Shown here: positions 1 to 64,000 of the stretch, piece after piece
How positions within the stretch are numbered: position 1 is the stretch's first letter
How the letters are laid out: each line of letters begins with the position of its first letter
From: Marinicella litoralis
GTDB taxonomy: Bacteria > Pseudomonadota > Gammaproteobacteria > Xanthomonadales > Marinicellaceae
Direction: 5' to 3'
DNA: 64,000 bases
NCBI RefSeq assembly: GCF_002591915.1
Contig: NZ_NIHB01000001.1
Span: 473,805 to 537,804 of the forward strand
The notes under the pieces: generated by a model
What the model saw: only the letters and a program-made list of their open reading frames with translations
What the model was told of the DNA's origin: nothing
The model's database searches: none
Translations under genes and position numbers: made by a program

Positions 1-215
1 CCATCGAAGAACGACCTGATTGTGAAATTGATGGTTTTGGCGATTCAGGCGTCAACATGTTTGTCGAGTTCTGGATGTTGGGTATAGATGATGGAAAAAA
101 CCGCGTTGGTGGTGATTTGTTGTTAATGATTTTCGAAGCGATGCGCAACAACGGTTTCACCATACCATTCCCACAACGAGAAGTGCGAGTGCTTAAAGAT
201 CCGACAGCAAAATAA
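1..215 (+). CDS. MscS-family mechanosensitive channel, C-terminal fragment
   Basis: The gene enters from the left edge; 70 codons and the stop (213-215) are visible. The C-terminus contains VNMFVEFW, a run VGGDLLLMIFEAMRNNGF, then IPFPQREVRV. IPFPQREVR is the hallmark end of the cytosolic beta/alpha vestibule domain of small-conductance mechanosensitive channels, which release solutes on hypo-osmotic shock at the inner membrane. The transmembrane pore helix lies outside the window, so the subfamily cannot be named. It converges with the minus-strand gene that ends at 230. Confidence 0.85.
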   Translation, partial: IEERPDCEIDGFGDSGVNMFVEFWMLGIDDGKNRVGGDLLLMIFEAMRNNGFTIPFPQREVRVLKDPTAK

Positions 216-229
216 CAGTTTCAAATCCA

Positions 230-550
230 TTAAGGAACGGTTTGATCTTCCACAAAATGTTTCAGTGCATCGAGCCTGTGTTCCCACTGTTGTTCCAGTC
301 GGGTAATGAAGGTTCGTGCCATTTTTAATTTGTCGGGATTCAACAGCACCTGGGTTTCTCGACCCTGTTTCTTTAATTGAACCAGTTCGGCCGATACCAA
401 CACTTGAATTTGTTTTCTCGCCCCTTGTCGAGAAATGCCCAAATTTTCAGACAGTTTGCCAATGGTATGGGTTGAGCGTCCGGACAATCTTGTAATGATT
501 TTTAATCGGACAGGGTCTCCCAATGCTTTGTAAATATCGGCTTCGATCAT
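230..550 (-). CDS. ArsR-family winged-helix repressor
   Basis: A 106-residue protein with the ArsR/SmtB fold: the opening IYKALGDPVRLKIITRL is the typical helix 1, followed by the recognition helix region (NLGISRQGARKQIQVL) and a beta-wing (KKQGRETQVLL). It has no metal-binding ELCVCD motif, so it is of the non-metal type often paired with SRPBCC/AHSA1 proteins. Its start ATG overlaps the stop of the upstream AHSA1 gene (ATGA), so the two are translationally coupled. It probably represses its own operon through the inverted repeat at 1043-1066; that is inference from the layout. Confidence 0.88.
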   Translation of the reverse strand: MIEADIYKALGDPVRLKIITRLSGRSTHTIGKLSENLGISRQGARKQIQVLVSAELVQLKKQGRETQVLLNPDKLKMARTFITRLEQQWEHRLDALKHFVEDQTVP

Positions 551-990
551 GATGAGCCAGAAAAATACTGTGCCAATCGATCCATCATAAAGTCCCAGCC
601 ACCTGAGTTTTGTTTGATGGCATCTGCCATCATTGCTGCTGGTAAGGCTGCAAAGCCAGATTCAGTCAAGGTGACTTCGCAGGCGCCATCAGTGGCTGCT
701 GAAATCTTAAATTCAACCAGGGTATGGGGCACAGTGCGCACATCACCGATGAACATATTGGACCCGGGCACCCAGCGAAAAGCGAAGTATTCATGGGGTT
801 TGGCCGCTTCAACATGAATTTGGGTTTTGCCGCCTTCACCAAATCCAAATACTGGCTGACTGCCTGGCTGGTAGTCTCCTTCCAGTGTTTCCGGAAACCA
901 CTTCACCACCAATTCAGGATCGGCGATGGCCGCATAGATTTGTTGTTGAGTGGCCTTGACTTGTATTTTTCGTTGAATGGTGTCTTGCAT
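547..990 (-). CDS. AHSA1/SRPBCC-domain protein
   Basis: A 147-residue SRPBCC (Bet v1-like) protein of the AHSA1/COG3832 type. It starts with a strand and helix ('IQRKIQVKATQQQIYAAIADPELVVKWF' region), has the central FxWVPG segment, and ends with the long C-terminal helix GGWDFMMDRLAQYF. Members bind hydrophobic ligands in the helix-grip cavity; the ligand here cannot be told. It is the first gene of a two-gene operon with an ArsR regulator. The common order elsewhere puts the regulator first, so this order is slightly unusual. Confidence 0.85.
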   Translation of the reverse strand: MQDTIQRKIQVKATQQQIYAAIADPELVVKWFPETLEGDYQPGSQPVFGFGEGGKTQIHVEAAKPHEYFAFRWVPGSNMFIGDVRTVPHTLVEFKISAATDGACEVTLTESGFAALPAAMMADAIKQNSGGWDFMMDRLAQYFSGSS

Positions 991-1021
991 TTGAGGTTAT
1001 CCAAATAGTTTTGTTAATTAG

Positions 1022-1066
1022 ATTTAAGCATGGTTTATCTTAATATGCAACTATTGGGTTGCATAT
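1022..1066 (-). promoter_or_regulatory. Promoter and ArsR operator of the AHSA1-ArsR operon
   Basis: A perfect inverted repeat with 9-base arms lies at 1043-1066: ATATGCAAC, six bases, GTTGCATAT. On the minus strand a -35 TTGCAT (1045-1050) is followed after 17 bases by -10 TTAAAT (1022-1027). The repeat therefore covers the -35 box, the place expected for repressor binding. The arms and spacing are seen directly; assignment to the ArsR protein is inference. Confidence 0.7.
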
Positions 1067-1111
1067 AATCATAGCTATGTTCATACAGGCCATGTTTTAA
1101 TTGCTTACATA

Positions 1112-1141
1112 TTGACAAGACCTGTTAAAAGGTGCTATAAA
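1112..1141 (+). promoter_or_regulatory. Promoter of the toxin-antitoxin operon
   Basis: TTGACA (1112-1117), an 18-base spacer and TATAAA (1136-1141) give a strong sigma-70 match about 30 bases before the antitoxin start. The spacer contains ACCT...AGGT (about 1120-1133), a small dyad that could be the autoregulatory operator bound by the antitoxin. Confidence 0.7.
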
Positions 1142-1169
1142 ATGGTCTTTCCATCAATTGATAAACCTG

Positions 1170-1439
1170 ATGCCAACTAAATTTTCTGAAGATGTCATTT
1201 CTTTATCAGAGCTCAAAGTGAATCCAGGCAAGGTTGTTAATCACGCCAAGGACTCTCAACGTCCTATTCTTTTAACCAGTCGCGGTAAAGGAGTTGCAGT
1301 GGTTCAAGGCCTGGCAGAATTCGAAAAGAATGGTGAGGAGCTGGCTTTTGTGAAAGCCATATCTCAAGGCTTGATGGATATTGAAGAAGGCAAGGTTATG
1401 AGCCTCAAAGACGCCAAGAAAAAACTAGCTATTGATTAA
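1170..1439 (+). CDS. Type II antitoxin, Phd/YefM family
   Basis: An 89-residue protein counted from ATG 1170; a TTG four codons upstream is less likely. It has the Phd/YefM N-terminal DNA-binding pattern: VISLSELKVNPGKVVNHAKDSQRPILLTSRGKGVAVV, in which the 'LSEL...N...V...A...RPI.LT..G.GVAV' skeleton is diagnostic. The acidic, lysine-rich C-terminus (EEGKVMSLKDAKKKL) would bind and neutralise the toxin. The stop (1437-1439) is directly followed by the toxin's GTG. The pair is expected to be autoregulated. Confidence 0.9.
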   Translation: MPTKFSEDVISLSELKVNPGKVVNHAKDSQRPILLTSRGKGVAVVQGLAEFEKNGEELAFVKAISQGLMDIEEGKVMSLKDAKKKLAID

Positions 1440-1733
1440 GTGAAGATTTTATTCTCAGATTCTGCCGTGGCTGACCTTGAGAGTATTAAAGCATATTACA
1501 TCGAACAAATGGTTGCAGTGATTGGGGAAAAATTTGTTGCTGCAATCATTGAAAAAATTGAAACCCTTAATGATCATCCTGACATGGGCAGAATTGTTCC
1601 TGAGTTCGATGAAAGCCATATCAGAGAACTTATCCACCCGCCATTCAGAGTCGTTTACCTGCGCGGTAAAGCCTCAATTCAAATAGTTAGGGTTTGGCGA
1701 AGCGAAAGGTTGTTGAATCTTGACGAAGGTTAG
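1440..1733 (+). CDS. Type II toxin, RelE/ParE superfamily
   Basis: A 97-residue protein starting at GTG 1440, immediately after the antitoxin stop. It shows the ParE/RelE plan: FSDSAVADLESIKAYY at the N-terminus, a helical hairpin, MGRIVPEF, the strand 'IRELIHPPFRVVYL' and a C-terminal 'IQIVRVWRSERLL'. The pattern R-E-L-(I)-x-x-P-F-R-V-x-Y is typical of ParE-like toxins, which act on gyrase or as ribosome-dependent RNases; sequence alone does not decide between these. Confidence 0.9.
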   Translation: MKILFSDSAVADLESIKAYYIEQMVAVIGEKFVAAIIEKIETLNDHPDMGRIVPEFDESHIRELIHPPFRVVYLRGKASIQIVRVWRSERLLNLDEG

Positions 1734-1834
1734 TAACATCGCCACAGAATTTAAACTCGGATATTTCTTTGATAGGTAAAAAGAAATTGTTTGTGATGTA
1801 ACACATAACTTATACAGACTATTTAAAAATTAAA

Positions 1835-2155
1835 ATGGGATGGACACTGCAATATAAAGCAACAGCACATGAAGAAGTGCTCGAAACATTTGTTAATGAA
1901 GCAAATCAACATTCACTAAAACTTTCTTGGGGTGCGGAGCCTTATTGTTGGGGTTTGAATGAGGACAACACAGCCGGAGGTTTTACTAAAATAGAGTCAT
2001 CATTTAGAAAAAAGAAAGATTTTATAAAAATTATAAATGAACTGAAAAGGTTGTCTGAAAAATGGCCCAATGTTCGAATAAGTGTTGTGGATGATTATGT
2101 TCTAGAAGACTGGTGGCAAGTTAAAAATATTGAAGTAGATAAGTTAGATTTGTAA
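1835..2155 (+). CDS. Hypothetical protein, 106 aa
   Basis: A soluble protein without signal peptide or membrane segment, rich in Trp (five to six residues) and with KKKDFIKIINELKRL as a predicted helix. No family recognised. It sits just downstream of the toxin-antitoxin pair and has no obvious ribosome site before its ATG. Base composition is AT-rich like the neighbouring small genes, consistent with an accessory patch. It could be a bacterial immunity-type small protein, but nothing shows that directly. Confidence 0.5.
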   Translation: MGWTLQYKATAHEEVLETFVNEANQHSLKLSWGAEPYCWGLNEDNTAGGFTKIESSFRKKKDFIKIINELKRLSEKWPNVRISVVDDYVLEDWWQVKNIEVDKLDL

Positions 2156-2195
2156 ATTATTGTGGTTATCAAAAGTCGAAAGCGAAACCTACTAA

Positions 2196-2373
2196 CCGAT
2201 ATTTTCAAAACTTGTAGAACGTGGGTTTTATGAAAGCAATTGGTGCGACTTTACTCAACTGATAGACTATCATGAATTGGTGGACAGAGCACACCTTACA
2301 TGGCTCTCATAACAATGAATTAACTACAAGAGTTAAATACCTGGATGAAGACAGTTATATTATTATTTTATGA
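2196..2373 (+). pseudogene. Frameshifted remnant of a small gene
   Basis: An open stretch with a coding look but no start codon reads KLVERGFYESNW then LIDYHELVDRAHLTW and stops at 2310-2312. In another frame the reading continues HNNELTTRVKYLDEDSYIIIL and stops at 2371-2373. Joining the two at about 2305 gives one plausible protein end. The final TGA overlaps the ATG of the next gene (ATGA), as in a coupled operon. The 5' end is missing. This is a reading from sequence only. Confidence 0.35.
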
Positions 2374-2819
2374 TCAATGCCACTCATTCACAGCACTTTC
2401 AATTGTCTTTCGACGATGGACGAGTGGATAGTTTTGATTCAACGTACAGTTCGTTCAATCGGGAGATGTGTGGTGATGCTGCTGATCAATGGGTTCCGTT
2501 GAAGCTAGAAAGTGTAGAAGTACAAACACTGATTCCATTGATTGATGCTGTGAGATTTTTCGAATTAGCTGAGAACCAAGTAGAATCTAAGTTGGTGGAT
2601 AAAGACAAAGGTATCTCATTAACATGTAACCCTTGTGCGAAATCCCAGTTACAAATTAAATTAGGTGACATGTCGAATAAAGTCTTTTGGGACTGTGGAT
2701 GTGCCAGGAAAATATCACCGCCTGAATCCATCGAGCCATTGGTAAAAGGTATTAAAGCCATTCTTTATCAGCGAAAAGAGGTGAAATCAATGCAAAAAAC
2801 TAATTGTGTATTTTTTTAA
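2370..2819 (+). CDS. Hypothetical protein, 149 aa
   Basis: A soluble protein with no recognised domain. Seven cysteines, several clustered in the middle (CNPCAKS...WDCGCARK), suggest a possible metal site. The C-terminus is basic and ends NCVFF. There is no signal peptide. Its ATG overlaps the stop of the frameshifted remnant upstream, so it may once have been the second gene of a pair. It is followed by a stretch of the CTTCGAC..GCTCAGTGA repeat type (about 2841-2865) before the convergent glycosyltransferase gene. Confidence 0.5.
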   Translation: MINATHSQHFQLSFDDGRVDSFDSTYSSFNREMCGDAADQWVPLKLESVEVQTLIPLIDAVRFFELAENQVESKLVDKDKGISLTCNPCAKSQLQIKLGDMSNKVFWDCGCARKISPPESIEPLVKGIKAILYQRKEVKSMQKTNCVFF

Positions 2820-2867
2820 ATTGTAATGTGTTTATAGCGCACTTCGACTTCGCTCAGTGAGCGGGTT

Positions 2868-3884
2868 TCACAAACCCAAAGCATTTACCCACTGCTGGTA
2901 AACAGAGGGTTCGTCAAATTCTTTGCGGTAACTCACTTCAGGCAATGACTGCTGCCATTGGATCAAGGTTTGGGTGATTTGCTTGATGTTTTCGGCATTA
3001 ATTAGCGGATTGTTTGGATGCAGGATTTCTCGGGCAGCCCCGATGTCATGGGCCATCACTGGTGTACCCAGTGCGTTGGCTTCGGCATATATTAATCCAA
3101 AGGTTTCGGCGAATGAATTTTGTGGGTAAAACACACACAGACTGGTGGCCAAATGCGCTTTGACTTGTTCAGCCGGTAAAGCACCGAGGTAATGAACATT
3201 GGCAATTTGTTCTGGATTTTCATCGCGGTAGCCGGGGTTGGCGATGTAAAGATGTAAATCTTTGAGTTGCTGATTGATTTGTTGAAAGGTTTTTAATACT
3301 TGGTCTAGGCCTTTGTTGGGTGCAGACAGGAACAGCAGTTTATTGGGGTCCCGGTGTTGGCTTATACCTTGGGCCAAAGTGGCAGGAATTGGGTTGTAAC
3401 AGGTCTTGATTTGGACCTTGGCTTTGAACAGGTTGTAAATTCGACCCATAAAACCATGGTTCAATAATCGATCACAATGCTTGGCATGGGTTTTTGAGTT
3501 GGTAATCAATTGCCAAGGTTTGGCCAGCCTGAGGCCGCGCTTTAACACATACTCCCAATTTTTGTAGGTGTGAATCCACAGGTGAAATTGGGCTTTGGGG
3601 AATTGTTTTTGCAATACCAGAACTTGTGGAAATTTCCTTAACACGATGACATGATCAACACCTGTTGTGGCAGCCAAATCCTCAGGTGCTAAGAATTGGA
3701 TACCATGTTGTGTTTCACTCAGTGATCGGTTTTTTTGATACACACTGATTTGGTGACCCTGGTTGTGCAATATTTGAGCGGTTCGCAGCAAACTGGATTC
3801 AGTACCACCCATGGCATGCGCCGCTAAATCATCAAATCCGTAGGGTTTGGGGTGACTGGTGTCGGCGAACAGGATGTGTGCCAT
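2868..3884 (-). CDS. GT-B glycosyltransferase, family 4-like
   Basis: 338 residues of GT-B type. The N-terminal domain begins HILFADTSHP and has the glycine motif AMGGTESSLLRTAQIL expected for the acceptor side. The C-terminal domain has 'LFLSAPNKGLDQVLKTFQ' and the nucleotide-sugar motif ETFGLIYAE (E-x7-E), then ALGTPVMAHDIGAAREIL. No membrane segment, so it is cytosolic or peripheral. Sugar and acceptor are unknown. It follows the SPOR-like gene by five bases, so it is probably the last gene of the birA-side operon. Confidence 0.85.
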   Translation of the reverse strand: MAHILFADTSHPKPYGFDDLAAHAMGGTESSLLRTAQILHNQGHQISVYQKNRSLSETQHGIQFLAPEDLAATTGVDHVIVLRKFPQVLVLQKQFPKAQFHLWIHTYKNWEYVLKRGLRLAKPWQLITNSKTHAKHCDRLLNHGFMGRIYNLFKAKVQIKTCYNPIPATLAQGISQHRDPNKLLFLSAPNKGLDQVLKTFQQINQQLKDLHLYIANPGYRDENPEQIANVHYLGALPAEQVKAHLATSLCVFYPQNSFAETFGLIYAEANALGTPVMAHDIGAAREILHPNNPLINAENIKQITQTLIQWQQSLPEVSYRKEFDEPSVYQQWVNALGL

Positions 3885-3889
3885 GATGC

Positions 3890-4552
3890 TTAATTATTTT
3901 TGCAAATCACTTCGTTTTGACTGACGTCTGGGAATGTCGCTTTGAGGTCAGGCAAAGAAGTCAATTGGGTTTCAGTGGCACTGAAATCCAACCAAAATTC
4001 AGGCCATTGTTCGATGCGAATTTCTTTGTTGACCTGAAACCCTTTCTTGGACAATTCATTGATGCGATTGTCTGCATTGTATGGTTCACGATACAACCCC
4101 AAAGAAATCGAGTTCTCATTGTCACCCGAGGTGACTACATAATAGTCACGAACAAAGGCAGCGGCCAATTCTCGACCTTTTTTCAAGGCTTCTGCACGGC
4201 TGGATAATGCCGGCAAATAGACCCAGTATCCCGCTTCTTGGGTGGTGGTTATTTTGCGGATATTGGTTTTCAGTACCAGTGGATTTAAAGTTTCAGCAGC
4301 TGCGTGGATATTGGCTTCTATGTCAAATGGGCCGACAGAGAAACACATTTGTTGTACATCGTCATTGATGTCCACTGGCTTCTCAGGTATTGGCGTGTTG
4401 TTTGTTTCGGTATCAAGTTCAGCGACCAATTGCAGGGGTGTGACACCAACATCCACTGTGGTAAATGCTTTTTTAGTCGGTGGCGACAACCGTTTGGTCC
4501 AGACGAAAAACGCAATGTTGGCCATCAATAAAAGAATAAAGAAATAACGCAT
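3890..4552 (-). CDS. Membrane-anchored SPOR-like protein
   Basis: 220 residues: a single N-terminal membrane helix (RYFFILLLMANIAFFVW), a spacer of about 45 residues, then a SPOR-type ferredoxin-like domain. That domain runs from CFSVGPF (about 70) through GYWVYLPALSSRAEALKKGREL and ends near YREPYNADNRINELSKKGF. SPOR domains bind denuded peptidoglycan, often at the septum. The remaining 50 residues are a Trp-containing tail. In related genomes a SPOR protein follows birA and coaX; here coaX is absent between them. Confidence 0.7.
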   Translation of the reverse strand: MRYFFILLLMANIAFFVWTKRLSPPTKKAFTTVDVGVTPLQLVAELDTETNNTPIPEKPVDINDDVQQMCFSVGPFDIEANIHAAAETLNPLVLKTNIRKITTTQEAGYWVYLPALSSRAEALKKGRELAAAFVRDYYVVTSGDNENSISLGLYREPYNADNRINELSKKGFQVNKEIRIEQWPEFWLDFSATETQLTSLPDLKATFPDVSQNEVICKNN

Positions 4553-4619
4553 TCAGAGCAAATGTCTCAGTCAGTGGTGTAAAAGCGCAATTATATATTA
4601 ACCTGACTACATAATACCA

Positions 4620-5426
4620 TTATGTCTCAGGCTTAATCATTCTTACACTGACTTCACCGGCTGAATAAGTTTTGATCATGCCATTGATGGCAATCAACAG
4701 TTGTCCTTGTTCATCGATGCCATGATACAGCCCTTCAACAATGCCGGTGTCTTGCGTCACGCAGACGGGTTTGTTGACCAAATAATCGTGTTGTTGCCAC
4801 AGCTGTAAAAATGGACTCAGGCCATGTGCCAGGAATTGGGGGTTGTTGTGGTTTAATTGTTTGATCAGGCGATTGATGAAATCAGCTCTGGGTGGTTTGT
4901 CGCACAAGGGGATGTTACAGACGGGTTGGTCGACAGACTGCAATTGTTCCTTGGAAAGTGACCAATTGATACCGATGCCTACAGTGACATCCAATTGTTT
5001 GGGACCAGCAGCACCTGGATTCATGGGTTTTACATGAATCAAAATACCGCCAAATTTCTGCTGATCGAAATACAAATCATTGGGCCATTTTAGCTGAGCC
5101 TTGGTTGTCGAGCCGGCAGCACCATCGAACGCCTTTATCACTTGGATGATTGACACCGCCACCATCAAAGCATAACCAGACATTTGATTGGTTTGGGCAT
5201 TTAAAGTGAAGCGGTAGGAAAAACAAATGGCCTGTCCACTGGGTGTCAGCCAGCGGTTGCCACGACGACCCACCCCGGCCAATTGTTGTTCGGCAATCAG
5301 TATAGAGTTGGCTTGGACCGATTGCTGGGTTGAATCAATTGAGTCAACCCAGCTCACGGTGAGGTTTGGATGGTCTTGTTGGAGGTTGTCCAAGCCTTGG
5401 CTGTTTGTCTTTACTGGGCTTGGCAT
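4620..5426 (-). CDS. birA: Biotin--[acetyl-CoA-carboxylase] ligase, short form
   Basis: The ligase attaches biotin to the biotin carboxyl carrier protein through biotinyl-AMP. The start is placed at ATG 5426 (MPSPVKTNSQG), seven bases after the esterase stop, giving 268 residues. A longer open frame upstream overlaps the esterase and is not used. Seen: the substrate loop GVGRRGNRWLTPSG, the lysine motif LKWPNDLYF, and FGGILI. The protein ends in the small C-terminal SH3-like domain. No N-terminal winged helix is present, so it lacks the biotin-operon repressor function of E. coli BirA. Confidence 0.92.
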   Translation of the reverse strand: MPSPVKTNSQGLDNLQQDHPNLTVSWVDSIDSTQQSVQANSILIAEQQLAGVGRRGNRWLTPSGQAICFSYRFTLNAQTNQMSGYALMVAVSIIQVIKAFDGAAGSTTKAQLKWPNDLYFDQQKFGGILIHVKPMNPGAAGPKQLDVTVGIGINWSLSKEQLQSVDQPVCNIPLCDKPPRADFINRLIKQLNHNNPQFLAHGLSPFLQLWQQHDYLVNKPVCVTQDTGIVEGLYHGIDEQGQLLIAINGMIKTYSAGEVSVRMIKPET

Positions 5427-5433
5427 GCAGGGT

Positions 5434-6084
5434 TCAAAGTCCCAAGATAAATTGTTTGATGTCCTCGAGTTCATCCATAGAAACACCGTGTTGCAGCGGG
5501 TATTCATGCCAGGAAGTTTGGTAACCGGCGGATTTGAGGGTATGGTAAGAATCTTGACCAAGTTGGTAGGGCACCACAGGATCATAACTGCCATGGCCCA
5601 TAAAGAAAGGTGTGGATTGATTCACTTTAGATTGTTCGTCAGCCAATTTTTCAGGAATCGGCAAATAACAACTTAAAGCCACCACCCCGGCCAATTTGTG
5701 CTGGGTGCGTGTTGCTGTATGCAATGCAATGGCGCCGCCTTGAGAAAATCCAGCCAGTACAATTTGTTCTGCTTTGAAGCCTGCTTTGATTTGGGCTTCT
5801 ATCAATTCCAACACGCTTTGTTCTGATTCACGGATGCCCTCTTCGTCAGGCATTTTGCCGATGTCCATCATTTTGATGTCGTACCATGAACGCATGCGCA
5901 TCCCACCATTGATGGTAACGGCTTGAACTGGTGCATGTGGAAAGATAAACTGCAAGTCTTTGTTGGGGTTGTTGAATTGTGGCACCACAGGTTCGAAATC
6001 GTGACCATCGGCGCCCAGGCCGTGAAGCCAAATAATCAATAATTCAGGGTTTTCACCGGTTTTTTTAGTAATAAAATCTAACAT
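5434..6084 (-). CDS. Carboxylesterase/phospholipase family alpha/beta hydrolase
   Basis: 216 residues of the acyl-protein thioesterase/EstB family (PF02230). Seen: LHGLGADGHDF (oxyanion loop), the strand FIFPHAPVQAVTINGG, MRSWYDI, nucleophile elbow GFSQGG (Ser about 115), GSYDPVV carrying the catalytic Asp, and HGVSMDEL carrying the His. It is cytosolic and hydrolyses short-chain esters or lysophospholipids; the physiological substrate is uncertain. It is the first gene of the minus operon esterase-birA-SPOR-glycosyltransferase. Confidence 0.92.
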   Translation of the reverse strand: MLDFITKKTGENPELLIIWLHGLGADGHDFEPVVPQFNNPNKDLQFIFPHAPVQAVTINGGMRMRSWYDIKMMDIGKMPDEEGIRESEQSVLELIEAQIKAGFKAEQIVLAGFSQGGAIALHTATRTQHKLAGVVALSCYLPIPEKLADEQSKVNQSTPFFMGHGSYDPVVPYQLGQDSYHTLKSAGYQTSWHEYPLQHGVSMDELEDIKQFILGL

Positions 6085-6096
6085 ATTGTCTCTGAC

Positions 6097-6125
6097 TTGT
6101 TATCCAGATAAAAGCGTTCTATTAT
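6097..6125 (+). promoter_or_regulatory. Promoter of lptM-dapF-DUF484
   Basis: TTGTTA (6097-6102), a 17-base spacer and TATTAT (6120-6125) lie 30 bases before the lptM start. A minus-strand TATAAT-like element overlaps it, as expected for the 70-base divergent intergenic region shared with the esterase gene. Confidence 0.5.
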
Positions 6126-6154
6126 ACCGGTACTGACAGTTTTGGCATGATTTT

Positions 6155-6325
6155 ATGAAATTTTTGAGACGCAACCGACTTACCATGTGGCTTGGTGTGG
6201 TTTTTACTTTGGGTTTATTTGGCTGTGGCAACAAAGGTGAACTTTATTTGCCTGAAAAAACTGAAACAGTTGAATCTGCACAAACTAAATCAGCAGCAGC
6301 ATCAAGCAACCAAGGTTTGGACTGA
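6155..6325 (+). CDS. lptM: LptM-type small outer-membrane lipoprotein
   Basis: A 56-residue protein in a different frame from dapF, just upstream of it. Basic start MKFLRRNRL, hydrophobic stretch WLGVVFTLGLF, lipobox FGCG and the conserved post-cysteine block CGNKGELYLPE, which matches the CG-x-KGPLY-x-P signature of YifL/LptM. LptM assists assembly and disulfide maturation of the LptD/LptE translocon in E. coli. Its position directly before dapF is the conserved gammaproteobacterial arrangement. The dapF start lies seven bases after its stop. Confidence 0.88.
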   Translation: MKFLRRNRLTMWLGVVFTLGLFGCGNKGELYLPEKTETVESAQTKSAAASSNQGLD

Positions 6326-6332
6326 AAGTAAG

Positions 6333-7109
6333 ATGAAAACGAAAACCCTTGAATTTGAAAAACTCAACGGACTTGGCAACGACTTCATGTTGGTTGATTG
6401 CCGTCACGGTGAGTTTGAAATTACAGCAGACAACATCAGGGTTTGGTCAAATCGGCGCACTGGCGTGGGTTTTGATCAAATGATACTGATCAATGAAAAT
6501 GAAACTGGCTTGTCTTATCGGTTTTTCAATGCCGATGGTGGTGAAGCAGAACAATGTGGCAATGGACAAAGGGCCATCGCACATTATTTACATCGCCAAG
6601 GATTGGACGTCAATGACTTAACCCTGGATGGGCTGGGTGGTGAGGTTCATTTGAAATATGTCGATGAAGAAAAAATTTCAGTGACTTTTTATCAAAATGT
6701 CGTGGTTGATGAAGTGACCATTGCAGGGGTTGATGGTTATTTTGTAGACATTGGCAATCCACATTGGGTTTATCATGAGCCGCAATTAACGGCCAAAGAT
6801 TTGGTTCCATTGAGCCACATAGCCAATCACCATTATCCTGCAGGGATTAATTTTGAAGCCGTAAAAAAAATTGATGACCACCACATACAATTGCGGGTGA
6901 TTGAACGGGGTGTAGGAGAAACCCAAGCCTGTGGCAGTGGTGCCTGTGCGGCAGCGATTGCCAGTGCGACTTTATTGGGAACCACCACACCACTGACTGT
7001 TTCGATGTTGGGTGGGGATTTACGAGTTAGTTACGATTTGGTTTGTGACAAAATCACCTTAACTGGCCCAGCACGTTTGGTATACAAAGGACAATTAAGC
7101 TATGAGTAA
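6333..7109 (+). CDS. dapF: Diaminopimelate epimerase
   Basis: Interconverts LL- and meso-diaminopimelate for lysine and peptidoglycan synthesis. The start is ATG 6333 (MKTKTLEFEKLNGLGNDF); the open frame extends 47 codons upstream but those overlap lptM. 258 residues. First catalytic cysteine in AEQCGNGQRAIAHYL, second in ETQACGSGACAAAIA; also GNPHWVY and GINFEAV substrate motifs. The last eight bases overlap the DUF484 gene. Gene order lptM-dapF-DUF484 is conserved, but the usual xerC is not next; the ATP synthase operon follows instead. Confidence 0.97.
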   Translation: MKTKTLEFEKLNGLGNDFMLVDCRHGEFEITADNIRVWSNRRTGVGFDQMILINENETGLSYRFFNADGGEAEQCGNGQRAIAHYLHRQGLDVNDLTLDGLGGEVHLKYVDEEKISVTFYQNVVVDEVTIAGVDGYFVDIGNPHWVYHEPQLTAKDLVPLSHIANHHYPAGINFEAVKKIDDHHIQLRVIERGVGETQACGSGACAAAIASATLLGTTTPLTVSMLGGDLRVSYDLVCDKITLTGPARLVYKGQLSYE

Positions 7110-7791
7110 AGAAAAAAACATCCAACAAGGCATCAAGAAATACTTACTCAAAAACCCCGGTTTTTTTGCCTTGTTTCCAGAGCTCATGGCTGAGTTAGAG
7201 GTGGTCACACCTGAAGGCGAGTTGACCAACCTGTCCACCCATCAATTGCGTACATTACAAAAAGAAAACAAACAACTGAAAGCGCAAATTGCCCAGTTGA
7301 TTAAAAACGCCCAACAAAGTGAGTCATTGATGAATCGCTTGTTTGAGCTGTTGACCGAATTATCGGTGATGAATCAAAGCGAATTCATCCCTGGCTTTGT
7401 GAAATTTGTGACCACCCACTTTCCCAGTGATTATTTTAAATTGTTGTTGGCCGAAGGCACGCAGGGAGTGGTTGCATCAGCAGAAGTTGCTACCATCACC
7501 ACAGCCCAATTGACTCAGTTTTCAGTGTTTCAAGCCAAACAAGAACCGATGTCTGGCCGACTGAAAAAAGAAAAAATAACCAGCCTGTTTGGAGAGCAAG
7601 ATGACATCAAGTCAGCCATTGTGTTACCGATAGGGCAACAAGCCAAATTTGGTTTGATGTCATTTGCCAGTAAAGACGAAGAAAAATTTCATCCCAATTC
7701 TTCCAGTGATATTTTACAAAAGTTGGCACAAATTCTTGAAAGTTACCTCAAACAGCAACAACCACAAGACGAACACCAAGCCATGTCTTGA
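7102..7791 (+). CDS. DUF484 (GAF-like) family protein
   Basis: 229 residues. The N-terminus KYLLKNPGFFALFPELMAEL is the conserved DUF484 opening, followed by a coiled coil (LRTLQKENKQLKAQIAQLIKNA) and a GAF-like C-terminal domain with LPIGQQAKFGLMSFAS and DILQKLAQILESYL. The function is not established; it is genetically tied to dapF and xerC in gammaproteobacteria. The start overlaps the dapF stop, so it is translationally coupled. Confidence 0.9.
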   Translation: MSKEKNIQQGIKKYLLKNPGFFALFPELMAELEVVTPEGELTNLSTHQLRTLQKENKQLKAQIAQLIKNAQQSESLMNRLFELLTELSVMNQSEFIPGFVKFVTTHFPSDYFKLLLAEGTQGVVASAEVATITTAQLTQFSVFQAKQEPMSGRLKKEKITSLFGEQDDIKSAIVLPIGQQAKFGLMSFASKDEEKFHPNSSSDILQKLAQILESYLKQQQPQDEHQAMS

Positions 7792-7964
7792 CGGTGGTTT
7801 CTGATCTATTTGACTGGGTTAAACCCAGTAAGGATACATATTAATGAGTGGCTTACTTGAAAGATAAATGTGAAATAGCCAACAAGCCAGACCTTTATAA
7901 ATAGCTCAATATCATTGGGTTAAAATGTCGTTAATAAATCGCAGGTGTTTTTGCCCTAAAAGCA

Positions 7965-7993
7965 TTGCGTTGCCTTGGATTAACCATTATAAT
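7965..7993 (+). promoter_or_regulatory. Promoter of the ATP synthase operon
   Basis: TTGCGT (7965-7970), 17 bases, TATAAT (7988-7993): a near-consensus sigma-70 promoter 75 bases before atpI. The gap 7792-8067 otherwise holds a short ACTGGG/CCCAGT hairpin (about 7812-7828) without a T-run and nothing else I can identify. Confidence 0.75.
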
Positions 7994-8067
7994 GCACCCG
8001 CTTTTAGTTGAGGCAATCTGATTGACTCGTTAATTCAAGTAAATGCAGTATTGACTCCTGGCCCAAA

Positions 8068-8445
8068 ATGACTGAACAAATAACCTTGAAAGAGGTGAAG
8101 AAAACGGTAGTAAAAATTCCCCTATATCAAATGTTGATTGGGATTGTTATTGCTGTAGTTTTTTACTACTTACAAGGCCGCTCAGCTGCGTATTCCGCAG
8201 GTACGGGTGCTTTGATCAGTGCATTGGGTTCTTTGGCTTTTGCTTTAATAGTTACTTGGCCTTTCGGTAACTCCCAAGTTTTGGTTGGCAGAATGTTTAA
8301 AGGCGAAATCATGAAATTTGTAGTGATTGGGATATTGTTCTATGTGGCAGTAACCAATTTCTCATTCCAATTGATGCCTTTATTGATTGGATTTATTGCT
8401 ACCCTATTGGCGTTTTGGGTGGCTTTGTTAACATCTTTTAAGTGA
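8068..8445 (+). CDS. atpI: ATP synthase assembly protein I
   Basis: 125 residues with four hydrophobic segments: about 18-36, 43-66, 83-98 and 101-121. AtpI is a poorly conserved membrane protein that helps assemble the c-ring. Identity rests on size, four-helix topology, the SAGTGALISALGSLAFA segment typical of the family and position as first gene of the atp operon. The atpB start follows nine bases after its stop. Confidence 0.88.
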   Translation: MTEQITLKEVKKTVVKIPLYQMLIGIVIAVVFYYLQGRSAAYSAGTGALISALGSLAFALIVTWPFGNSQVLVGRMFKGEIMKFVVIGILFYVAVTNFSFQLMPLLIGFIATLLAFWVALLTSFK

Positions 8446-9321
<876 letters not shown>

Positions 9322-9337
9322 TTTTTTAATATTTTAA

Positions 9338-9637
<300 letters not shown>

Positions 9638-9676
9638 TTCTAGGCACTTTCTAACAGATTAAGGCGGAGTACAAAC

Positions 9677-10147
9677 ATGAATATTAATGCAACTCTAATC
9701 ATTCAAGCACTTGTGTTCTTTGTTGTGATTATCATCACCATGAAGTACATCTGGCCGCAAATCTTGGGCGCCATGGAAGAGCGTGAGAAAAAGATTGCTG
9801 ACGGTTTAGCCGCTGGTGATCGTGCTGAAAAAGAATTGAACCAAGCCAAAGCCAAGGTAGATACCTTGATTGTTGAAGCCAAAGAGCAAGCCAGTCACAT
9901 TAAAGACCAGGCAACTCAAATGGCAACAAAAATCAAAGATCAAGCCAAATCTGATGCACTTTCTGAGAAAGAGCGTCAGTTGAATGCGGCCAAGGCTGAA
10001 ATTGAACAAGAAGCAAATCGTGCCAAGGAAGCCTTGCGTCAGCAAGTGTCTGCTTTAGCCATTGCAGGTACTGAACAACTGCTTTCAAAAGAAGTGGATG
10101 CCAGTAAACATGCAGATTTGTTGGACGATTTAATCAAAGAGATCTGA
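9677..10147 (+). CDS. atpF: F0F1 ATP synthase subunit b
   Basis: 156 residues: an N-terminal membrane helix (TLIIQALVFFVVIIITMKYIWP) followed by a long charged coiled coil. The dimer forms the peripheral stalk. It has the usual KYIWPQILGAMEEREKKIADGL junction and a C-terminus (QLLSKEVDASKHADLLDDLIKEI) that meets delta. The stop lies one base before the atpH start. Confidence 0.97.
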   Translation: MNINATLIIQALVFFVVIIITMKYIWPQILGAMEEREKKIADGLAAGDRAEKELNQAKAKVDTLIVEAKEQASHIKDQATQMATKIKDQAKSDALSEKERQLNAAKAEIEQEANRAKEALRQQVSALAIAGTEQLLSKEVDASKHADLLDDLIKEI

Positions 10148-10148
10148 G

Positions 10149-10676
10149 ATGAGTGAATTAATCACATTAGCAAGACCTTATGCCAAAGCGGCATTTGAGT
10201 TCGCCAAAAGTGAGTCTGCTGTAGACCAATGGTCTAAAGACTTGTTGGTTGCTGCCGGATTAGCTCAGGACGAACAGATTCTTAATTATTTCAGTCGCCC
10301 AGATGTTTTGGACGACGACTTGGTTCAATTGGTGAGCGGTAAAAACGGCAGTGAACATTATCAAAACTTTGTTCGCATGTTGGTTGAGAACGACCGCTTG
10401 AGCTTGTTGCCAGAAGTGGCAGAGCTGTATCAGTTTTATTTAGAGCAGGATTCACAATCACTGACCGTGGATGTGTATTCAGCTGTTGAATTGACTGACA
10501 CGCAGAAACAAGCCATGACCGCAGCACTCAGCAAGAGAACCGGCAAACAAATTAGCCTGCAAACGCACATCGATGAGAACATGATGGGCGGTGCTCGAAT
10601 TCACTGTGGAGACTTGGTGATAGACGGCACTTTACGCGGTAAGATAAATCGCTTGAAGACACAACTTTTTAATTAA
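10149..10676 (+). CDS. atpH: F0F1 ATP synthase subunit delta
   Basis: 175 residues. Opens with ITLARPYAKAAFEFAK, the six-helix N-terminal domain signature that binds alpha, and closes with the conserved block MGGARIHCGDLVIDGTLRGKINRL. It clamps the peripheral stalk to F1. Adjacent genes are tightly spaced. Confidence 0.97.
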   Translation: MSELITLARPYAKAAFEFAKSESAVDQWSKDLLVAAGLAQDEQILNYFSRPDVLDDDLVQLVSGKNGSEHYQNFVRMLVENDRLSLLPEVAELYQFYLEQDSQSLTVDVYSAVELTDTQKQAMTAALSKRTGKQISLQTHIDENMMGGARIHCGDLVIDGTLRGKINRLKTQLFN

Positions 10677-10714
10677 TTTAAGTCAATAGACTTAAGAGAA
10701 TACGAGGAAATGCA

Positions 10715-12262
10715 ATGCAAACGACATTGAATCCATCAGAAATCAGTGAACTGATTAAAGATCGAATTAAGGACTTTAAAGTTCAGTCAGAGGCCCGTAC
10801 AGAAGGTACTGTAGTCAGTATTTCAGACGGTATTGTTCGCATCCACGGCTTAGCCGATGCGATGCAAGGTGAAATGATTGAATTACCAGGCGATACTTAT
10901 GCGCTGGCATTGAATCTGGAAAGAGATTCAGTCGGTGCTGTAATCTTGGGTGGTTACGGCCACATTTCAGAAGGCGATAAAGCCAAATGTACTGGTCGTA
11001 TTCTTGAAGTGCCTGTTGGTCCTGAATTGATTGGACGCGTGGTTGACTCTTTGGGTAACCCCATTGATGGCAACGGCCCAATTGAAACTAAAATGACTTC
11101 GCCGATTGAAAAAATTGCACCGGGTGTAATTGATCGTAAATCGGTTGACCAACCTGTACAAACAGGTTTGAAATCAATTGATGCCATGGTGCCAATTGGT
11201 CGTGGTCAACGTGAATTGATTATTGGTGACAGACAAACAGGTAAAACAGCAGTAGCGATTGATGCGATCATCAATCAGAAAAATACTGGCGTAGTTTGTA
11301 TCTATGTTGCGATTGGTCAGAAACGTTCATCGGTTGCGGCTTTGGTTCGTAAGTTGGAAGAGCATGATGCCATGGGTCACACCATCATCGTTGCTGCCAC
11401 AGCTTCTGATTCTGCAGCGATGCAATACATCGCACCTTACTCTGGTTGTGCCATGGGTGAGTACTACAGAGACCGTGGACAAGATGGCTTGATCATTTAT
11501 GATGATTTGACTAAACAAGCATGGGCTTACCGTCAAGTGTCATTGTTGTTGAAACGTCCTCCAGGTCGTGAAGCTTATCCTGGTGATGTATTCTACTTAC
11601 ATTCACGTTTACTTGAGCGTGCTGCTCGAGTTAACGCTGATTACGTTGAGCGATTCACCAATGGTGAAGTGAAAGGTAAAACCGGTTCTTTGACTGCATT
11701 GCCTATCATTGAAACGCAAGCAGGTGACGTATCTGCTTTCGTACCAACCAACGTAATTTCTATTACAGATGGTCAGATTTTCTTAGGAACTGACTTATTC
11801 AACTCAGGTATTCGTCCTGCGATTGATGCTGGTTTGTCAGTATCGCGTGTGGGTGGTGCGGCTCAAACCAAAGCGGTTAAGAAATTAGGTGGTGGTGTTC
11901 GTTTGGCACTGGCGCAATACCGTGAATTGGCGGCTTTCGCACAATTTGCATCAGACTTAGATGACGCAACCAGAGCTCAGTTAGAGCGTGGTCAACGAGT
12001 CACTGAATTGATGAAACAAAAACAATACTCACCAATGAGTGTGGCTGAAATGGCCTTGTCCTTGTTCGCGATTGATCGTGGATTCATGGATGATGTAGAA
12101 ATGAACAAGATTGGTGCTTTTGAAAGTGCCTTGATTGATCACATGAACAGCACCCAAGCCGCATTCATGAAAGAATTGAATGAGTCTGGTGACTTTAACG
12201 ATGAAATCGAAGCCAAGCTGAAAGCTGGTGTTGAAGATTTCAAAAAAACAGGCAGCTGGTAA
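10715..12262 (+). CDS. atpA: F0F1 ATP synthase subunit alpha
   Basis: 515 residues. Non-catalytic nucleotide-binding subunit with P-loop [13 protein letters not shown], Walker B region [10 protein letters not shown], the arginine finger in '[13 protein letters not shown]', and the family signature [10 protein letters not shown]. It begins with the helix that contacts delta ([16 protein letters not shown]). Length and sequence are standard for gammaproteobacteria. Confidence 0.99.
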
Positions 12263-12310
12263 ATAGTTCTTAGCAGGTTAAATGTTAATAACCAATAACA
12301 GGTAATAATT

Positions 12311-13171
12311 ATGGCAGTCGGTAGTGAAATTGTAACCAAAATCGTAAGTGTGAAGTCCACCCGTAAGGTGACGACCGCTTTAGAAATGGTTTCAGCAAGT
12401 AAGATCAAAAAGGCGCAAGATCAAATGCATGCCTCACGACCTTACACAAGCAAAATAAAACAAATGATTGGTCACTTGGCTAAAGCAACGCCTGAGTACA
12501 AACACCCTTTCATGCATGATCAAGATGGCGCACGAGTTGGTTATATCGTGATCTCTACGGATCGTGGATTGTGTGGTGGCTTGAACTCTGGTTTGTTTAA
12601 AAACGCAGTGATTCACATGCGTGAATGGCAGAGCAAAGGCAAAGACATCGATGTGGTAACCATCGGTAACAAAGCGGCTTCTACATTCAAGAAAACCAAA
12701 GTGAACTTGAAAGCCAACATTTCGGCCTTGGGTGATAAACCTGAATTGGCTAAATTGATTGGTGTGGTTAAAGTGATGTTGGATGCATATGCCAACGGTG
12801 AATTGAGTCATGTATACCTGGTATACAATGATTTCATCAACACCATGACACAAAAACCGGTGGTTGATCAATTGTTGCCACTTCCTGCTACCGAAGATGA
12901 GGAAATCTCAGATAATTGGGATTACCTGTATGAGCCAGAAGCCAAAGATGTATTGGATCAATTAATGAACCGTTACATTGAATCTTTGGTTTACCAAGGT
13001 GTTTTAGAGAATTTGGCCTCCGAGCATGCGGCCAGAATGGTGGCAATGAAATCAGCTTCTGATAATGCATCAGACCTGATCAAAGACTTGCAGTTGATTT
13101 ACAACAAAGCAAGACAAGCAGCCATTACACAAGAAATTTCAGAAATTGTCAGCGGCGCAGCGGCCGTATAG
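12311..13171 (+). CDS. atpG: F0F1 ATP synthase subunit gamma
   Basis: 286 residues, the rotary shaft. N-terminal helix [30 protein letters not shown], central Rossmann-like part with [15 protein letters not shown], and C-terminal helix '[22 protein letters not shown] ... [21 protein letters not shown]'. All are family hallmarks. It lies between atpA and atpD as usual. Confidence 0.98.
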
Positions 13172-14578
<1,407 letters not shown>

Positions 14579-14589
14579 GGTAAATAAAT

Positions 14590-15012
14590 ATGTCAACCAT
14601 ACAGTGTGATATTGTCAGTGCAGAAAAAGCCATCTATTCAGGTGAAGTGACCATGGTCATTGCCAGTGGTGTGGCCGGTGAATTGGGTATAGCCCCAAGA
14701 CACGCGCCTTTGATCACACAGCTGAAGCCTGGTCAGGTTCGTGTTTTATTGGCCGATGGTGGCGAAGAAGACTTTTACGTGTCAGGTGGCATCCTTGAGG
14801 TTCAACCTTATATGGTTTCAGTCTTGGCTGATACGGCGGTACGTGCTGATGACATCGACGAAGCGGCAGCCATCAAAGCCAAAGAAGAAGCAGAAAACTT
14901 GTTGAGAAACAACGACAAGAAACAAGACTTGGCAATGGTACAAGCCGATTTGGCCAAAGCCATGGCCCAAATTCAAGCCATTTCGAGGTTGAAAAAGAAC
15001 TTGAAACGCTGA
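14590..15012 (+). CDS. atpC: F0F1 ATP synthase subunit epsilon
   Basis: 140 residues. N-terminal beta-sandwich with QCDIVSAEKAIYSGEV and GELGIAPRHAPLIT, then a two-helix C-terminal domain (EEAENLLRNN...KAMAQIQAISRLKKNLKR) that can extend and inhibit hydrolysis. Last gene of the atp operon; the terminator follows 25 bases after the stop. Confidence 0.98.
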   Translation: MSTIQCDIVSAEKAIYSGEVTMVIASGVAGELGIAPRHAPLITQLKPGQVRVLLADGGEEDFYVSGGILEVQPYMVSVLADTAVRADDIDEAAAIKAKEEAENLLRNNDKKQDLAMVQADLAKAMAQIQAISRLKKNLKR

Positions 15013-15068
15013 TTCTGGATTGACCAAGCAGTATTGAAAAGCCGACCCAGTGTCGGCTTTTTTGTGGG
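15011..15068 (+). repeat. 58 bp direct repeat, copy 1 (atpC 3' end plus terminator)
   Basis: Starts at the last two bases of the atpC stop codon and runs through the terminator to TTTGTGGG. It recurs at 16268-16326 with only CCAG changed to CTGG in the loop and one extra T. The two copies bracket the exported lamin-tail gene. Confidence 0.85.
15037..15063 (+). terminator. Rho-independent terminator of the atp operon
   Basis: Stem AAAAGCCGAC / GTCGGCTTTT with loop CCAGT, continued by a T-run to 15063. A strong hairpin directly after atpC. Confidence 0.92.
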
Positions 15069-15276
15069 TGATTTGTATTTATATTTGAGTTGACTTGCTT
15101 TCAATTAGCTGAGCTTGTCATATTAAAGATGACCATTCAGAAGCTTAGTACTTTTGTTGGAAAATGAGATGTTTGTATCACTGAATGATAAATTTCATGT
15201 ATTTTTAATCTTTTTTTCATAAGTTAACTTGCCGATTAAGTTATTTTAAAGGTAATTAATTTGGATCAAGAATGAT

Positions 15277-16047
15277 ATGAAGAATGTAATTTATTTATTA
15301 ATCATTGGCATGAATTTTTTAAGCACCGCCAGGGCCAATAATGGTGTGTTAGAAATCAATGAAATTGTGGCTAATCCCAATGGCGTTGATGAAAATTGTG
15401 AATACATAGAACTGACAGGTGCGGCAGGTTTGGCATTAACCGATCATTATTTTGTTTCCGTCGAAGGGGACTCCACTTCCAATGAAGGCACGGCGGATAT
15501 GGTGGTGGATTTAAACGCACAAGTACTGGGCAGCAATGGCCTATTGGTTATCACTGCAGAAGACACCCAGGGGGCATGCGGATCCCGGACCTGGGGAGTG
15601 CCAGCCACCACCTTGGTTCGTGATGCAGCAATGGATGGAGGTCGTTTGGAAAATGGCAGCAATTCTTTTTTACTGATCCACAGTCCCACGCCGATGGTTG
15701 AGGCGACGGATTACGATGCAAACGATGATGGTGTGCTTGAGTTACCGGCCAATGCATCGATTGTCGATGGCCTAGGTTGGTCGGATGGCGGTACTGGTGA
15801 CTTGATTTATGGCATGGTCAATTTAGCCCTGACAGCAGGTGGTACCCCTGACATGGCGACCCGCTTCCCAGGAAATACCGCACCCAACGACAGCGCTGCC
15901 TGGTACCATGGTGACATGGACGGGTCCGCCAATTCAGTGCTGTATGATTTGACCCAAGTCAGCAGTAACTTTCCAGAGGGTGGCATGCTGACTCCAGGTG
16001 TAGAGAACATGCCCAATGACGTCATATTTAAGCATGGTTTTGAATAA
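15277..16047 (+). CDS. Exported lamin-tail-domain-like protein
   Basis: 256 residues. Signal peptide at 1-20 (KNVIYLLIIGMNFLSTARA). The mature part opens NGVLEINEIVANPNG and continues CEYIELTG, the lamin-tail (LTD) strand pattern 'INEI.....G....EYIEL'. Acidic, many DG/DD turns, two early cysteines. It ends DVIFKHGFE; this IF-x-x-GFE end recurs in exported proteins of marine Xanthomonadales-like bacteria (recalled, not checked). LTD proteins are usually secreted or surface-bound; the role is unknown. It lies alone between the two 58 bp terminator repeats. Confidence 0.75.
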   Translation: MKNVIYLLIIGMNFLSTARANNGVLEINEIVANPNGVDENCEYIELTGAAGLALTDHYFVSVEGDSTSNEGTADMVVDLNAQVLGSNGLLVITAEDTQGACGSRTWGVPATTLVRDAAMDGGRLENGSNSFLLIHSPTPMVEATDYDANDDGVLELPANASIVDGLGWSDGGTGDLIYGMVNLALTAGGTPDMATRFPGNTAPNDSAAWYHGDMDGSANSVLYDLTQVSSNFPEGGMLTPGVENMPNDVIFKHGFE

Positions 16048-16267
16048 TGGGTGTATGGCTTGATAAACCTAAACTGATCTTTCGTTTCGAGAGAGCAATG
16101 CGAGTTAAGGAATTTTATGGGTCTGAGCTGTCGTCATCAGTTTGGTCAGGTAATGAATTGATTTATTGGGAGCGCCTGATCGACGTTATGGACATATGGC
16201 AGTAAGGACTGGTACTGAAATGATAATCTGGGGTGGACAAGACGAAGTTAATGAAACCGATTGGTTT

Positions 16268-16326
16268 GATTCTGGATTGACCAAGCAGTATTGAAAAGCC
16301 GACCTGGTGTCGGCTTTTTTTGTGGG
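16268..16326 (+). repeat. 58 bp direct repeat, copy 2, with terminator
   Basis: Near-identical to 15011-15068, including the GCCGAC/GTCGGC hairpin (about 16297-16314) and T-run. It lies about 220 bases after the lamin-tail gene and can serve as its terminator. No atpC coding sequence precedes it, so only the stop-proximal 58 bases were copied. The stretch 16048-16267 shows no gene. Confidence 0.85.
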
Positions 16327-16393
16327 AGGAACTGTGATTAACTTGAGACAAAGTTATTTATGGAATTGTTTAATGTTTAAATTAATATTTGAG

Positions 16394-16710
16394 CAGAAAT
16401 AGCTATCGGATTAACTCAGATTTAGGTGTCTGAGCTTGTCGAAGTCTGTCACTGACTGGCCGTATATTCAAATGTCCAAACACACTTCGACAAGCTCAGT
16501 GAACTGATAAGGTTAAAAACAATATAATGGTGTGTAGACGCCTTGAATGTCCAGAAAAACAGAAATAGCTATCGGATTAACTCGGGTATAGGTGACTGAG
16601 CTTGTCGAAGTCTGTCACTGACTGGCAGTATTCTCAAATGACCATACACACATCGACAGGCTCAGTGAACTGAAAAGTTTATAAATACAATATTGTGTTA
16701 TATAGACAGG
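16394..16710. repeat. Two tandem copies of a ~160 bp dyad repeat
   Basis: Copy 1 about 16394-16559, copy 2 about 16560-16710. Both begin CAGAAATAGCTATCGGATTAA, then have TGAGCTTGTCGAAGTCTGTC and, about 60 bases on, the inverse (C)TTCGACAAGCTCAGTGAAC (copy 2 has CATCGACAGGCTCAG). The internal inverted repeat makes each copy able to fold into a long hairpin. With 16327-16809 this accounts for the gene-free stretch before the peptidase; I see no coding sequence in it. Confidence 0.8.
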
Positions 16711-16809
16711 TTGTATGTTTCTAAAATCATATGAATGGCTTAAACAGAGTTAACTGACACGGCAAGTTTATTTATTTATAATGATTTATCCGATACACGC
16801 CAGAAGCTC

Positions 16810-17757
16810 ATGACCAAAAAACTCTACCCCAGCATTGAACCCAACCAATCCTTTCATTTACCAGTCGGTGATACCCATGAAATCTATGTCGAGACTTGTG
16901 GCAATCCAGCTGGCGTGCCGGTGGTGTTTGTGCACGGTGGGCCAGGCGCGGGCTGTGGTTTGGACGACCGTTGTTTTTTTGATGCAGAAAAATACCACAT
17001 TGTGCTGTTTGATCAACGAGGTTGTAATCGTTCCAAGCCTTTGGGAAATATTGAAGAAAATACCACGCAACATTTGGTGCAAGACATCGAAACCATCCGC
17101 GAACATTTAAACATTAATCAATGGGTGGTGTTTGGTGGTTCTTGGGGATCAACCTTGAGTTTGGTGTATTCGCAAACACATCGAGATCGCGTGCTGGGTT
17201 TAATTGTCAGGGGTGTATTTTTTGGTACACCAGAGGAGAATCGCTGGTTGTGGCAGGAAGGTTTGAGTCGTTTTAATCCAGAAGCTTATGATCGGTATCA
17301 ATCATTGGTGCCTGAAGATCAACGTGACCATATACTCGAAGTATATTATCAAATGATGATCGGTGGTGATGTCAAGCAACGCAATCTGGCGGCGGCCGAA
17401 ATGATGTTATGGGAAGAAGCGGGCTATACCATGCAGAATTACCAACCAACGCTTGACCTTGAGAATTGGCACCAAGGGGTACTTGAAGCGCATTACTGTG
17501 TACACAATTGTTTCATCGAAGATCGACCTATTGCAGAAAACCTGGCTGTTTTACAAGGCATGCCAGTTTATATAGTTAATGGTCGTTATGATTTGTTATG
17601 CCCACCAATCAAAGCCTATCAGCTTCATAAAGCCTTGCCAGGTTCTCGATTAACCGTGGTCGATCGGGCAGGTCATGCATCGAAAGAACCGGGAATGGTG
17701 GACGCCTTGGTCAGTGCCACCGATGAGATGTTGCTCAAACTCCAGCTGACGGGTTAA
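16810..17757 (+). CDS. pip: Proline iminopeptidase
   Basis: 315 residues, alpha/beta hydrolase S33 family; removes N-terminal proline from peptides in the cytosol. Seen: FVHGGPGAGCGLDDRCFFD (oxyanion region), FDQRGCNRSKP, nucleophile elbow GGSWGSTLSL, catalytic Asp in NGRYDLLCPP and His in RAGHASKEPGM. Length matches bacterial Pip (about 315). No signal peptide. Monocistronic by spacing. Confidence 0.95.
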   Translation: MTKKLYPSIEPNQSFHLPVGDTHEIYVETCGNPAGVPVVFVHGGPGAGCGLDDRCFFDAEKYHIVLFDQRGCNRSKPLGNIEENTTQHLVQDIETIREHLNINQWVVFGGSWGSTLSLVYSQTHRDRVLGLIVRGVFFGTPEENRWLWQEGLSRFNPEAYDRYQSLVPEDQRDHILEVYYQMMIGGDVKQRNLAAAEMMLWEEAGYTMQNYQPTLDLENWHQGVLEAHYCVHNCFIEDRPIAENLAVLQGMPVYIVNGRYDLLCPPIKAYQLHKALPGSRLTVVDRAGHASKEPGMVDALVSATDEMLLKLQLTG

Positions 17758-17918
17758 AACCAAGTAAATGATGAACTGCTTAATTATGGTTTAATCTAAT
17801 CGATGATCGTTAAGGTCTATGAAAGGATGAAGCAACCAACCCAAGCGATCAACTGATGTATCAATTCTCCAAGATAAAGGCGTATAATGTTTTTAACATT
17901 AATCTAAAGGAGTGATTT

Positions 17919-18017
17919 ATGGCTAAGGGCCAAGATGCAAAAAAAGCAGTAAAAAAGAAAGCCGAGAAAACCTTGAAGGAAAAGCGCCAAGAAAAAAAGG
18001 ACAAAAAGCTGAAATAG
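17919..18017 (+). CDS. Small lysine-rich protein, 32 aa
   Basis: ATG 17919 is preceded by a good ribosome site (AAAGGAG, spacing seven) and a TATAAT box at 17883-17888. The 32 residues start MAKGQDAKKAVKKKAEK and end EKKDKKLK; more than 40 percent are lysine. I recall short MAKGQ..KK proteins of this kind across gammaproteobacteria, annotated as hypothetical. It may bind nucleic acid, but that is inferred only from charge. Confidence 0.7.
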   Translation: MAKGQDAKKAVKKKAEKTLKEKRQEKKDKKLK

Positions 18018-18156
18018 CATATTGAATCAGGGTAAGTGCTAAAGACTGATCGACAGTCATCATCTGACACTCAAGAAGTGTTGATGTCGTCATTGAACAC
18101 GCGACAATGAAATCCATGCTGCCCGCAAAAACAACCAATCAAGAGGAAAAATAACA

Positions 18157-19827
18157 ATGAAAACATTGATCTGTGCATTGCCATTTATATTATTGGGCTG
18201 TGTCAACAAACAAGAACCAATGACTGCCGAAAATCAAACTGAAGCAATGGGCCAGCATGCCATTTCAGTCGATGCCTTAACCCAACACATTAAAACCTTG
18301 GCATCAGATGAGTTTGGTGGTCGGGCACCTGGTACTCAGGGCGAAGAATTAACCGTTGAATACCTCATCAATGAATTCAAAAAAGCGGGGCTTGAGCCTG
18401 GTAATGGTGACAGCTTTACCCAAGCAGTGCCACTGACCTCAGTAGAGGCGGTCAATCAACCTCAGCTCACCATCCAAGGTGGCAATGGTGCGGATTTGTT
18501 ATTAGACTATACCCAACAACAAGTAATCTGGACCAAACAGCAAATCGACACCGTATCGATAGCGCAAAGCGAATTGGTGTTCGTGGGTTATGGCATCAAT
18601 GCACCAGAACACAGTTGGGACGATTATGCAGGGGCTGATGTGGTCGGTAAAACCGCAGTCATGTTGGTCAATGATCCAGGCTACGCAACTCAAGACAAGG
18701 ACATGTTTAACGGCAACAGCATGACTTATTATGGTCGTTGGGATTACAAGTTCGAAGAAGCCGCTCGGCAAGGCGCTATTGCTGCCATCATCATTCATGA
18801 CACCAAACCGGCAGCCTATCCTTGGTCCACAGTGGCATCCAGTTGGACCGGCCCACAATTTGATCGAGTCAGGGCCGATAAAGGTGAACAGTTGGCATTG
18901 ATTGAGGGCTGGATAACCAAATCCACCGCTGAGGCCATGTTTGATAAAGTGGGATTGAGTTTACATCAATTGTATATTGCAGCCCAAACCAGGGGCTTTA
19001 AAGCGGTTCCTTTGGATTTAACCGCTTCTGCGACCATCAATAATAAAGTCGAACAGATGACTTCACGAAATGTGGTGGCGATGATCAAAGGTTCGGAATC
19101 ACCAGAAGAAGTGTTTATTTACATGGCGCATTGGGACCACATTGGTACAGATCCAAGTTTATCTGGGGACAACATCTTCAATGGTGCACTGGACAATGCC
19201 ACCGGTACAGGCGGGCTGATTGAGCTGGCCAAGGCTTATACAAGTTTATCTGAACCCCCTCAACGCAGTGTGGTTTTTATTGCCTTAACCGCAGAAGAAC
19301 AAGGCTTGTTGGGTTCGGCCTATTACGCCGCCAACCCCATTTTTCCATTGGCCCAAACAGTGGCCGGTTTGAACATGGATGGGCTGAATTATTTCGGACC
19401 AACCAACGATGTCACGGTGATCGGATTTGGCATGAGTCAACTTGATGATTACCTGGCGAAAAATGCCCAAGTACAAGGCCGTGTGTTAAAAGCCGATCCT
19501 TTTCCAGAAAATGGATACTATTACCGTTCTGATCATTTTGAATTGGCCAAGCTGGGCGTACCCATGTTGTATCCATCCATCGGTTTAGACCACAAAGAAA
19601 AAGGCGCCTCATATGGCAAACTGAAAGAAGATGAATACACCGCAAAACATTACCACGGACCTTCGGATGAATACGACAGCAGTTGGGACTTGACGGGTGC
19701 AGTTGAAGATTTGCGATTGTATTTCCTGACCGGTTTAGAGATCGTCAACAGCCAAGACTGGCCCGAATGGAATCAAGGCACTGAGTTCAAAACAGTGCGT
19801 GACGAACAACGCGCAGATATGAATTAA
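18157..19827 (+). CDS. M28-family zinc aminopeptidase lipoprotein
   Basis: 556 residues. Lipobox ILLGC (Cys15) makes it an envelope lipoprotein. A protease-associated domain fills the middle (about 130-270: VFVGYGINAPE, GKTAVMLVNDPG, ARQGAIAAIIIHD). The M28 peptidase domain follows with metal ligands in MAHWDHIG, GALDNATGTGGLIELA, TAEEQGLLGS and YHGPSDEYDS. It probably cleaves N-terminal residues from peptides in the periplasm or at the surface. Separate transcription unit. Confidence 0.93.
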   Translation: MKTLICALPFILLGCVNKQEPMTAENQTEAMGQHAISVDALTQHIKTLASDEFGGRAPGTQGEELTVEYLINEFKKAGLEPGNGDSFTQAVPLTSVEAVNQPQLTIQGGNGADLLLDYTQQQVIWTKQQIDTVSIAQSELVFVGYGINAPEHSWDDYAGADVVGKTAVMLVNDPGYATQDKDMFNGNSMTYYGRWDYKFEEAARQGAIAAIIIHDTKPAAYPWSTVASSWTGPQFDRVRADKGEQLALIEGWITKSTAEAMFDKVGLSLHQLYIAAQTRGFKAVPLDLTASATINNKVEQMTSRNVVAMIKGSESPEEVFIYMAHWDHIGTDPSLSGDNIFNGALDNATGTGGLIELAKAYTSLSEPPQRSVVFIALTAEEQGLLGSAYYAANPIFPLAQTVAGLNMDGLNYFGPTNDVTVIGFGMSQLDDYLAKNAQVQGRVLKADPFPENGYYYRSDHFELAKLGVPMLYPSIGLDHKEKGASYGKLKEDEYTAKHYHGPSDEYDSSWDLTGAVEDLRLYFLTGLEIVNSQDWPEWNQGTEFKTVRDEQRADMN

Positions 19828-19945
19828 AAAATAACGTCAAGCCAGAGTGATACATAATCATTTGAATTACATTTTGAGTGATATCTGCTGAGACATCAGA
19901 TAAACTGATTGTTGAAGATTTGGTTTTATTGGGAGGATTGATAAG

Positions 19946-20362
19946 ATGAATAGCATGACACGCAATGTATTGGCGGTAATTGTGGGGTTGGTGGTTGGCG
20001 CGGCAGTCAACATGGGTTTGGTCAATATTGGACCCATGGTTATTCCGGTGCCAGCTGGGGCCGACGTAACGACCATGGAAGGTTTGAAGGAGAGTATGAA
20101 TTTATTCGCTCCGAAAAACTTCTTGTTTCCGTTTCTGGCACACGCCTTAGGCACCTTGGTGGGCGCTTTTGTTGCAGCCAAATTAGCGGCCACGCATCAG
20201 ATGCGATGTGCGATGATTATAGGATTGGCGTTTTTAATTGGCGGCATTGCTATGGTTGTGATGGTTGGTGGACCCATTTGGTTCATGGCGGCTGATTTGC
20301 TTCTGGCTTATTTGCCAATGGCATACCTCGGTGGTTTAATGGCAGGCAAAAAGGCTGCTTAA
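19946..20362 (+). CDS. Small integral membrane protein, 138 aa
   Basis: Four hydrophobic segments: 8-33, 57-77, 87-104 and 108-131. Glycine-rich helix NVLAVIVGLVVGAAVNMGLV at the start and a twin-helix end. No family name recognised with certainty; similar proteins are annotated as hypothetical membrane proteins. A ribosome site GGGAGG precedes the start. It stands alone. Confidence 0.75.
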   Translation: MNSMTRNVLAVIVGLVVGAAVNMGLVNIGPMVIPVPAGADVTTMEGLKESMNLFAPKNFLFPFLAHALGTLVGAFVAAKLAATHQMRCAMIIGLAFLIGGIAMVVMVGGPIWFMAADLLLAYLPMAYLGGLMAGKKAA

Positions 20363-20386
20363 TAACGGGGCAATTAACCTAGACAG

Positions 20387-20413
20387 GCGGTCAATCGCAG
20401 TTGTATTGACCGC
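20387..20413. terminator. Hairpin between convergent genes
   Basis: Stem GCGGTCAAT / ATTGACCGC (nine perfect pairs), loop of nine. It lies 25 bases after the membrane-protein gene. No long T-run follows on either strand, so termination efficiency is uncertain. Confidence 0.5.
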
Positions 20414-20419
20414 TGTGGT

Positions 20420-20554
20420 TTAAGCTTCTAAAACCACTGAAATCCATGTGTACAGCTGATCCACCAACAGCGGACTGACCAAAGAGGCATAGGTCAACAA
20501 AGACAGCTGAACGTGCTTTCGGTAGCGGATCAATAAATTTTCAATTGGGTTCAT
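20420..20554 (-). CDS. Possible small membrane peptide, 44 aa
   Basis: An ATG-started frame MNPIENLLIRYRKHVQL followed by SLLTYASLVSPLLVDQLYTW, a short amphipathic then hydrophobic peptide. No clear ribosome site. It fills the gap between the membrane-protein gene and the TonB-like gene. Kept as a candidate only. Confidence 0.3.
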   Translation of the reverse strand: MNPIENLLIRYRKHVQLSLLTYASLVSPLLVDQLYTWISVVLEA

Positions 20555-20643
20555 GTGGTAACCATTCAATGAAACTACATTGATGTTAGCACATCAAATG
20601 ATGATTCTGTAGTTAATGTGTTTACCACCTCTTGTTATAAAAT

Positions 20644-21306
20644 TTATGCATCTGTCTTGATGTCAATCGAAAAAGTCTTGCTGATGACTTCATTGATACC
20701 AATTTCCGCAGGGGCTTCGAAGCGCCATTTAAGGATACTCTTTTCGGCACTTTCAAAAATCTTCTTTGGGATGGAGGCTTCTGCCACAGTCACTCGAGTG
20801 ACATGACCTTTGGGATTGATGTGAATGTTCAATTTCAACGTTTCATTGTCACTGAAATTTTGTGGCACTTCAATCGGCAATGACTTCAACAAAGTCCATT
20901 TGTATTCACTGACCAAAGGATTCACTTCAGTTTTAACTTCACCTTCACCTTTGCTGCTGAAGTACTGGTCAAAAGCCTCTTCTCTGGTGGCTGCTACAGG
21001 TTGAACCGTTTCAACTTCTAATTCCATCACTGGCTCCAGTTCAATCACTGGTTGGGTATTCATCATTTCAATTTCAACACTGGGTAGCTCGGTCAGTTCA
21101 AGACTTCGATCGTCTTCAATGACATCCATAGGCTCTTGTTTGACTTTGAACTTGTTGATGGAAGATGTAGGTGTCATTGAACTTTGGCGTTCAGGTAAAC
21201 CTTGTGACCAGCTGGGACGCTTTTGATTTTTTGGTTTGTCTTCGACGGGTTCTTGGGCTTGGCTGTTTACAGTCAACAGCAGACTAAAGAGGATAAGGTA
21301 TTTCAT
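20644..21306 (-). CDS. Exported protein with TonB C-terminal-like domain
   Basis: 220 residues. Signal peptide KYLILFSLLLTVNSQA, a long low-complexity region rich in Glu, Pro and Val (about 20-115), then a TonB-C-type domain. That domain contains NETLKLNIHINPKGHVTRVTVAEASIPKKIFESAEKSILKWRFEAP, a pattern (V/I..NPKG.V..V.V..AS....F...A..A...W.F.P) shared with energy transducers. There is a cleavable signal rather than a membrane anchor, so it is not a classical TonB. The role is unknown. Separate unit; no exbB/exbD nearby. Confidence 0.7.
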   Translation of the reverse strand: MKYLILFSLLLTVNSQAQEPVEDKPKNQKRPSWSQGLPERQSSMTPTSSINKFKVKQEPMDVIEDDRSLELTELPSVEIEMMNTQPVIELEPVMELEVETVQPVAATREEAFDQYFSSKGEGEVKTEVNPLVSEYKWTLLKSLPIEVPQNFSDNETLKLNIHINPKGHVTRVTVAEASIPKKIFESAEKSILKWRFEAPAEIGINEVISKTFSIDIKTDA

Positions 21307-21480
21307 GGTCTTTTAATGCGTGTCAATGGATAAATTTTTCGCAATTGTATGCTTCCTATACCTAAAGTCAATCAGTTACCGTTGTTGTTTGATTTTTACC
21401 CATGATTTCTTTGTATAGCGTACCCTTAAGCGATGTTTTCTAACAAACAATGACAATAATTGGCCCTTAGGGGTTCATTG

Positions 21481-22635
21481 TCATTCAGCGGATAAATTAA
21501 CTGGCCGATAGGGTGGGTCAAGTTCAGTGCCAGACTGTCGTGTTTTGACACTGGGATGAATGGTGGCATCCTCATTAATAAACCTGGGTTCCCCCAGTGG
21601 TAAGTACATACCAAATTTTGATGGTCTGCTTGGCCATTCTTTGGCAAAATCACTTTTCGGTAACCATTCCAGAATTTTCCAGACTGCGTTCATTGAGTCA
21701 TGTTGTTTGGCTTCAGGGTTTGGAGCCACATAGGTTTTTAAGCTGTTGGCAGGATTTTGTCCAAGCACCAATCGTTTGTAAATGACAGCCTTGATTTGTA
21801 AACCCTGTTCCACAGCTTCATCAATCATCCACTGTAAAGGAATTTTAGCCAGCCCACTGTCTGCCTCAGGGTAGCCACCACCGATGTCAGAATGCACCCC
21901 AGCAAACCAAACCTGTTTGCTGTCTTGGGCCTCAGCGTTTTTATCCTTGATGAATGGATTGGGTTTAAACTTTTGGTCTGCTTGCCAAGGATACAGGCGA
22001 AACATGCGGCGTTTTTCATCAATCGCCATGGCCTGTCGAAAAGTCCGTACGGCTGGGTTCGTTTTTGTGTATGGCAGGGCTTGAAAGCTTGGAATATAAA
22101 ACCGATCCGGCCGAGGAATGATGATTGATGCCACGGTGTCCCACACGCCCATAAAATGAATGGTGACTCGACGGGTTTCCAGGATGTTTTGGAATCGCCA
22201 ACCAATGGCCAAATCGTTGTTTTCACTGGATTGTTTATAAGCGGTCAAGGCATAACCGCAGAGGTTTTCTTTGGCCGGATCAAGCAGCCCCACCAAGTTC
22301 AGAAAGCCAGCCAAAACCCGCACAGAATAAGCGCCACGGCTGAAACCAAACAGGAAAATTTTATCGCCCTGTTTGTAATGACGCATCAAGAACTTATAAG
22401 CATCCAACACATTGTCATCCAAGCCATAGCCCGTGGCTAAACCAAAAATGCCCTTGGCATGGTTTTTTAACCTGGCCCAAGCACTGCTGTTACTGATGGT
22501 GCCGATGCCAGGATCATAATAGACCACTTGACTTTGGTTTTTGTTAAGCACCCTGAACAGTTTCAAAACATTGGATAAATTTTCTTTGATTTCATTGCCC
22601 GTGCCATCACAGCAAATAATGATATTTTTTGGCAT
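21481..22635 (-). CDS. DUF2235 alpha/beta hydrolase (Tle1-like)
   Basis: 384 residues from ATG 22635 (MPKNIIICCDGTGN); a GTG 33 bases upstream is possible. DUF2235 domain: IIICCDGTGNEIKE, YYDPGIGT, nucleophile elbow FLFGFSRGAYSVR, WDTVASI, and WFAGVHSDIGGGYPE with the late His/Asp. The family includes the type VI secretion phospholipase effectors Tle1, but no VgrG, PAAR or immunity gene is next to it. A stand-alone housekeeping lipase/esterase is equally possible. No signal peptide. Confidence 0.8.
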   Translation of the reverse strand: MPKNIIICCDGTGNEIKENLSNVLKLFRVLNKNQSQVVYYDPGIGTISNSSAWARLKNHAKGIFGLATGYGLDDNVLDAYKFLMRHYKQGDKIFLFGFSRGAYSVRVLAGFLNLVGLLDPAKENLCGYALTAYKQSSENNDLAIGWRFQNILETRRVTIHFMGVWDTVASIIIPRPDRFYIPSFQALPYTKTNPAVRTFRQAMAIDEKRRMFRLYPWQADQKFKPNPFIKDKNAEAQDSKQVWFAGVHSDIGGGYPEADSGLAKIPLQWMIDEAVEQGLQIKAVIYKRLVLGQNPANSLKTYVAPNPEAKQHDSMNAVWKILEWLPKSDFAKEWPSRPSKFGMYLPLGEPRFINEDATIHPSVKTRQSGTELDPPYRPVNLSAE

Positions 22636-22819
22636 GCTTGCTCTAAATTTAATTGTATTCAATTGCACAATAGCACAAGACTTTGGCGAATTAAATTGAA
22701 ACCAGAAAAATTCTTAGGCGTGATTAAGTCGATTCAGCAATCGAAGTAGCAACACCATCTTCCAATGCGCGTGTTTGGCACCGAACTGGTGCTGATGGTG
22801 TACTGGATTGTCATCTTTT

Positions 22820-24052
22820 TTATGGGCAATCGGCATCATAAATGATGGTGGGAGTCAGTTCGAAGCGACCGGCAAAGATCGGATCAGCTTCCAATCTTTT
22901 GAGGTACAAACTGGTACCACCTGGACCCACCGTAGGTCCAATAATCAGACCTTCTATTTCAATGATGTCATTGCCACGCATTTGTTTGATCACACAACCA
23001 TCGACAGGTCCACCAATACCCATCAGTGGATAATCGGAATCTACAGTGAAAGTCGGCGGAGACATGTCATGGTTGATTTCATACAGATTACCCCACATGA
23101 CTTGATGAACCATTGGATTGCCGTCCAAGTCAGGAACGCTGTATCCTGAGCCGCCTTGAAAATTAAACTGAGAACCCATGCTATTGATTGGACCTAAGTG
23201 GGTCATGGTAAAAGCTGCGGGGTTTGCTGTGGGGATGTTAAATAACTCAGCTTGACCATCACCATTGAATGAAAAGGACATATGATCACCGTTGATACCG
23301 CCTGATGACTCTTTCACAAAAGTGAAGCCAGTAGGCTGCATCAGCATGGTTAAATTAACGTGGTCAAAAACAGGGAAGGCATCGGAGGTAAAAAATCGGG
23401 TGGAACGGACCATGCCAGTATTCATTTGCGACACGGTCATGGCCAAGCCGCTGTCATAATCTGCTGTAATGAATTCTCGGATACCGCCACTGAATGGCCC
23501 CACTGAGTTGTAATTCCCAAACATATTATAAGAAACACCTGAATTGGTGGATTTAAAAATTTCAGTTTCTTGATCAGTCAAATCATGGGTTAGGATAAAA
23601 ATGCCATCATTGGTCACCGCACAATTGGCATTGTCATAGTTATTTGTCATTGTTGCTGGAATGGTTAAACTGCTGAAGTTTAAGCCATCGTATTTAATCA
23701 CGCCCACATTAAAATCTTTGATGTAGGGGATGTATGCTTGGTTGTTTTCCACACATATTTCTCCCAAAGCAAACAAATTAGGACTGAAATCTATCCTGGT
23801 GGGTGGCGAAACATCTGAGCCATCAAAAGGCTGACGTATGGTGATGGCATCCAGTCGATTGGTGTTGTTGCTGTTATCATGTGACAACAGCACTGAAAGC
23901 ATCTCGCCGTTTATTGGTTCGGACAATTTCAGCTCTAAACCAGTGATGGCCGTAACCGGGGTGCTCTGCCAAGCATTGCTGCCGGCTGCCAGTGAAACCG
24001 ATGCGGGTATCAAGGTGAATAATAGACTCAGTGTGTATTGAATGTTTTTCAT
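22820..24052 (-). CDS. Exported hypothetical protein, 410 aa
   Basis: A Sec signal peptide (residues 1-23, ending SLAAG) is followed by a beta-rich protein with many Asn, Gly and Ser and repeated short 'DG..' turns, suggestive of a beta-propeller-like exported fold. No domain is recognised. Near the C-terminus it has LEADPIFAGRFEL, which resembles the IF-x-x-GFE end of the lamin-tail protein but is not terminal. Stand-alone gene. The 150-base gap beyond 22669 shows nothing convincing. Confidence 0.6.
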   Translation of the reverse strand: MKNIQYTLSLLFTLIPASVSLAAGSNAWQSTPVTAITGLELKLSEPINGEMLSVLLSHDNSNNTNRLDAITIRQPFDGSDVSPPTRIDFSPNLFALGEICVENNQAYIPYIKDFNVGVIKYDGLNFSSLTIPATMTNNYDNANCAVTNDGIFILTHDLTDQETEIFKSTNSGVSYNMFGNYNSVGPFSGGIREFITADYDSGLAMTVSQMNTGMVRSTRFFTSDAFPVFDHVNLTMLMQPTGFTFVKESSGGINGDHMSFSFNGDGQAELFNIPTANPAAFTMTHLGPINSMGSQFNFQGGSGYSVPDLDGNPMVHQVMWGNLYEINHDMSPPTFTVDSDYPLMGIGGPVDGCVIKQMRGNDIIEIEGLIIGPTVGPGGTSLYLKRLEADPIFAGRFELTPTIIYDADCP

Positions 24053-24158
24053 GCCGCAGCTCCTTTTTTAACTGTACCTTTATTTAATGCGATAAAAGCA
24101 GCTTAAAAGCGCCACATAAATGAAATATATATAGATGAGGTTGACTTATTTTGAGCAA

Positions 24159-24190
24159 TAAAAAAGCAGACTTCCCTGTCTGCTTTGTGT
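24159..24190 (-). terminator. Terminator of the BON-domain gene
   Basis: On the minus strand: AAAGCAGAC, loop AGGGAA, GTCTGCTTTTTTATT. Strong stem and T-run 25 bases after the stop codon. Confidence 0.88.
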
Positions 24191-24214
24191 TTTCACTGAA
24201 TCGTGAATGGTTAT

Positions 24215-24823
24215 TTAGCCATTTTTGATTTTCAGTTTATTGATGACTTTGGTTACACCATTGGTGTTTTTGGCCATCTCTTCAGCCAAGGCTTTATTGG
24301 CTGATGTATTGGCTGTACCATTCAAAGTCACTACACCGTGCATGGTGTCTACATTAATGTCTAAACCATCAACTTCGCCACTCCACAGAAACTTAGATTT
24401 AATGGCTGCAGTGGTGGTTGAATCGTCATACCACGTACCAAAGCTTCTTTCATCACCGTCTTTGTAGGCTTTCTTTGACATTTTAGCGTCTTCTTTGACC
24501 ACTAAATTATTTTCAACGTCAACCACACCTTCAATGCCTTTGGCGATTTCACCGGCCAATTCTTTGTCAACCCCTGATTTGACAGTACCTGATAAATACA
24601 CAGTTTTACCTTTCACATCGGTATCTATGGTGAAGTTATTCAAGTGGCGATTGATCAACAAAGCAGATTCTACTTTGCCATCGATCCATGCATCTCTTAA
24701 TTTGTCATCGGTGTCGTAGTGGGCATTGTTGCCACCAGCCAATGTCATGCTGCTTATTCCTAAAGCAACCACCAAAGAAGTAACTTTCAAAGATTTTCTA
24801 ATTGATAAATTCAATGTATTCAT
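24215..24823 (-). CDS. Periplasmic protein with two BON domains (OsmY-like)
   Basis: 202 residues. Signal peptide of about 28 residues ending MTLAGG. BON domain 1 about 38-110 (IDGKVESALLINRHLNNFTIDTDV, KTVYLSGTVKSGVDKELAGEIAKGIEGV). BON domain 2 about 130-200 (TAAIKSKFLWSGEVDGLDINVDT, GVVTLNGTANTSANKALAEEMAKNTNGV). BON domains bind phospholipid membranes; OsmY relatives are stress-induced periplasmic chaperone-like proteins. The 5' leader contains a hairpin (GTCCAA...TTGGAC, about 24847-24870). The remaining gap to 25181 shows no gene. Confidence 0.92.
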   Translation of the reverse strand: MNTLNLSIRKSLKVTSLVVALGISSMTLAGGNNAHYDTDDKLRDAWIDGKVESALLINRHLNNFTIDTDVKGKTVYLSGTVKSGVDKELAGEIAKGIEGVVDVENNLVVKEDAKMSKKAYKDGDERSFGTWYDDSTTTAAIKSKFLWSGEVDGLDINVDTMHGVVTLNGTANTSANKALAEEMAKNTNGVTKVINKLKIKNG

Positions 24824-25181
24824 GATTTTTCTCCTATAAAATTTTTGTCCAACGTCAATTGAAATTGGACTTCCTATTGTCAGGATGTACAGTGAATAAT
24901 GTGTGAAATGAATGTTAATCTAACGATTTAATTCCAATATATGGTGCCTATCTTATTGATTTATATCGTTATAAATCATTTGCAAATACATGCAAATATT
25001 TTATGGTTTATTTTGAAGCAGAAGAAAAAACAGCATCTTTGTATTAAATTGACACTCACAGCTGGGTGTCATTTAGGTCGGGCTGACTCACTTGCAAAAC
25101 ATCCATAAGTCTGTGAAAATAATAAGACGAGATGCCAGTTCCTGTAGTGCACTCAAGTCAACTTTAAGGGTGGAATTAATT

Positions 25182-26069
25182 ATGACTAAGAACCTCAACA
25201 ACATCATTTCAAGCTTATTGTTTTTATCAGTAAGCCTCTTTTCAAGTATTGGTATTGTCATGCCAGTACAAGCCCAATCAGGCAAAGCAATCGTTGAAGT
25301 CATGACAGAGCCAGCAATCAGCGGCACGGTGCGTTTCAGTGGTACGCCTGATGGAGAAGTCTCATTACCCAGTGGTGCCATCTTTGCCACTGGTCTGACG
25401 CCAGGCAGTTACCAAAGCAGTGTCAGTTATGTTGAACCAGCCTTATTGGCAGCCAATTATTCATTGACCAGTATCAGCTGTGATGATGACTCCAGTGCCT
25501 CGCCAAGCATTGGCGATGTGGCCAGCGGTCGAGCAACTTTCAATCTAGACAACAGCGAAACGGTCACATGTGTCTTCATTTATACCAAGGATGATGTTGA
25601 CAATGGTCCGGGTGACGATGGAGGTGATGATGGTGATGGCGATGACGGTGGCAATGATGACGGTGATAACGATGGCGATGATGATTTGGTGAGCTGTATT
25701 TGCCCCAAAGAGGGTTCTTGGAGGGTCTCTAATTTACCTGGAAAAATGGTTTGTACTGGTGTAATGTCGATGACCGTTCCCTTGGCACCCAGCAGAGATA
25801 CTGGCGTCATTGAAAAATCCAACAGTTGTCGCACCTTGACGGCATCGGGCTTGAGTGAAGACGAAGCCACCATCGAATTCAACCGAACCGCCAATTGTAA
25901 TTACATAGGTACCGTGGGTGGATCACATGAAGGCATTCCAATGGAAATAGATTTTACGCTGAATGTGGCTGACGAAAGCAGCATGTCAGGCAAACTGCAT
26001 TCAGTGGTCAGTCAACAAGGCATGACTTGTACCATGTCACGCAATTACACCATGAATGCAGTAGATTAA
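25182..26069 (+). CDS. Exported protein with Asp/Gly-rich linker, 295 aa
   Basis: Start at ATG 25182 after AAGGGTGGA; an open frame extends 30 codons upstream without support. Signal peptide to about 35 (VMPVQAQS). The N-terminal beta domain resembles SpaA/prealbumin-like repeats (GTVRFSGTPDGEVSLPSG, FATGLTPGSYQSSV). Then comes a linker of about 40 residues composed almost only of Asp, Gly and Asn (from about 150), which could bind calcium. The Cys-containing C-terminal domain (CICPKEGSWRVSNLPGKMVC) looks disulfide-bonded. The next gene starts three bases after the stop. Confidence 0.65.
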   Translation: MTKNLNNIISSLLFLSVSLFSSIGIVMPVQAQSGKAIVEVMTEPAISGTVRFSGTPDGEVSLPSGAIFATGLTPGSYQSSVSYVEPALLAANYSLTSISCDDDSSASPSIGDVASGRATFNLDNSETVTCVFIYTKDDVDNGPGDDGGDDGDGDDGGNDDGDNDGDDDLVSCICPKEGSWRVSNLPGKMVCTGVMSMTVPLAPSRDTGVIEKSNSCRTLTASGLSEDEATIEFNRTANCNYIGTVGGSHEGIPMEIDFTLNVADESSMSGKLHSVVSQQGMTCTMSRNYTMNAVD

Positions 26070-26072
26070 AGG

Positions 26073-26525
26073 ATGGCTGGCGCTGAACTCAGCAGGGACA
26101 TTCGAGGCTATCAGCAGATTCGATTGCTTGCCGGACAATGGCAAGCAGTGAATAAAACCACCACGGTTGAATTTCGTGAATCAGCCTGTGGTTCGATCAT
26201 CATAGAAACATGGCACTGGCCGGAAAAACAAATTGAGGCATTGACAGTTTATTTTTTGGATAGTCAGCAGCTGACGGCAACTCATTACTGCCCACTGGGT
26301 AATCAACCAACTTTGCAGCTGATACCCAGCAAAGCGCCCAACCGTTTTAATTTCCAAAAGATTTCGATCAGCAACTTGAAAGACAAAAACAGCGACCATT
26401 GTGAATCATTTTGGTTTGAATTCGGTCATGACAACCAATTCATTCGAAGCGAGTCCTATTGGGACAATGGAATTTTGGATACCCAGCAGTCCATTTATCA
26501 ACGGATTCAAACCAAGGGAAATTGA
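26073..26525 (+). CDS. Hypothetical protein, 150 aa
   Basis: Starts within four bases of the upstream stop, so it is cotranscribed with the Asp-rich exported protein. No signal peptide. Opening IRLLAGQWQAVNKTTTVEFRES and later SYWDNGILDTQQSIYQRI resemble small lipocalin-like beta-barrel proteins ('L.G.W......'), a weak resemblance. Convergent with the regulator gene that ends at 26542. Confidence 0.55.
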   Translation: MAGAELSRDIRGYQQIRLLAGQWQAVNKTTTVEFRESACGSIIIETWHWPEKQIEALTVYFLDSQQLTATHYCPLGNQPTLQLIPSKAPNRFNFQKISISNLKDKNSDHCESFWFEFGHDNQFIRSESYWDNGILDTQQSIYQRIQTKGN

Positions 26526-26541
26526 ACCTATAAATTCCCAA

Positions 26542-27231
26542 TCAATCGTTACAAGATTCAATTTTGGCTAAATAAGCCGACAGGTTTTTGTTGGGGTCAT
26601 CTTTGAAGGTTTCCTCGTTTACATCCAATTGCTGAATTCGATCTAAACGGAAATTCCGAAAATCTTGGCGTTTTTCACACCAGCCAGCCAGTAACCAGAC
26701 CGGATTGAAAAAGAACAAGGCCAGTGGCCGCAGGGTGCGATGGGTTTGTTGTTTATTTTCATCGACATAAACCATGTGAATTTTGCGGCGGGCACGAATG
26801 TATTCACGCAAAGCTGAAAAACTGACAGACCATGGCACGGGTGGCCGCGTGGGTACAGCATAGGTGGTGATTTGTTTCAGTTCGCCTTGTAGACTGGCAG
26901 GTAACACCGCTTGAATTTTTTCAAAGGCACTGTCCGCTTTGTCAGCAAACTGTTTGTCTGTCCATTGACGAACCATACTGATTCCCAGACCAATCGCCTC
27001 GAGTTCATCGGCATCAAAGGCTATGGGTGGCAGGTAATATTTTTTGTCTATGGTGTAACCCACACCGGCCTCGCCACGGATTGGCACGCCTGCATCCATC
27101 AGACATTGGATGTCGCGGTAGACCGTGCGTTTGCATACCCCAAAATATTCAGCCACTTGCGTGGCGGTAACCGCTTGTCGCCTTTGGCGCAAGAAGTGGG
27201 TGATTTTCATCAGCCTGTCTGCTCGTCTCAT
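26542..27231 (-). CDS. YafY-type transcription factor (HTH_11 + WYL)
   Basis: 229 residues. DeoR-like N-terminal winged helix (RRADRLMKITHFLRQRRQ, TATQVAEYFGVCKRTVYRDI), linker with RGEAGVGYTID, then a WYL domain with RKIHMVYVDENKQQTHRTLRPLALFFFNPVWLLAGWCE and FRNFRLDRI. WYL domains sense small ligands or nucleic acids. It is divergent from a VOC-domain gene, the usual arrangement for this subfamily, with a perfect dyad between them that it may bind. Confidence 0.9.
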   Translation of the reverse strand: MRRADRLMKITHFLRQRRQAVTATQVAEYFGVCKRTVYRDIQCLMDAGVPIRGEAGVGYTIDKKYYLPPIAFDADELEAIGLGISMVRQWTDKQFADKADSAFEKIQAVLPASLQGELKQITTYAVPTRPPVPWSVSFSALREYIRARRKIHMVYVDENKQQTHRTLRPLALFFFNPVWLLAGWCEKRQDFRNFRLDRIQQLDVNEETFKDDPNKNLSAYLAKIESCND

Positions 27232-27279
27232 ACCGTGTTTTGCATCCCATGATTAACATGATTATAGCTTAAGCGATCA

Positions 27280-27303
27280 CTGCTGACACCATGCTGTCAG
27301 CAG
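27280..27303. promoter_or_regulatory. Operator candidate between yafY-like and VOC genes
   Basis: Perfect inverted repeat CTGCTGACA, CCATGC, TGTCAGCAG (9-6-9) in the middle of the 126-base divergent region. Its TGACA/TGTCA core agrees with what I recall for YafY-like regulators. Binding is inferred. Confidence 0.6.
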
Positions 27304-27357
27304 GGTTTTGCTAAGCTGTGATTTTTAACAACAACCAACGAATTGAGGAGAAAAAAT

Positions 27358-27744
27358 ATGATTGGATATGTAACCCTTGGAACCAACGACTTCCCACGCG
27401 CCGTGGCTTATTATGATGCTTTGTTTAAGTCCATTGGTGTCGGTCGCTATATGGAAGAGGACAACTATTTTGTGGCTTGGTCACCTGCCCCTGACGCCCC
27501 CGCGCTATCGGTAACGATTCCGTTCAACAAACAAGCGGCGACTGTAGGTAATGGCGTGATGGTGGCCTTGTATTTCGAGTCGCCTGCACAAGTGGATGCG
27601 TTTTACCACAAAGCCTTGGAATTGGGCGGAACTGATGAAGGCAAACCTGGTTTTCGCCCGACAGATGCCACCCAAGGCTTTTATGCCGGATACTTCCGTG
27701 ATTTAGATGGCAATAAGCTGAATGCGTTTTGTGTGGTTGAGTAA
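27358..27744 (+). CDS. VOC-family (glyoxalase-fold) protein
   Basis: 128 residues from ATG 27358, preceded by TGAGGAG. Glyoxalase/bleomycin-resistance fold: IGYVTLGTNDFPRAVAYYDAL at the start and GFYAGYFRDLDGNKLNAFCV at the end, with the metal-site pattern partly kept. Proteins of this subgroup (COG3565-like) are often paired with YafY regulators. The substrate is unknown. A terminator follows. Confidence 0.9.
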   Translation: MIGYVTLGTNDFPRAVAYYDALFKSIGVGRYMEEDNYFVAWSPAPDAPALSVTIPFNKQAATVGNGVMVALYFESPAQVDAFYHKALELGGTDEGKPGFRPTDATQGFYAGYFRDLDGNKLNAFCVVE

Positions 27745-27756
27745 AAGCCCATGGAT

Positions 27757-27787
27757 CCGAGCCCGTTACATCGGGTTCGGTTTTATT
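27757..27787 (+). terminator. Terminator of the VOC gene
   Basis: CCGAGCCCG, loop TTACAT, CGGGTTCGG, then TTTTATT. Nine-pair stem (one G-T pair), 12 bases after the stop. Confidence 0.88.
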
Positions 27788-27823
27788 GGAACAAAACCGC
27801 AGAACCCCTGAGTCTACTGGCTA

Positions 27824-28252
27824 TCAGCCTACCATCAGCTCGGCCTGTTCGATATGATCATACTCATCGGCATTGAGTTCATTGAACCAATCTGACCAAT
27901 AATTCAATAACCATTCGGCATTGTCTTCGTTCAAGTTTCCGGCTTCATACACATGAATGCTGTGATCGAGTAGGTCGTTGCGGTAAAGCACAGGATAGAT
28001 TTTTTGTTTTCGCAAATCAAAACCCAGAACCACAGCGGGGTCAGCCTTCAATTGTCCATTGACTGAAACCACATGGGCGTATTCAATGTACACATCGATG
28101 AAGTCTTGAGAATGGCTAGGAAAAACTTTTTTTATCAGCAAGCGTTTGCCTTCATCATTCATCAACATCCCTTGTTTGAATTGATTGTTTGAGTCAATAA
28201 ACCCCTTGAATTTCATTTTGATGAAAACATCACTACCTATAGAATCGCTCAC
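27824..28252 (-). CDS. Hypothetical protein, 142 aa
   Basis: A soluble acidic protein with no family recognised. Predicted mixed alpha/beta: FIKMKFKGFIDSNNQFKQG at the start, and the C-terminus WLLNYWSDWFNELNADEYDHIEQAEL, rich in Trp and acids. No signal peptide. A single gene at the left border of the AT-rich region. Confidence 0.5.
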   Translation of the reverse strand: MSDSIGSDVFIKMKFKGFIDSNNQFKQGMLMNDEGKRLLIKKVFPSHSQDFIDVYIEYAHVVSVNGQLKADPAVVLGFDLRKQKIYPVLYRNDLLDHSIHVYEAGNLNEDNAEWLLNYWSDWFNELNADEYDHIEQAELMVG

Positions 28253-28547
28253 AAATTACCTCACAGTTTCTTATCATTTTTCCTTGCTTCAATTTTTGCT
28301 GTGATTCTTTGCAGAATCCTCAAAATCGAATACATAATTAATGATAGCCATTCACTGTAAATTGAACAATTTCATTTCACCAAAGATTGAATTTAAGGCT
28401 AAAAACCAACTTAAAAATGTGTTTTTAAGGTGGAAGTGTAATTTTATATCAGTCATTAAAAAGCAGACTGCCACATTTTGGCACATAATTATCAGCCTTT
28501 GATTTGCTGATGACTGGATTGGTTTCAAGTTGGTGCTAAGGAAAATA

Positions 28548-28619
28548 ATGGAAACGGCCGCTTTATTATTTGGTGTTCCTGAACAAGCCCCTTTTAAGCC
28601 CTCTTTTAGGGTTACATAA
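28548..28619 (+). CDS. Possible 23-codon leader peptide
   Basis: ATG with AAGGA seven bases upstream; METAALLFGVPEQAPFKPSF then RVT and stop. The stop lies inside the palindromic element at 28611-28634. It has no recognised homologue and may be chance. Confidence 0.2.
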   Translation: METAALLFGVPEQAPFKPSFRVT

Positions 28620-28634
28620 AATACATTATGTGAC
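28611..28634. repeat. Palindromic element, left copy
   Basis: GTTACATAA AATACA TTATGTGAC. The core CATAAAAyACrTTATGT recurs at 34195-34220 on the far side of the AT-rich island. Confidence 0.55.
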
Positions 28635-29000
28635 CTTTAAGTTGGTGGCCAATTTTACTGTACCACTACAGAGCTAGGTTTTAAGGGATACGGGATAAAT
28701 AGGGGTTTTGCGCACATCTCCTCGAAAAGCTAAATTAAATGACTTAACATACTGGTATATTTAATATTAAAATACAGAGAATCTAATGAATGTGACTGTT
28801 CTTTTTAAAAACAAACTTCCTTTCTTTATTGTTTATTCAATGTATCCACTGCCTTACTAGGGTGCATAGTATTTGTAAGATTTCATCTGGCCACCAATAA
28901 AGTCAGATAATGGATGATTGAATGTTTTTCAAATGACATTATTACTTGATAATTTGAATTTTCGATCATTAGATAACACTTCACTTTAAATGGAAAAAAT

Positions 29001-31310
29001 ATGAAAAAAACTACCTCTATATTCTTTATTCTTGGAATGGTAATTACCCAATCATCACTGGCATCTAGTTATTTGTTTTTTGGAGACCCATGTGTGGTTA
29101 GTGAAACCAATCAACAATGTATGACAGTCATCAATACCGTTAACAACTCTGGAAAAAAAACATGTTTGTGGAGAGCAGCTCAAAATGGAAAACCACTTGA
29201 AATTTTTCATTGTCAAGCAGCAAGCACAATCAACTCATCAAAAAACTGGACCAAAACCAGTGTCAATTATGATGTTTTCGAAATGAAGTCTCATGATTCA
29301 TGGCCAACTCAAGATCCTTTGGGACTTGAGCATGCATACAACACAGGAACTTTACTAGATACTGATCAATTAACAGCTGAATACGGTAAGATCACAGCTC
29401 CTAATGTATGCCAAATCAGTAATCCCTCTGAACAATGTACAACAGAAATTTTTGCCAACAAGCTTGGAAAGTTAAATGGTTGTATTTGGCGCAAACCAAC
29501 CAACGGTAAACCACTCGAAATCTTTGCATGTAATTCTGTGGCCATTCCAAATTACTCTAAAAATTGGACTAAAACATCATCAACACCTGATGATTTTGTA
29601 TTCATGTCACATGTAGGGTGGCCAACACAGGATCCAATGGGCTTAAATCATGCTTACTCTCAAGGGATTGTATTGGATGAAATGACAATACAAGCCAATA
29701 TTGTATCCACCGGCCCACTACCAGAAATCACTTCTGTCACTGCTGGATGCAAACATCGCTACTGTTTAAACATCAGAGGAACTGATTTCGCTGCAAATGC
29801 ATCTGTAATAGTAAGGGAGAACAGAATTGGTTCTGCACCAAGTACGTTTAGAGATAATTTAATTTACAACCGCAGTTTCACTACCAATGAAGATAAGTTT
29901 GTGGTACCAATTGTTGACATGAGTAGACAAGCTCACTTCAGAAACAATGGACTTTGTATTAGGGTCAATAATAACGGAGACTTAAGTAACGAAGTTTGTT
30001 TGACACGTCCTGCAAATATAGAACCACAACCACCCTTGATGGGCTCTCCAGTTCTAAGTTACGATTCTCAGCAGGATGTCCACGCAGATTCATACATAGT
30101 GAAGGGCGCAACTAACAATGTTCTGAAGTTTTTTGGTAACAGTTGGAAAAAAGTACCAATGAACTACACTGTGACACCAAATACAATCTTGGAGTTTGAT
30201 TTTAAATCAACCCACCAAGAACCAGAAATAACAGGAATTGGTTTCATATTACAAGGGCAAAATAACATGAGTTTTAATCGATTCTGGCAAATTTTTGGAA
30301 CAGATATAAACCATGGTAATCAATCTCATAGAAACTACGTTAATCAATCTGGTTTTAAATCTTACCGCATCTCTATAGGTGAAGTTTTTACTGGTCAAAT
30401 TTCACACATAGTTTTTATCTCTGATGAGGACACTAGGGTGGGACAAAGCGTGATTTTCCAGTCTCCTAATTTAATTGAAGAGGTTAATAACTCTGGACCT
30501 AGTGGTTGGGACTATGGTTTGACTACCCGAAATATTCGTTCCTATGTAGACTTTAATGGTGATGACCAATTGTTTGACTTTATTGATGAAACTGACCCTT
30601 CAACGAGACACTACCGTATTGGTATCCAAAATGAAGCTGGTTTCGGTCATGGGTTTCCTGGTCCAAACGGTCTTAGTTATATGCCAAATGGCAGTAGCAG
30701 TCCTTCTACAATCAATTGGTTATCAAGTAGCGAAGGGGGTTACACGGTTGAGATGAAAACTGATCAATATACTTTTGATGAAGTGAATTATCAGCCAGGT
30801 CGCAATATGTTTACTTGGTTTGCCTTTCTTGATAAGAATAGCGATACCAATCCTCATCCGATGGACACTCAAGTTTCTCTGGATGTTAAGTACAATGAGT
30901 ACAACACAGGCGGATCTGCTGGCAGAATGATAGTAGGTATGGACTTGGTTTTAGATGGGGTTTGGTACGAAATTGAAATAAACACTTATATGAAACAGTG
31001 GCAGCATTATGATCGAGAAGTGGTATTTAGCGATTTTGTTGGAACAAACAAGAAATTTATAAATATTAATGGTCGTTTTTTCAATGCCGAGGTACCGTTA
31101 AACTCATGGTACAGTCTAATAATCGACTGGGAATACGTACTAAATTGGTTAATCGATAACGGTCACATTCCTTCAGGTGTAAGAAGCAGTCCAACACTTA
31201 AACCTAGCTTGAAAGTTGCCATTGAAAATATGTCTAAGTCAACTTCTGGAACGGGTAGTGGTGTTACACATTTACAGTTTAAGAACTTAAAAGTTGATGC
31301 AAAACGTTAG
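29001..31310 (+). CDS. Large exported protein with two N-terminal repeats
   Basis: 769 residues, signal peptide to about 21 (SSLAS). Two repeats of about 105 residues (about 28-118 and 130-225) each carry C(V/Q)...(N/S)..QC.T, 'GKPLEIF.C', 'NWTKTS' and 'SWPTQDPLGLEHAY'. A domain at about 235-340 resembles an IPT/Ig fold. A beta-rich domain follows (about 350-490: LEFDFKSTHQEPEITGIGF), then a C-terminal domain of about 270 residues. This looks like a modular carbohydrate-binding or surface protein. No catalytic motif recognised. Codon use is more AT-rich than in the housekeeping genes. Confidence 0.65.
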   Translation: MKKTTSIFFILGMVITQSSLASSYLFFGDPCVVSETNQQCMTVINTVNNSGKKTCLWRAAQNGKPLEIFHCQAASTINSSKNWTKTSVNYDVFEMKSHDSWPTQDPLGLEHAYNTGTLLDTDQLTAEYGKITAPNVCQISNPSEQCTTEIFANKLGKLNGCIWRKPTNGKPLEIFACNSVAIPNYSKNWTKTSSTPDDFVFMSHVGWPTQDPMGLNHAYSQGIVLDEMTIQANIVSTGPLPEITSVTAGCKHRYCLNIRGTDFAANASVIVRENRIGSAPSTFRDNLIYNRSFTTNEDKFVVPIVDMSRQAHFRNNGLCIRVNNNGDLSNEVCLTRPANIEPQPPLMGSPVLSYDSQQDVHADSYIVKGATNNVLKFFGNSWKKVPMNYTVTPNTILEFDFKSTHQEPEITGIGFILQGQNNMSFNRFWQIFGTDINHGNQSHRNYVNQSGFKSYRISIGEVFTGQISHIVFISDEDTRVGQSVIFQSPNLIEEVNNSGPSGWDYGLTTRNIRSYVDFNGDDQLFDFIDETDPSTRHYRIGIQNEAGFGHGFPGPNGLSYMPNGSSSPSTINWLSSSEGGYTVEMKTDQYTFDEVNYQPGRNMFTWFAFLDKNSDTNPHPMDTQVSLDVKYNEYNTGGSAGRMIVGMDLVLDGVWYEIEINTYMKQWQHYDREVVFSDFVGTNKKFININGRFFNAEVPLNSWYSLIIDWEYVLNWLIDNGHIPSGVRSSPTLKPSLKVAIENMSKSTSGTGSGVTHLQFKNLKVDAKR

Positions 31311-31325
31311 TCTAAAGCAACTAAA

Positions 31326-31570
31326 CTGGACAATTATTTAATAGAAATAAAGGGTTCAGTACCCTTTAGTGTTGTGGCTGAGAGTTTCTTTGCCACTCTA
31401 AAAAATGAATGGGTCTACTTGACTAAGTACAAAACCAAAGATGCTGCCAAAAGCAGCATCTTTGAATATATTGAATTGTTTTACAATCGAATCAGGCGAC
31501 ATTCATATTTAAATGATGAATCACCAACCGATTTTGAAAGTAAGTACTATAATAAAATCTAGTGTCCAGT
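31326..31570. mobile_element. Internally deleted IS3-family element
   Basis: ACTGGACA at 31325-31332 and TGTCCAGT at 31563-31570 are exact inverted ends. Between them only the last 60 or so codons of an IS3-type transposase remain, plus a hairpin AAAGGGT/ACCCTTT at 31348-31366. The element has thus kept both ends but lost most of its interior. No target-site duplication is clear. Confidence 0.65.
31374..31562 (+). pseudogene. IS3-family transposase, C-terminal fragment
   Basis: Reads VAESFFATLKNEWVYL then EYIELFYNRIRRHSYLNDESPTDFE, the end of the DDE integrase core (last catalytic Glu in AESFF..LK.E and the YN..R.HS motif). The homologous part starts at about 31371; the rest of orfB and all of orfA are missing. 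Confidence 0.85.
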
Positions 31571-31709
31571 AAATTGGGGGATTTTCATACTGACCGCTTT
31601 AGTTTCAAAGAAACCTATAGTAAGCAAAAAATATGCTGCTTTAATTATAGGTTCTCTAAGGGTGTCTGATTAATTAAATTTAAAACAATACAAAGACCAG
31701 AGAATAATT

Positions 31710-32348
31710 ATGATAAGAATATCATTGTTCATTACCTCCTTAGGGATACTTTTTTTACATACTTCAAATGTAGCTGCATCAACTTATATGGATACATCCA
31801 TAGAAAGTTTGATTGACTCTGCAGATTTAATTATTAGTGGCAAGGTAGAAAATAAATCATCACAATCAGAGGATGTAATTGTTGAACTACAAACCAAAGA
31901 AAACAATAAAATCTCAACTCGAAAAGTTAATACTCGGACCCCAATGACATCATTTGTCATAAAAATAGATGAAGTTATTAAAGGGCAACATTCAGAGGAG
32001 TTTGTCACTGTTAAAATGGAAGGAGGCTGTGGTGATGATGGAATGTGCCTAGAGGACAGCACTAACTACAATTATCAAGTCAATGACAATATAGTGATTT
32101 TTTTGAAATTTGATCAGGACAATAATTATTATTACTCTAGTGATGGTAACCTTACAGCATTCAAACAAAATGAAAACAAAAACATTTACCGAGAAGATAA
32201 CTTTAAATTCATAGAAAAGAACACTAATATTGTAAGAAATGAAACTAACAAATTGATACTTTCTATAGATGAATTAAAATCAAAAGTTAAAGAGATTTTA
32301 GATAACCAATCAAGGGCAGGCACTTCAATCACACCAGCTCTGGAATAG
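31710..32348 (+). CDS. Exported hypothetical protein, 212 aa
   Basis: Signal peptide RISLFITSLGILFLHTSNVAAS. The mature protein begins TYMDTSIESLIDSADLIISGKVENKSS and later has 'FVIKIDEVIKGQHSEEFVTVKMEGG' and 'NDNIVIFLKFD'. This pattern of 'ADLI..GKV' plus 'I..V.KG.....' fits small OB-like exported domains seen in surface proteins of many bacteria. It is very AT-rich and has no named family. It lies between the IS remnant and the cassette array. Confidence 0.6.
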   Translation: MIRISLFITSLGILFLHTSNVAASTYMDTSIESLIDSADLIISGKVENKSSQSEDVIVELQTKENNKISTRKVNTRTPMTSFVIKIDEVIKGQHSEEFVTVKMEGGCGDDGMCLEDSTNYNYQVNDNIVIFLKFDQDNNYYYSSDGNLTAFKQNENKNIYREDNFKFIEKNTNIVRNETNKLILSIDELKSKVKEILDNQSRAGTSITPALE

Positions 32349-32385
32349 CTCTAATCCAATCAGTGTTGAATGGGGTGCCTGTCCC

Positions 32386-32413
32386 TGGTTAGTTCTTGAT
32401 GTGTTTGTTAGGC
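32386..32413 (-). other. Truncated attC site of cassette 3
   Basis: The R'' box TGCCTAAC (32407-32414) contains the stop codon of the cassette gene and is followed on the minus strand by AAACACATCAAG. The expected second half and final GTTRRRY are replaced by AACTAACCAGGGACAGGCACC, so the site is broken here. Confidence 0.6.
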
Positions 32414-32827
32414 ATTTTTACCTACGGTTCCACGAAGAATATCTAGCTTATTGCTTGGAGCGTCCGGAGACATAAAATTAGGAATTGTCCTTTCATTTCT
32501 TCGAGGACGACCAAGGAATTCTATGGGCCATTCGGTAATACGCTCTTCTTTAACGTGAACATATTCCCCAGGTTCAGATTCGTCTATGTATTCTTTTTGC
32601 AAAACAAGAGCAAGCGGTGACTCAGCTCCACATTCCTCGAGGGAACATTCTAAAGCGGTTTCGCAATCCTCGAATGCATAGTAGTAATCGTCGCCTTCTT
32701 CAGGGTGACACCAAACTCTGTATTCAAGCACCTCATCCCACACATAGCCCCCTCCCGCTTTAGCGAGAGCAGGATATTCTCCAACCATGCTCGGGTCTTT
32801 AACTTTGGGGTACACGCTTAACTCCAT
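32408..32827 (-). CDS. Cassette 3 protein, hypothetical acidic, 139 aa
   Basis: The start is placed at ATG 32827 (MELSVYPKVKDPS). A longer frame would begin inside the attC site. A soluble acidic protein: YVWDEVLEYRVWCHPEEGDDYYYAFEDCETALECSLE, and near the end EEERITEWPIEFLGRPRRNE-like text with Arg-rich RPRRNE. No family recognised with certainty. The stop TAA lies within the R'' box of its attC. The start is 11 bases into the cassette, normal for integron cassettes. Confidence 0.65.
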   Translation of the reverse strand: MELSVYPKVKDPSMVGEYPALAKAGGGYVWDEVLEYRVWCHPEEGDDYYYAFEDCETALECSLEECGAESPLALVLQKEYIDESEPGEYVHVKEERITEWPIEFLGRPRRNERTIPNFMSPDAPSNKLDILRGTVGKNA

Positions 32828-32832
32828 GTAGT

Positions 32833-32897
32833 GCCTAACGCCAAGCTCTGGCATTTAGTGAGCCAGCGAACAAAATTGCTAGCTGCGTATTGTTAGG
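32833..32897 (-). other. attC site of cassette 2
   Basis: 65 bases between CCTAAC and GTTAGGC on the minus strand. Inner arms CGCAGCT / AGCTTGGCG and GCTGGC / GCCAG pair with unpaired bases, the usual imperfect attC palindrome. Confidence 0.78.
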
Positions 32898-32913
32898 AAT
32901 ATTAATTGTAAAC

Positions 32914-33477
32914 TTAATGCTCATTATAGTGCTCTTTTAGTGTTTCTATGGACAAACAGTTACCTTTATTTCTTTTATGAAAACTGCGATCCGGACATTT
33001 CCTATAATCGGTATGCATGTACGAAAAATCAGTAACACATCCATTATCTTCGTTATAGCTTATAGATGTGGCCATATATTTTATTCCAGTATCTTCAGCG
33101 AAATCCTTAGGACTAGGTTGCAGTATAAATTGCCATTGATTTTGATTATCAAAGGTGAAATCAACTCTTTTTCCACCAGTTAAAGCCACAATCAACGGTG
33201 TTTCAAACAATGTACCATTTTCATTTTTAGGGTACTTAATTTTGACACTATGCATGTATGCATGAACGAGAATACTGTTGTTACAGGACTCGCCGTAAGG
33301 CACTTTCTTGTCGTTCATTGGCTGACCGTAAGAGCAATAATCTCTATACCAATTCGTGTCATCCATTGTTATCGGAATACCAACCACCAAAACAGGTTCA
33401 TTTTTTGGCAAAGGTATTACCGCACAGCTAGTTAGAAATACTAGAATTGCAAAGGTGCAGTTGATTTTTCCAGCCAC
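32914..33477 (-). CDS. Cassette 2 protein, lipoprotein, 187 aa
   Basis: GTG start 13 bases into the cassette. Signal sequence with lipobox (CTFAILVFLTSCAV; Cys about 18) marks a lipoprotein. The mature part contains at least five further cysteines and a central beta-rich region (VHAYMHSVKIKYPKNENGTLFETPLIVALTGG). It has no named family. Cassette genes frequently encode exported or membrane proteins of unknown role. The stop lies 16 bases before the attC. Confidence 0.7.
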   Translation of the reverse strand: MAGKINCTFAILVFLTSCAVIPLPKNEPVLVVGIPITMDDTNWYRDYCSYGQPMNDKKVPYGESCNNSILVHAYMHSVKIKYPKNENGTLFETPLIVALTGGKRVDFTFDNQNQWQFILQPSPKDFAEDTGIKYMATSISYNEDNGCVTDFSYMHTDYRKCPDRSFHKRNKGNCLSIETLKEHYNEH

Positions 33478-33485
33478 TATAGGTT

Positions 33486-33546
33486 CCTAACGCCTCACAT
33501 CAGCGGCGCAGCATTACTGCGTCCGACTGCATGTGTTTGTTATGTG
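33486..33546 (-). other. attC site of cassette 1
   Basis: 61 bases, CACATAAC ... GGCGTTAGG on the minus strand. The arms ACATGCAGTCGGACGCAG and CTGCGCCGCTGATGT pair with three extrahelical bases, the classic attC fold. The stop codon of the cassette gene lies in CACATAAC. Confidence 0.88.
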
Positions 33547-33899
33547 CGACGGTTTCGAACATCGATAGCTTTTTCTGGATCAATATGTACTCCTTTTTTC
33601 TTCAGCCTTGCTCTAACACCACAAAGTTGTAACTTACCAAATCTTGCCTCATACAACGGAAAGACAAAGCCCACACAAAGAATAAATAATACCAGAACTT
33701 TCCAATAGCCAAAAACAATAATGAATAAAAGTGGGGTGGAAATAATAATTGTCACAACCCAAAAAACCACTCTGTTAAGTAAAGTGCTTTTTAATTCGAA
33801 ATTTGCGCCACAAGAATTACATTGAACCTGGCTTGATGACCAAAGATAAACACCAGCTTCTACAGATTTATTATTACATTCAGCACAAATTCTAATCAT
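33540..33899 (-). CDS. Cassette 1 protein, zinc-ribbon membrane protein, 119 aa
   Basis: N-terminal zinc ribbon with CAEC (5-8) and CNSC (27-30), then two hydrophobic helices (about 45-63 and 66-82), then a basic tail (RARLKKKGVHIDPEKAID). Probably an inner-membrane protein with a cytosolic metal-binding head. No named family. ATG 16 bases into the cassette; the stop is within the attC. Confidence 0.7.
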   Translation of the reverse strand: MIRICAECNNKSVEAGVYLWSSSQVQCNSCGANFELKSTLLNRVVFWVVTIIISTPLLFIIVFGYWKVLVLFILCVGFVFPLYEARFGKLQLCGVRARLKKKGVHIDPEKAIDVRNRRT

Positions 33900-33921
33900 T
33901 GCTTAGTCCACATAACAATTT

Positions 33922-33950
33922 ATTATAGGTGCATTTATGCATACTATCAT
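33922..33950 (-). promoter_or_regulatory. Candidate cassette promoter
   Basis: On the minus strand ATGATA, 17 bases, TATAAT (-10 at 33922-33927). Transcription would start at about the first base of cassette 1, which is where an integron Pc promoter would act from outside the array. Confidence 0.45.
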
Positions 33951-34194
33951 CTGTTTACCTTGTTATAAATGCATTAAAAAAACCATGATATTACCATAAG
34001 TTGTTGATTTCTTACATTATAGGAAATTATTTAATGCATCTATAGTAGGTTATAGACGGATATAAATGCACGATTGCACTAATATCAGGTAAATTCTTAA
34101 TAAAAGTGCATTTTGAGGAGTTTTTCTTTGGATAAGGTTATGTGCTTAGTCGCCAGGAAACACTTAGTCAGCATATTTTCATCCTTTAATTAGT

Positions 34195-34220
34195 ATCACA
34201 TAAAACACGTTATGTTTTAC
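34195..34220. repeat. Palindromic element, right copy
   Basis: ATCACATAAAACACGTTATG then TTTTAC; arms ACATAA/TTATGT with six bases between. Matches the element at 28611-28634 in all but two core positions. Confidence 0.55.
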
Positions 34221-34471
34221 TAATAAAGCATTCTTAGAATGGCCTCAATGGGCTTAATAAATTCAGGCCTTACCAGATTTTCTGGCCACAAAAGTATTCA
34301 ATCAAAAAGTTCAGTTAAGTGGCTTCATCTGATTTATGTCCTGGATGGGCTCCGCCTGAACCTTTGGGTTCAGCGATTTTTATTGATGGGGATTTATTAT
34401 TGAGTGACTGTCTTATGGAGAGCTGTTAAAATTAATTGATACCAGCACCTTAAGCAGGAGAATTGACTTTT

Positions 34472-35083
34472 ATGCCTACTTCATTCATTGTGATTGATGA
34501 CTTTCTTGATGACCCTTATCCACTGCGAAATGCAGCACTTGGCTTGAAATATCCAGCGACCAAAGGGCCTTATCCTGGGCGAAACTCCTCACAACAAATT
34601 GAAATCGAAGGCTTGCACCATGAAGTGTCTCGTCTGGTAGGGGAGCCCTTGTTGCCGATGAGTCATAACCAAGCCCATGGTAACTGTCGAATCGCTTTGG
34701 CATCTGATGTCGGTACAGCCAAAGTGCATGTTGATGCTTCTCATTGGTCTGGCATTCTCTATCTCAGTGAGCCAGAAGACTGTCGTGGTGGGACTGAATT
34801 CTTCCGTCACATTCCAACCAATACCGAGCGAGCACCCTTCAGTGATCAAGAAGCGATGGAAAAATTTGGCGTGCCTTCCGCTAAGCAGTGGACGTCAGAT
34901 ATATTGGACAGAGACACCAATGACGATTCAAAGTGGGAGATGACCATGAGGATTCCGATGCGTTTTAATCGCTTGATTCTGCTCAGGCCATGGCTGTGGC
35001 ACACGGCTGGAGAGAGCTTTGGTGATAAAATTGAAAATGGTCGTTTGGTGTATCTGATGTTTTTTCGTCAGGCCAATGGCTGA
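34472..35083 (+). CDS. DUF6445-like putative 2-oxoglutarate/Fe(II)-type protein
   Basis: 203 residues from ATG 34472 (MPTSFIVIDDFLDDPYPLR). The opening 'V.DDFLDDP..LR..AL' and the iron-site pattern H-x-D (KVHVDASHWSGILYL) with a later His (LRPWLWHTAGESFGD) fit a jelly-roll dioxygenase fold. Related genes occur next to flavin-dependent halogenases in marine and soil proteobacteria. Here two halogenase-family genes lie convergent to it. The substrate is unknown. Confidence 0.75.
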   Translation: MPTSFIVIDDFLDDPYPLRNAALGLKYPATKGPYPGRNSSQQIEIEGLHHEVSRLVGEPLLPMSHNQAHGNCRIALASDVGTAKVHVDASHWSGILYLSEPEDCRGGTEFFRHIPTNTERAPFSDQEAMEKFGVPSAKQWTSDILDRDTNDDSKWEMTMRIPMRFNRLILLRPWLWHTAGESFGDKIENGRLVYLMFFRQANG

Positions 35084-35232
35084 TTTTTTGCCGATAGGTA
35101 TTTTAACGCTTCATTCTGTTCAATGAAGCGGTCATAAACCATCCATTTTGTTTTATATGGCCACGACTGTTGTGCGAACCATGGGATGTGCCGCGCAGGT
35201 TCTATTGGGTTTTATTGATACAGCCATGAGTC

Positions 35233-36720
35233 TCATTCACAATATTTTTCTAAATAAAGACGATGACTCGGCATTTTTATCACGGTGTCTCTGATCGCTG
35301 CACGCATATAATCAAACCGTTGTTTGAGGTCTTCAATATCAAAGCTGTCTAAAAATGGATCATATTTATCGGGCCACATACCAAGCCCAAGAAATGTTGA
35401 GGCTCGAGAACCTTCGAGAAATGTTTCTAGCTCATAGGAGGCCGATTGACCATGAATGCTGAACAATGCGGTTTTGTGTTTCAACGAATCTGGTAAGGGC
35501 TGTTGACGCCATTGATTCCACATCATCGACTCTTGCTTGGTGACCGATAAATAATGTAACAGGTTATAGTCCCGTATATTATCAAGCTCCAATTGCGTCA
35601 AACGGTTGTATTCATTAACCAATGCCGGATGACAACTTTGGTCCGGAAACAAATTAATGAATCGCTGTACAGCCACTTGAACCCATTGTAAATTGGACAT
35701 TTCTAACGCCTCAAAATCTGCAGCCGCTGAGCCAAAAGCAATACAATTTTTAGACCAGTGCTGTTGTCGCTGTCCTGAGTGAAGTTCACGCAGGGAAGGT
35801 TCACTGAAAGTATTCGGTGAAAGTCCTGTGGTGATTATATTCTTGGCTTCAGCAAGACTGACTTCGTCACTGTTATAAACAAACTCTCGTACAATCGTAT
35901 TTAATAGCGGGACATGGCGAAACCAACCCTTGGTCTTACCTGCCACTTGTGTATAAGGCATCACTTCGCCTTTGGATTTAATGGTGGTTGATAAAACCCG
36001 GTTCGCCGGTAACCAACAAGACCAATCTTCACGACCAACCCCCATTACTTTTTCAATTAAACTGGCAGCGTTTCCAGAACAATCGATAAACAGGTCCGCC
36101 TTGAGATTTTCACCCTTTTCCAGGGTGACGGAATTTATAAAACCGTTGTTTTCATCCAAACTAACATCAACAATATTTTCAGTCTTGAAGTGAGCCTTAT
36201 CTTGTAACACATGGTTAAGCAAATATTGTTTATAAGCAGTGGCATCAATATGTAGCGAGTAAGCCATGGTCGAAAAAATTGAATTAGGGTCGCTTTGTGG
36301 ATGCATGAACCTATTATTTTCAGCCGCAACGGCACTCAAAGCATATTCACTATAGGCCGTGTTGTCGCCTGACTGATGCATCTTTGTTGCAAAGTGATGA
36401 AACCCAACAAATTCTGTGGCAGCACCATGTGGACCTAATGGTTGCGTATAGCTATGTCCAGGTTTATTCCAGTCCTGATAAATCGTAGCCAACTTAAATG
36501 TAGCCTGCGTGGCTTGCATGAGCGCTTTTTCATCGATGCCAAGTAGGCGATGAAATTCATGGATTTGTGGCAGCATGGACAAGGCTGCTGATTGTTCGTC
36601 ATCCGCGCCAATCAAAGTTATTTTTATTTGTGGCATGGACTTTGCGATCGCAGAGGCCACAGTCACCGCTGTTATTCCTCTTCCAACAATTACAATGCTA
36701 TTTATTTCTTGGTTCTTCAT
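35233..36720 (-). CDS. Degenerate tryptophan-halogenase-family protein
   Basis: 495 residues of the flavin-dependent halogenase fold, but motifs are eroded. The FAD glycine motif reads GRGITA instead of GGGTAG. The GEATIP block is replaced by AALSMLP, and WxWxIP is replaced by GWFRHVPL. The catalytic Lys is kept (ATFKLA, K76), as is a Glu near the later site (FEALEMSNLQ). It is downstream of the canonical paralogue (26 bases apart). It may be a regulatory or structural partner, or act on a different chemistry. Confidence 0.8.
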   Translation of the reverse strand: MKNQEINSIVIVGRGITAVTVASAIAKSMPQIKITLIGADDEQSAALSMLPQIHEFHRLLGIDEKALMQATQATFKLATIYQDWNKPGHSYTQPLGPHGAATEFVGFHHFATKMHQSGDNTAYSEYALSAVAAENNRFMHPQSDPNSIFSTMAYSLHIDATAYKQYLLNHVLQDKAHFKTENIVDVSLDENNGFINSVTLEKGENLKADLFIDCSGNAASLIEKVMGVGREDWSCWLPANRVLSTTIKSKGEVMPYTQVAGKTKGWFRHVPLLNTIVREFVYNSDEVSLAEAKNIITTGLSPNTFSEPSLRELHSGQRQQHWSKNCIAFGSAAADFEALEMSNLQWVQVAVQRFINLFPDQSCHPALVNEYNRLTQLELDNIRDYNLLHYLSVTKQESMMWNQWRQQPLPDSLKHKTALFSIHGQSASYELETFLEGSRASTFLGLGMWPDKYDPFLDSFDIEDLKQRFDYMRAAIRDTVIKMPSHRLYLEKYCE

Positions 36721-36746
36721 GTTTGGTACCGCTGGGCTATAGACGT

Positions 36747-38282
36747 TTATTGTTTTGATGACTTGGACAGGGGATTTGAAATCAGCTCACCCGCACAATA
36801 CCGGGCAAGCGTTTCGTTGTGTGTGGGCATGGCTTTGGCCGCTTTGGCAACATCCGTTCTCATCTGTGCCATAAGCCGCTTGACCTCTTGTGGATCAACC
36901 ACATCAACCCTTGGGTCATAGGAATCAGGTTTGATGCCTTGACCCAACATCACTTGCAACCAATTGTGCTCGATAAATAAATCTGAGTTTTTATGTGCAG
37001 TGTGACCACTGTGACGGAATACATCGATGCGATGTTGTAGCTCATCAGGGATCTTCATGGTTCGACAATAATTCCAAAATTCAGAATCATTTCTTCGGGT
37101 CATATGATAATGCAGCATGATAAAGTTTCTTGACTCTTCATACTTGATATCCATCCTTCGATTGAATTCATTTTCTGTGGCCGGTGCAAAATCTTTACTC
37201 GGAAAGTTCCTGATAAGCAGTAGGATAGCCGCTTGAATAAGCGCAATACTGGTAGATTCCAGTGGCTCTAAGAAGCCCCCAGACAGGCCAACGCCAACAC
37301 AGTTTTTATGCCAGAGTTTTTCGCGTTTTCCGGTGGTAAACTTCAATAAACGAGGCTCGTTAATGGGTTCGCCTTCTATGTTTTCCAACAATTGATCCAA
37401 GGCTTTGTCTTCACTGAGGTATTGGTCGCAAAATACATTGCCATCGCCGGTGCGATTTTGTAGCGGAATCCGCCATTGCCAGCCCGCAGTCAACGCGCGT
37501 GCACGTGTATACGGTGGTATGGGTGTGTCTTCATTTTCATAAGCCGTAGAAACAGCCCAAGCGCGGTTAACAGGTAACCAGTGACTCCAATCTTTGTAGC
37601 CTATCTTATGCGTTTTTTCTAATAACAAGGCCCTGAAACCAGAGCAATCAATAAACAGCTCGCCTTCAATACACTCACCGCTTTCTAGCGTGACCGATTC
37701 GACAAAGCCCGTTTCATTGTTTTGTGTTACCTCAGTTACTTTGCCTTCTATTCTGGTCACCCCTTTTGCTTCTGACCATTTTCGTAAATAGCGCGCATAA
37801 AGCGTGGCATCGAATTGATAGGCATAAAAATAGCGAGATCCTATAGATTCATTATCAAATTGTTTATGTTCAAATTTGTCATCAACACAAGCCATATAAG
37901 GCATGTTGTATTCATGAATCCCCCCAATATCTGGGTCTTGTTGCATCTTCATCCAGTAATGATGAAAAGAAACATCGTTGATTGGGAAGCCGTAATAACC
38001 AAAGGCGTGATAGTAATCCTCACCAATTTCTCCCCAGTTTTGAAACCGAATCGCTAGCTTGAAAGATGCATTGGTTTCACGCATAAACTCCTGTTCATCA
38101 ATACCAAGCCCAGCATTAAAGGTGCGAATGACCGGTATGGTGGCTTCACCAACACCCACCGTCGCAATTTGATCGGATTCAATTAAACGAACATTACATT
38201 GTTCTGGGAGGTGTCTTGATAGCGCTGCAGCAGTCATCCAGCCTGCAGTACCACCGCCGACAATTACTATATTTTTAATCAT
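36747..38282 (-). CDS. Flavin-dependent tryptophan halogenase family protein
   Basis: 511 residues with all signatures: FAD loop IVGGGTAGWMTAAAL, GVGEATIP (44-50), catalytic Lys75 in NASFKLAIRF, halogenase motif WQWRIP (268-273), and catalytic Glu342 in FLEPLESTSIAL. It would oxidise halide with FADH2 and oxygen and transfer it through the lysine. The substrate (free tryptophan, peptide or other aromatic) is not shown. No flavin reductase gene or TonB receptor is adjacent. Confidence 0.93.
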   Translation of the reverse strand: MIKNIVIVGGGTAGWMTAAALSRHLPEQCNVRLIESDQIATVGVGEATIPVIRTFNAGLGIDEQEFMRETNASFKLAIRFQNWGEIGEDYYHAFGYYGFPINDVSFHHYWMKMQQDPDIGGIHEYNMPYMACVDDKFEHKQFDNESIGSRYFYAYQFDATLYARYLRKWSEAKGVTRIEGKVTEVTQNNETGFVESVTLESGECIEGELFIDCSGFRALLLEKTHKIGYKDWSHWLPVNRAWAVSTAYENEDTPIPPYTRARALTAGWQWRIPLQNRTGDGNVFCDQYLSEDKALDQLLENIEGEPINEPRLLKFTTGKREKLWHKNCVGVGLSGGFLEPLESTSIALIQAAILLLIRNFPSKDFAPATENEFNRRMDIKYEESRNFIMLHYHMTRRNDSEFWNYCRTMKIPDELQHRIDVFRHSGHTAHKNSDLFIEHNWLQVMLGQGIKPDSYDPRVDVVDPQEVKRLMAQMRTDVAKAAKAMPTHNETLARYCAGELISNPLSKSSKQ

Positions 38283-38578
38283 TATGTTACTTAATTTGTT
38301 GCTAAATTTATAATAAAAGCGAAGATGAAGTCTCTTCTTTTCAGATTTTTATCAGTGTAACTGCCCGAAACTTTTAAGTCTACTGAAATAACAAACTGCC
38401 ATGGGAAAACCATTTAATCACAAATCTAGGAAAGGCATTCCATAGGCGACCAATATGATTTGTATGTAGTTAATGGTAAGGGATGGTTTTTGTGGGTTGG
38501 TTTGTTTAGTTAGCCGGATTTAAAACTACATATTACAAGATATAATTTATCTATTCCTCTAAATAAAATCTAACTGCA

Positions 38579-39286
38579 TCAATTTTCTCTAATACAAAAA
38601 CTCTGATTATTCGGGAAATAATCTATATATTGATTCTTTCCATCATTAAATTGTGCTGTAAAATGTACAGTGGTAGACTTTGTGATCTTTGTTAAATTTG
38701 AGTTCAATGCTTTTGGTAAATAAACTGTAAGAGTATTGTTTGATACTCTTGTTGAAACAAATAATTTTGTTTTAACCTCCAATTGACCGTTATCTGTTAT
38801 TGACTCTATTTCCGCAAGAGAACCATCTGCGAATTTTGAAATTGGAATTGTTTTTTCAGGTTGCTTTTCAAATTTATCTTTGTCAATACTTATAAACAAA
38901 TCTCCTTTTGAAGGCTGACAATCTCCATCAATATCAAAATAGGCTAACCATGAATAATTATTTGCATACAATTCTAAGGCCGCATGATCAATTGTTAACA
39001 CTTCTGGCAAATCATTCATTGTCCATGAAACTCCAATACACTCATTACCTAATGTCATTCCAATTTCTGTCAAATCTACAAAGGACTTTCCTGCATCTCC
39101 AGAAATATCATTAAAATTAATATCTTCACCTAAACAAATTGCTTCTTTAGTGTCACAAGAAATAATATCTTCTCCTAAACTAGAACAAGATGCTTTAGTA
39201 TTAAAAACTAGCTTATTTTCTAATGTATTATCAGAACATCCTCCTAGCATTAATATAAGACAAATCTGTATAGAATTGTTTTTCAT
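38579..39286 (-). CDS. Lipoprotein with EF-hand-like loop, 235 aa
   Basis: Lipobox LMLGGC (Cys17). AT-rich. Contains YFDIDGDCQPSKGDLF, which matches a D-x-D-x-D-x-x-x-x-x-x-D calcium loop, and beta-rich text elsewhere. The cysteines probably form disulfides. No named family. Neither strand of the 296-base gap to the halogenase gene shows a gene. Confidence 0.65.
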   Translation of the reverse strand: MKNNSIQICLILMLGGCSDNTLENKLVFNTKASCSSLGEDIISCDTKEAICLGEDINFNDISGDAGKSFVDLTEIGMTLGNECIGVSWTMNDLPEVLTIDHAALELYANNYSWLAYFDIDGDCQPSKGDLFISIDKDKFEKQPEKTIPISKFADGSLAEIESITDNGQLEVKTKLFVSTRVSNNTLTVYLPKALNSNLTKITKSTTVHFTAQFNDGKNQYIDYFPNNQSFCIREN

Positions 39287-39324
39287 AAAATTTCAACTTA
39301 TGTGTCGCTCTACGGTGTTGTTCC

Positions 39325-40497
39325 TCAATCCCAACTCAGCGCTCCACCGGTTTGGTACTCAGTCACGCGGGTTTCGAAGAAGTTCTTCTCTTTGCGCAGG
39401 TTGGATTGTTCGTCGAGCCATGGCAGGGTGCATTCGGCGCCGGGGAACGGTTCTTCGATGCCCAGTTGGCGCGCGCGGCGGTTGGCGATGTATCTGAACT
39501 GTTCGCTGTGATCTTCAGCGGAGTAGCCGAGGATGGGTCGGCGCAGCAGGTATTTGGCATAGCCGGATTCGGCAGCTTCAGATTCGTCCCACATGTCACG
39601 GATTTTCGCTGGATCCAGTTTGACGTCGTTTTCTTCGATGATTTGTTTCACCACGCGGATGCCGAATGAACAATGCATCACTTCATCACGCATGATGTAC
39701 TGTAGCTGCTCGGCGGTGCCTTTCATCAGGCCACGTCTTTGTAACGCGAAGATCGGGCTGAAGCCGTTGTAGAACCAACAGCCTTCGAAAATGGCGCCGA
39801 AGAACATGTAAGCAAGAACAAAGTTTTCCAGCTCGTCTTTGTCGTTCAGGTCGATGTTGGGTCGCATGATGGAATCCAGGCGGCGGTTGGCGACTTGAAT
39901 TTTTTGGTTGATCTCTGGTACCACGCGGTAGCGGTTGTAGATTTCGCCTTGGTCCAGACCAATGGTTTCAATACAATGTTGGTAAGTCCAAGTGTGCAGG
40001 GCTTCTTCATAAACCTGACGCGCTTGGTAGATTTGAAGTTCTGGGGCGGTCATTTTTTCCATCACAGCCAGGCCGATGTTGCGCATCGCCAGAATGTCTG
40101 AGGTGGTTAAGTATGACAACACGTTTTGGTACACGTGTTTTTCATCTTCGGTCAGGGTTTTGTTGTAATCATGTACGTCTTGGGTCATGTTGACATCAAG
40201 CGGGGTCCAGTGGTTTTTGTTGGCGTTCAAGAAGAATTTCCAAGCCCATGGGTACTTGAAAGGTGCCAGTTGATTCACGTCGGTTAAACCATTGACCACC
40301 CTTTTGTCTTCAGCACGAACTGGCTCAACGCCTTTGCTGGCATTGTTCAGGGTGTTTTCTGGGGTGACATTGATGGTTAGTGCCGTCGGTTCTGCGGCCA
40401 CTGTGGGTTCTGCTTTGACCGCTGGTTTTTTGGCTTCCGGTGCTTTGTTTTCTTCTTTATTCTCGCCCATTCCTAATGGATCGTCCCAATTCATCAT
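39325..40497 (-). CDS. nrdB: Class Ia ribonucleotide reductase, beta subunit
   Basis: 390 residues from ATG 40497, preceded by AGGAGC; a TTG start 18 bases upstream is unlikely. Supplies the tyrosyl radical for dNTP synthesis. Iron ligands are in TSDILAMR (Asp), QVYEEALHTWTYQHCIE (Glu, His) and MFFGAIFEGCWFYNGF (Glu), with MRDEVMHCSFGIRVV (Glu, His) later. The N-terminus carries a 60-residue Ala/Pro/Glu extension (APEAKKPAVKAEPTVAAEP). It ends with the standard R1-binding tail (ALSWD preceded by TEYQTGG). Confidence 0.96.
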   Translation of the reverse strand: MMNWDDPLGMGENKEENKAPEAKKPAVKAEPTVAAEPTALTINVTPENTLNNASKGVEPVRAEDKRVVNGLTDVNQLAPFKYPWAWKFFLNANKNHWTPLDVNMTQDVHDYNKTLTEDEKHVYQNVLSYLTTSDILAMRNIGLAVMEKMTAPELQIYQARQVYEEALHTWTYQHCIETIGLDQGEIYNRYRVVPEINQKIQVANRRLDSIMRPNIDLNDKDELENFVLAYMFFGAIFEGCWFYNGFSPIFALQRRGLMKGTAEQLQYIMRDEVMHCSFGIRVVKQIIEENDVKLDPAKIRDMWDESEAAESGYAKYLLRRPILGYSAEDHSEQFRYIANRRARQLGIEEPFPGAECTLPWLDEQSNLRKEKNFFETRVTEYQTGGALSWD

Positions 40498-40625
40498 GAT
40501 ATATTTGCTCCTCAATATTATTGAGTTTTAATGTTTACTTTGTGGTGCTTTGGACAAGTTCCCAGGGGCACCACGCGTGTTGTTGTGTTTAGCCAGATGA
40601 AGTCAGATCACCTGGCTGTGTGGTT

Positions 40626-43505
40626 TTATTGACAGGCTTCACAATCCGGATCAAGGATGGAACAGGCCAAAGGCGCTGCAGATCCTGGTTCGGCTGTGAC
40701 CGGGGCCTTGTTCGAGCTGGCATCCACGCTTTTCTCAACGTGGGTGGCACCGACTGAACGGAGGTAGTAAGTGGTTTTTAGACCACGAACCCAAGCCAGT
40801 TTGTACAGCGAGTCGAGTTTTTTGCCTGAAGGCTCCACCATGTATAAGTTCAGTGATTGGCCTTGGTCTATCCATTTTTGACGCCTTGAAGCGGCTTCAA
40901 CCAACCAGCGTGAATCGACTTCAAAAGCCGTCGCATATTTGGCTTTCAAATGTTCTGGGACCCGGTCAATCGGCTGTACGCTGCCATCAAAGTATTTCAA
41001 ATCATTGACCATCACGTCATCCCACAAGTCCAACGCTTTCAAGTCTTCTACCAAGTAAGGGTTGATGACGGTAAATTCGCCCGATAGGTTCGATTTAACA
41101 AACAGGTTTTGGTACACCGGTTCTACTGACTGTGACACGCCTGAGATGTTTGAGATGGTGGCTGTGGGAGCAATCGCCATGGTGTTCGAGTTACGCATGC
41201 CTTGGCTTTTGACTTTGGCGCGCAATGAATCCCAATCCATGCTGACACTTTGGTCTTGTTCGATGAATTGGCCACGTTCTTGTTTCAACATTTCAACCGA
41301 ATCAATCGGTAAGATGCCTTGTGACCACAAGGAACCTTCATAAGAAGGGTAGGTACCACGTTCATCGGCCAAGTCACTGGAAGCTTGGATCGCATAATAA
41401 GAGACGGCTTCCATGGTGTTGTCAGCGAAGTTGATCGCTTCTTCGGTGGCATAAGCCATGTCTTGGATGTACAGTGCATCCTGGAAACCCATCAAGCCCA
41501 AACCAACGGGTCGGTGACGCAGGTTGGATTTTCTGGCTTGTGGCACAGAATAGAAGTTGTAATCAATCACGTTGTCCAGCATGCGCATGGCGGTGGTGAT
41601 GGTTTTCTCTAGTTTCTTGTGATCGATGCCGTTTTCATTCACATGGTGTGGCAAGTTAACCGAGCCCAAGTTACACACAGCGATTTCTTCGTCTGATGTA
41701 TTGAGGGTGATTTCGGTACACAGGTTCGAGGAATGTACCACACCGGTGTGTCTTTGTGGCGAACGGATGTTACATGGGTCTTTGAAGGTCATCCAAGGGT
41801 GACCGGTTTCAAACAACATGGTCAACATTTTCTTCCACAAGTCGGTGGCTTGGACCACTTTGGAATTGAGGATTTTACCTTCGGCTGCCAATTGCTCGTA
41901 TTCTTCATATTTGGCTTTAAAGGCTTTGCCATACAGTTCATGTAATTCAGGCACTTCTTCTGGAGAGAACAAGGTCCATGATTGTTCTTTGGCCACCCGT
42001 TCCATAAACAAATCAGGAATCCAATTGGCTGTGTTCATGTCATGGGTACGGCGACGGTCATCACCGGTGTTTTTACGCAGCTCAAGAAACTCTTCCATAT
42101 CGATGTGCCAAGTTTCTAAGTAGGCACACATGGCGCCTTTGCGTTTACCACCTTGGTTAACGGCTACGGCTGTGTCATTGGCGACTTTCAAGAACGGAAC
42201 CACGCCTTGTGATTCACCATTGGTGCCTTTGATGTGTGAGCCTAAGCCACGCACTCGAGACCAATCGTTGCCCAGTCCGCCGGCGTATTTGGATAACATG
42301 GCATCGTCTTTGATGGCGCTGAAAATGCCGTCCAGATCATCAGGCACTGTGGTCAGGTAACAGCTGGACAGTTGTGGTCTTAAGGTGCCAGAGTTGAATA
42401 AGGTTGGGGTTGAACTCATGAAGTCAAATGAACTCAATAATTCATAAAACTCAATGGCTCGAGCTTCACGATCGATTTCATTGATCGCCAGACCCATGGA
42501 AACGCGCATGAAAAAAGCCTGTGGCAATTCGATGCGGGTTTTACCTAAATGAATGAAGTAGCGGTCGTACAAAGTTTGTAAACCCAAGTAAGTGAATTTC
42601 TTGTCACGTTCAGGTTTAATGGCAGCGGCCAATCGAGGGATGTCATAGCGGTTAAGCTCTGAATCCAGTAGGTTCAATTCAACCCCACGCTGGATGTATT
42701 TGCCAAAGTATTCTGGATAGATTTCCAGCATGTCTTTTTGGGTGGCGTCTTTTGGCTCACCATAAATATAGCCCAAGGCTTCTGCACGGATACCGTCCAT
42801 CAATAAGCGCGCTGTGACATGTGAGTAATTCGGGTCTTTTTCAATCAACACCCGAGCCGTCATGGTGATTGAAGCATTGACGTCTGATTCTGCCATGCCA
42901 TCAAATAAGTTTCGACGCACGTCTTTGATGATCAGGTCTTTGGTCACACCTTTGAGGCCACGGGTGGCTTCGGTGATGATGGTGTCTATGCGTTGAAGAT
43001 CGAGTGGTTTGCGGTTGCCATCGGCATCGATGACATGCAAAACCTCTGAAGGTTCTTTGGGAATGCTTTCGTCTTTGTCAGCACGCGCTTTGGCACGGGC
43101 TCTTTTTTCATTTTGTTTTTCACGATATAAAACGTAATTTCTGGCCGCTTTGTGCTCACCAGAACGCATCATTGCCAATTCGACTTGGTCTTGGATGTCT
43201 TCGATGTGCACCGTACCACCATCTTCCATGTGTCTGAATAAGGCCATGAAAACTTGGTCACCCAATTTTTCTACGGTCTCTCTGACACGTCTTGATGCCG
43301 CTGCTTGGCCACCTTCAACAGCAAGAAAAGCTTTGGTCATGGCCACTTGGATTTTAGACTGATCGAAATCAGTGACTTTGCCGTTGCGTCTGATGACTCT
43401 GAACTTGCTTGGTTGGTTGGTGGTTGGTGCTTCGGTGGTTGTTGATTGAGTTGCTGATCCTTGAACTTTACTTGACTGACTTTCCGGTTGATCTGTATGT
43501 TGCAT
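40626..43505 (-). CDS. nrdA: Class Ia ribonucleotide reductase, alpha subunit
   Basis: 959 residues, longer than the 761 of E. coli. It has two ATP-cones: residues about 35-127 (FRVIRRNGKVTDFDQSKIQ) and about 155-245 (LHVIDADGNRKPLDLQRID), as in Pseudomonas-type NrdA. Catalytic Cys382 lies in QLSSCYLTTV; the radical-site segment is SSNLCTEITLN...VCNLGSVNL; also APTATISNISG. The C-terminus ends DPDCEACQ with the shuttle cysteines. Upstream of nrdB with 128 bases between them. Confidence 0.97.
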   Translation of the reverse strand: MQHTDQPESQSSKVQGSATQSTTTEAPTTNQPSKFRVIRRNGKVTDFDQSKIQVAMTKAFLAVEGGQAAASRRVRETVEKLGDQVFMALFRHMEDGGTVHIEDIQDQVELAMMRSGEHKAARNYVLYREKQNEKRARAKARADKDESIPKEPSEVLHVIDADGNRKPLDLQRIDTIITEATRGLKGVTKDLIIKDVRRNLFDGMAESDVNASITMTARVLIEKDPNYSHVTARLLMDGIRAEALGYIYGEPKDATQKDMLEIYPEYFGKYIQRGVELNLLDSELNRYDIPRLAAAIKPERDKKFTYLGLQTLYDRYFIHLGKTRIELPQAFFMRVSMGLAINEIDREARAIEFYELLSSFDFMSSTPTLFNSGTLRPQLSSCYLTTVPDDLDGIFSAIKDDAMLSKYAGGLGNDWSRVRGLGSHIKGTNGESQGVVPFLKVANDTAVAVNQGGKRKGAMCAYLETWHIDMEEFLELRKNTGDDRRRTHDMNTANWIPDLFMERVAKEQSWTLFSPEEVPELHELYGKAFKAKYEEYEQLAAEGKILNSKVVQATDLWKKMLTMLFETGHPWMTFKDPCNIRSPQRHTGVVHSSNLCTEITLNTSDEEIAVCNLGSVNLPHHVNENGIDHKKLEKTITTAMRMLDNVIDYNFYSVPQARKSNLRHRPVGLGLMGFQDALYIQDMAYATEEAINFADNTMEAVSYYAIQASSDLADERGTYPSYEGSLWSQGILPIDSVEMLKQERGQFIEQDQSVSMDWDSLRAKVKSQGMRNSNTMAIAPTATISNISGVSQSVEPVYQNLFVKSNLSGEFTVINPYLVEDLKALDLWDDVMVNDLKYFDGSVQPIDRVPEHLKAKYATAFEVDSRWLVEAASRRQKWIDQGQSLNLYMVEPSGKKLDSLYKLAWVRGLKTTYYLRSVGATHVEKSVDASSNKAPVTAEPGSAAPLACSILDPDCEACQ

Positions 43506-43602
43506 ATGACCCTTCGATATTGATTTGGCTTAAATAATTCAGGTGCAGATTGCTTGTCGCGATCGTTTGTCACCCCAATATGACTCTCTCTCTTCGGAGA
43601 AG

Positions 43603-43632
43603 ATAATATCTTATATTTTCAGCTGCTGGCAA
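43603..43632 (-). promoter_or_regulatory. Candidate nrdA promoter
   Basis: Minus strand TTGCCA (43627-43632), 18 bases, TATTAT (43603-43608), giving a leader of about 90 bases before ATG 43505. An AAGATAATATCTT dyad overlaps the -10. I see no clear NrdR box pair. Confidence 0.45.
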
Positions 43633-43741
43633 GGATAAAATCTGCTAAATTTTTTCCAAGGTCTAATATCAATGACTTAGCAAATTCTCTTTATTTTCTG
43701 CACAAACTTTGTTGATTAATTGATACCAAGATGGCGGGTTT

Positions 43742-45091
43742 TTACGCTGACAATTCGGGTGGTTTTTGGGTTTTCAATTTAAATCGGATGATATTCAAAA
43801 TGGCGGCAGAAGTTAAACCGACAATGATGCCCATCCACAAACCTTCGGCACCATATCCCAGTTCGAAACACAGGTACCAAGAAGCCACAAAGCCCAACAT
43901 CCAGAAGGAAAAAATACTGCTGAGCATGATGAAATTCATGTCTTTGATGCCGCGCAAAGCACCAGCGGCTGCCACTTGTATGCCATCGGACAATTGAAAC
44001 ACCGCGGCGTAAAACAACAGGCTGACGGCAATCGTCGCCACGGCCACATCCTTGGTATACAATCCAACAATTTGGGGTGCAAACAAGATGGTCACGGCCG
44101 CGGCCAAGACTTGGGTGAATAACACCATGCCAATGCCATAAAAGCCGGCATTTTTGATGTCGATGGGGTTGTTGCGTCCCACTGCATTACCGACGCGGAT
44201 GGTGATGCCCATCGACAAGCCAAGTGGCACCATAAACAACAAGGATGAGAAGTTCAATGCGACCTGGTGGGCGGCCACGGTTTCGGTGGTCAATGATGAG
44301 GCCAATAAGGTGATCACCGCGAAGAAACCCACCTCAGCAAACATCGAAATACCGACCGGAAAACCAAGTCGGAAAAAGCGCCAAATCTCGGGCCAATCGG
44401 GTGAGTCGTATTGACTGAAAATTTTGTAGGATCCAATGATTTTGTGTTTGTGGGTGATGATGACATAAGCCAGCATTTGACACAACAAAACGGTGGCAGT
44501 GGCATAACCACAACCTTGTGCGCCCATCGGTGGAAAGCCCAGTTTACCGAACATCAAAATGTAGTTCAGCGGGATGTTCAGTAACAAGCCCAGGAAACTG
44601 ACGTACATGGTGGTTTTGGTGATGGCCAGGCCATCAGCCAAGTAACGAAATGAGACAAAAAAGGCCAGCGGCAACACACCCCATGACAGTGCATTGAGGT
44701 AGGCCTTGGCTTCGGGGATGACTTCAGCTTGGGTATCAAATAAGGCAAACAAGGGATCCATAAAGCGAATCACCACGGTGAATGTGAGCCCAAGTATTAA
44801 GGCCAGCCACAATGTTTGGCGGAAAAAGCCAGGTATTTTATGGTTCTCATCAGCCCCATCCATGGCAGAAATCACCGAAGGTATGGCCATCAAAATACCA
44901 AAGACAAACAAGATGGCGGTCGACCACAAGGAACTGCCGACAGCCACTGCAGCCAGCGTCACAGAGCCCAAACGTCCCGCCATGATGGTGTCTACAAAAG
45001 TCATCGCAACCACCGTGATTTGACTGATGATGATTGGCGTTGACAGTTTGATGGTTTGGGTTATGTGCCGTTTGATTGGCATCGGTTGCAT
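43742..45091 (-). CDS. MATE-family multidrug exporter
   Basis: 449 residues, twelve hydrophobic segments in two six-helix halves. The opening 'TIKLSTPIIISQITVVAMTFVDTIMAGRLGSVTLAAVAVGSSLW' is the NorM/MATE signature, repeated in the second half by 'FAEVGFFAVITLLASSLTTETVAAHQVALNFSSLLFMVPLGLSMGITIRVG'. It exports cationic drugs using sodium or protons. Divergent from the SDR gene at 45172. No regulator adjacent. Confidence 0.93.
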   Translation of the reverse strand: MQPMPIKRHITQTIKLSTPIIISQITVVAMTFVDTIMAGRLGSVTLAAVAVGSSLWSTAILFVFGILMAIPSVISAMDGADENHKIPGFFRQTLWLALILGLTFTVVIRFMDPLFALFDTQAEVIPEAKAYLNALSWGVLPLAFFVSFRYLADGLAITKTTMYVSFLGLLLNIPLNYILMFGKLGFPPMGAQGCGYATATVLLCQMLAYVIITHKHKIIGSYKIFSQYDSPDWPEIWRFFRLGFPVGISMFAEVGFFAVITLLASSLTTETVAAHQVALNFSSLLFMVPLGLSMGITIRVGNAVGRNNPIDIKNAGFYGIGMVLFTQVLAAAVTILFAPQIVGLYTKDVAVATIAVSLLFYAAVFQLSDGIQVAAAGALRGIKDMNFIMLSSIFSFWMLGFVASWYLCFELGYGAEGLWMGIIVGLTSAAILNIIRFKLKTQKPPELSA

Positions 45092-45171
45092 GGCTTCACC
45101 TTAAAACTGAGCTTCTGTTTACCTAAATTGGTAGAATCGATTAAACTGTTATTTTTTGCGGAATACTTTCA

Positions 45172-46155
45172 ATGTCCAAAACTGCTTTTGTGACTGGTTC
45201 AACAGGATTTTTAGGCAGACACTTATGTCATCAGCTGGTTCAAGCCGATTGGCAAGTCACCGCAATGTGTCGAAGCATACCAGAAAATGCGCTCAAAGGC
45301 GTCAACTATGTGCAAGCGGATTTGTTGGATATGCGCTCATTGATGGCGGCACTACCTAAGCATGTGGATTGTTTGTTCCATACCGCCGCTGACACCAATA
45401 CCTGGAATAAAAACAATACCAGACAAAGCCAAACCAACATCCATGGCACCCAGAACTTGCTGGATGCCGCCAAGGAAAAAGGTTTGCAAAAGTGGCTGCA
45501 TGTTTCATCCATAACGACGTTTGGGGTTGATCACCACGGCATGATTGAATTAACCGAACAAGCACCCATGGAAGGCTTGAACAGCTGGGTTAATTATGTC
45601 AAAACCAAAAGCCAAGCTGAACAAATGGTCATACAACAAGCGACTGATTTACCAGCCGTGGTGGTTAATCCGACCCACATCATTGGGGTCGATGATCAGC
45701 ACAATTGGATCCGTTTATTCAAGATGTTGATCAGTGATACCTTGCCGACAATTCCGATTGGTGCCGGTTCCTTTGCTGATGTGAAAGACGTGGCCAGGGG
45801 CTGTATTTTGGCGGCGGAAAAAGGTCTGGTGGGGGAAAAATACATCCTCGGTGGGAGCAACTTGAGTTTTGAACAATTCATTGACCAAGTGGCGGATGGT
45901 TTCGGGATAACGGTCAGCAAAAGGCGCAAGCCACAGGCATTGATTAAAGTGGCGGCCAAAATACAATCAGCCATCGGTTATTTATCTGGCAACCCACCTG
46001 ATTTAACCCCAGAGGCTTTGCAAATCATTTCAGACCAATACAGCTGTAGCAGCCAGAAGGCCAAGGATGAATTGGGTTATACAATCAGGCCATTTGACGA
46101 AACCTTACAGGACATCAAGGCCAACTTAATTGAACGAGGGATTCTCAGTGCATAA
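45172..46155 (+). CDS. NAD(P)-dependent epimerase/dehydratase (extended SDR)
   Basis: 327 residues. Cofactor loop VTGSTGFLGRHL, active-site region HVSSITTFG then YVKTKSQAE (Tyr-x3-Lys), and a downstream NPTHIIG. The family is close to dihydroflavonol-4-reductase-like or HpnA-like sugar epimerases. The substrate is unknown. The GTG of the next gene overlaps its stop, so the two form an operon. Confidence 0.85.
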   Translation: MSKTAFVTGSTGFLGRHLCHQLVQADWQVTAMCRSIPENALKGVNYVQADLLDMRSLMAALPKHVDCLFHTAADTNTWNKNNTRQSQTNIHGTQNLLDAAKEKGLQKWLHVSSITTFGVDHHGMIELTEQAPMEGLNSWVNYVKTKSQAEQMVIQQATDLPAVVVNPTHIIGVDDQHNWIRLFKMLISDTLPTIPIGAGSFADVKDVARGCILAAEKGLVGEKYILGGSNLSFEQFIDQVADGFGITVSKRRKPQALIKVAAKIQSAIGYLSGNPPDLTPEALQIISDQYSCSSQKAKDELGYTIRPFDETLQDIKANLIERGILSA

Positions 46156-46834
46156 GCATACCAAACTCATCTTTGATGCGGACAACACATTGTTTGACTT
46201 TGATCGGGCTGAAGAAACGGCTTTGGTGAAAAGTTTGGAACATTTCAAGCTACCAAAACCTGAAGGTTTGATTGATTTTTATCGAAAGATGAATGTGGGT
46301 TTGTGGCAACAATTGGATAACAAAACCATCACCATCGCACAGTTGAAACAACAACGTGCAGCTCAATTGTTTGAGTTCATAGGCCAGTCAGCAGATCCTA
46401 CAGTTTTCAGCTTGCATTATTTAGATGAATTGGCGAAGTGTCAGTTTTTATTGGATCATGTGGAACATACCCTCAACCTGTTGTCTGAACATTGTGAAAT
46501 GGCGATCATTACCAATGGCTTGGAACGGGTGCAAAACCCCAGGTTTGCTGCCAGTACAATCAAACAACACTTTGGCGCTTTGGTGATTTCAGAGGCATTG
46601 GGTGTGGCCAAACCGGACGCTGCCATTTTTGAGCACACTTGTGACTTGATGCAATGGAGTGATCCTGCTGCGGTGTTGATGGTCGGTGACAACTACCGCT
46701 GTGATATTCAAGGTGCGGCTGATTTTGGCATGAGGACCTGTTGGTATAACATCCGCCAACAAGCCCATGATTACAGCGACCATGATTATGAAATTCAGCG
46801 CTTTGATGAATTGTTGACGGTGCTGAAAGCCTGA
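46148..46834 (+). CDS. HAD-family pyrimidine nucleotidase, YjjG-like
   Basis: 228 residues. GTG 46148 is chosen because it overlaps the upstream stop and follows GAGG; a TTG at 46130 also exists. HAD motifs: FDADNTLFDFD (nucleophile Asp), ITNGLERVQ (motif II), Lys in GVAKPDAAIF (III), and MVGDNYRCDIQGA (IV). Cap inserted between motifs I and II, size as in YjjG (225). It would remove phosphate from non-canonical pyrimidine nucleotides. Confidence 0.87.
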   Translation: MHKHTKLIFDADNTLFDFDRAEETALVKSLEHFKLPKPEGLIDFYRKMNVGLWQQLDNKTITIAQLKQQRAAQLFEFIGQSADPTVFSLHYLDELAKCQFLLDHVEHTLNLLSEHCEMAIITNGLERVQNPRFAASTIKQHFGALVISEALGVAKPDAAIFEHTCDLMQWSDPAAVLMVGDNYRCDIQGAADFGMRTCWYNIRQQAHDYSDHDYEIQRFDELLTVLKA

Positions 46835-46838
46835 ATCT

Positions 46839-47408
46839 TTACCCAGCCGCTGGCCACAGCCAAGCAAATGTGGCTGCCACAATGGCTCCATAAATCAAAG
46901 CATCAATCAAGAAGCGAATGCAGTTTGACCAAGGATGTCCCATCCAGATTGAAAAAGGAATCAGTCCCCAACCAAAGGCCAAAAAGCTGGTCACCATCAC
47001 CACTCGAAACACCGACATGAAATCAGCTCCAGCCGTCAGTGCCAATGTGGATGCATAAGCAATCAACAGACAGCCAATGATGAAATACAGCAGTTGTTGA
47101 CCCAGCAGTTTACCCATTGGTGGCAGGCCATTTTCAAACACGGCCAGCATAACCACTGGACCTGCAGTGAATTTTTTCTGTACAGTTTCATCGCCCATGT
47201 CTTTCATGTCGACACAATAAGGCATGGTATACAAGCCGGGTTTTGGGTCACCCGCATGAATGGCATCGGACACCTGTTCTTCATTGCTGATGGGTTTGTA
47301 ATCGGCGTTGTGGTGTTTAATCACCATGTGAAAAATGGCGCTGGCTATCCAACAGAAAAGACCACCCAATAATATAGGCAACCAAAGTTGCATTAAAGAC
47401 ACTGACAT
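46839..47408 (-). CDS. Integral membrane protein, 189 aa
   Basis: Start at ATG 47408 (MSVSLMQLWLP) after TTGGAGG; a longer frame has no ribosome site. Four hydrophobic segments: about 8-30, 95-113, 120-143 and 150-172. A soluble loop at about 35-85 contains EEQVSDAIHAGDPKPGLYTMPYC. No named function. Convergent with the HAD gene, four bases apart. Confidence 0.7.
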   Translation of the reverse strand: MSVSLMQLWLPILLGGLFCWIASAIFHMVIKHHNADYKPISNEEQVSDAIHAGDPKPGLYTMPYCVDMKDMGDETVQKKFTAGPVVMLAVFENGLPPMGKLLGQQLLYFIIGCLLIAYASTLALTAGADFMSVFRVVMVTSFLAFGWGLIPFSIWMGHPWSNCIRFLIDALIYGAIVAATFAWLWPAAG

Positions 47409-47504
47409 AGGAACCTCCAAAATAACAGTTCTAATGATTATATACCTCATTTCTCAGTGCTTAAAGAATCCGTGGGTTTTTTTGTCATCCAGAGGGTAGC
47501 CTTT

Positions 47505-48673
47505 GTCATCCTGAATGGAGCGCAGCGGAATTGAAGGATCTCATAACGCTGGAAAGGTTTTTCAATTATCAGGGATCACGTGGACTGTAGGAGATTCTTC
47601 GACTCGGTACCCTCGCTCAGAATGACGTGGTCTAAAATAGCAAGCTGTCATCCTGAGCGCAGCCGAAGGATCTCATAACGCTGGAAAGGTTTTTCAATTA
47701 TTAGAGATTACGTGGTCTGTAGGAGATTCTTCGACTCGATACCCTCGCTCAGAATGACGTGTTCTTAATAGCTTGCTGTCATCCTGAATGGAGCGCAGCG
47801 GAATTGAAGGATCTCATGATGCTGGAGTGGTTTTCAATAATCATGGATAACGTGGTCTGTAGGAGATTCTTCGACTCGGTACCCTCGCTCAGAATGACCT
47901 GTTCTTTAATAGCAAGCTGTCATCCTGAATGGAGCGCAGCGGAATTGAAGGATCTCATAACGCTGGAGTGGTTTTCAATAATCAGGGATTGCCTAGACTG
48001 TAGGAGATTCTTCGACTCGGTACCCTCGCTCAGAATGACGTATTCTTAAAAGCAAGCTGTCATCCTGAGCGCAGTCGAAGGATCTCATGATGCTGGAGTG
48101 GTTTTCAATAATCAGGGATTACGTGGTCTGTAGTAGATTCTTCGACTCGGTTCCCTCGCTCAGAATGACCTGTTCTTAATAGCTTGCTGTCATCCTGAAT
48201 GGAGCGCAGCGGAGTTGAAGGATCTCATGATGCTGGAGTGGTTTTTCAATAATCAGGGATTACGTGGTCTGTTGGAGATTCTTCGACTCGGTACCCTCGC
48301 TCAGAATGACCTGTTCTTAATAGCAATTGGAGATGCTTCGACTCGCTTCCCTCGATCAGCATGACGTAGTCTAAAATAGCAAGCTGTCATCCTGAATGGA
48401 GCGCAGCGGAATTGAAGGATCTCATGATGCTGGAGTGGTTTTTCAATAATCAGTGATTACGTGGTCTGTTGGAGATTCTTCGACTCGGTACCCTCGCTCA
48501 GAATGACCTGTTCTTAATAGCAATTGGAGATGCTTCGACTCGGTTCCCTCGCTCAGAATGACCTGTTCTTAATAGCAATAGGAGATGCTTCGACTCGGTT
48601 CCCTCGCTCAGAATGACCTGTTCTTTAATAACAATAGGAGATGCTTCGGCTCGCTTCCCTCGCTCAGCATGAC
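47505..48673. repeat. Tandem array of ~140 bp dyad repeats
   Basis: Seven full units begin GTCATCCTGA at 47505, 47647, 47778, 47919, 48059, 48189 and 48386, followed by three to four truncated right-half units up to 48673. Each unit has a left arm GTCATCCTGAGCGCAG(C/T)CGAAGGATCT and an inverse right arm AGATTCTTCGACTCGGTACCCTCGCTCAGAATGAC. Five of the seven left arms carry the longer form with AATGGAGCGCAGCGGAATTG. With the adjacent sequence it fills the 1.3 kb between two minus-strand genes. There are no unique spacers. Confidence 0.92.
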
Positions 48674-48688
48674 ATGATGTATTTTTCA

Positions 48689-48719
48689 TTAAAAAAGGCC
48701 GCAAGTAGCGGCCTTTTTC
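48689..48719 (-). terminator. Terminator of the gene at 48733-49269
   Basis: AAAAAGGCCGC, TACTT loop, GCGGCCTTTTTT on the minus strand. The near-symmetric T/A runs make it bidirectional. Confidence 0.9.
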
Positions 48720-48732
48720 AGTCATGGTTACT

Positions 48733-49269
48733 TTAAACTTGACTCATGGCTTCATCAAACTCTGCCTTGGCATGTTTGAATTGATACAATGATTTTTCAA
48801 CGTACATCATCACTTCATCGACATAGCCATCGGTTGATGCTGACCAAACCCGGTTGATGTAGCGTTCGCCAGCAGCAAAGCTCGACATGATGTCAGCGAA
48901 GGCTTGGATGCCAAACAAGTGTTTCATGCTGTCACGGGCATCGGCGAAATTAATCAAATCATCACGGAATAACTTATCGATTTCAAAACGCATTTCATAA
49001 GTGGGTACTTGTTCTTTGCGCCCATTCAATGCCTCTAAGTTTTGTAACACATTGTCCAAAGAGTCAATCAAAATCTTTTTGTTGTTTTTCAATACATCAC
49101 CGTGTTTGGCAGCGGCATTGGCTTCTTTTTTATACAAAAAGGCGCCAACGAACCCGACCAACATCACTGGAATGAAATAGGTCCAATTCATCAACCTTTC
49201 ATCCAATGATGCCAAATAGGAGCCTGCCAAGAAGGACAGGATGACGGCTGTAAATGCTAAGTTTTTCAT
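48733..49269 (-). CDS. Membrane-anchored hypothetical protein, 178 aa
   Basis: Two N-terminal hydrophobic segments (about 4-20 and 28-46) then a helical cytosolic domain of about 130 residues. The text includes KILIDSLDNVLQNLEALNGRKEQ and EIDKLFRDDLINFADARDSMKHLFG, predicted all-helical. No named family. It starts 12 bases after the OPT transporter stop, so it is the second gene of that operon and perhaps an accessory subunit. Confidence 0.65.
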   Translation of the reverse strand: MKNLAFTAVILSFLAGSYLASLDERLMNWTYFIPVMLVGFVGAFLYKKEANAAAKHGDVLKNNKKILIDSLDNVLQNLEALNGRKEQVPTYEMRFEIDKLFRDDLINFADARDSMKHLFGIQAFADIMSSFAAGERYINRVWSASTDGYVDEVMMYVEKSLYQFKHAKAEFDEAMSQV

Positions 49270-49281
49270 ATATTCTCTCCT

Positions 49282-51024
49282 TTATCCTGCTTGCACTATG
49301 ACATAAACGGCGTTACCGACACCGACCAGGGCCTCGCCGACAATCAAGCCAGCGGCAATCGGTATGCCTTTGCTGTCTGACCAAGATTTGCCTTTGGTGC
49401 GATCAGTCACTTCACGAATCAAAGTACCTATGGCATAAGTCAAAACGATGTTGAAGGGGAGGTAGAATCCGAGGCCAACAGTGATGCCTAAACCGGCTTG
49501 CAGTAAAGACAACAAACCGCCCAATACAGCACCCGCGACATATTTCTCAGTGGGCACATCACCACCGGTGATGCCTTCTACCATGGATGCCAGCGCTTGG
49601 CCTTGAGGTGCGGGAAATTCATCGCCGCCGAGCCCAAAGGCCTTGTCCAGGGTAAAGATCAGAATGATGATCACAATGGGGCCTAACCAAGCGCCAAAAA
49701 ATTGTCCCAATTGTTGTTGTTTGGGGGTTGCTCCCACCAGATAGCCGGTTTTTAAATCCAACATCAAATCGGTGGCTTGACTCATCGCCACACAGGTGGC
49801 TGCGCCAACGGTGACCGCTGCGACAATCGCAGGCCCCGTTTCCATGCCACCAAAAGTTTGGGTGATCATGATCAGTAATGTCACCGCAATCAAGGTCATG
49901 CCTGAAAGTGGAGACCAATTGGTTCGTCCGATGGCTTCCGACAGAATGATACCTGCCATCCAAATCCATAAAGTACCCAGTACGGCCATCATCAAGCCGC
50001 GAATCAAGCCGACTTCCTCGGCCGAAGTAACGGCCATCACACCCAATAAAATGGCTGCGCCGACCACCGCAAAATAAAGCATTTTAATCGGTAGTTCATC
50101 TTTGCTCATGGCACTGTCTTTTTTGGCCGCAGATTGCATTGATTTGATGGCTGATTTGATCAAAGGCAAAGCGAAAATAACACCAATGATGGCACCACCA
50201 ATCAACATCCCAATGCCGGTGGGTCTGAATAACATCAATCGCAACTGATTGGGATCGGTAATGGCTGCACCGGCGGCATCCACCGGAAAGGAATTGGTCA
50301 GGTCAAGCAATGGAGCCAAGACCCAATAACAAACAAAGCCACCAATGATAAAAGCCAAACCGCCACGGCCTGCAATGAAGGCCACACCGATGGTCATCAA
50401 GGACAGGTACCAGGTGCCATTGAGGTAATCGGGTAAACCCAGTTGATCAAATAAATGCCAATTTTCAACACCAAAATAGAGGCTGATAAAATGCACCAAA
50501 CCAGAAACCAGCATGGCACCAACCAACATCATGGCTTTACTGATGCCCGCACCGGGGGATTTCAGAATCGAAGCCACGGCCACGCCGCCAGGGTACGTCA
50601 ATCGTTCATAATCGATCATTTGTTTGCGCAAAGGAATGATGAATGCGATACCCAAGAAGGCACCAGCGATGGCACCAAAAGTCAAAACATATGGGTTGAA
50701 GTCAGTGCCGTAACCTAAAATAAAAATAGCTGGCACCGAAAACATCATGCCTGATGATGCACCATTGACCGCTGAGGCCACGGTTTGGGTGACGTTGTTT
50801 TCAACAATAGAACGGCGCCTTAACAGGCCCCTTAAAATACCAAAACCTAAAATAGCGGCCAATTCAGAACCTTCAATTGAAAAGCCCAGTTTCAATGAGG
50901 CATAACCAATTGAAATGGCCAGCACCACACCCAAAAAATACCCAACAATCACCGCATGAGGCGTGAGTTCCGGATACGCGCCGCGGGTGATGGGGCCTGT
51001 TGCAGAGATCTGCTGATCAGACAT
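49282..51024 (-). CDS. OPT-family oligopeptide transporter
   Basis: 580 residues from ATG 51024 (MSDQQISATGPITRG), which follows CGGGAGC. An upstream frame of 15 codons is unsupported. About fourteen to sixteen hydrophobic segments. Opening ELTPHAVIVGYFLGVVLAISIGYASLKLGFSIEGSELAAILG, then LTYPGGVAVASILKSPG and KGIPIAAGLIVGEALVGV near the end, are OPT/YSL features. It imports peptides or metal-chelate compounds by proton coupling; the substrate is unknown. Confidence 0.9.
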   Translation of the reverse strand: MSDQQISATGPITRGAYPELTPHAVIVGYFLGVVLAISIGYASLKLGFSIEGSELAAILGFGILRGLLRRRSIVENNVTQTVASAVNGASSGMMFSVPAIFILGYGTDFNPYVLTFGAIAGAFLGIAFIIPLRKQMIDYERLTYPGGVAVASILKSPGAGISKAMMLVGAMLVSGLVHFISLYFGVENWHLFDQLGLPDYLNGTWYLSLMTIGVAFIAGRGGLAFIIGGFVCYWVLAPLLDLTNSFPVDAAGAAITDPNQLRLMLFRPTGIGMLIGGAIIGVIFALPLIKSAIKSMQSAAKKDSAMSKDELPIKMLYFAVVGAAILLGVMAVTSAEEVGLIRGLMMAVLGTLWIWMAGIILSEAIGRTNWSPLSGMTLIAVTLLIMITQTFGGMETGPAIVAAVTVGAATCVAMSQATDLMLDLKTGYLVGATPKQQQLGQFFGAWLGPIVIIILIFTLDKAFGLGGDEFPAPQGQALASMVEGITGGDVPTEKYVAGAVLGGLLSLLQAGLGITVGLGFYLPFNIVLTYAIGTLIREVTDRTKGKSWSDSKGIPIAAGLIVGEALVGVGNAVYVIVQAG

Positions 51025-51112
51025 ATTTTTGCTCCCGTTAGAATTATTTATTGTGGGTGACTCACCCATTTTGGCAAAAATTATAGCACAAGATGCACCT
51101 TACTTCCCTTCT

Positions 51113-51525
51113 TCAAACCTGCGGTTTGAAACCGGCTGCGCAAGGTTAGTTGATTGAGTCTAAAACGTTGTTTTATCCATAGAGAGTGCCTTGCTCACCT
51201 TCTTGGCCTCGGGGTCCCTACTGTTGGCAAACCTGCGGTTTGAAACCGGCTGCGCAAGGTTAATTGATTGAGTCTAAAACGTTGTTTTATCCATAGAGAG
51301 TGCCTTGCTCACCTTCTTGGCCTCGGGGTCCCTACTGTTGGTTATGCTGCGCATAAAAACCGGTTTCACAAGGGCATTGATTGAGCCTAAAACGTTGTTT
51401 TATTCATAGAATGCACCTTACTTCTCTTCTTGGCCTAGGGGTCCCTACTGTTGGCAAACCTGCGGTTCGAAACCGGTTGCGCAAGGTTAATTGATTGAGT
51501 CTAAAACTGCGTTTTATCTATGGTG
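51113..51525. repeat. Four tandem copies of a 113 bp repeat
   Basis: CAAACCTGCGGTTTGAAACCGG recurs at about 51113, 51226 and (as GCAAACCTGCGGTTCGAAACCGG) 51452, with a diverged copy at about 51340. The rest of the unit (TTGATTGAGTCTAAAACGTTGTTTTATCCATAG, CCTTCTTGGCCTCGGGGTCCCTACTGTTGG) is nearly identical in the first two. The unit contains a small dyad. No coding sequence is visible here. Confidence 0.88.
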
Positions 51526-51557
51526 GGTGATGGTTTTTTGCAGGGTGTCAGGTACAC

Positions 51558-51583
51558 AACGAGGTAAACGTGGTTACCTCGTT
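51558..51583. terminator. Hairpin downstream of the 64-aa gene
   Basis: AACGAGGTAA / TTACCTCGTT, ten perfect pairs, six-base loop. No T-run on either side, so it is a weak terminator or RNA-stabilising stem. Confidence 0.5.
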
Positions 51584-51605
51584 GAATGGGTGGGTGCAGC
51601 TTGTG

Positions 51606-51800
51606 TTACTTTTGATAAATGGTGTAGACGTTTTGATCCAGATCGGTGTTCATGATGTCTTTGATCACTTCATCAATGTCTAACTCTGCGTGGCATGAAC
51701 AACATTCGAAAATGTGTGTGTTCTCTAACCACTTCAATGTCTTTTTGTATTTGAATTCACAATCAGCACATTGTAAAACTATCTTTTCATTCTTATTCAT
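51606..51800 (-). CDS. Small zinc-ribbon protein, 64 aa
   Basis: Two CxxC pairs: CADC (11-14) and CCSC (33-36; Cys33 and Cys36), spacing of 18, typical of a zinc ribbon. The C-terminal half is acidic (DIDEVIKDIMNTDLDQ). No recognised family. It is flanked by the 113 bp repeat array and the polyamine operon and transcribed on its own. Confidence 0.6.
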   Translation of the reverse strand: MNKNEKIVLQCADCEFKYKKTLKWLENTHIFECCSCHAELDIDEVIKDIMNTDLDQNVYTIYQK

Positions 51801-51910
51801 AATCAGCTCAATTTAAGAGCACCTGAGCGACATTAATTGAAAGTACAATTGTTGTGAAGCAACCATGGCTGGCTCAACTCAGGTGTTACATACCCTTTAT
51901 TATTGTATTT

Positions 51911-53113
51911 TCAATCAGTCGCTGTCAGCAACTCTTTTTTACCACTCAACCACAAAATCTTGGATTTTGGGTATAAGTTGAACTCGGTTGATGAAGCCAT
52001 GGTGTAGGCGCCCACTTGGGTGGCAATGAATAAATCACCAATGGCCAGTTCTGGTAAAACGATGTCCTCATCAATCACATCAATGCTGTCACAGGTGGGC
52101 CCTGCCAATACACTGGGGTGCAATCCTCTGGTTAAGTCATATTCTTGGAGCGGCGATATGGGGTATTTGGCATGGTCAAACATTTGTCCGCTGAGTACAC
52201 CATAAACCCCGTCATCTAAGTAATACCAAGTGCGTTCGCCACGCTGTGCCATGCCAACCACAGACAGCAATTGGATGGCGCTGGGGCCTGCAATGAAACG
52301 ACCAGGTTCTGCCAATATTTCAATCGAGTCATCAACCTGTTGTAGTGCATCATTGATGGGTTGACAGAATTCTTCAATGGTGGGACAAGGGCCATTGTAT
52401 TCAATCGGAAAACCACCGCCGATGTCCAAAATTTTCCAACCCACATTGGGCATGGTTTTGAACACATCCAAACACTGTTCTATGGCATTCACGTGTGCAT
52501 AAGGGGCTGGCACTTGTGAGCCCACATGAAAAGACAAGCCAGCAATGCGAATGCCACTGTGTTGCGCTTGATCGACCAATGCCGGAACTTTGGTTAATTC
52601 ACAACCGAATTTTCGAGACAAATCGACCACCGCATCTTGGTTCCGGAAACTGACCCGGATCAACAGTTCTACTTGGTCTTTAAAGGCTTTGAACTTATCC
52701 AATTCATGGCTGTTATCAACGACAAAATAGCGACAACCAAATTCGATCGCTTGACGAATTTCAGTTTCTTTTTTGATCGGATGGGTGTGGATACAATGCG
52801 TGGCATCAATCGACAGGCTTTTCAGCAATTCAATCTCGCCTTGGGTGGCGAGGTCAAAGCCACAACCCAATCCATGCAGGTGATTAATCACATCAGGATT
52901 GGACAAAGCCTTGATGGCATACCGCATTTTTACCTTGGGCAAGGCTGCGACCAAACTTTGGTATTGTGAGGTAATCACGTCTTGGTCAATGATGACCGTC
53001 GGGGTACCATGTTCCGCTGCAATTTTAGTCAGTTTTTTGCGCGAATAATTGCCCAATTGATCAGGGTAAACCTGTTCAGCAAAGTGGGCTTTGAGTTGAA
53101 TTAAGTTACTCAC
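51911..53113 (-). CDS. speC: Ornithine decarboxylase, eukaryotic-type (fold III)
   Basis: 400 residues. PLP lysine in [11 protein letters not shown] (K68), strand-rich barrel with FHVGSQ, the glycine loop LDIGGGFP, the phosphate-binding EPGRFI, and the C-terminal GPTCDSID with the active-site Cys-Asp. This fold III type makes putrescine from ornithine; some relatives accept lysine. Its start overlaps the speE stop (ATGA). It completes the route ornithine, putrescine, spermidine with speD and speE. Confidence 0.92.
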
Positions 53114-53982
53114 GATTGGGTGCCTGTGGAATCAATGGCTGTCATCACGTATTGCGGCAGGGCAAAACTGGCTTGGTGGATGGCTGCATTGTAATATTTG
53201 GTTTGAATGCCGGCTTGCTTGATTTTTTGCTGTAATTCAGCGACATCGGGTTGTTTTATTTTTGGGTTTTGGCTGGCCCAGGCAAAAGTCATGATACCTC
53301 CCACATAAGTCGGTACAGCAGCAGCATAAAAAGTCACGTCATTGAAACAAGGACTCAAACGCCGGTGTGTAGTGGTGACTTCATCCAATTGCATAAAGCT
53401 CACGCCATTTTGTGCCACAAAAATACCCTCTTGATGTAAGCAGGATTGAATGGCTTGGTAAAACTTTGAGGTGAACAAAGACTCACCAGGACCTATCGGG
53501 TCAGTGGAGTCTGAAATGATGACATCAAATTGTTCAGCACATTGGCTCACAAAATTTACCCCATCATCAATCACGATATTGACCCTGGGATCATCAAAAG
53601 CACCGGCAGAATGGTTCGGTAGGTACTTCACACACATATCAATCACTGCTTGGTCGATTTCAACCTGAGTGACTTGTTCTACCGAGGGGTGTTTCAGGAC
53701 TTCGCGCAAGATACCGCCATCGCCACCACCAATGATCAAAACCCTTTTGGGTTTGGCGTGGGAGAACATGGGGACATGGGTCATCATCTCATGATAGATG
53801 AATTCGTCCTTCTCAGTGGTTTGTACCACCCCATCGAGCATCATCACTGTGCCCCATTGTTGGTTGTTGAAAATCACCAAATGTTGATGTTCGGTTTGAT
53901 GCTCAAACAACACCTCATCTACCTGATAAGCCTGGCCCCAAGTTGGGTACAAGCTTTCAATCAATGCTTGTGTATTTTTCAT
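53110..53982 (-). CDS. speE: Spermidine synthase
   Basis: 290 residues. N-terminal [48 protein letters not shown]-type loop [19 protein letters not shown], and active-site [19 protein letters not shown]. It transfers aminopropyl from decarboxylated SAM to putrescine. The motifs are complete. It overlaps speD upstream and the decarboxylase downstream by four bases each. Confidence 0.97.
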
Positions 53983-54479
53983 TTGATTTGGCCGCGTGAA
54001 ATGTTATCTACTTGGCAAGAATCAGGGTTGAAAAACTGTTGGAACACTTCCACTGCTTTTTCAGGTTCGGCATCGCCACACATGAACACATCAAAAGCCG
54101 CGTAATTTTTTTCCGGCCAGGTGTGCACACTGATGTGAGATTCAGCCAATACAGCCACACCAGAAATGCCACCGTTGGGTGTGAAATGGTGTAAATGGAT
54201 GTGTAACAAAGTGGCTTTGGATTTTTCAACAGCCAAACGCATCGCGGCTTCCATGTGCGCTAAATCATCCAGGCGTTCTGCGCCCCATAAATCGATGATC
54301 AAATGCGTACCGGCAAAAACTTTTCCATCGCGATGAATAAAATGATCCAAACGGTCATCTTCTGGGCCTTGTTTAAAGGTTGGCCAGTGCGCTTCATTAG
54401 CTGGGTTGTTGCCAGGGTTGTTCCATGAGTTATTTAGGTCAGCCTCATGGTGCTGAGAGTAAGGGGTTTTTAACATCAT
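53979..54479 (-). CDS. speD: S-adenosylmethionine decarboxylase proenzyme
   Basis: Start chosen at ATG 54479; a GTG at 54488 is also in frame. About 166 residues. The bacterial type carries the autocleavage site in [13 protein letters not shown], where Ser becomes the pyruvoyl cofactor, followed by AAFDVFMCG. The N-terminus has a 40-residue Asn/His-rich extension not needed for activity ([19 protein letters not shown]). First gene of the polyamine operon, with a structured leader. Confidence 0.93.
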
Positions 54480-54488
54480 TTTTTCCAC

Positions 54489-54628
54489 TTAAAAACCATT
54501 GTGGAATCAGGCCCCACAATAAAAAAAGCGGCTGAACATTGAATGTGACAGCCTTGCAAAAAAAACCACTTGCCACCGACAAGCAGAAAAAGTTCGCGCA
54601 TTATTCACAGAAGGGAAGTAAAAATCAA
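54489..54628 (-). promoter_or_regulatory. speD promoter and structured leader
   Basis: TTGATT (54623-54628), 17 bases, AATAAT (54600-54605) predicts a start near 54593. The leader then has hairpin 1 CTTGTC/GGCAAG (54569-54583) with eight T, hairpin 2 GGCTG...CAGCC with inner ACATT/AATGT (54530-54553) followed by GC and seven T, and hairpin 3 ATTGTGG/CCACAAT (54498-54520) ending ten bases before the start region. Hairpins 1 and 2 look like intrinsic terminators. They could end the upstream gene or regulate speD. Confidence 0.6.
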
Positions 54629-54670
54629 GAAATAATTATCAAGCCAATGAAATATTATTCATTCGCTGAT

Positions 54671-55573
54671 TTACTCACGGAATTGTTGGTAATAATCCAT
54701 TAACTGAGCCACGTCTTTTTTCATCCCTGGCAGGGTGTTTTGTAGGTACCAGGTTTGATAATCCAAACCACACACTTGAGGTTCATGAGCGCAGGTCAAA
54801 AGCATCAGGGCTGAGGTGCTGTCGCAAGTCACTCCCTGTTGGTATTGACAGGCAAGCAACATGATTGCCATGCTGCTGATTTGGTTGGCATATTGTTGGT
54901 CATGAGTTTTTAATATTTGTGTGATCGGAAATATTGTATTTCCACCCCAACTGTGCATCATTGCTGATAACATCATTACTGAACTGTTGCCCTCTTTGAT
55001 GGATTGAGTCAAGATTTGCATGCTCACTGTCTGGCGGTCAAATGCTGTCAAATGTGGGTTTTCGCTGGTTTTAATCAGCTGGCCCAATTGGCTTTGGGGT
55101 TCGAATAACGCATTGGTTTTTTTTCGGTCATTGATGGCAAATAAGGATGGGTATTTGGTATGGGACAGTTCACATTTTTGTTGGATGGATTGGGTTATTT
55201 TTTGTTGTTGTTGGTAGCTGGCATGTTTTATCAACTCATTGACAAATATGTTGGTTTTGCACATCTCTAGAGTCCACTCCATCGAATATATTTCGACAAA
55301 TGGATCATCACTGTAAAGTTGAAAATTGATTTCATCTAACACTTGTTGCTGTAATTCTGAAACAGTTGTATCGGTTGTAGTCACATCAACTTTAGCAGTG
55401 ATTGGGATTGATTCACGGGAGCTAACTGAGTTCTTTGTTGTGGGCACTGATCGAATTGAGTCTGGTGACAACCTTGTTGGTGCTGCGGTGGGTTCAGGTG
55501 CATGGAGGGCGGGATAACCCAAGCAAAGCAGCAGTAAAGCCAGCGACAACAAACCCAGTGCTTTAGTTTTCAT
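54671..55573 (-). CDS. Membrane-anchored hypothetical protein, 300 aa
   Basis: N-terminal signal or anchor (ALGLLSLALLLLCLGYPALHA), a Pro/Thr/Ser-rich spacer (about 25-70), then a helical domain. The C-terminal 60 residues hold a Cys pattern, ACQYQQGVTC, LLTCAHEPQVCGLD, and end DVAQLMDYYQQFRE. The end of the neighbouring protein (CELGANCG..CDLD...LLLEIMRGLYEN) resembles this, suggesting paralogy. No family known. Its start overlaps the upstream gene by 11 bases. Confidence 0.6.
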   Translation of the reverse strand: MKTKALGLLSLALLLLCLGYPALHAPEPTAAPTRLSPDSIRSVPTTKNSVSSRESIPITAKVDVTTTDTTVSELQQQVLDEINFQLYSDDPFVEIYSMEWTLEMCKTNIFVNELIKHASYQQQQKITQSIQQKCELSHTKYPSLFAINDRKKTNALFEPQSQLGQLIKTSENPHLTAFDRQTVSMQILTQSIKEGNSSVMMLSAMMHSWGGNTIFPITQILKTHDQQYANQISSMAIMLLACQYQQGVTCDSTSALMLLTCAHEPQVCGLDYQTWYLQNTLPGMKKDVAQLMDYYQQFRE

Positions 55574-56876
55574 ACAAACCTCGCATGATTTCTAACAGCA
55601 GTTGTACATCTGCCCATTGGTTTTCATTCATCCAATGGTCTCGATAAAATGTCAGCAAGTCCAAGTCACAGCTTGCGGCAGCTGGCAAGGCAGGGTTATC
55701 AAAACAATGGTATTTGATCCATTGGCTGTTCGGACCGCAGTTGGCGCCCAATTCACAAAGGTACAATTGGGTGGCGTTGTTAATCACCAGCGCAAATAAT
55801 TGAACATCGGTGATTCCTGTCAGTTGAAGTACCACATCACCTGGAGAAACGTACTCTATAAAGGGTTCTTTCAGCTGACCCTTGCCGATGTTTCGGTAGG
55901 GGTAATGGCCGATGTATTGTATGCGATTGGTTTGTTCTAAGGTCATTTGGGCTTCATAAAACACATCGGCATCCTTGCTGTTAAGGAAGTTGAACATTTG
56001 GTTGTTGACCAGGTTGAATTCATCTATGGCAGCTGTTCTGGTTTCCGGGTCAACCAATCTGAGTGAACTGAGCGTTTCTTTCAACACCGCTTCTTCGGCG
56101 AAAGTCTGGGCATATTCTTTTTTTAGCGCTGTTTGGTCTTCGGTGGATTGGATTAATTGGTTTATTTCACTTCGCCTTATCCGCAATGCTTGTAATTGTT
56201 CTCGAATCACTGCTATTTCTTGGGCGTTTTTGGTTTCATCGCCTTTGGATGCATCCAATACATTTTGAAAGCGCTGTTGCCATTCAGGCTTCAAGTTGAC
56301 CACTGAGGCAATGGCTTTCTCTTTGTTTGACTTAGGAGTTGCGGCAAGTAAATAAGCATTCAACTGTGCTTTGAGTCGGTTATGTTTATCCATTCCCTGC
56401 TTTTCTGTGATGTTGGAATGTGGCAGGTTTAACGACTCTAATCGATGCAATAAATCGATGCATTGATTGGCATGTTGTTGTATGGCTTTGCTTTGAGGAG
56501 CGGTGGCTTGAACGAATTGTTCTGGGTGTTGTTGGCTTAATGTTAAATTCAATCGAGCCACTGGGTCGTAGTTTGGTTGGTTTTGATAATCATAGATGAC
56601 TTGATGGCATTGAGCCCACAAACGGGTCATGCGATATATGTCCAGATAACTCAGTTCTTTGTCGGACATACTATCCTGAACCGTTACAAACTCGGGTTCC
56701 TCATTCAGTCGTTTGGGTCTATTTTTGGGTTTGGTGTGGGTGTTGGTTTTTAAGTTTTTATTGACATCAGCAGCTTGCTTGCTCAACACATTGGGGGTGT
56801 TTTGATGGTCCGAATTACCTTTGGGCCAAAACACCCACAACAAGATCAATAGCAGAATCAGTAAAATTTTTTTCAT
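55563..56876 (-). CDS. Membrane-anchored hypothetical protein, 437 aa
   Basis: Start at ATG 56876 (MKKILLILLLILLWVFWPKG), an N-terminal membrane helix. A longer frame would overlap the next gene. A basic spacer (THTKPKNRPKRLNEEPE), a helical region with a coiled coil (IAVIREQLQALRIRRSEINQLI), and a C-terminal Cys-containing segment (YLCELGANCGPN, AASCDLDLL) follow. No domain recognised. It overlaps the downstream gene by 11 bases, so the two are cotranscribed. Confidence 0.6.
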   Translation of the reverse strand: MKKILLILLLILLWVFWPKGNSDHQNTPNVLSKQAADVNKNLKTNTHTKPKNRPKRLNEEPEFVTVQDSMSDKELSYLDIYRMTRLWAQCHQVIYDYQNQPNYDPVARLNLTLSQQHPEQFVQATAPQSKAIQQHANQCIDLLHRLESLNLPHSNITEKQGMDKHNRLKAQLNAYLLAATPKSNKEKAIASVVNLKPEWQQRFQNVLDASKGDETKNAQEIAVIREQLQALRIRRSEINQLIQSTEDQTALKKEYAQTFAEEAVLKETLSSLRLVDPETRTAAIDEFNLVNNQMFNFLNSKDADVFYEAQMTLEQTNRIQYIGHYPYRNIGKGQLKEPFIEYVSPGDVVLQLTGITDVQLFALVINNATQLYLCELGANCGPNSQWIKYHCFDNPALPAAASCDLDLLTFYRDHWMNENQWADVQLLLEIMRGLYEN

Positions 56877-56905
56877 GTTATTGTTTTTGCTGACAAGCCT
56901 CTTAC

Positions 56906-57760
56906 TTACAATTGATAGTAACAATCTTCCGCTTTAAATTTTTGATGGACCAAGCCCAAATCTTTTAAAGTGGCAGTGGTTTCGGCCACCACATCTTGTT
57001 TTAGTTCAATTTGCTTGCACCACTTGGTGTAGGACAACCAGGCTGCTACATCTTCTGGCTGTAAATCAAATTGCTTGGCAATGATGTCGATTCGATTGGT
57101 GTTGTGGTAAAGCTGCTGCGCTTGTTTGAAAGTTTCTTCCAGCAGTTTTTTGACTTTATCAGCATGTAAGGTCAAGGTTTGGTGGCTGGCGACTACTACA
57201 AAACAAGACCAAGGCGTCGGGCATTCACCAATGCGTCTGAATTCGCCACTGTCAACATAGGGTTTGGTGGTGAATTTTTCCCAAAAGAACACATCGGCCT
57301 GGTCTTCTCTGAAGGCCATGCGGGCGCCATCCAAGTTATTGATAACGCGAAATTGTAATTTGTGCACTGGCCAGTTTTCTTGTCGAGCGTGTACATAGGG
57401 CATCAAATGAGAACCTGAACCATAGCGACTGATGGCATAACGATGGTGGTAAATTTCATTGACATCGGTGATGTCAGAATCAGCTGGCACATGGATGCCC
57501 CAAATAATCGGAGAGTCGGTATAAAAAGACACGATTTTATAATTGGCACTGCGGGATATGCCTGAAATGGCACCTTCAGTCAGCAGGATGGCCACATCCA
57601 ATTCATCGTTTTTGATGGCTTGTATCATGCCACCTGTGCCTTCATAGAAGTCGGTCCATTCGGGCTTGATGCCCTGCGCTTGCAAGGCGCCGGATTGACG
57701 CGCCAAATGCCATGGTAGGTTGTAGTGTTCTGGTACGCCGCCAATTCTGAGTCTGATCAT
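56906..57760 (-). CDS. Type 2 periplasmic-binding-fold protein, NMT1/Ca3427-like
   Basis: 284 residues from ATG 57760 (MIRLRIGGVPEHYN); a GTG four codons upstream is possible. No signal peptide. Opening RIGGVPEHYNLPWHLARQSGALQAQGI, then EGTGGMIQAIKNDELDVAILLTEGAI, YGSGSHLMPYVHA and DGARMAFREDQADVFFWEKFTTKP fit the SsuA/NMT1 superfamily, in particular the Ca3427-like group. No ABC permease or ATPase genes are adjacent. It may act in the cytosol as a thiamine-precursor-like enzyme or a binder; the role is unknown. Confidence 0.7.
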   Translation of the reverse strand: MIRLRIGGVPEHYNLPWHLARQSGALQAQGIKPEWTDFYEGTGGMIQAIKNDELDVAILLTEGAISGISRSANYKIVSFYTDSPIIWGIHVPADSDITDVNEIYHHRYAISRYGSGSHLMPYVHARQENWPVHKLQFRVINNLDGARMAFREDQADVFFWEKFTTKPYVDSGEFRRIGECPTPWSCFVVVASHQTLTLHADKVKKLLEETFKQAQQLYHNTNRIDIIAKQFDLQPEDVAAWLSYTKWCKQIELKQDVVAETTATLKDLGLVHQKFKAEDCYYQL

Positions 57761-57870
57761 GAATGCATCCACAAAAGCGATATTGTATCATCGCCAAATT
57801 GTAATTCTGCAACATTATGCACACATAATCGAGCGATAGAATTTGGATTTTACTGTGTTAAACTGACCCG

Positions 57871-58626
57871 ATGAAATGGTTGTTGTGTTTTTTGTTACTG
57901 GGTTTTTCTGCAGTTAATGCAGAGGTGAAGTTGATGGTGTTGGGCGGTCAACATACACCGGTTAAGTTTGTGGCATTGCCTTTTTCTTATCAGGGATCAG
58001 GCTTGAGTCCGGCAGTGGCGGTTGAAGACCTTATTGTTCAAGCTTTATCGAGCACAGGCTTGTTCAGCATGCCCTATCGCTACGATGTACCAGCCAACAC
58101 CAACAACATGATGGCCTGGCAATTCAATGGCATACGCTATGTCTTACAAGGGCAGTTGATTGAAGCGGACAAGATGCTGACTTTGCGTTTGTCTATTGAT
58201 GATACTTTGGGTTTGCAACCGACCATCAGTAGGGTGATTTTGAACCCAGAACAGTTGACCTTGAGCAGTCAAATGTTTGCTGACCAAGTTTACCGCAGTT
58301 TGTTTTATGCCACTTTCACCAACGACACGGAAAAACAATATTTAGCCAATGAAAACCCTGTTTTGACGCGGTATTTGAACCAATTGGTCATGACTTTCAA
58401 AGCGGCTTGGGTCAATGACCAAGGCAAAGGCAGCTGTACCGTTGATATCCAACAAATGCCTGGTGGGGTGCCTTTCAAAAGTGAATTAAACGAAGACTGT
58501 TTTTTAGACAGGGCTTTGCCCAATGAAATTCAGCAAGCACTCGAGTCCATTGAAGTTTTGCCATATGAAAATTACCAAACGGTGTTTGAGCGAAACCTAA
58601 AAATTGAGTTCATCAGTCTGAATTAA
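57871..58626 (+). CDS. TolB N-terminal/TolA C-terminal fusion-like periplasmic protein
   Basis: 251 residues. Signal peptide 1-17 (LLLGFSAVNA). Residues about 18-150 align in pattern with the TolB N-terminal domain: AEVKLMVLGG, VKFVALPFSYQGSGLSP, DLIVQALSSTGLFSM, GIRYVLQGQL. Residues about 168-251 resemble the TolA C-terminal domain: TFKAAWVND, CTVDIQQMPGGVPF (Cys189), EDCFLDRALP (Cys210), LPYENYQTVFERNLKIEF. No beta-propeller is present. In the Tol system these two domains bind each other, so one polypeptide would hold both partners. Ends six bases from the convergent cytochrome gene. Confidence 0.72.
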   Translation: MKWLLCFLLLGFSAVNAEVKLMVLGGQHTPVKFVALPFSYQGSGLSPAVAVEDLIVQALSSTGLFSMPYRYDVPANTNNMMAWQFNGIRYVLQGQLIEADKMLTLRLSIDDTLGLQPTISRVILNPEQLTLSSQMFADQVYRSLFYATFTNDTEKQYLANENPVLTRYLNQLVMTFKAAWVNDQGKGSCTVDIQQMPGGVPFKSELNEDCFLDRALPNEIQQALESIEVLPYENYQTVFERNLKIEFISLN

Positions 58627-58632
58627 AATGCA

Positions 58633-60111
58633 TTAATGAATGCTGTCTGAGTTCGCATTGCGTTGCAGGTGAAGATCGGTATCGATCAAATGATCATCCA
58701 TACCCCAGTCCCTTAACTGTTTTATAATCCAATCCTGTGATTGGTCTTGGTGACAGTCATGGCAAGCATTGGGCGAATTTTCAACACCTAATTTCTTAGA
58801 CAACAAGGGGTTTGGAATGGATCCCATGTTGTGAGTTCGAACAAGATGGGTCACACCTGATACTTGATTTAACATGTTTTTCGGCATGTGACAGTCATAA
58901 CAAAACGAACCTTTTTTGCCCGCTGTGTGGTTGGTGTGTGCAGCTAAATTTTCTTCAATGTTTTGGTGGCAACTTAAACAAAATTCATTACTTTGTTCAG
59001 TGGCTCGGAGCAAGCCAGTGCTGGCTGGTTTTTTGTTGTTGTGTGGGTCATGACAGGTGTAACAGCGCATGTCTGTGGCTTGGTAATGGCTTGAATCAGC
59101 AAAAGAACGAAACATTGTACCCAAGCCCTTGGGTCGTCCATCCGGCCACACTTCAATGGTCGGTACGGTTCGGCCAGGTTCCAAGGGTGCTTCGGTAAAG
59201 TAGGCAGACAAGTCGTTCAACTGACCGTGCTGATCGAAACCCGGTTTATAATTTCGATACAGGGGCTGTCGTTTTCTGAAGATGTCAGCGCCATGACATC
59301 TGGCGCAGACGCTCAAGGCAAAGCCTTGTTCTTGTTTGCCTGCATTGATGATAAATGGTGCTGTCTTATTGAGTAAGTTTTGGTCTAGCCATGACGCCAT
59401 TCGGTTGATTGGGTGGCCTTGCATGTAATCAACATGTTGACTGCCTGGGCCATGACAAACTTCGCAACCCACACCAATTTCAGTCCACTGTACATCGGCA
59501 ACCGTGTGTGCATTGTCTTTACTGATTTCTTGTAAATTGGTGGTGTGACACCGTGCACAATATAAATTCCAAGCAGAATTCATTGGTTTCATTTGTTCCC
59601 ATAAATCATGCACAGACTGAGGCGATTGTTCTTGTTCATTCCAATAGGCAAAAAAGGATTGTCTGGGCACTGACCATTGAATCGGCAAGCGCCGCAACAC
59701 CCCGCCGACTTCTTGTGTCAGGTAGGTTTGTCGGTATTGGTAACCAATGACCTTATCAATTTTAAATTCAGTGAAAGCATTGCTGCCTTGATCACGCAAA
59801 GCCATGAAATATTCACCTTGTCTCTGGTACATTTTGGCAACGGGTGGTGCATTGGAGTCTTCAATATTTTGTTGAGGTAGGTAATATTGACCTGATGAAA
59901 AATTCCCCACGATGGTATTTTCTTTGGGTTCATGTGCGATGTTGTGATGTGGTGAAATTTTCCAGGCGTCGTAATTAATCCAATGACAATCACCACAAAC
60001 TTGGCTGCCCACAAAATCAGCATGAAACACTTCAGGTGCTGGTTCACGCAACCAAAAAATACCCATAATAATTAACAGTACAAAAGCAACCAAAAGGGCC
60101 AGGTATTTCAT
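58633..60111 (-). CDS. Octaheme c-type cytochrome, membrane-anchored
   Basis: 492 residues: a single N-terminal helix (LALLVAFVLLIIMGIFW) then eight CxxCH heme-binding motifs: CGDCH, CARCH, CEVCH, CARCH, CYTCH, CLSCH, CYDCH and CHDCH. Additional histidines supply distal ligands. Spacing and the text 'GSQVCGDCH...W..SPH' and 'CYTCHDPHNNKK' fit multiheme cytochromes of the doubled-CXXCH/cytochrome c nitrite reductase-like group. It would carry electrons in the periplasm; the reaction is unknown. The stop of the DedA-type gene upstream overlaps its start (ATGA). Confidence 0.9.
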   Translation of the reverse strand: MKYLALLVAFVLLIIMGIFWLREPAPEVFHADFVGSQVCGDCHWINYDAWKISPHHNIAHEPKENTIVGNFSSGQYYLPQQNIEDSNAPPVAKMYQRQGEYFMALRDQGSNAFTEFKIDKVIGYQYRQTYLTQEVGGVLRRLPIQWSVPRQSFFAYWNEQEQSPQSVHDLWEQMKPMNSAWNLYCARCHTTNLQEISKDNAHTVADVQWTEIGVGCEVCHGPGSQHVDYMQGHPINRMASWLDQNLLNKTAPFIINAGKQEQGFALSVCARCHGADIFRKRQPLYRNYKPGFDQHGQLNDLSAYFTEAPLEPGRTVPTIEVWPDGRPKGLGTMFRSFADSSHYQATDMRCYTCHDPHNNKKPASTGLLRATEQSNEFCLSCHQNIEENLAAHTNHTAGKKGSFCYDCHMPKNMLNQVSGVTHLVRTHNMGSIPNPLLSKKLGVENSPNACHDCHQDQSQDWIIKQLRDWGMDDHLIDTDLHLQRNANSDSIH

Positions 60112-62006
60112 TTTCTCTTTTTGATGATGGTCAAGGTTTCATCCGGCAAGAAATCGGTAATGAACAAGCTTGATTTGAGGGCAGCCAACAGTACGCTTTT
60201 GTCTTCGGCATTGTTCACGTATCCCCAATGATTGAACAGGTACAAATCGGTGTCTTTCTGATGTTCGGTTAAGGTGCCGCGCCAGTGGTCTTCAGAGGGA
60301 ATGGTTCGGTCTTTCCAGACCCGCAACACGGTCAGTTTTTCACCAACCACAGTCCCCATCAACAAGCGTTCGATTTCACCTTGGTGGACATATGAAAATA
60401 AGGGGATGTCAGCTGCATCAGGCTCCACCAACATGGCTTGATATACGTTGCCCCAAGTTCTGGGTGTAAAGCTTTGCCAACCTGCTTGATTCAACTGTTG
60501 TTCCAAGGACGGTAAGTCGGATTGGATGATGATATCCAGGGCTTGTTCACCGGTATTGGCCCAGCCAGTGGTTTTCTCGGTATTTTGTTGGTTCAGCCAT
60601 TCTGGTTTCAATGCGAGGGTGTTGTTAGAAAACAGGAACCATGCAACAAAAGGCATCAACAACACGGTGGTGATGTATGTGATTTTAACCGGCAGGCCAA
60701 GGAATTGTTTGCGACTGCGTGTGCGAAAGGCAATACCGATAACCAAGGCCCAAATGCTGGCAATCAAAATCGATAACAAGACCATGGCCAAATTCATTTT
60801 GAAGAAAAACAAAGTCGAGAAGGCGAATAACAAGATCAATACACCCGCAAAAACATAAGGCCAGCTGCGCCATTTTATGGGAAAGGCGCCGGCCACCAAA
60901 ATACCCCAGAAACAGGCCAAGGCGGTGAACCAAAATACATGGTGGTCTGCAAAAAAGTGCCATTGATCATGGCCCACCCTGCAAATCAAGACAGAAAAAA
61001 TATAGGCACTGAGTGAAACCAATAACCAGTGATTTAAAACGATCGTCATGCGTCGGTAAAAAAACCAAGCTGCAACAGTCAGGGTGGTGATCAAGAGACT
61101 GAGGTCGTGTCCAAGAAACAGCAGCCATTTCATGGGCAACACCGTCCATGGATTGTGAAAGGTGAAAAAGAAGGATTCGGAAGCCTGGTTCCAGCGCAAC
61201 AAGGTGGCGTTGATGGCGATGAACCAAATGGCTGCGACCAAAAACACCAACAACAAAACAGCCAACATGGCAAGTGAACCTTTTTCAGGTTGTCTGGGGT
61301 CAACCAAGCCTGAAGTTAATCGGCCCAATTTGGGGTGTTTTTGGGTCCAAGTCAGCAGACCACTGAGCCAGTGATATGCCTTGGGGACCCATAATTTGTA
61401 GACCAAATTTATCAACCAATAAACCACCCACACCGAAACCACCAAAACCAACACCAAGACGGACATTTTGACGGCCACCTTGGCCATGGTTTCCATCGCA
61501 GAACCAAACAACATACCGGGTAATAAATAAAACGGCGCCCACAGAATCGATGCCACCAAGCTGATGACAATGTAGCGCTTAACGTTCATTCCCATCATGC
61601 CAGCAATGGCAGGAATGATGGGCCTGACTGGGCCGACGAAACGCCCAATAAAGACACTGACACCACCGTATTTTTGGAAAAAAGCTTGGCCTTTCTCAAT
61701 CAATTCCGGAAATTTGTATATGGGCCATACCTTCAATAAGTTTTGTTTGTATTTATGACCAATCCAAAATGAAATGCCGTCGCCTAAAAAGCCGCCCATT
61801 GAAGCCCATAGCCAAGCCGTGTAAAAGTCCAAAACCCCCAAGCCAATGAGGGCACCCAAACTGACCAAAAAAGCCGCACCAGGGAAGATGATCCCAACCA
61901 ACAACAATGATTCGGTAAAGGCGAATAAGAAAATCAGAATCCCAGTCCAGTTGGGATTCGCTTGAATCCAGTCGTAAATGTCTTTGACCCAACCGGTAGG
62001 TTCCAT
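60108..62006 (-). CDS. DedA (VTT) membrane protein fused to PAP2-like and LssY C-terminal domains
   Basis: 632 residues. DedA part 1-210: 'AFTESLLLVGIIFPGAAFLVSLGAL', ASMGGFLGDGISFWIGHK, and GRFVGPVRPIIPAIAGMMGM, the conserved VTT block. Middle part with several helices resembles a PAP2 phosphatase fold, but the canonical histidine/arginine motifs are not evident. C-terminal part about 490-632 is LssY-C-like (GWANTGEQALDIIIQ, GWQSFTPRTWGN). DedA proteins flip lipid carriers. Upstream of and overlapping the octaheme cytochrome gene. Confidence 0.85.
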   Translation of the reverse strand: MEPTGWVKDIYDWIQANPNWTGILIFLFAFTESLLLVGIIFPGAAFLVSLGALIGLGVLDFYTAWLWASMGGFLGDGISFWIGHKYKQNLLKVWPIYKFPELIEKGQAFFQKYGGVSVFIGRFVGPVRPIIPAIAGMMGMNVKRYIVISLVASILWAPFYLLPGMLFGSAMETMAKVAVKMSVLVLVLVVSVWVVYWLINLVYKLWVPKAYHWLSGLLTWTQKHPKLGRLTSGLVDPRQPEKGSLAMLAVLLLVFLVAAIWFIAINATLLRWNQASESFFFTFHNPWTVLPMKWLLFLGHDLSLLITTLTVAAWFFYRRMTIVLNHWLLVSLSAYIFSVLICRVGHDQWHFFADHHVFWFTALACFWGILVAGAFPIKWRSWPYVFAGVLILLFAFSTLFFFKMNLAMVLLSILIASIWALVIGIAFRTRSRKQFLGLPVKITYITTVLLMPFVAWFLFSNNTLALKPEWLNQQNTEKTTGWANTGEQALDIIIQSDLPSLEQQLNQAGWQSFTPRTWGNVYQAMLVEPDAADIPLFSYVHQGEIERLLMGTVVGEKLTVLRVWKDRTIPSEDHWRGTLTEHQKDTDLYLFNHWGYVNNAEDKSVLLAALKSSLFITDFLPDETLTIIKKRK

Positions 62007-62010
62007 CAGC

Positions 62011-63285
62011 TTATGCCATTATGGCCGATCTGGCGGCGGTTAACGTTTGTTCGATGATGTCATCGTTGTGTTTGCTGCTGACAAAGCCGGCTTCATAAGC
62101 CGAAGGTGCTAAATAAACACCTTGTTCAAGCATGGCATGGAAAAAACGTTTGAATTTGTCTTCATCGCAGTGTTTCAGGTCGTTGAAACCAGTGACTTTA
62201 TGATCGGTAAAGAATAAACCAAACATGCCGCCTTGGTTGCAGCTTGAAAAAGGCACACCAGCCTCGTCAGCAACGGCCTGTAATCCATCAACTAATTTTT
62301 GTGTTTGGCCAGATAGATAAGTATAGAAACCAGGTTCAGAAATGAGGTTTATCATGGCAGAACCGGCGGCCATCGCCAAAGGATTTCCAGACAAAGTACC
62401 TGCTTGATAAACTGGACCATTGGGTGCAATGTAATCCATGATGTCTTTGCGACCACCGAAGGCGCCTACCGGTAAACCGCCACCGATGACTTTGCCAAAA
62501 GTGGTCAGGTCAGGTTTAACACCATACAGTTCTTGGGCACCGCCCAGGGCCACCCTGAAACCAGTCATCACTTCATCAAAAATCAACACCGAACCATACT
62601 GATCACAAAGAGAACGCATGCCCTCAAGGTACCCAGGTAGTGGCTCAATCATGTTCATATTGCCTGCGATGGGTTCAACGATAATGGCTGCCACCTCATC
62701 ACCCACTTCGGCCATCAAGTTTTCAAGGCAGGTTAAATCATTGAAGGGAACGGTTAACGTCAAGTCAGCCACTGCTTTTGGTACGCCCGGAGAACCCGGT
62801 ATACCCAGGGTCAAAACGCCGCTGCCTGCCTTAACCAAAAAAGAATCGGCATGGCCATGGTAACAACCTTCAAATTTAATGATTTTATCGCGATTGGTAA
62901 ACCCACGTGCCAAGCGAATCGCACTCATGGTGGCTTCGGTCCCTGAATTGACCATGCGCACCAATTCAATCGACGGAATCATGTTGCAAATTTGTTCAGC
63001 CAGAGTCACTTCAGCTTCTGCCGGTGCACCAAAACTCAATCCACGATCAACCGCAGCATGGACAGCTGCCAACACATGTTCATTGCTGTGACCGGCAATC
63101 ATTGGCCCCCAGCTGCCGATGTAGTCAATATAAGACTTGCCGTTAACATCGACCATGTGTGGCCCTTTTGCTGTGGCGATAAACAGGGGGTCGCCACCCA
63201 CACCTTTGAAGGCCCTGACTGGAGAATTGACACCGCCTGGAATGAATTGTTGTGCTTTGCTGAATAAGTTGTGGTTGTTGTCCAT
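62011..63285 (-). CDS. hemL: Glutamate-1-semialdehyde 2,1-aminomutase
   Basis: 424 residues from ATG 63285 ([14 protein letters not shown]); the longer frame upstream crosses the divergent promoter. PLP enzyme of C5 heme synthesis. Seen: [63 protein letters not shown], and PLP lysine in [17 protein letters not shown]. Gap to the upstream DedA gene is four bases, so they may be cotranscribed. Confidence 0.97.
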
Positions 63286-63331
63286 GTTTATGATTGTATG
63301 TGTGGATACGAAAGCTGCCATTATAATTGTT

Positions 63332-63359
63332 TTGACATGGTTTTTGCATGGCATACAAT
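63332..63359 (+). promoter_or_regulatory. Promoter of the gamma-glutamyltransferase gene
   Basis: TTGACA (63332-63337), 16 bases, TACAAT (63354-63359), 35 bases before ATG 63394. A minus-strand TATAAT for hemL (about 63321-63326) lies just left of it, so the two promoters sit back to back in 108 bases. Confidence 0.7.
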
Positions 63360-63393
63360 GGACTTTTGAAAATAACTGCTTGAATTGATCTGT

Positions 63394-64000
63394 ATGTCAC
63401 AATCTCAACCTCATGCCATTGCGGCAGGTCATCCTGAAACAGCCGCAGCCGCAGCCAAAATTTTGCAACAAGGTGGTAATGCCTTTGATGGCGTACTGGC
63501 TGCAATGATGATGTCATTTGTGGCTGAACCGTTGTTGTCATCTCCTGGTGGCGGTGGTTTTTTATTGGCAACAGGTCCTGAGCAACAACCCAAAGTGTTG
63601 GATTTTTTTTCTGACACCCCTACAGTGCCAGCGGCAGAAATCAGTGCTGATCAATTGGATTTTTATCCCATCATGGGAGATTTTGGGCCACGCAGCCAGG
63701 AATTTCACATTGGTCATGCAGCCGCAGCTGTCCCCGGGGTCCCAGCTGGCATATTCAAAGCCCATGAAAAACTCTGTTCTATGCCTTTGAGTGAAATTGC
63801 GGCACCAGCAATTGCGGCAGCTCGACAAGGTGTTAAGGTGAATCACCAACAGGCTTATGTGGCGATGATTCTTGATCCAATCATTAAATCCACCACTGCC
63901 AGTCAATCCATTTTCTCAGGTTTGAGGTCTGGTGCTGTCTGGAAAAACCCACAACTGGCAGTTTTTCTTGACAGGCTGTCAACCGCTGATCATGACTGGT
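63394..64000 (+). CDS. ggt: Gamma-glutamyltransferase, N-terminal part
   Basis: Runs off the right edge; about 202 codons are visible. Start [46 protein letters not shown] with [14 protein letters not shown], which is the typical large-subunit opening (A.....A..ILQ.GGNA.DA..A......V.P..SG.GGG.F). No signal peptide, unlike most proteobacterial Ggt, so it may be cytosolic. The autocleavage Thr lies beyond the window, so processing cannot be judged. It cleaves gamma-glutamyl bonds such as in glutathione. Confidence 0.88.

Follow-up and report, generated by a model that had tools for sequence, protein, structure and literature searches.

The window analysed here is a stretch of 64,000 nucleotides from Marinicella litoralis (contig NZ_NIHB01000001.1, positions 473,805 to 537,804). 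At 57871..58626 on the plus strand, which also carries all parts of the gene described below, it contains a gene for a protein of 251 amino acids in which, according to Pfam, profile searches and hhalign, a TolB domain 1 is fused to a TolA domain III. From the N terminus on, the protein consists of a stretch resembling a signal peptide, the TolA box and domain 1 of TolB, and finally TolA domain III. The signal-peptide-like segment (residues 1-17, 57871..57921), recognised by eye, ends in ...VNA, and no lipobox was seen at that site. It is followed by a TolA-box-like strand (residues 18-27, 57922..57951), assigned from the alignment with E. coli TolB, the conservation among 18 family members and the AlphaFold model. 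The alpha/beta domain corresponding to TolB domain 1 (residues 30-151, 57958..58323) was delimited by Pfam, hhalign and Foldseek, and TolA domain III (residues 160-251, 58348..58623) by the match to the TolA of the same genome, by profiles and by hhalign. The two TolA-III cysteines named in the original prediction, Cys189 (58435..58437) and Cys210 (58498..58500), are indeed invariant in 18/18 fusions. The last strand of the protein (residues 242-249, 58594..58617), defined by DSSP of the model, is taken to correspond to beta3 of TolA.

In all 18 fusions, the presumed cleavage site is immediately followed by a hydrophobic strand and then Gly25, which is invariant. A phmmer comparison, in which the whole match is weak (E 0.02), aligns the presumed mature start of the fusion with the TolA box that opens mature E. 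coli TolB. The fusion protein is probably soluble and periplasmic. Only the signal-peptide-like segment precedes domain 1, and inspection by eye revealed neither a membrane helix of the TolA type, which would carry the motor-binding motif, nor a stalk. A beta-propeller is likewise missing, as the chain runs on into TolA-III and gives no NCBIfam match at E 0.1; for comparison, the TolB of the same genome reaches 479.8 bits for TIGR02800 and 133.3 bits for the PD40 propeller repeats. The absence of both propeller and stalk, noted at the outset from the sequence, thus holds. Since the TolB propeller is the part from which Pal is released, the fusion has no known Pal site. The surroundings of the gene yielded no promoter- or terminator-like sites, a lower count than shuffled sequences give, though this result says little.

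In the C-terminal half, residues 163-246 match the same genome's TolA (E 6.1e-6). When alignment was compared with alignment in hhalign, this half and TolA-C (33 rows from relatives) gave 99.1% (E 1.3e-18), with a maximum of 1.7% for 30 column shuffles of the same half. Against 3,618 decoys, which were shuffled or reversed sequences, the TolA-C profile ranks 18/18 fusions higher by a wide margin (lowest fusion 31.6 bits, best decoy 6.7). In Pfam, TonB_2 is weakly matched by 4/18 fusions. Among solved structures, a sequence query with the C half returned no TolA, and chains of TolA or TonB are absent among the best 50 Foldseek rows for the whole fusion model.

For the N-terminal half, Pfam TolB_N (PF04052) matches residues 21-112 with 20.2 bits, below the Pfam cut-off of 22.4, and is matched by each of the 18 orthologues at E <= 1 (best 7.7e-7). 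As the CsgG protein of the same genome slightly outscores the fusion for TolB_N (21.3 bits), Pfam alone is insufficient here, and orthologues, decoys and profile comparison were used. The hhalign comparison of the N half with TolB domain 1 (24 rows from relatives), again alignment against alignment, yielded 96.6% (E 5.2e-10), compared to at most 2.8% for 30 column shuffles and to 0.4% and 0.1% for the crossed halves. With the TolB domain 1 profile all 18 fusions rank above the 3,618 decoys, by a thin margin (lowest fusion 10.2 bits, best decoy 9.7). A profile of the whole family, run against solved structures, matched TolB with a best E-value of 1.3e-4, an unrelated Bcl-2-like chain appearing at 0.0083. 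The similarity to TolB-N and TolA-C is thus significant for both halves, and the proposed union of the two domains in a single protein is confirmed.

That the N half might be CsgG was tested and rejected. The CsgG of the same genome scores 182.9 bits for the CsgG family in Pfam, for which the fusion shows no match, and the profile of the N half reaches only 0.3% against this single CsgG sequence in hhalign, versus 67.9% (E 4.8e-5, 125 columns) against domain 1 of the single same-genome TolB sequence. The TolB profile itself gives 30.7% against the same CsgG; on sequence comparison, TolB and CsgG are distantly alike. In a Foldseek search with an AlphaFold model of residues 1-151, the six best matches are TolB structures, in line with the fold expected for this half; PelC comes next, and GNA1162, FlgT and LpoB lie lower. 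For the whole model the five best matches are TolB. The position aligned by phmmer with His146 of E. coli TolB, a residue of the Pal-release network, holds a His in 0/18 fusions, that of Asp150, from the same pull-release network, an Asp in 14/18, and Thr165 falls past the aligned domain 1. The TolB of the same genome keeps both His and Asp at the His146 and Asp150 positions of the alignment.

AlphaFold, supplied with an alignment of 18 rows, modelled the full fusion with a pLDDT of 86.3 and a pTM of 0.83. The model contains a strand at residues 20-24, with a mean pLDDT of 90 for the block 21-30, and from residue 163 on it follows the order helix-strand-strand-helix-helix-strand. When residues 1-151 were modelled alone (pLDDT 87.7, pTM 0.76), the elements from residue 31 on remained unchanged, the strand 20-24 was gone with single-residue bridges present at 26 and 29, the pLDDT of residues 20-22 was below 50 and the mean of block 21-30 was 63. 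Since the strand is lost without the TolA half, the most economical assumption is that it pairs with that half when the whole chain is modelled. The TolA box probably docks on the fusion's own TolA-III, the strand partner being deduced from these two models. The idea of a self-contained module, one of the functions initially suggested, gains support from the dependence of the predicted TolA-box strand on the TolA half.

PMC7066135 describes the known TolA-TolB contact as a parallel strand which TolB residues 22-34 add to TolA-III. By analogy with this complex, the last strand of the fusion (residues 242-249) may be the partner of the TolA box. According to PMC4339652, TolB and colicin N each add a strand at beta3 of TolA, and substituting proline at two sites within beta3 of the E. 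coli protein prevents TolB from binding. At residues 241-249, proline occurs in 0/18 fusions.

An ordinary Tol-Pal system is present in the same genome. Its tolQ, tolR, tolA and tolB genes are clustered (L003 6034-9226; tolQ and tolR named by eye), with TolA reaching 69.3 bits for TIGR02794 and TolB the TIGR02800 score given above, and a Pal with 142 bits for TIGR02802 is encoded elsewhere. Given that ordinary tolQRAB and Pal are present, the fusion does not replace them. The original prediction had raised the question of normal tolA and tolB genes alongside the same architecture; they accompany it in 16/18 genus members, which show TolB at E <1e-20 and a TolA-III match besides the fusion's own. 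For the other two members (G006 and G014), the assemblies comprise 300 and 460 contigs and do not demonstrate absence of the genes. The fusion gene and tolQRAB share one contig of 1.49 Mb, on which the fusion gene stands outside the tol operon, and no tol genes were seen beside it in 17 loci, with gene starts judged by eye. As a separate observation on the operon (L003:6034-7320, minus strand, and downstream flank; L068:1456-2025, minus strand), no pal match (E 1e-10) occurs in the 1.1 to 6.0 kb covered downstream of tolB in 15/15 genus loci; in G060, the sole other locus with more than 1 kb covered downstream of tolB, pal is present there. In the source genome, the same contig carries the Pal gene at a distance of about 350 kb.

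Full-length orthologues are encoded in 18/18 Marinicella genomes, each as an open frame of about 250 amino acids, with identity down to 35% and 38 invariant columns. The order sample comprised 398 genomes, i.e. the 18 of the genus and 380 others; among the matches listed, which may miss a strongly diverged fusion with a poor E-value, no whole-protein match stems from these 380. Sorted by E-value, the first listed match after the 18 has an E of 5.7e-14 and covers residues 166-249 only. In the class sample of 369 genomes, which shares at least 4 genomes with the order sample, only the source genome passes at E 1e-18, a threshold at which a very divergent fusion would be missed, leaving the 368 others without a match. 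A scan of genome contigs confirmed 5 loci, corresponding to five genus members, and in a plasmid collection 7 Escherichia records appeared at E 0.3, of which 4 are annotated as tolB and none covers 80% of the query. The viral contigs scanned yielded no confirmed relative and PHROGs no match; taken with the location on the tolQRAB contig and the retention in 18/18 genomes, this leaves the suggested role as a phage-type accessory unsupported.

Downstream of the fusion, outside it and relevant as context, a convergent gene (60108..62006, minus strand) encodes a DedA/UptA-like protein that contains a VTT domain and also matches LssY_C weakly. In 13/17 orthologous loci this gene is next or next but one to the fusion, likewise convergent, and in the other 4 the contig end comes first. 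The upstream side of the fusion gene varies among the 17 loci. Also convergent with the fusion is a multi-haem cytochrome-like gene (58633-60111, minus strand), which lies between the fusion and the VTT gene in 6 of the 17 loci, is truncated where the contig ends in 3, absent from 7 and not visible in 1. A neighbouring pair of proteins (55563-56924 and 54671-55573, minus strand) is devoid of a confident Pfam match and recurs in some of the orthologous loci; it is doubled in G005 and G013.

Both halves have changed faster than their TolB and TolA counterparts. In the 15 genomes with all parts (105 non-independent pairs), mean identity is 0.53 for the N half versus 0.69 for TolB domain 1, and 0.46 for the C half versus 0.75 for TolA-III, i.e. 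distance ratios of about 1.75 and 2.9. In the trees, each fusion half forms one group with 100/100 support on a stem that is long, and long-branch warnings apply to both trees. The best tree separates Marinicella TolB from the fusion, and a tree joining them is not rejected (p-AU 0.298). In the fusion the TolB part comes first and the TolA part second, opposite to the gene order tolA-tolB, an arrangement which, we infer, tandem duplication combined with loss of internal sequence would yield.

We tentatively favour the view, at somewhat less than an even chance, that the fusion is a self-closed paralogue which modulates the TolA-TolB handshake by carrying both contact halves in one chain. In the resting monomer, as modelled, the N-terminal TolA box would form an extra strand on the protein's own TolA-III sheet, and both binding surfaces would be closed. 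Once opened, the fusion's TolA box could be taken by the TolA of the TolQRA motor, and/or its TolA-III could take the TolA box of TolB. The fusion would thereby buffer or time the TolA-TolB handshake, itself neither moving Pal nor using the proton motive force. The location outside the tol operon and the Asp150 aligned in 14/18 fusions would speak against a Tol regulator, and the faster change of both halves fits a new partner as well as it fits such a regulator. The wider proposal, that the genus as a whole possesses a self-complementary Tol protein, shut by self-docking and opened by strand exchange with TolA or TolB so as to tune outer-membrane constriction, we regard as possible, though clearly less likely than not. 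A search of the open-access literature found no report of such a regulatory layer of Tol-Pal or of the TolB-D1/TolA-III architecture.

The main rival is a neofunctionalised envelope adaptor apart from Tol-Pal, whose target could be, for instance, a peptidoglycan synthase or an export complex, and in which the TolB-D1-like half would work in the manner of PelC, GNA1162, FlgT or LpoB, which have a similar fold, and the TolA-III half would only close or regulate it. We consider this a serious possibility, though still well short of probable. These four families follow TolB in the Foldseek search with the N half, and both the faster change compared to TolA and TolB and the placement of the gene, away from the tol operon and close to a conserved VTT/UptA-like protein, would fit an adaptor. 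On the other hand, all six top-ranked structures in that search are TolB, the same-genome CsgG was rejected by profile, and the TolA-box pattern is kept in 18/18 fusions; a TolA box is not known in the PelC, GNA1162, FlgT and LpoB families.

Less probable still is a constitutively open decoy or inhibitor which ties up TolA or TolB, perhaps to keep out phages or colicin-like agents that enter via TolA-III. Its appeal is that a single TolA site is contested by TolB, colicin N and phage g3p (PMC4339652), and that a soluble TolA-III without the motor could compete as well; the predicted self-docking would, however, hide both surfaces, and the occurrence in 18/18 genomes with a shared neighbour in 13/17 loci is unlike that of a patchy defence gene. 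A linear or domain-swapped assembly, in which the TolA box of one copy sits on the TolA-III of the next to give a periplasmic chain, would make use of complementary surfaces at opposite ends of the sequence and of strand addition as a known contact, but the monomer model already appears to satisfy this contact, and we hold such a chain to be very improbable. The long stems and fast change could also be expected of a decaying gene fragment or annotation accident, an explanation which becomes barely tenable in view of the full-length open frame and the invariant columns maintained across the genus.

Compared to TolB (PF04052 plus propeller, TIGR02800), the fusion is likewise presumed to be secreted and shares the N-terminal TolA box and the domain 1 fold, but it carries TolA-III instead of the propeller, lacks the His146 equivalent and is encoded outside the tol operon. 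With TolA (TIGR02794) it has in common domain III, the two cysteines and the last edge strand, and it differs in the missing membrane helix and stalk and in that the TolB part precedes the TolA part. For PelC/GNA1162/LpoB-like lipoproteins, the Foldseek hits of the N half rank below TolB; for CsgG a sequence match is missing. In the TolA-TolB peptide complex 6S3W, as set out in PMC7066135, the TolA box is likewise added as a strand to TolA-III; there the contact joins two separate molecules with low affinity, about 40 uM in the case of E. coli, whereas that of the fusion is predicted to lie within one chain. The fusion would thus hold a weak, force-bearing strand-addition contact tethered within one small protein. 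If the self-docking is true, it offers a ready model in which to measure TolA-TolB strand exchange, and should TolA or TolB prove to be its target, outer-membrane constriction would have a new regulator, one which competes for the same strand.

Other fusions of Tol-Pal parts in one chain are known, namely TolB-Pal and PorE (CpoB-TolB-Pal), which are treated in PMC12204202. As described there, PorE combines CpoB, TolB, carboxypeptidase and Pal parts; the Marinicella fusion instead contains both sides of the TolA-TolB contact and no Pal domain. In two genomes, G012 of the genus and G043 of the order, a stand-alone TolA-III/TonB_2 gene lies between tolA and tolB (L051:4390-4797, minus strand, and L023:1402-1770, plus strand; 135 or 122 amino acids). 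Judged by eye, the first of these proteins has a lipoprotein-like start and the second a signal-peptide-like one, and a solitary TolA-III of this kind next to tolB may represent another variant of the Tol system.
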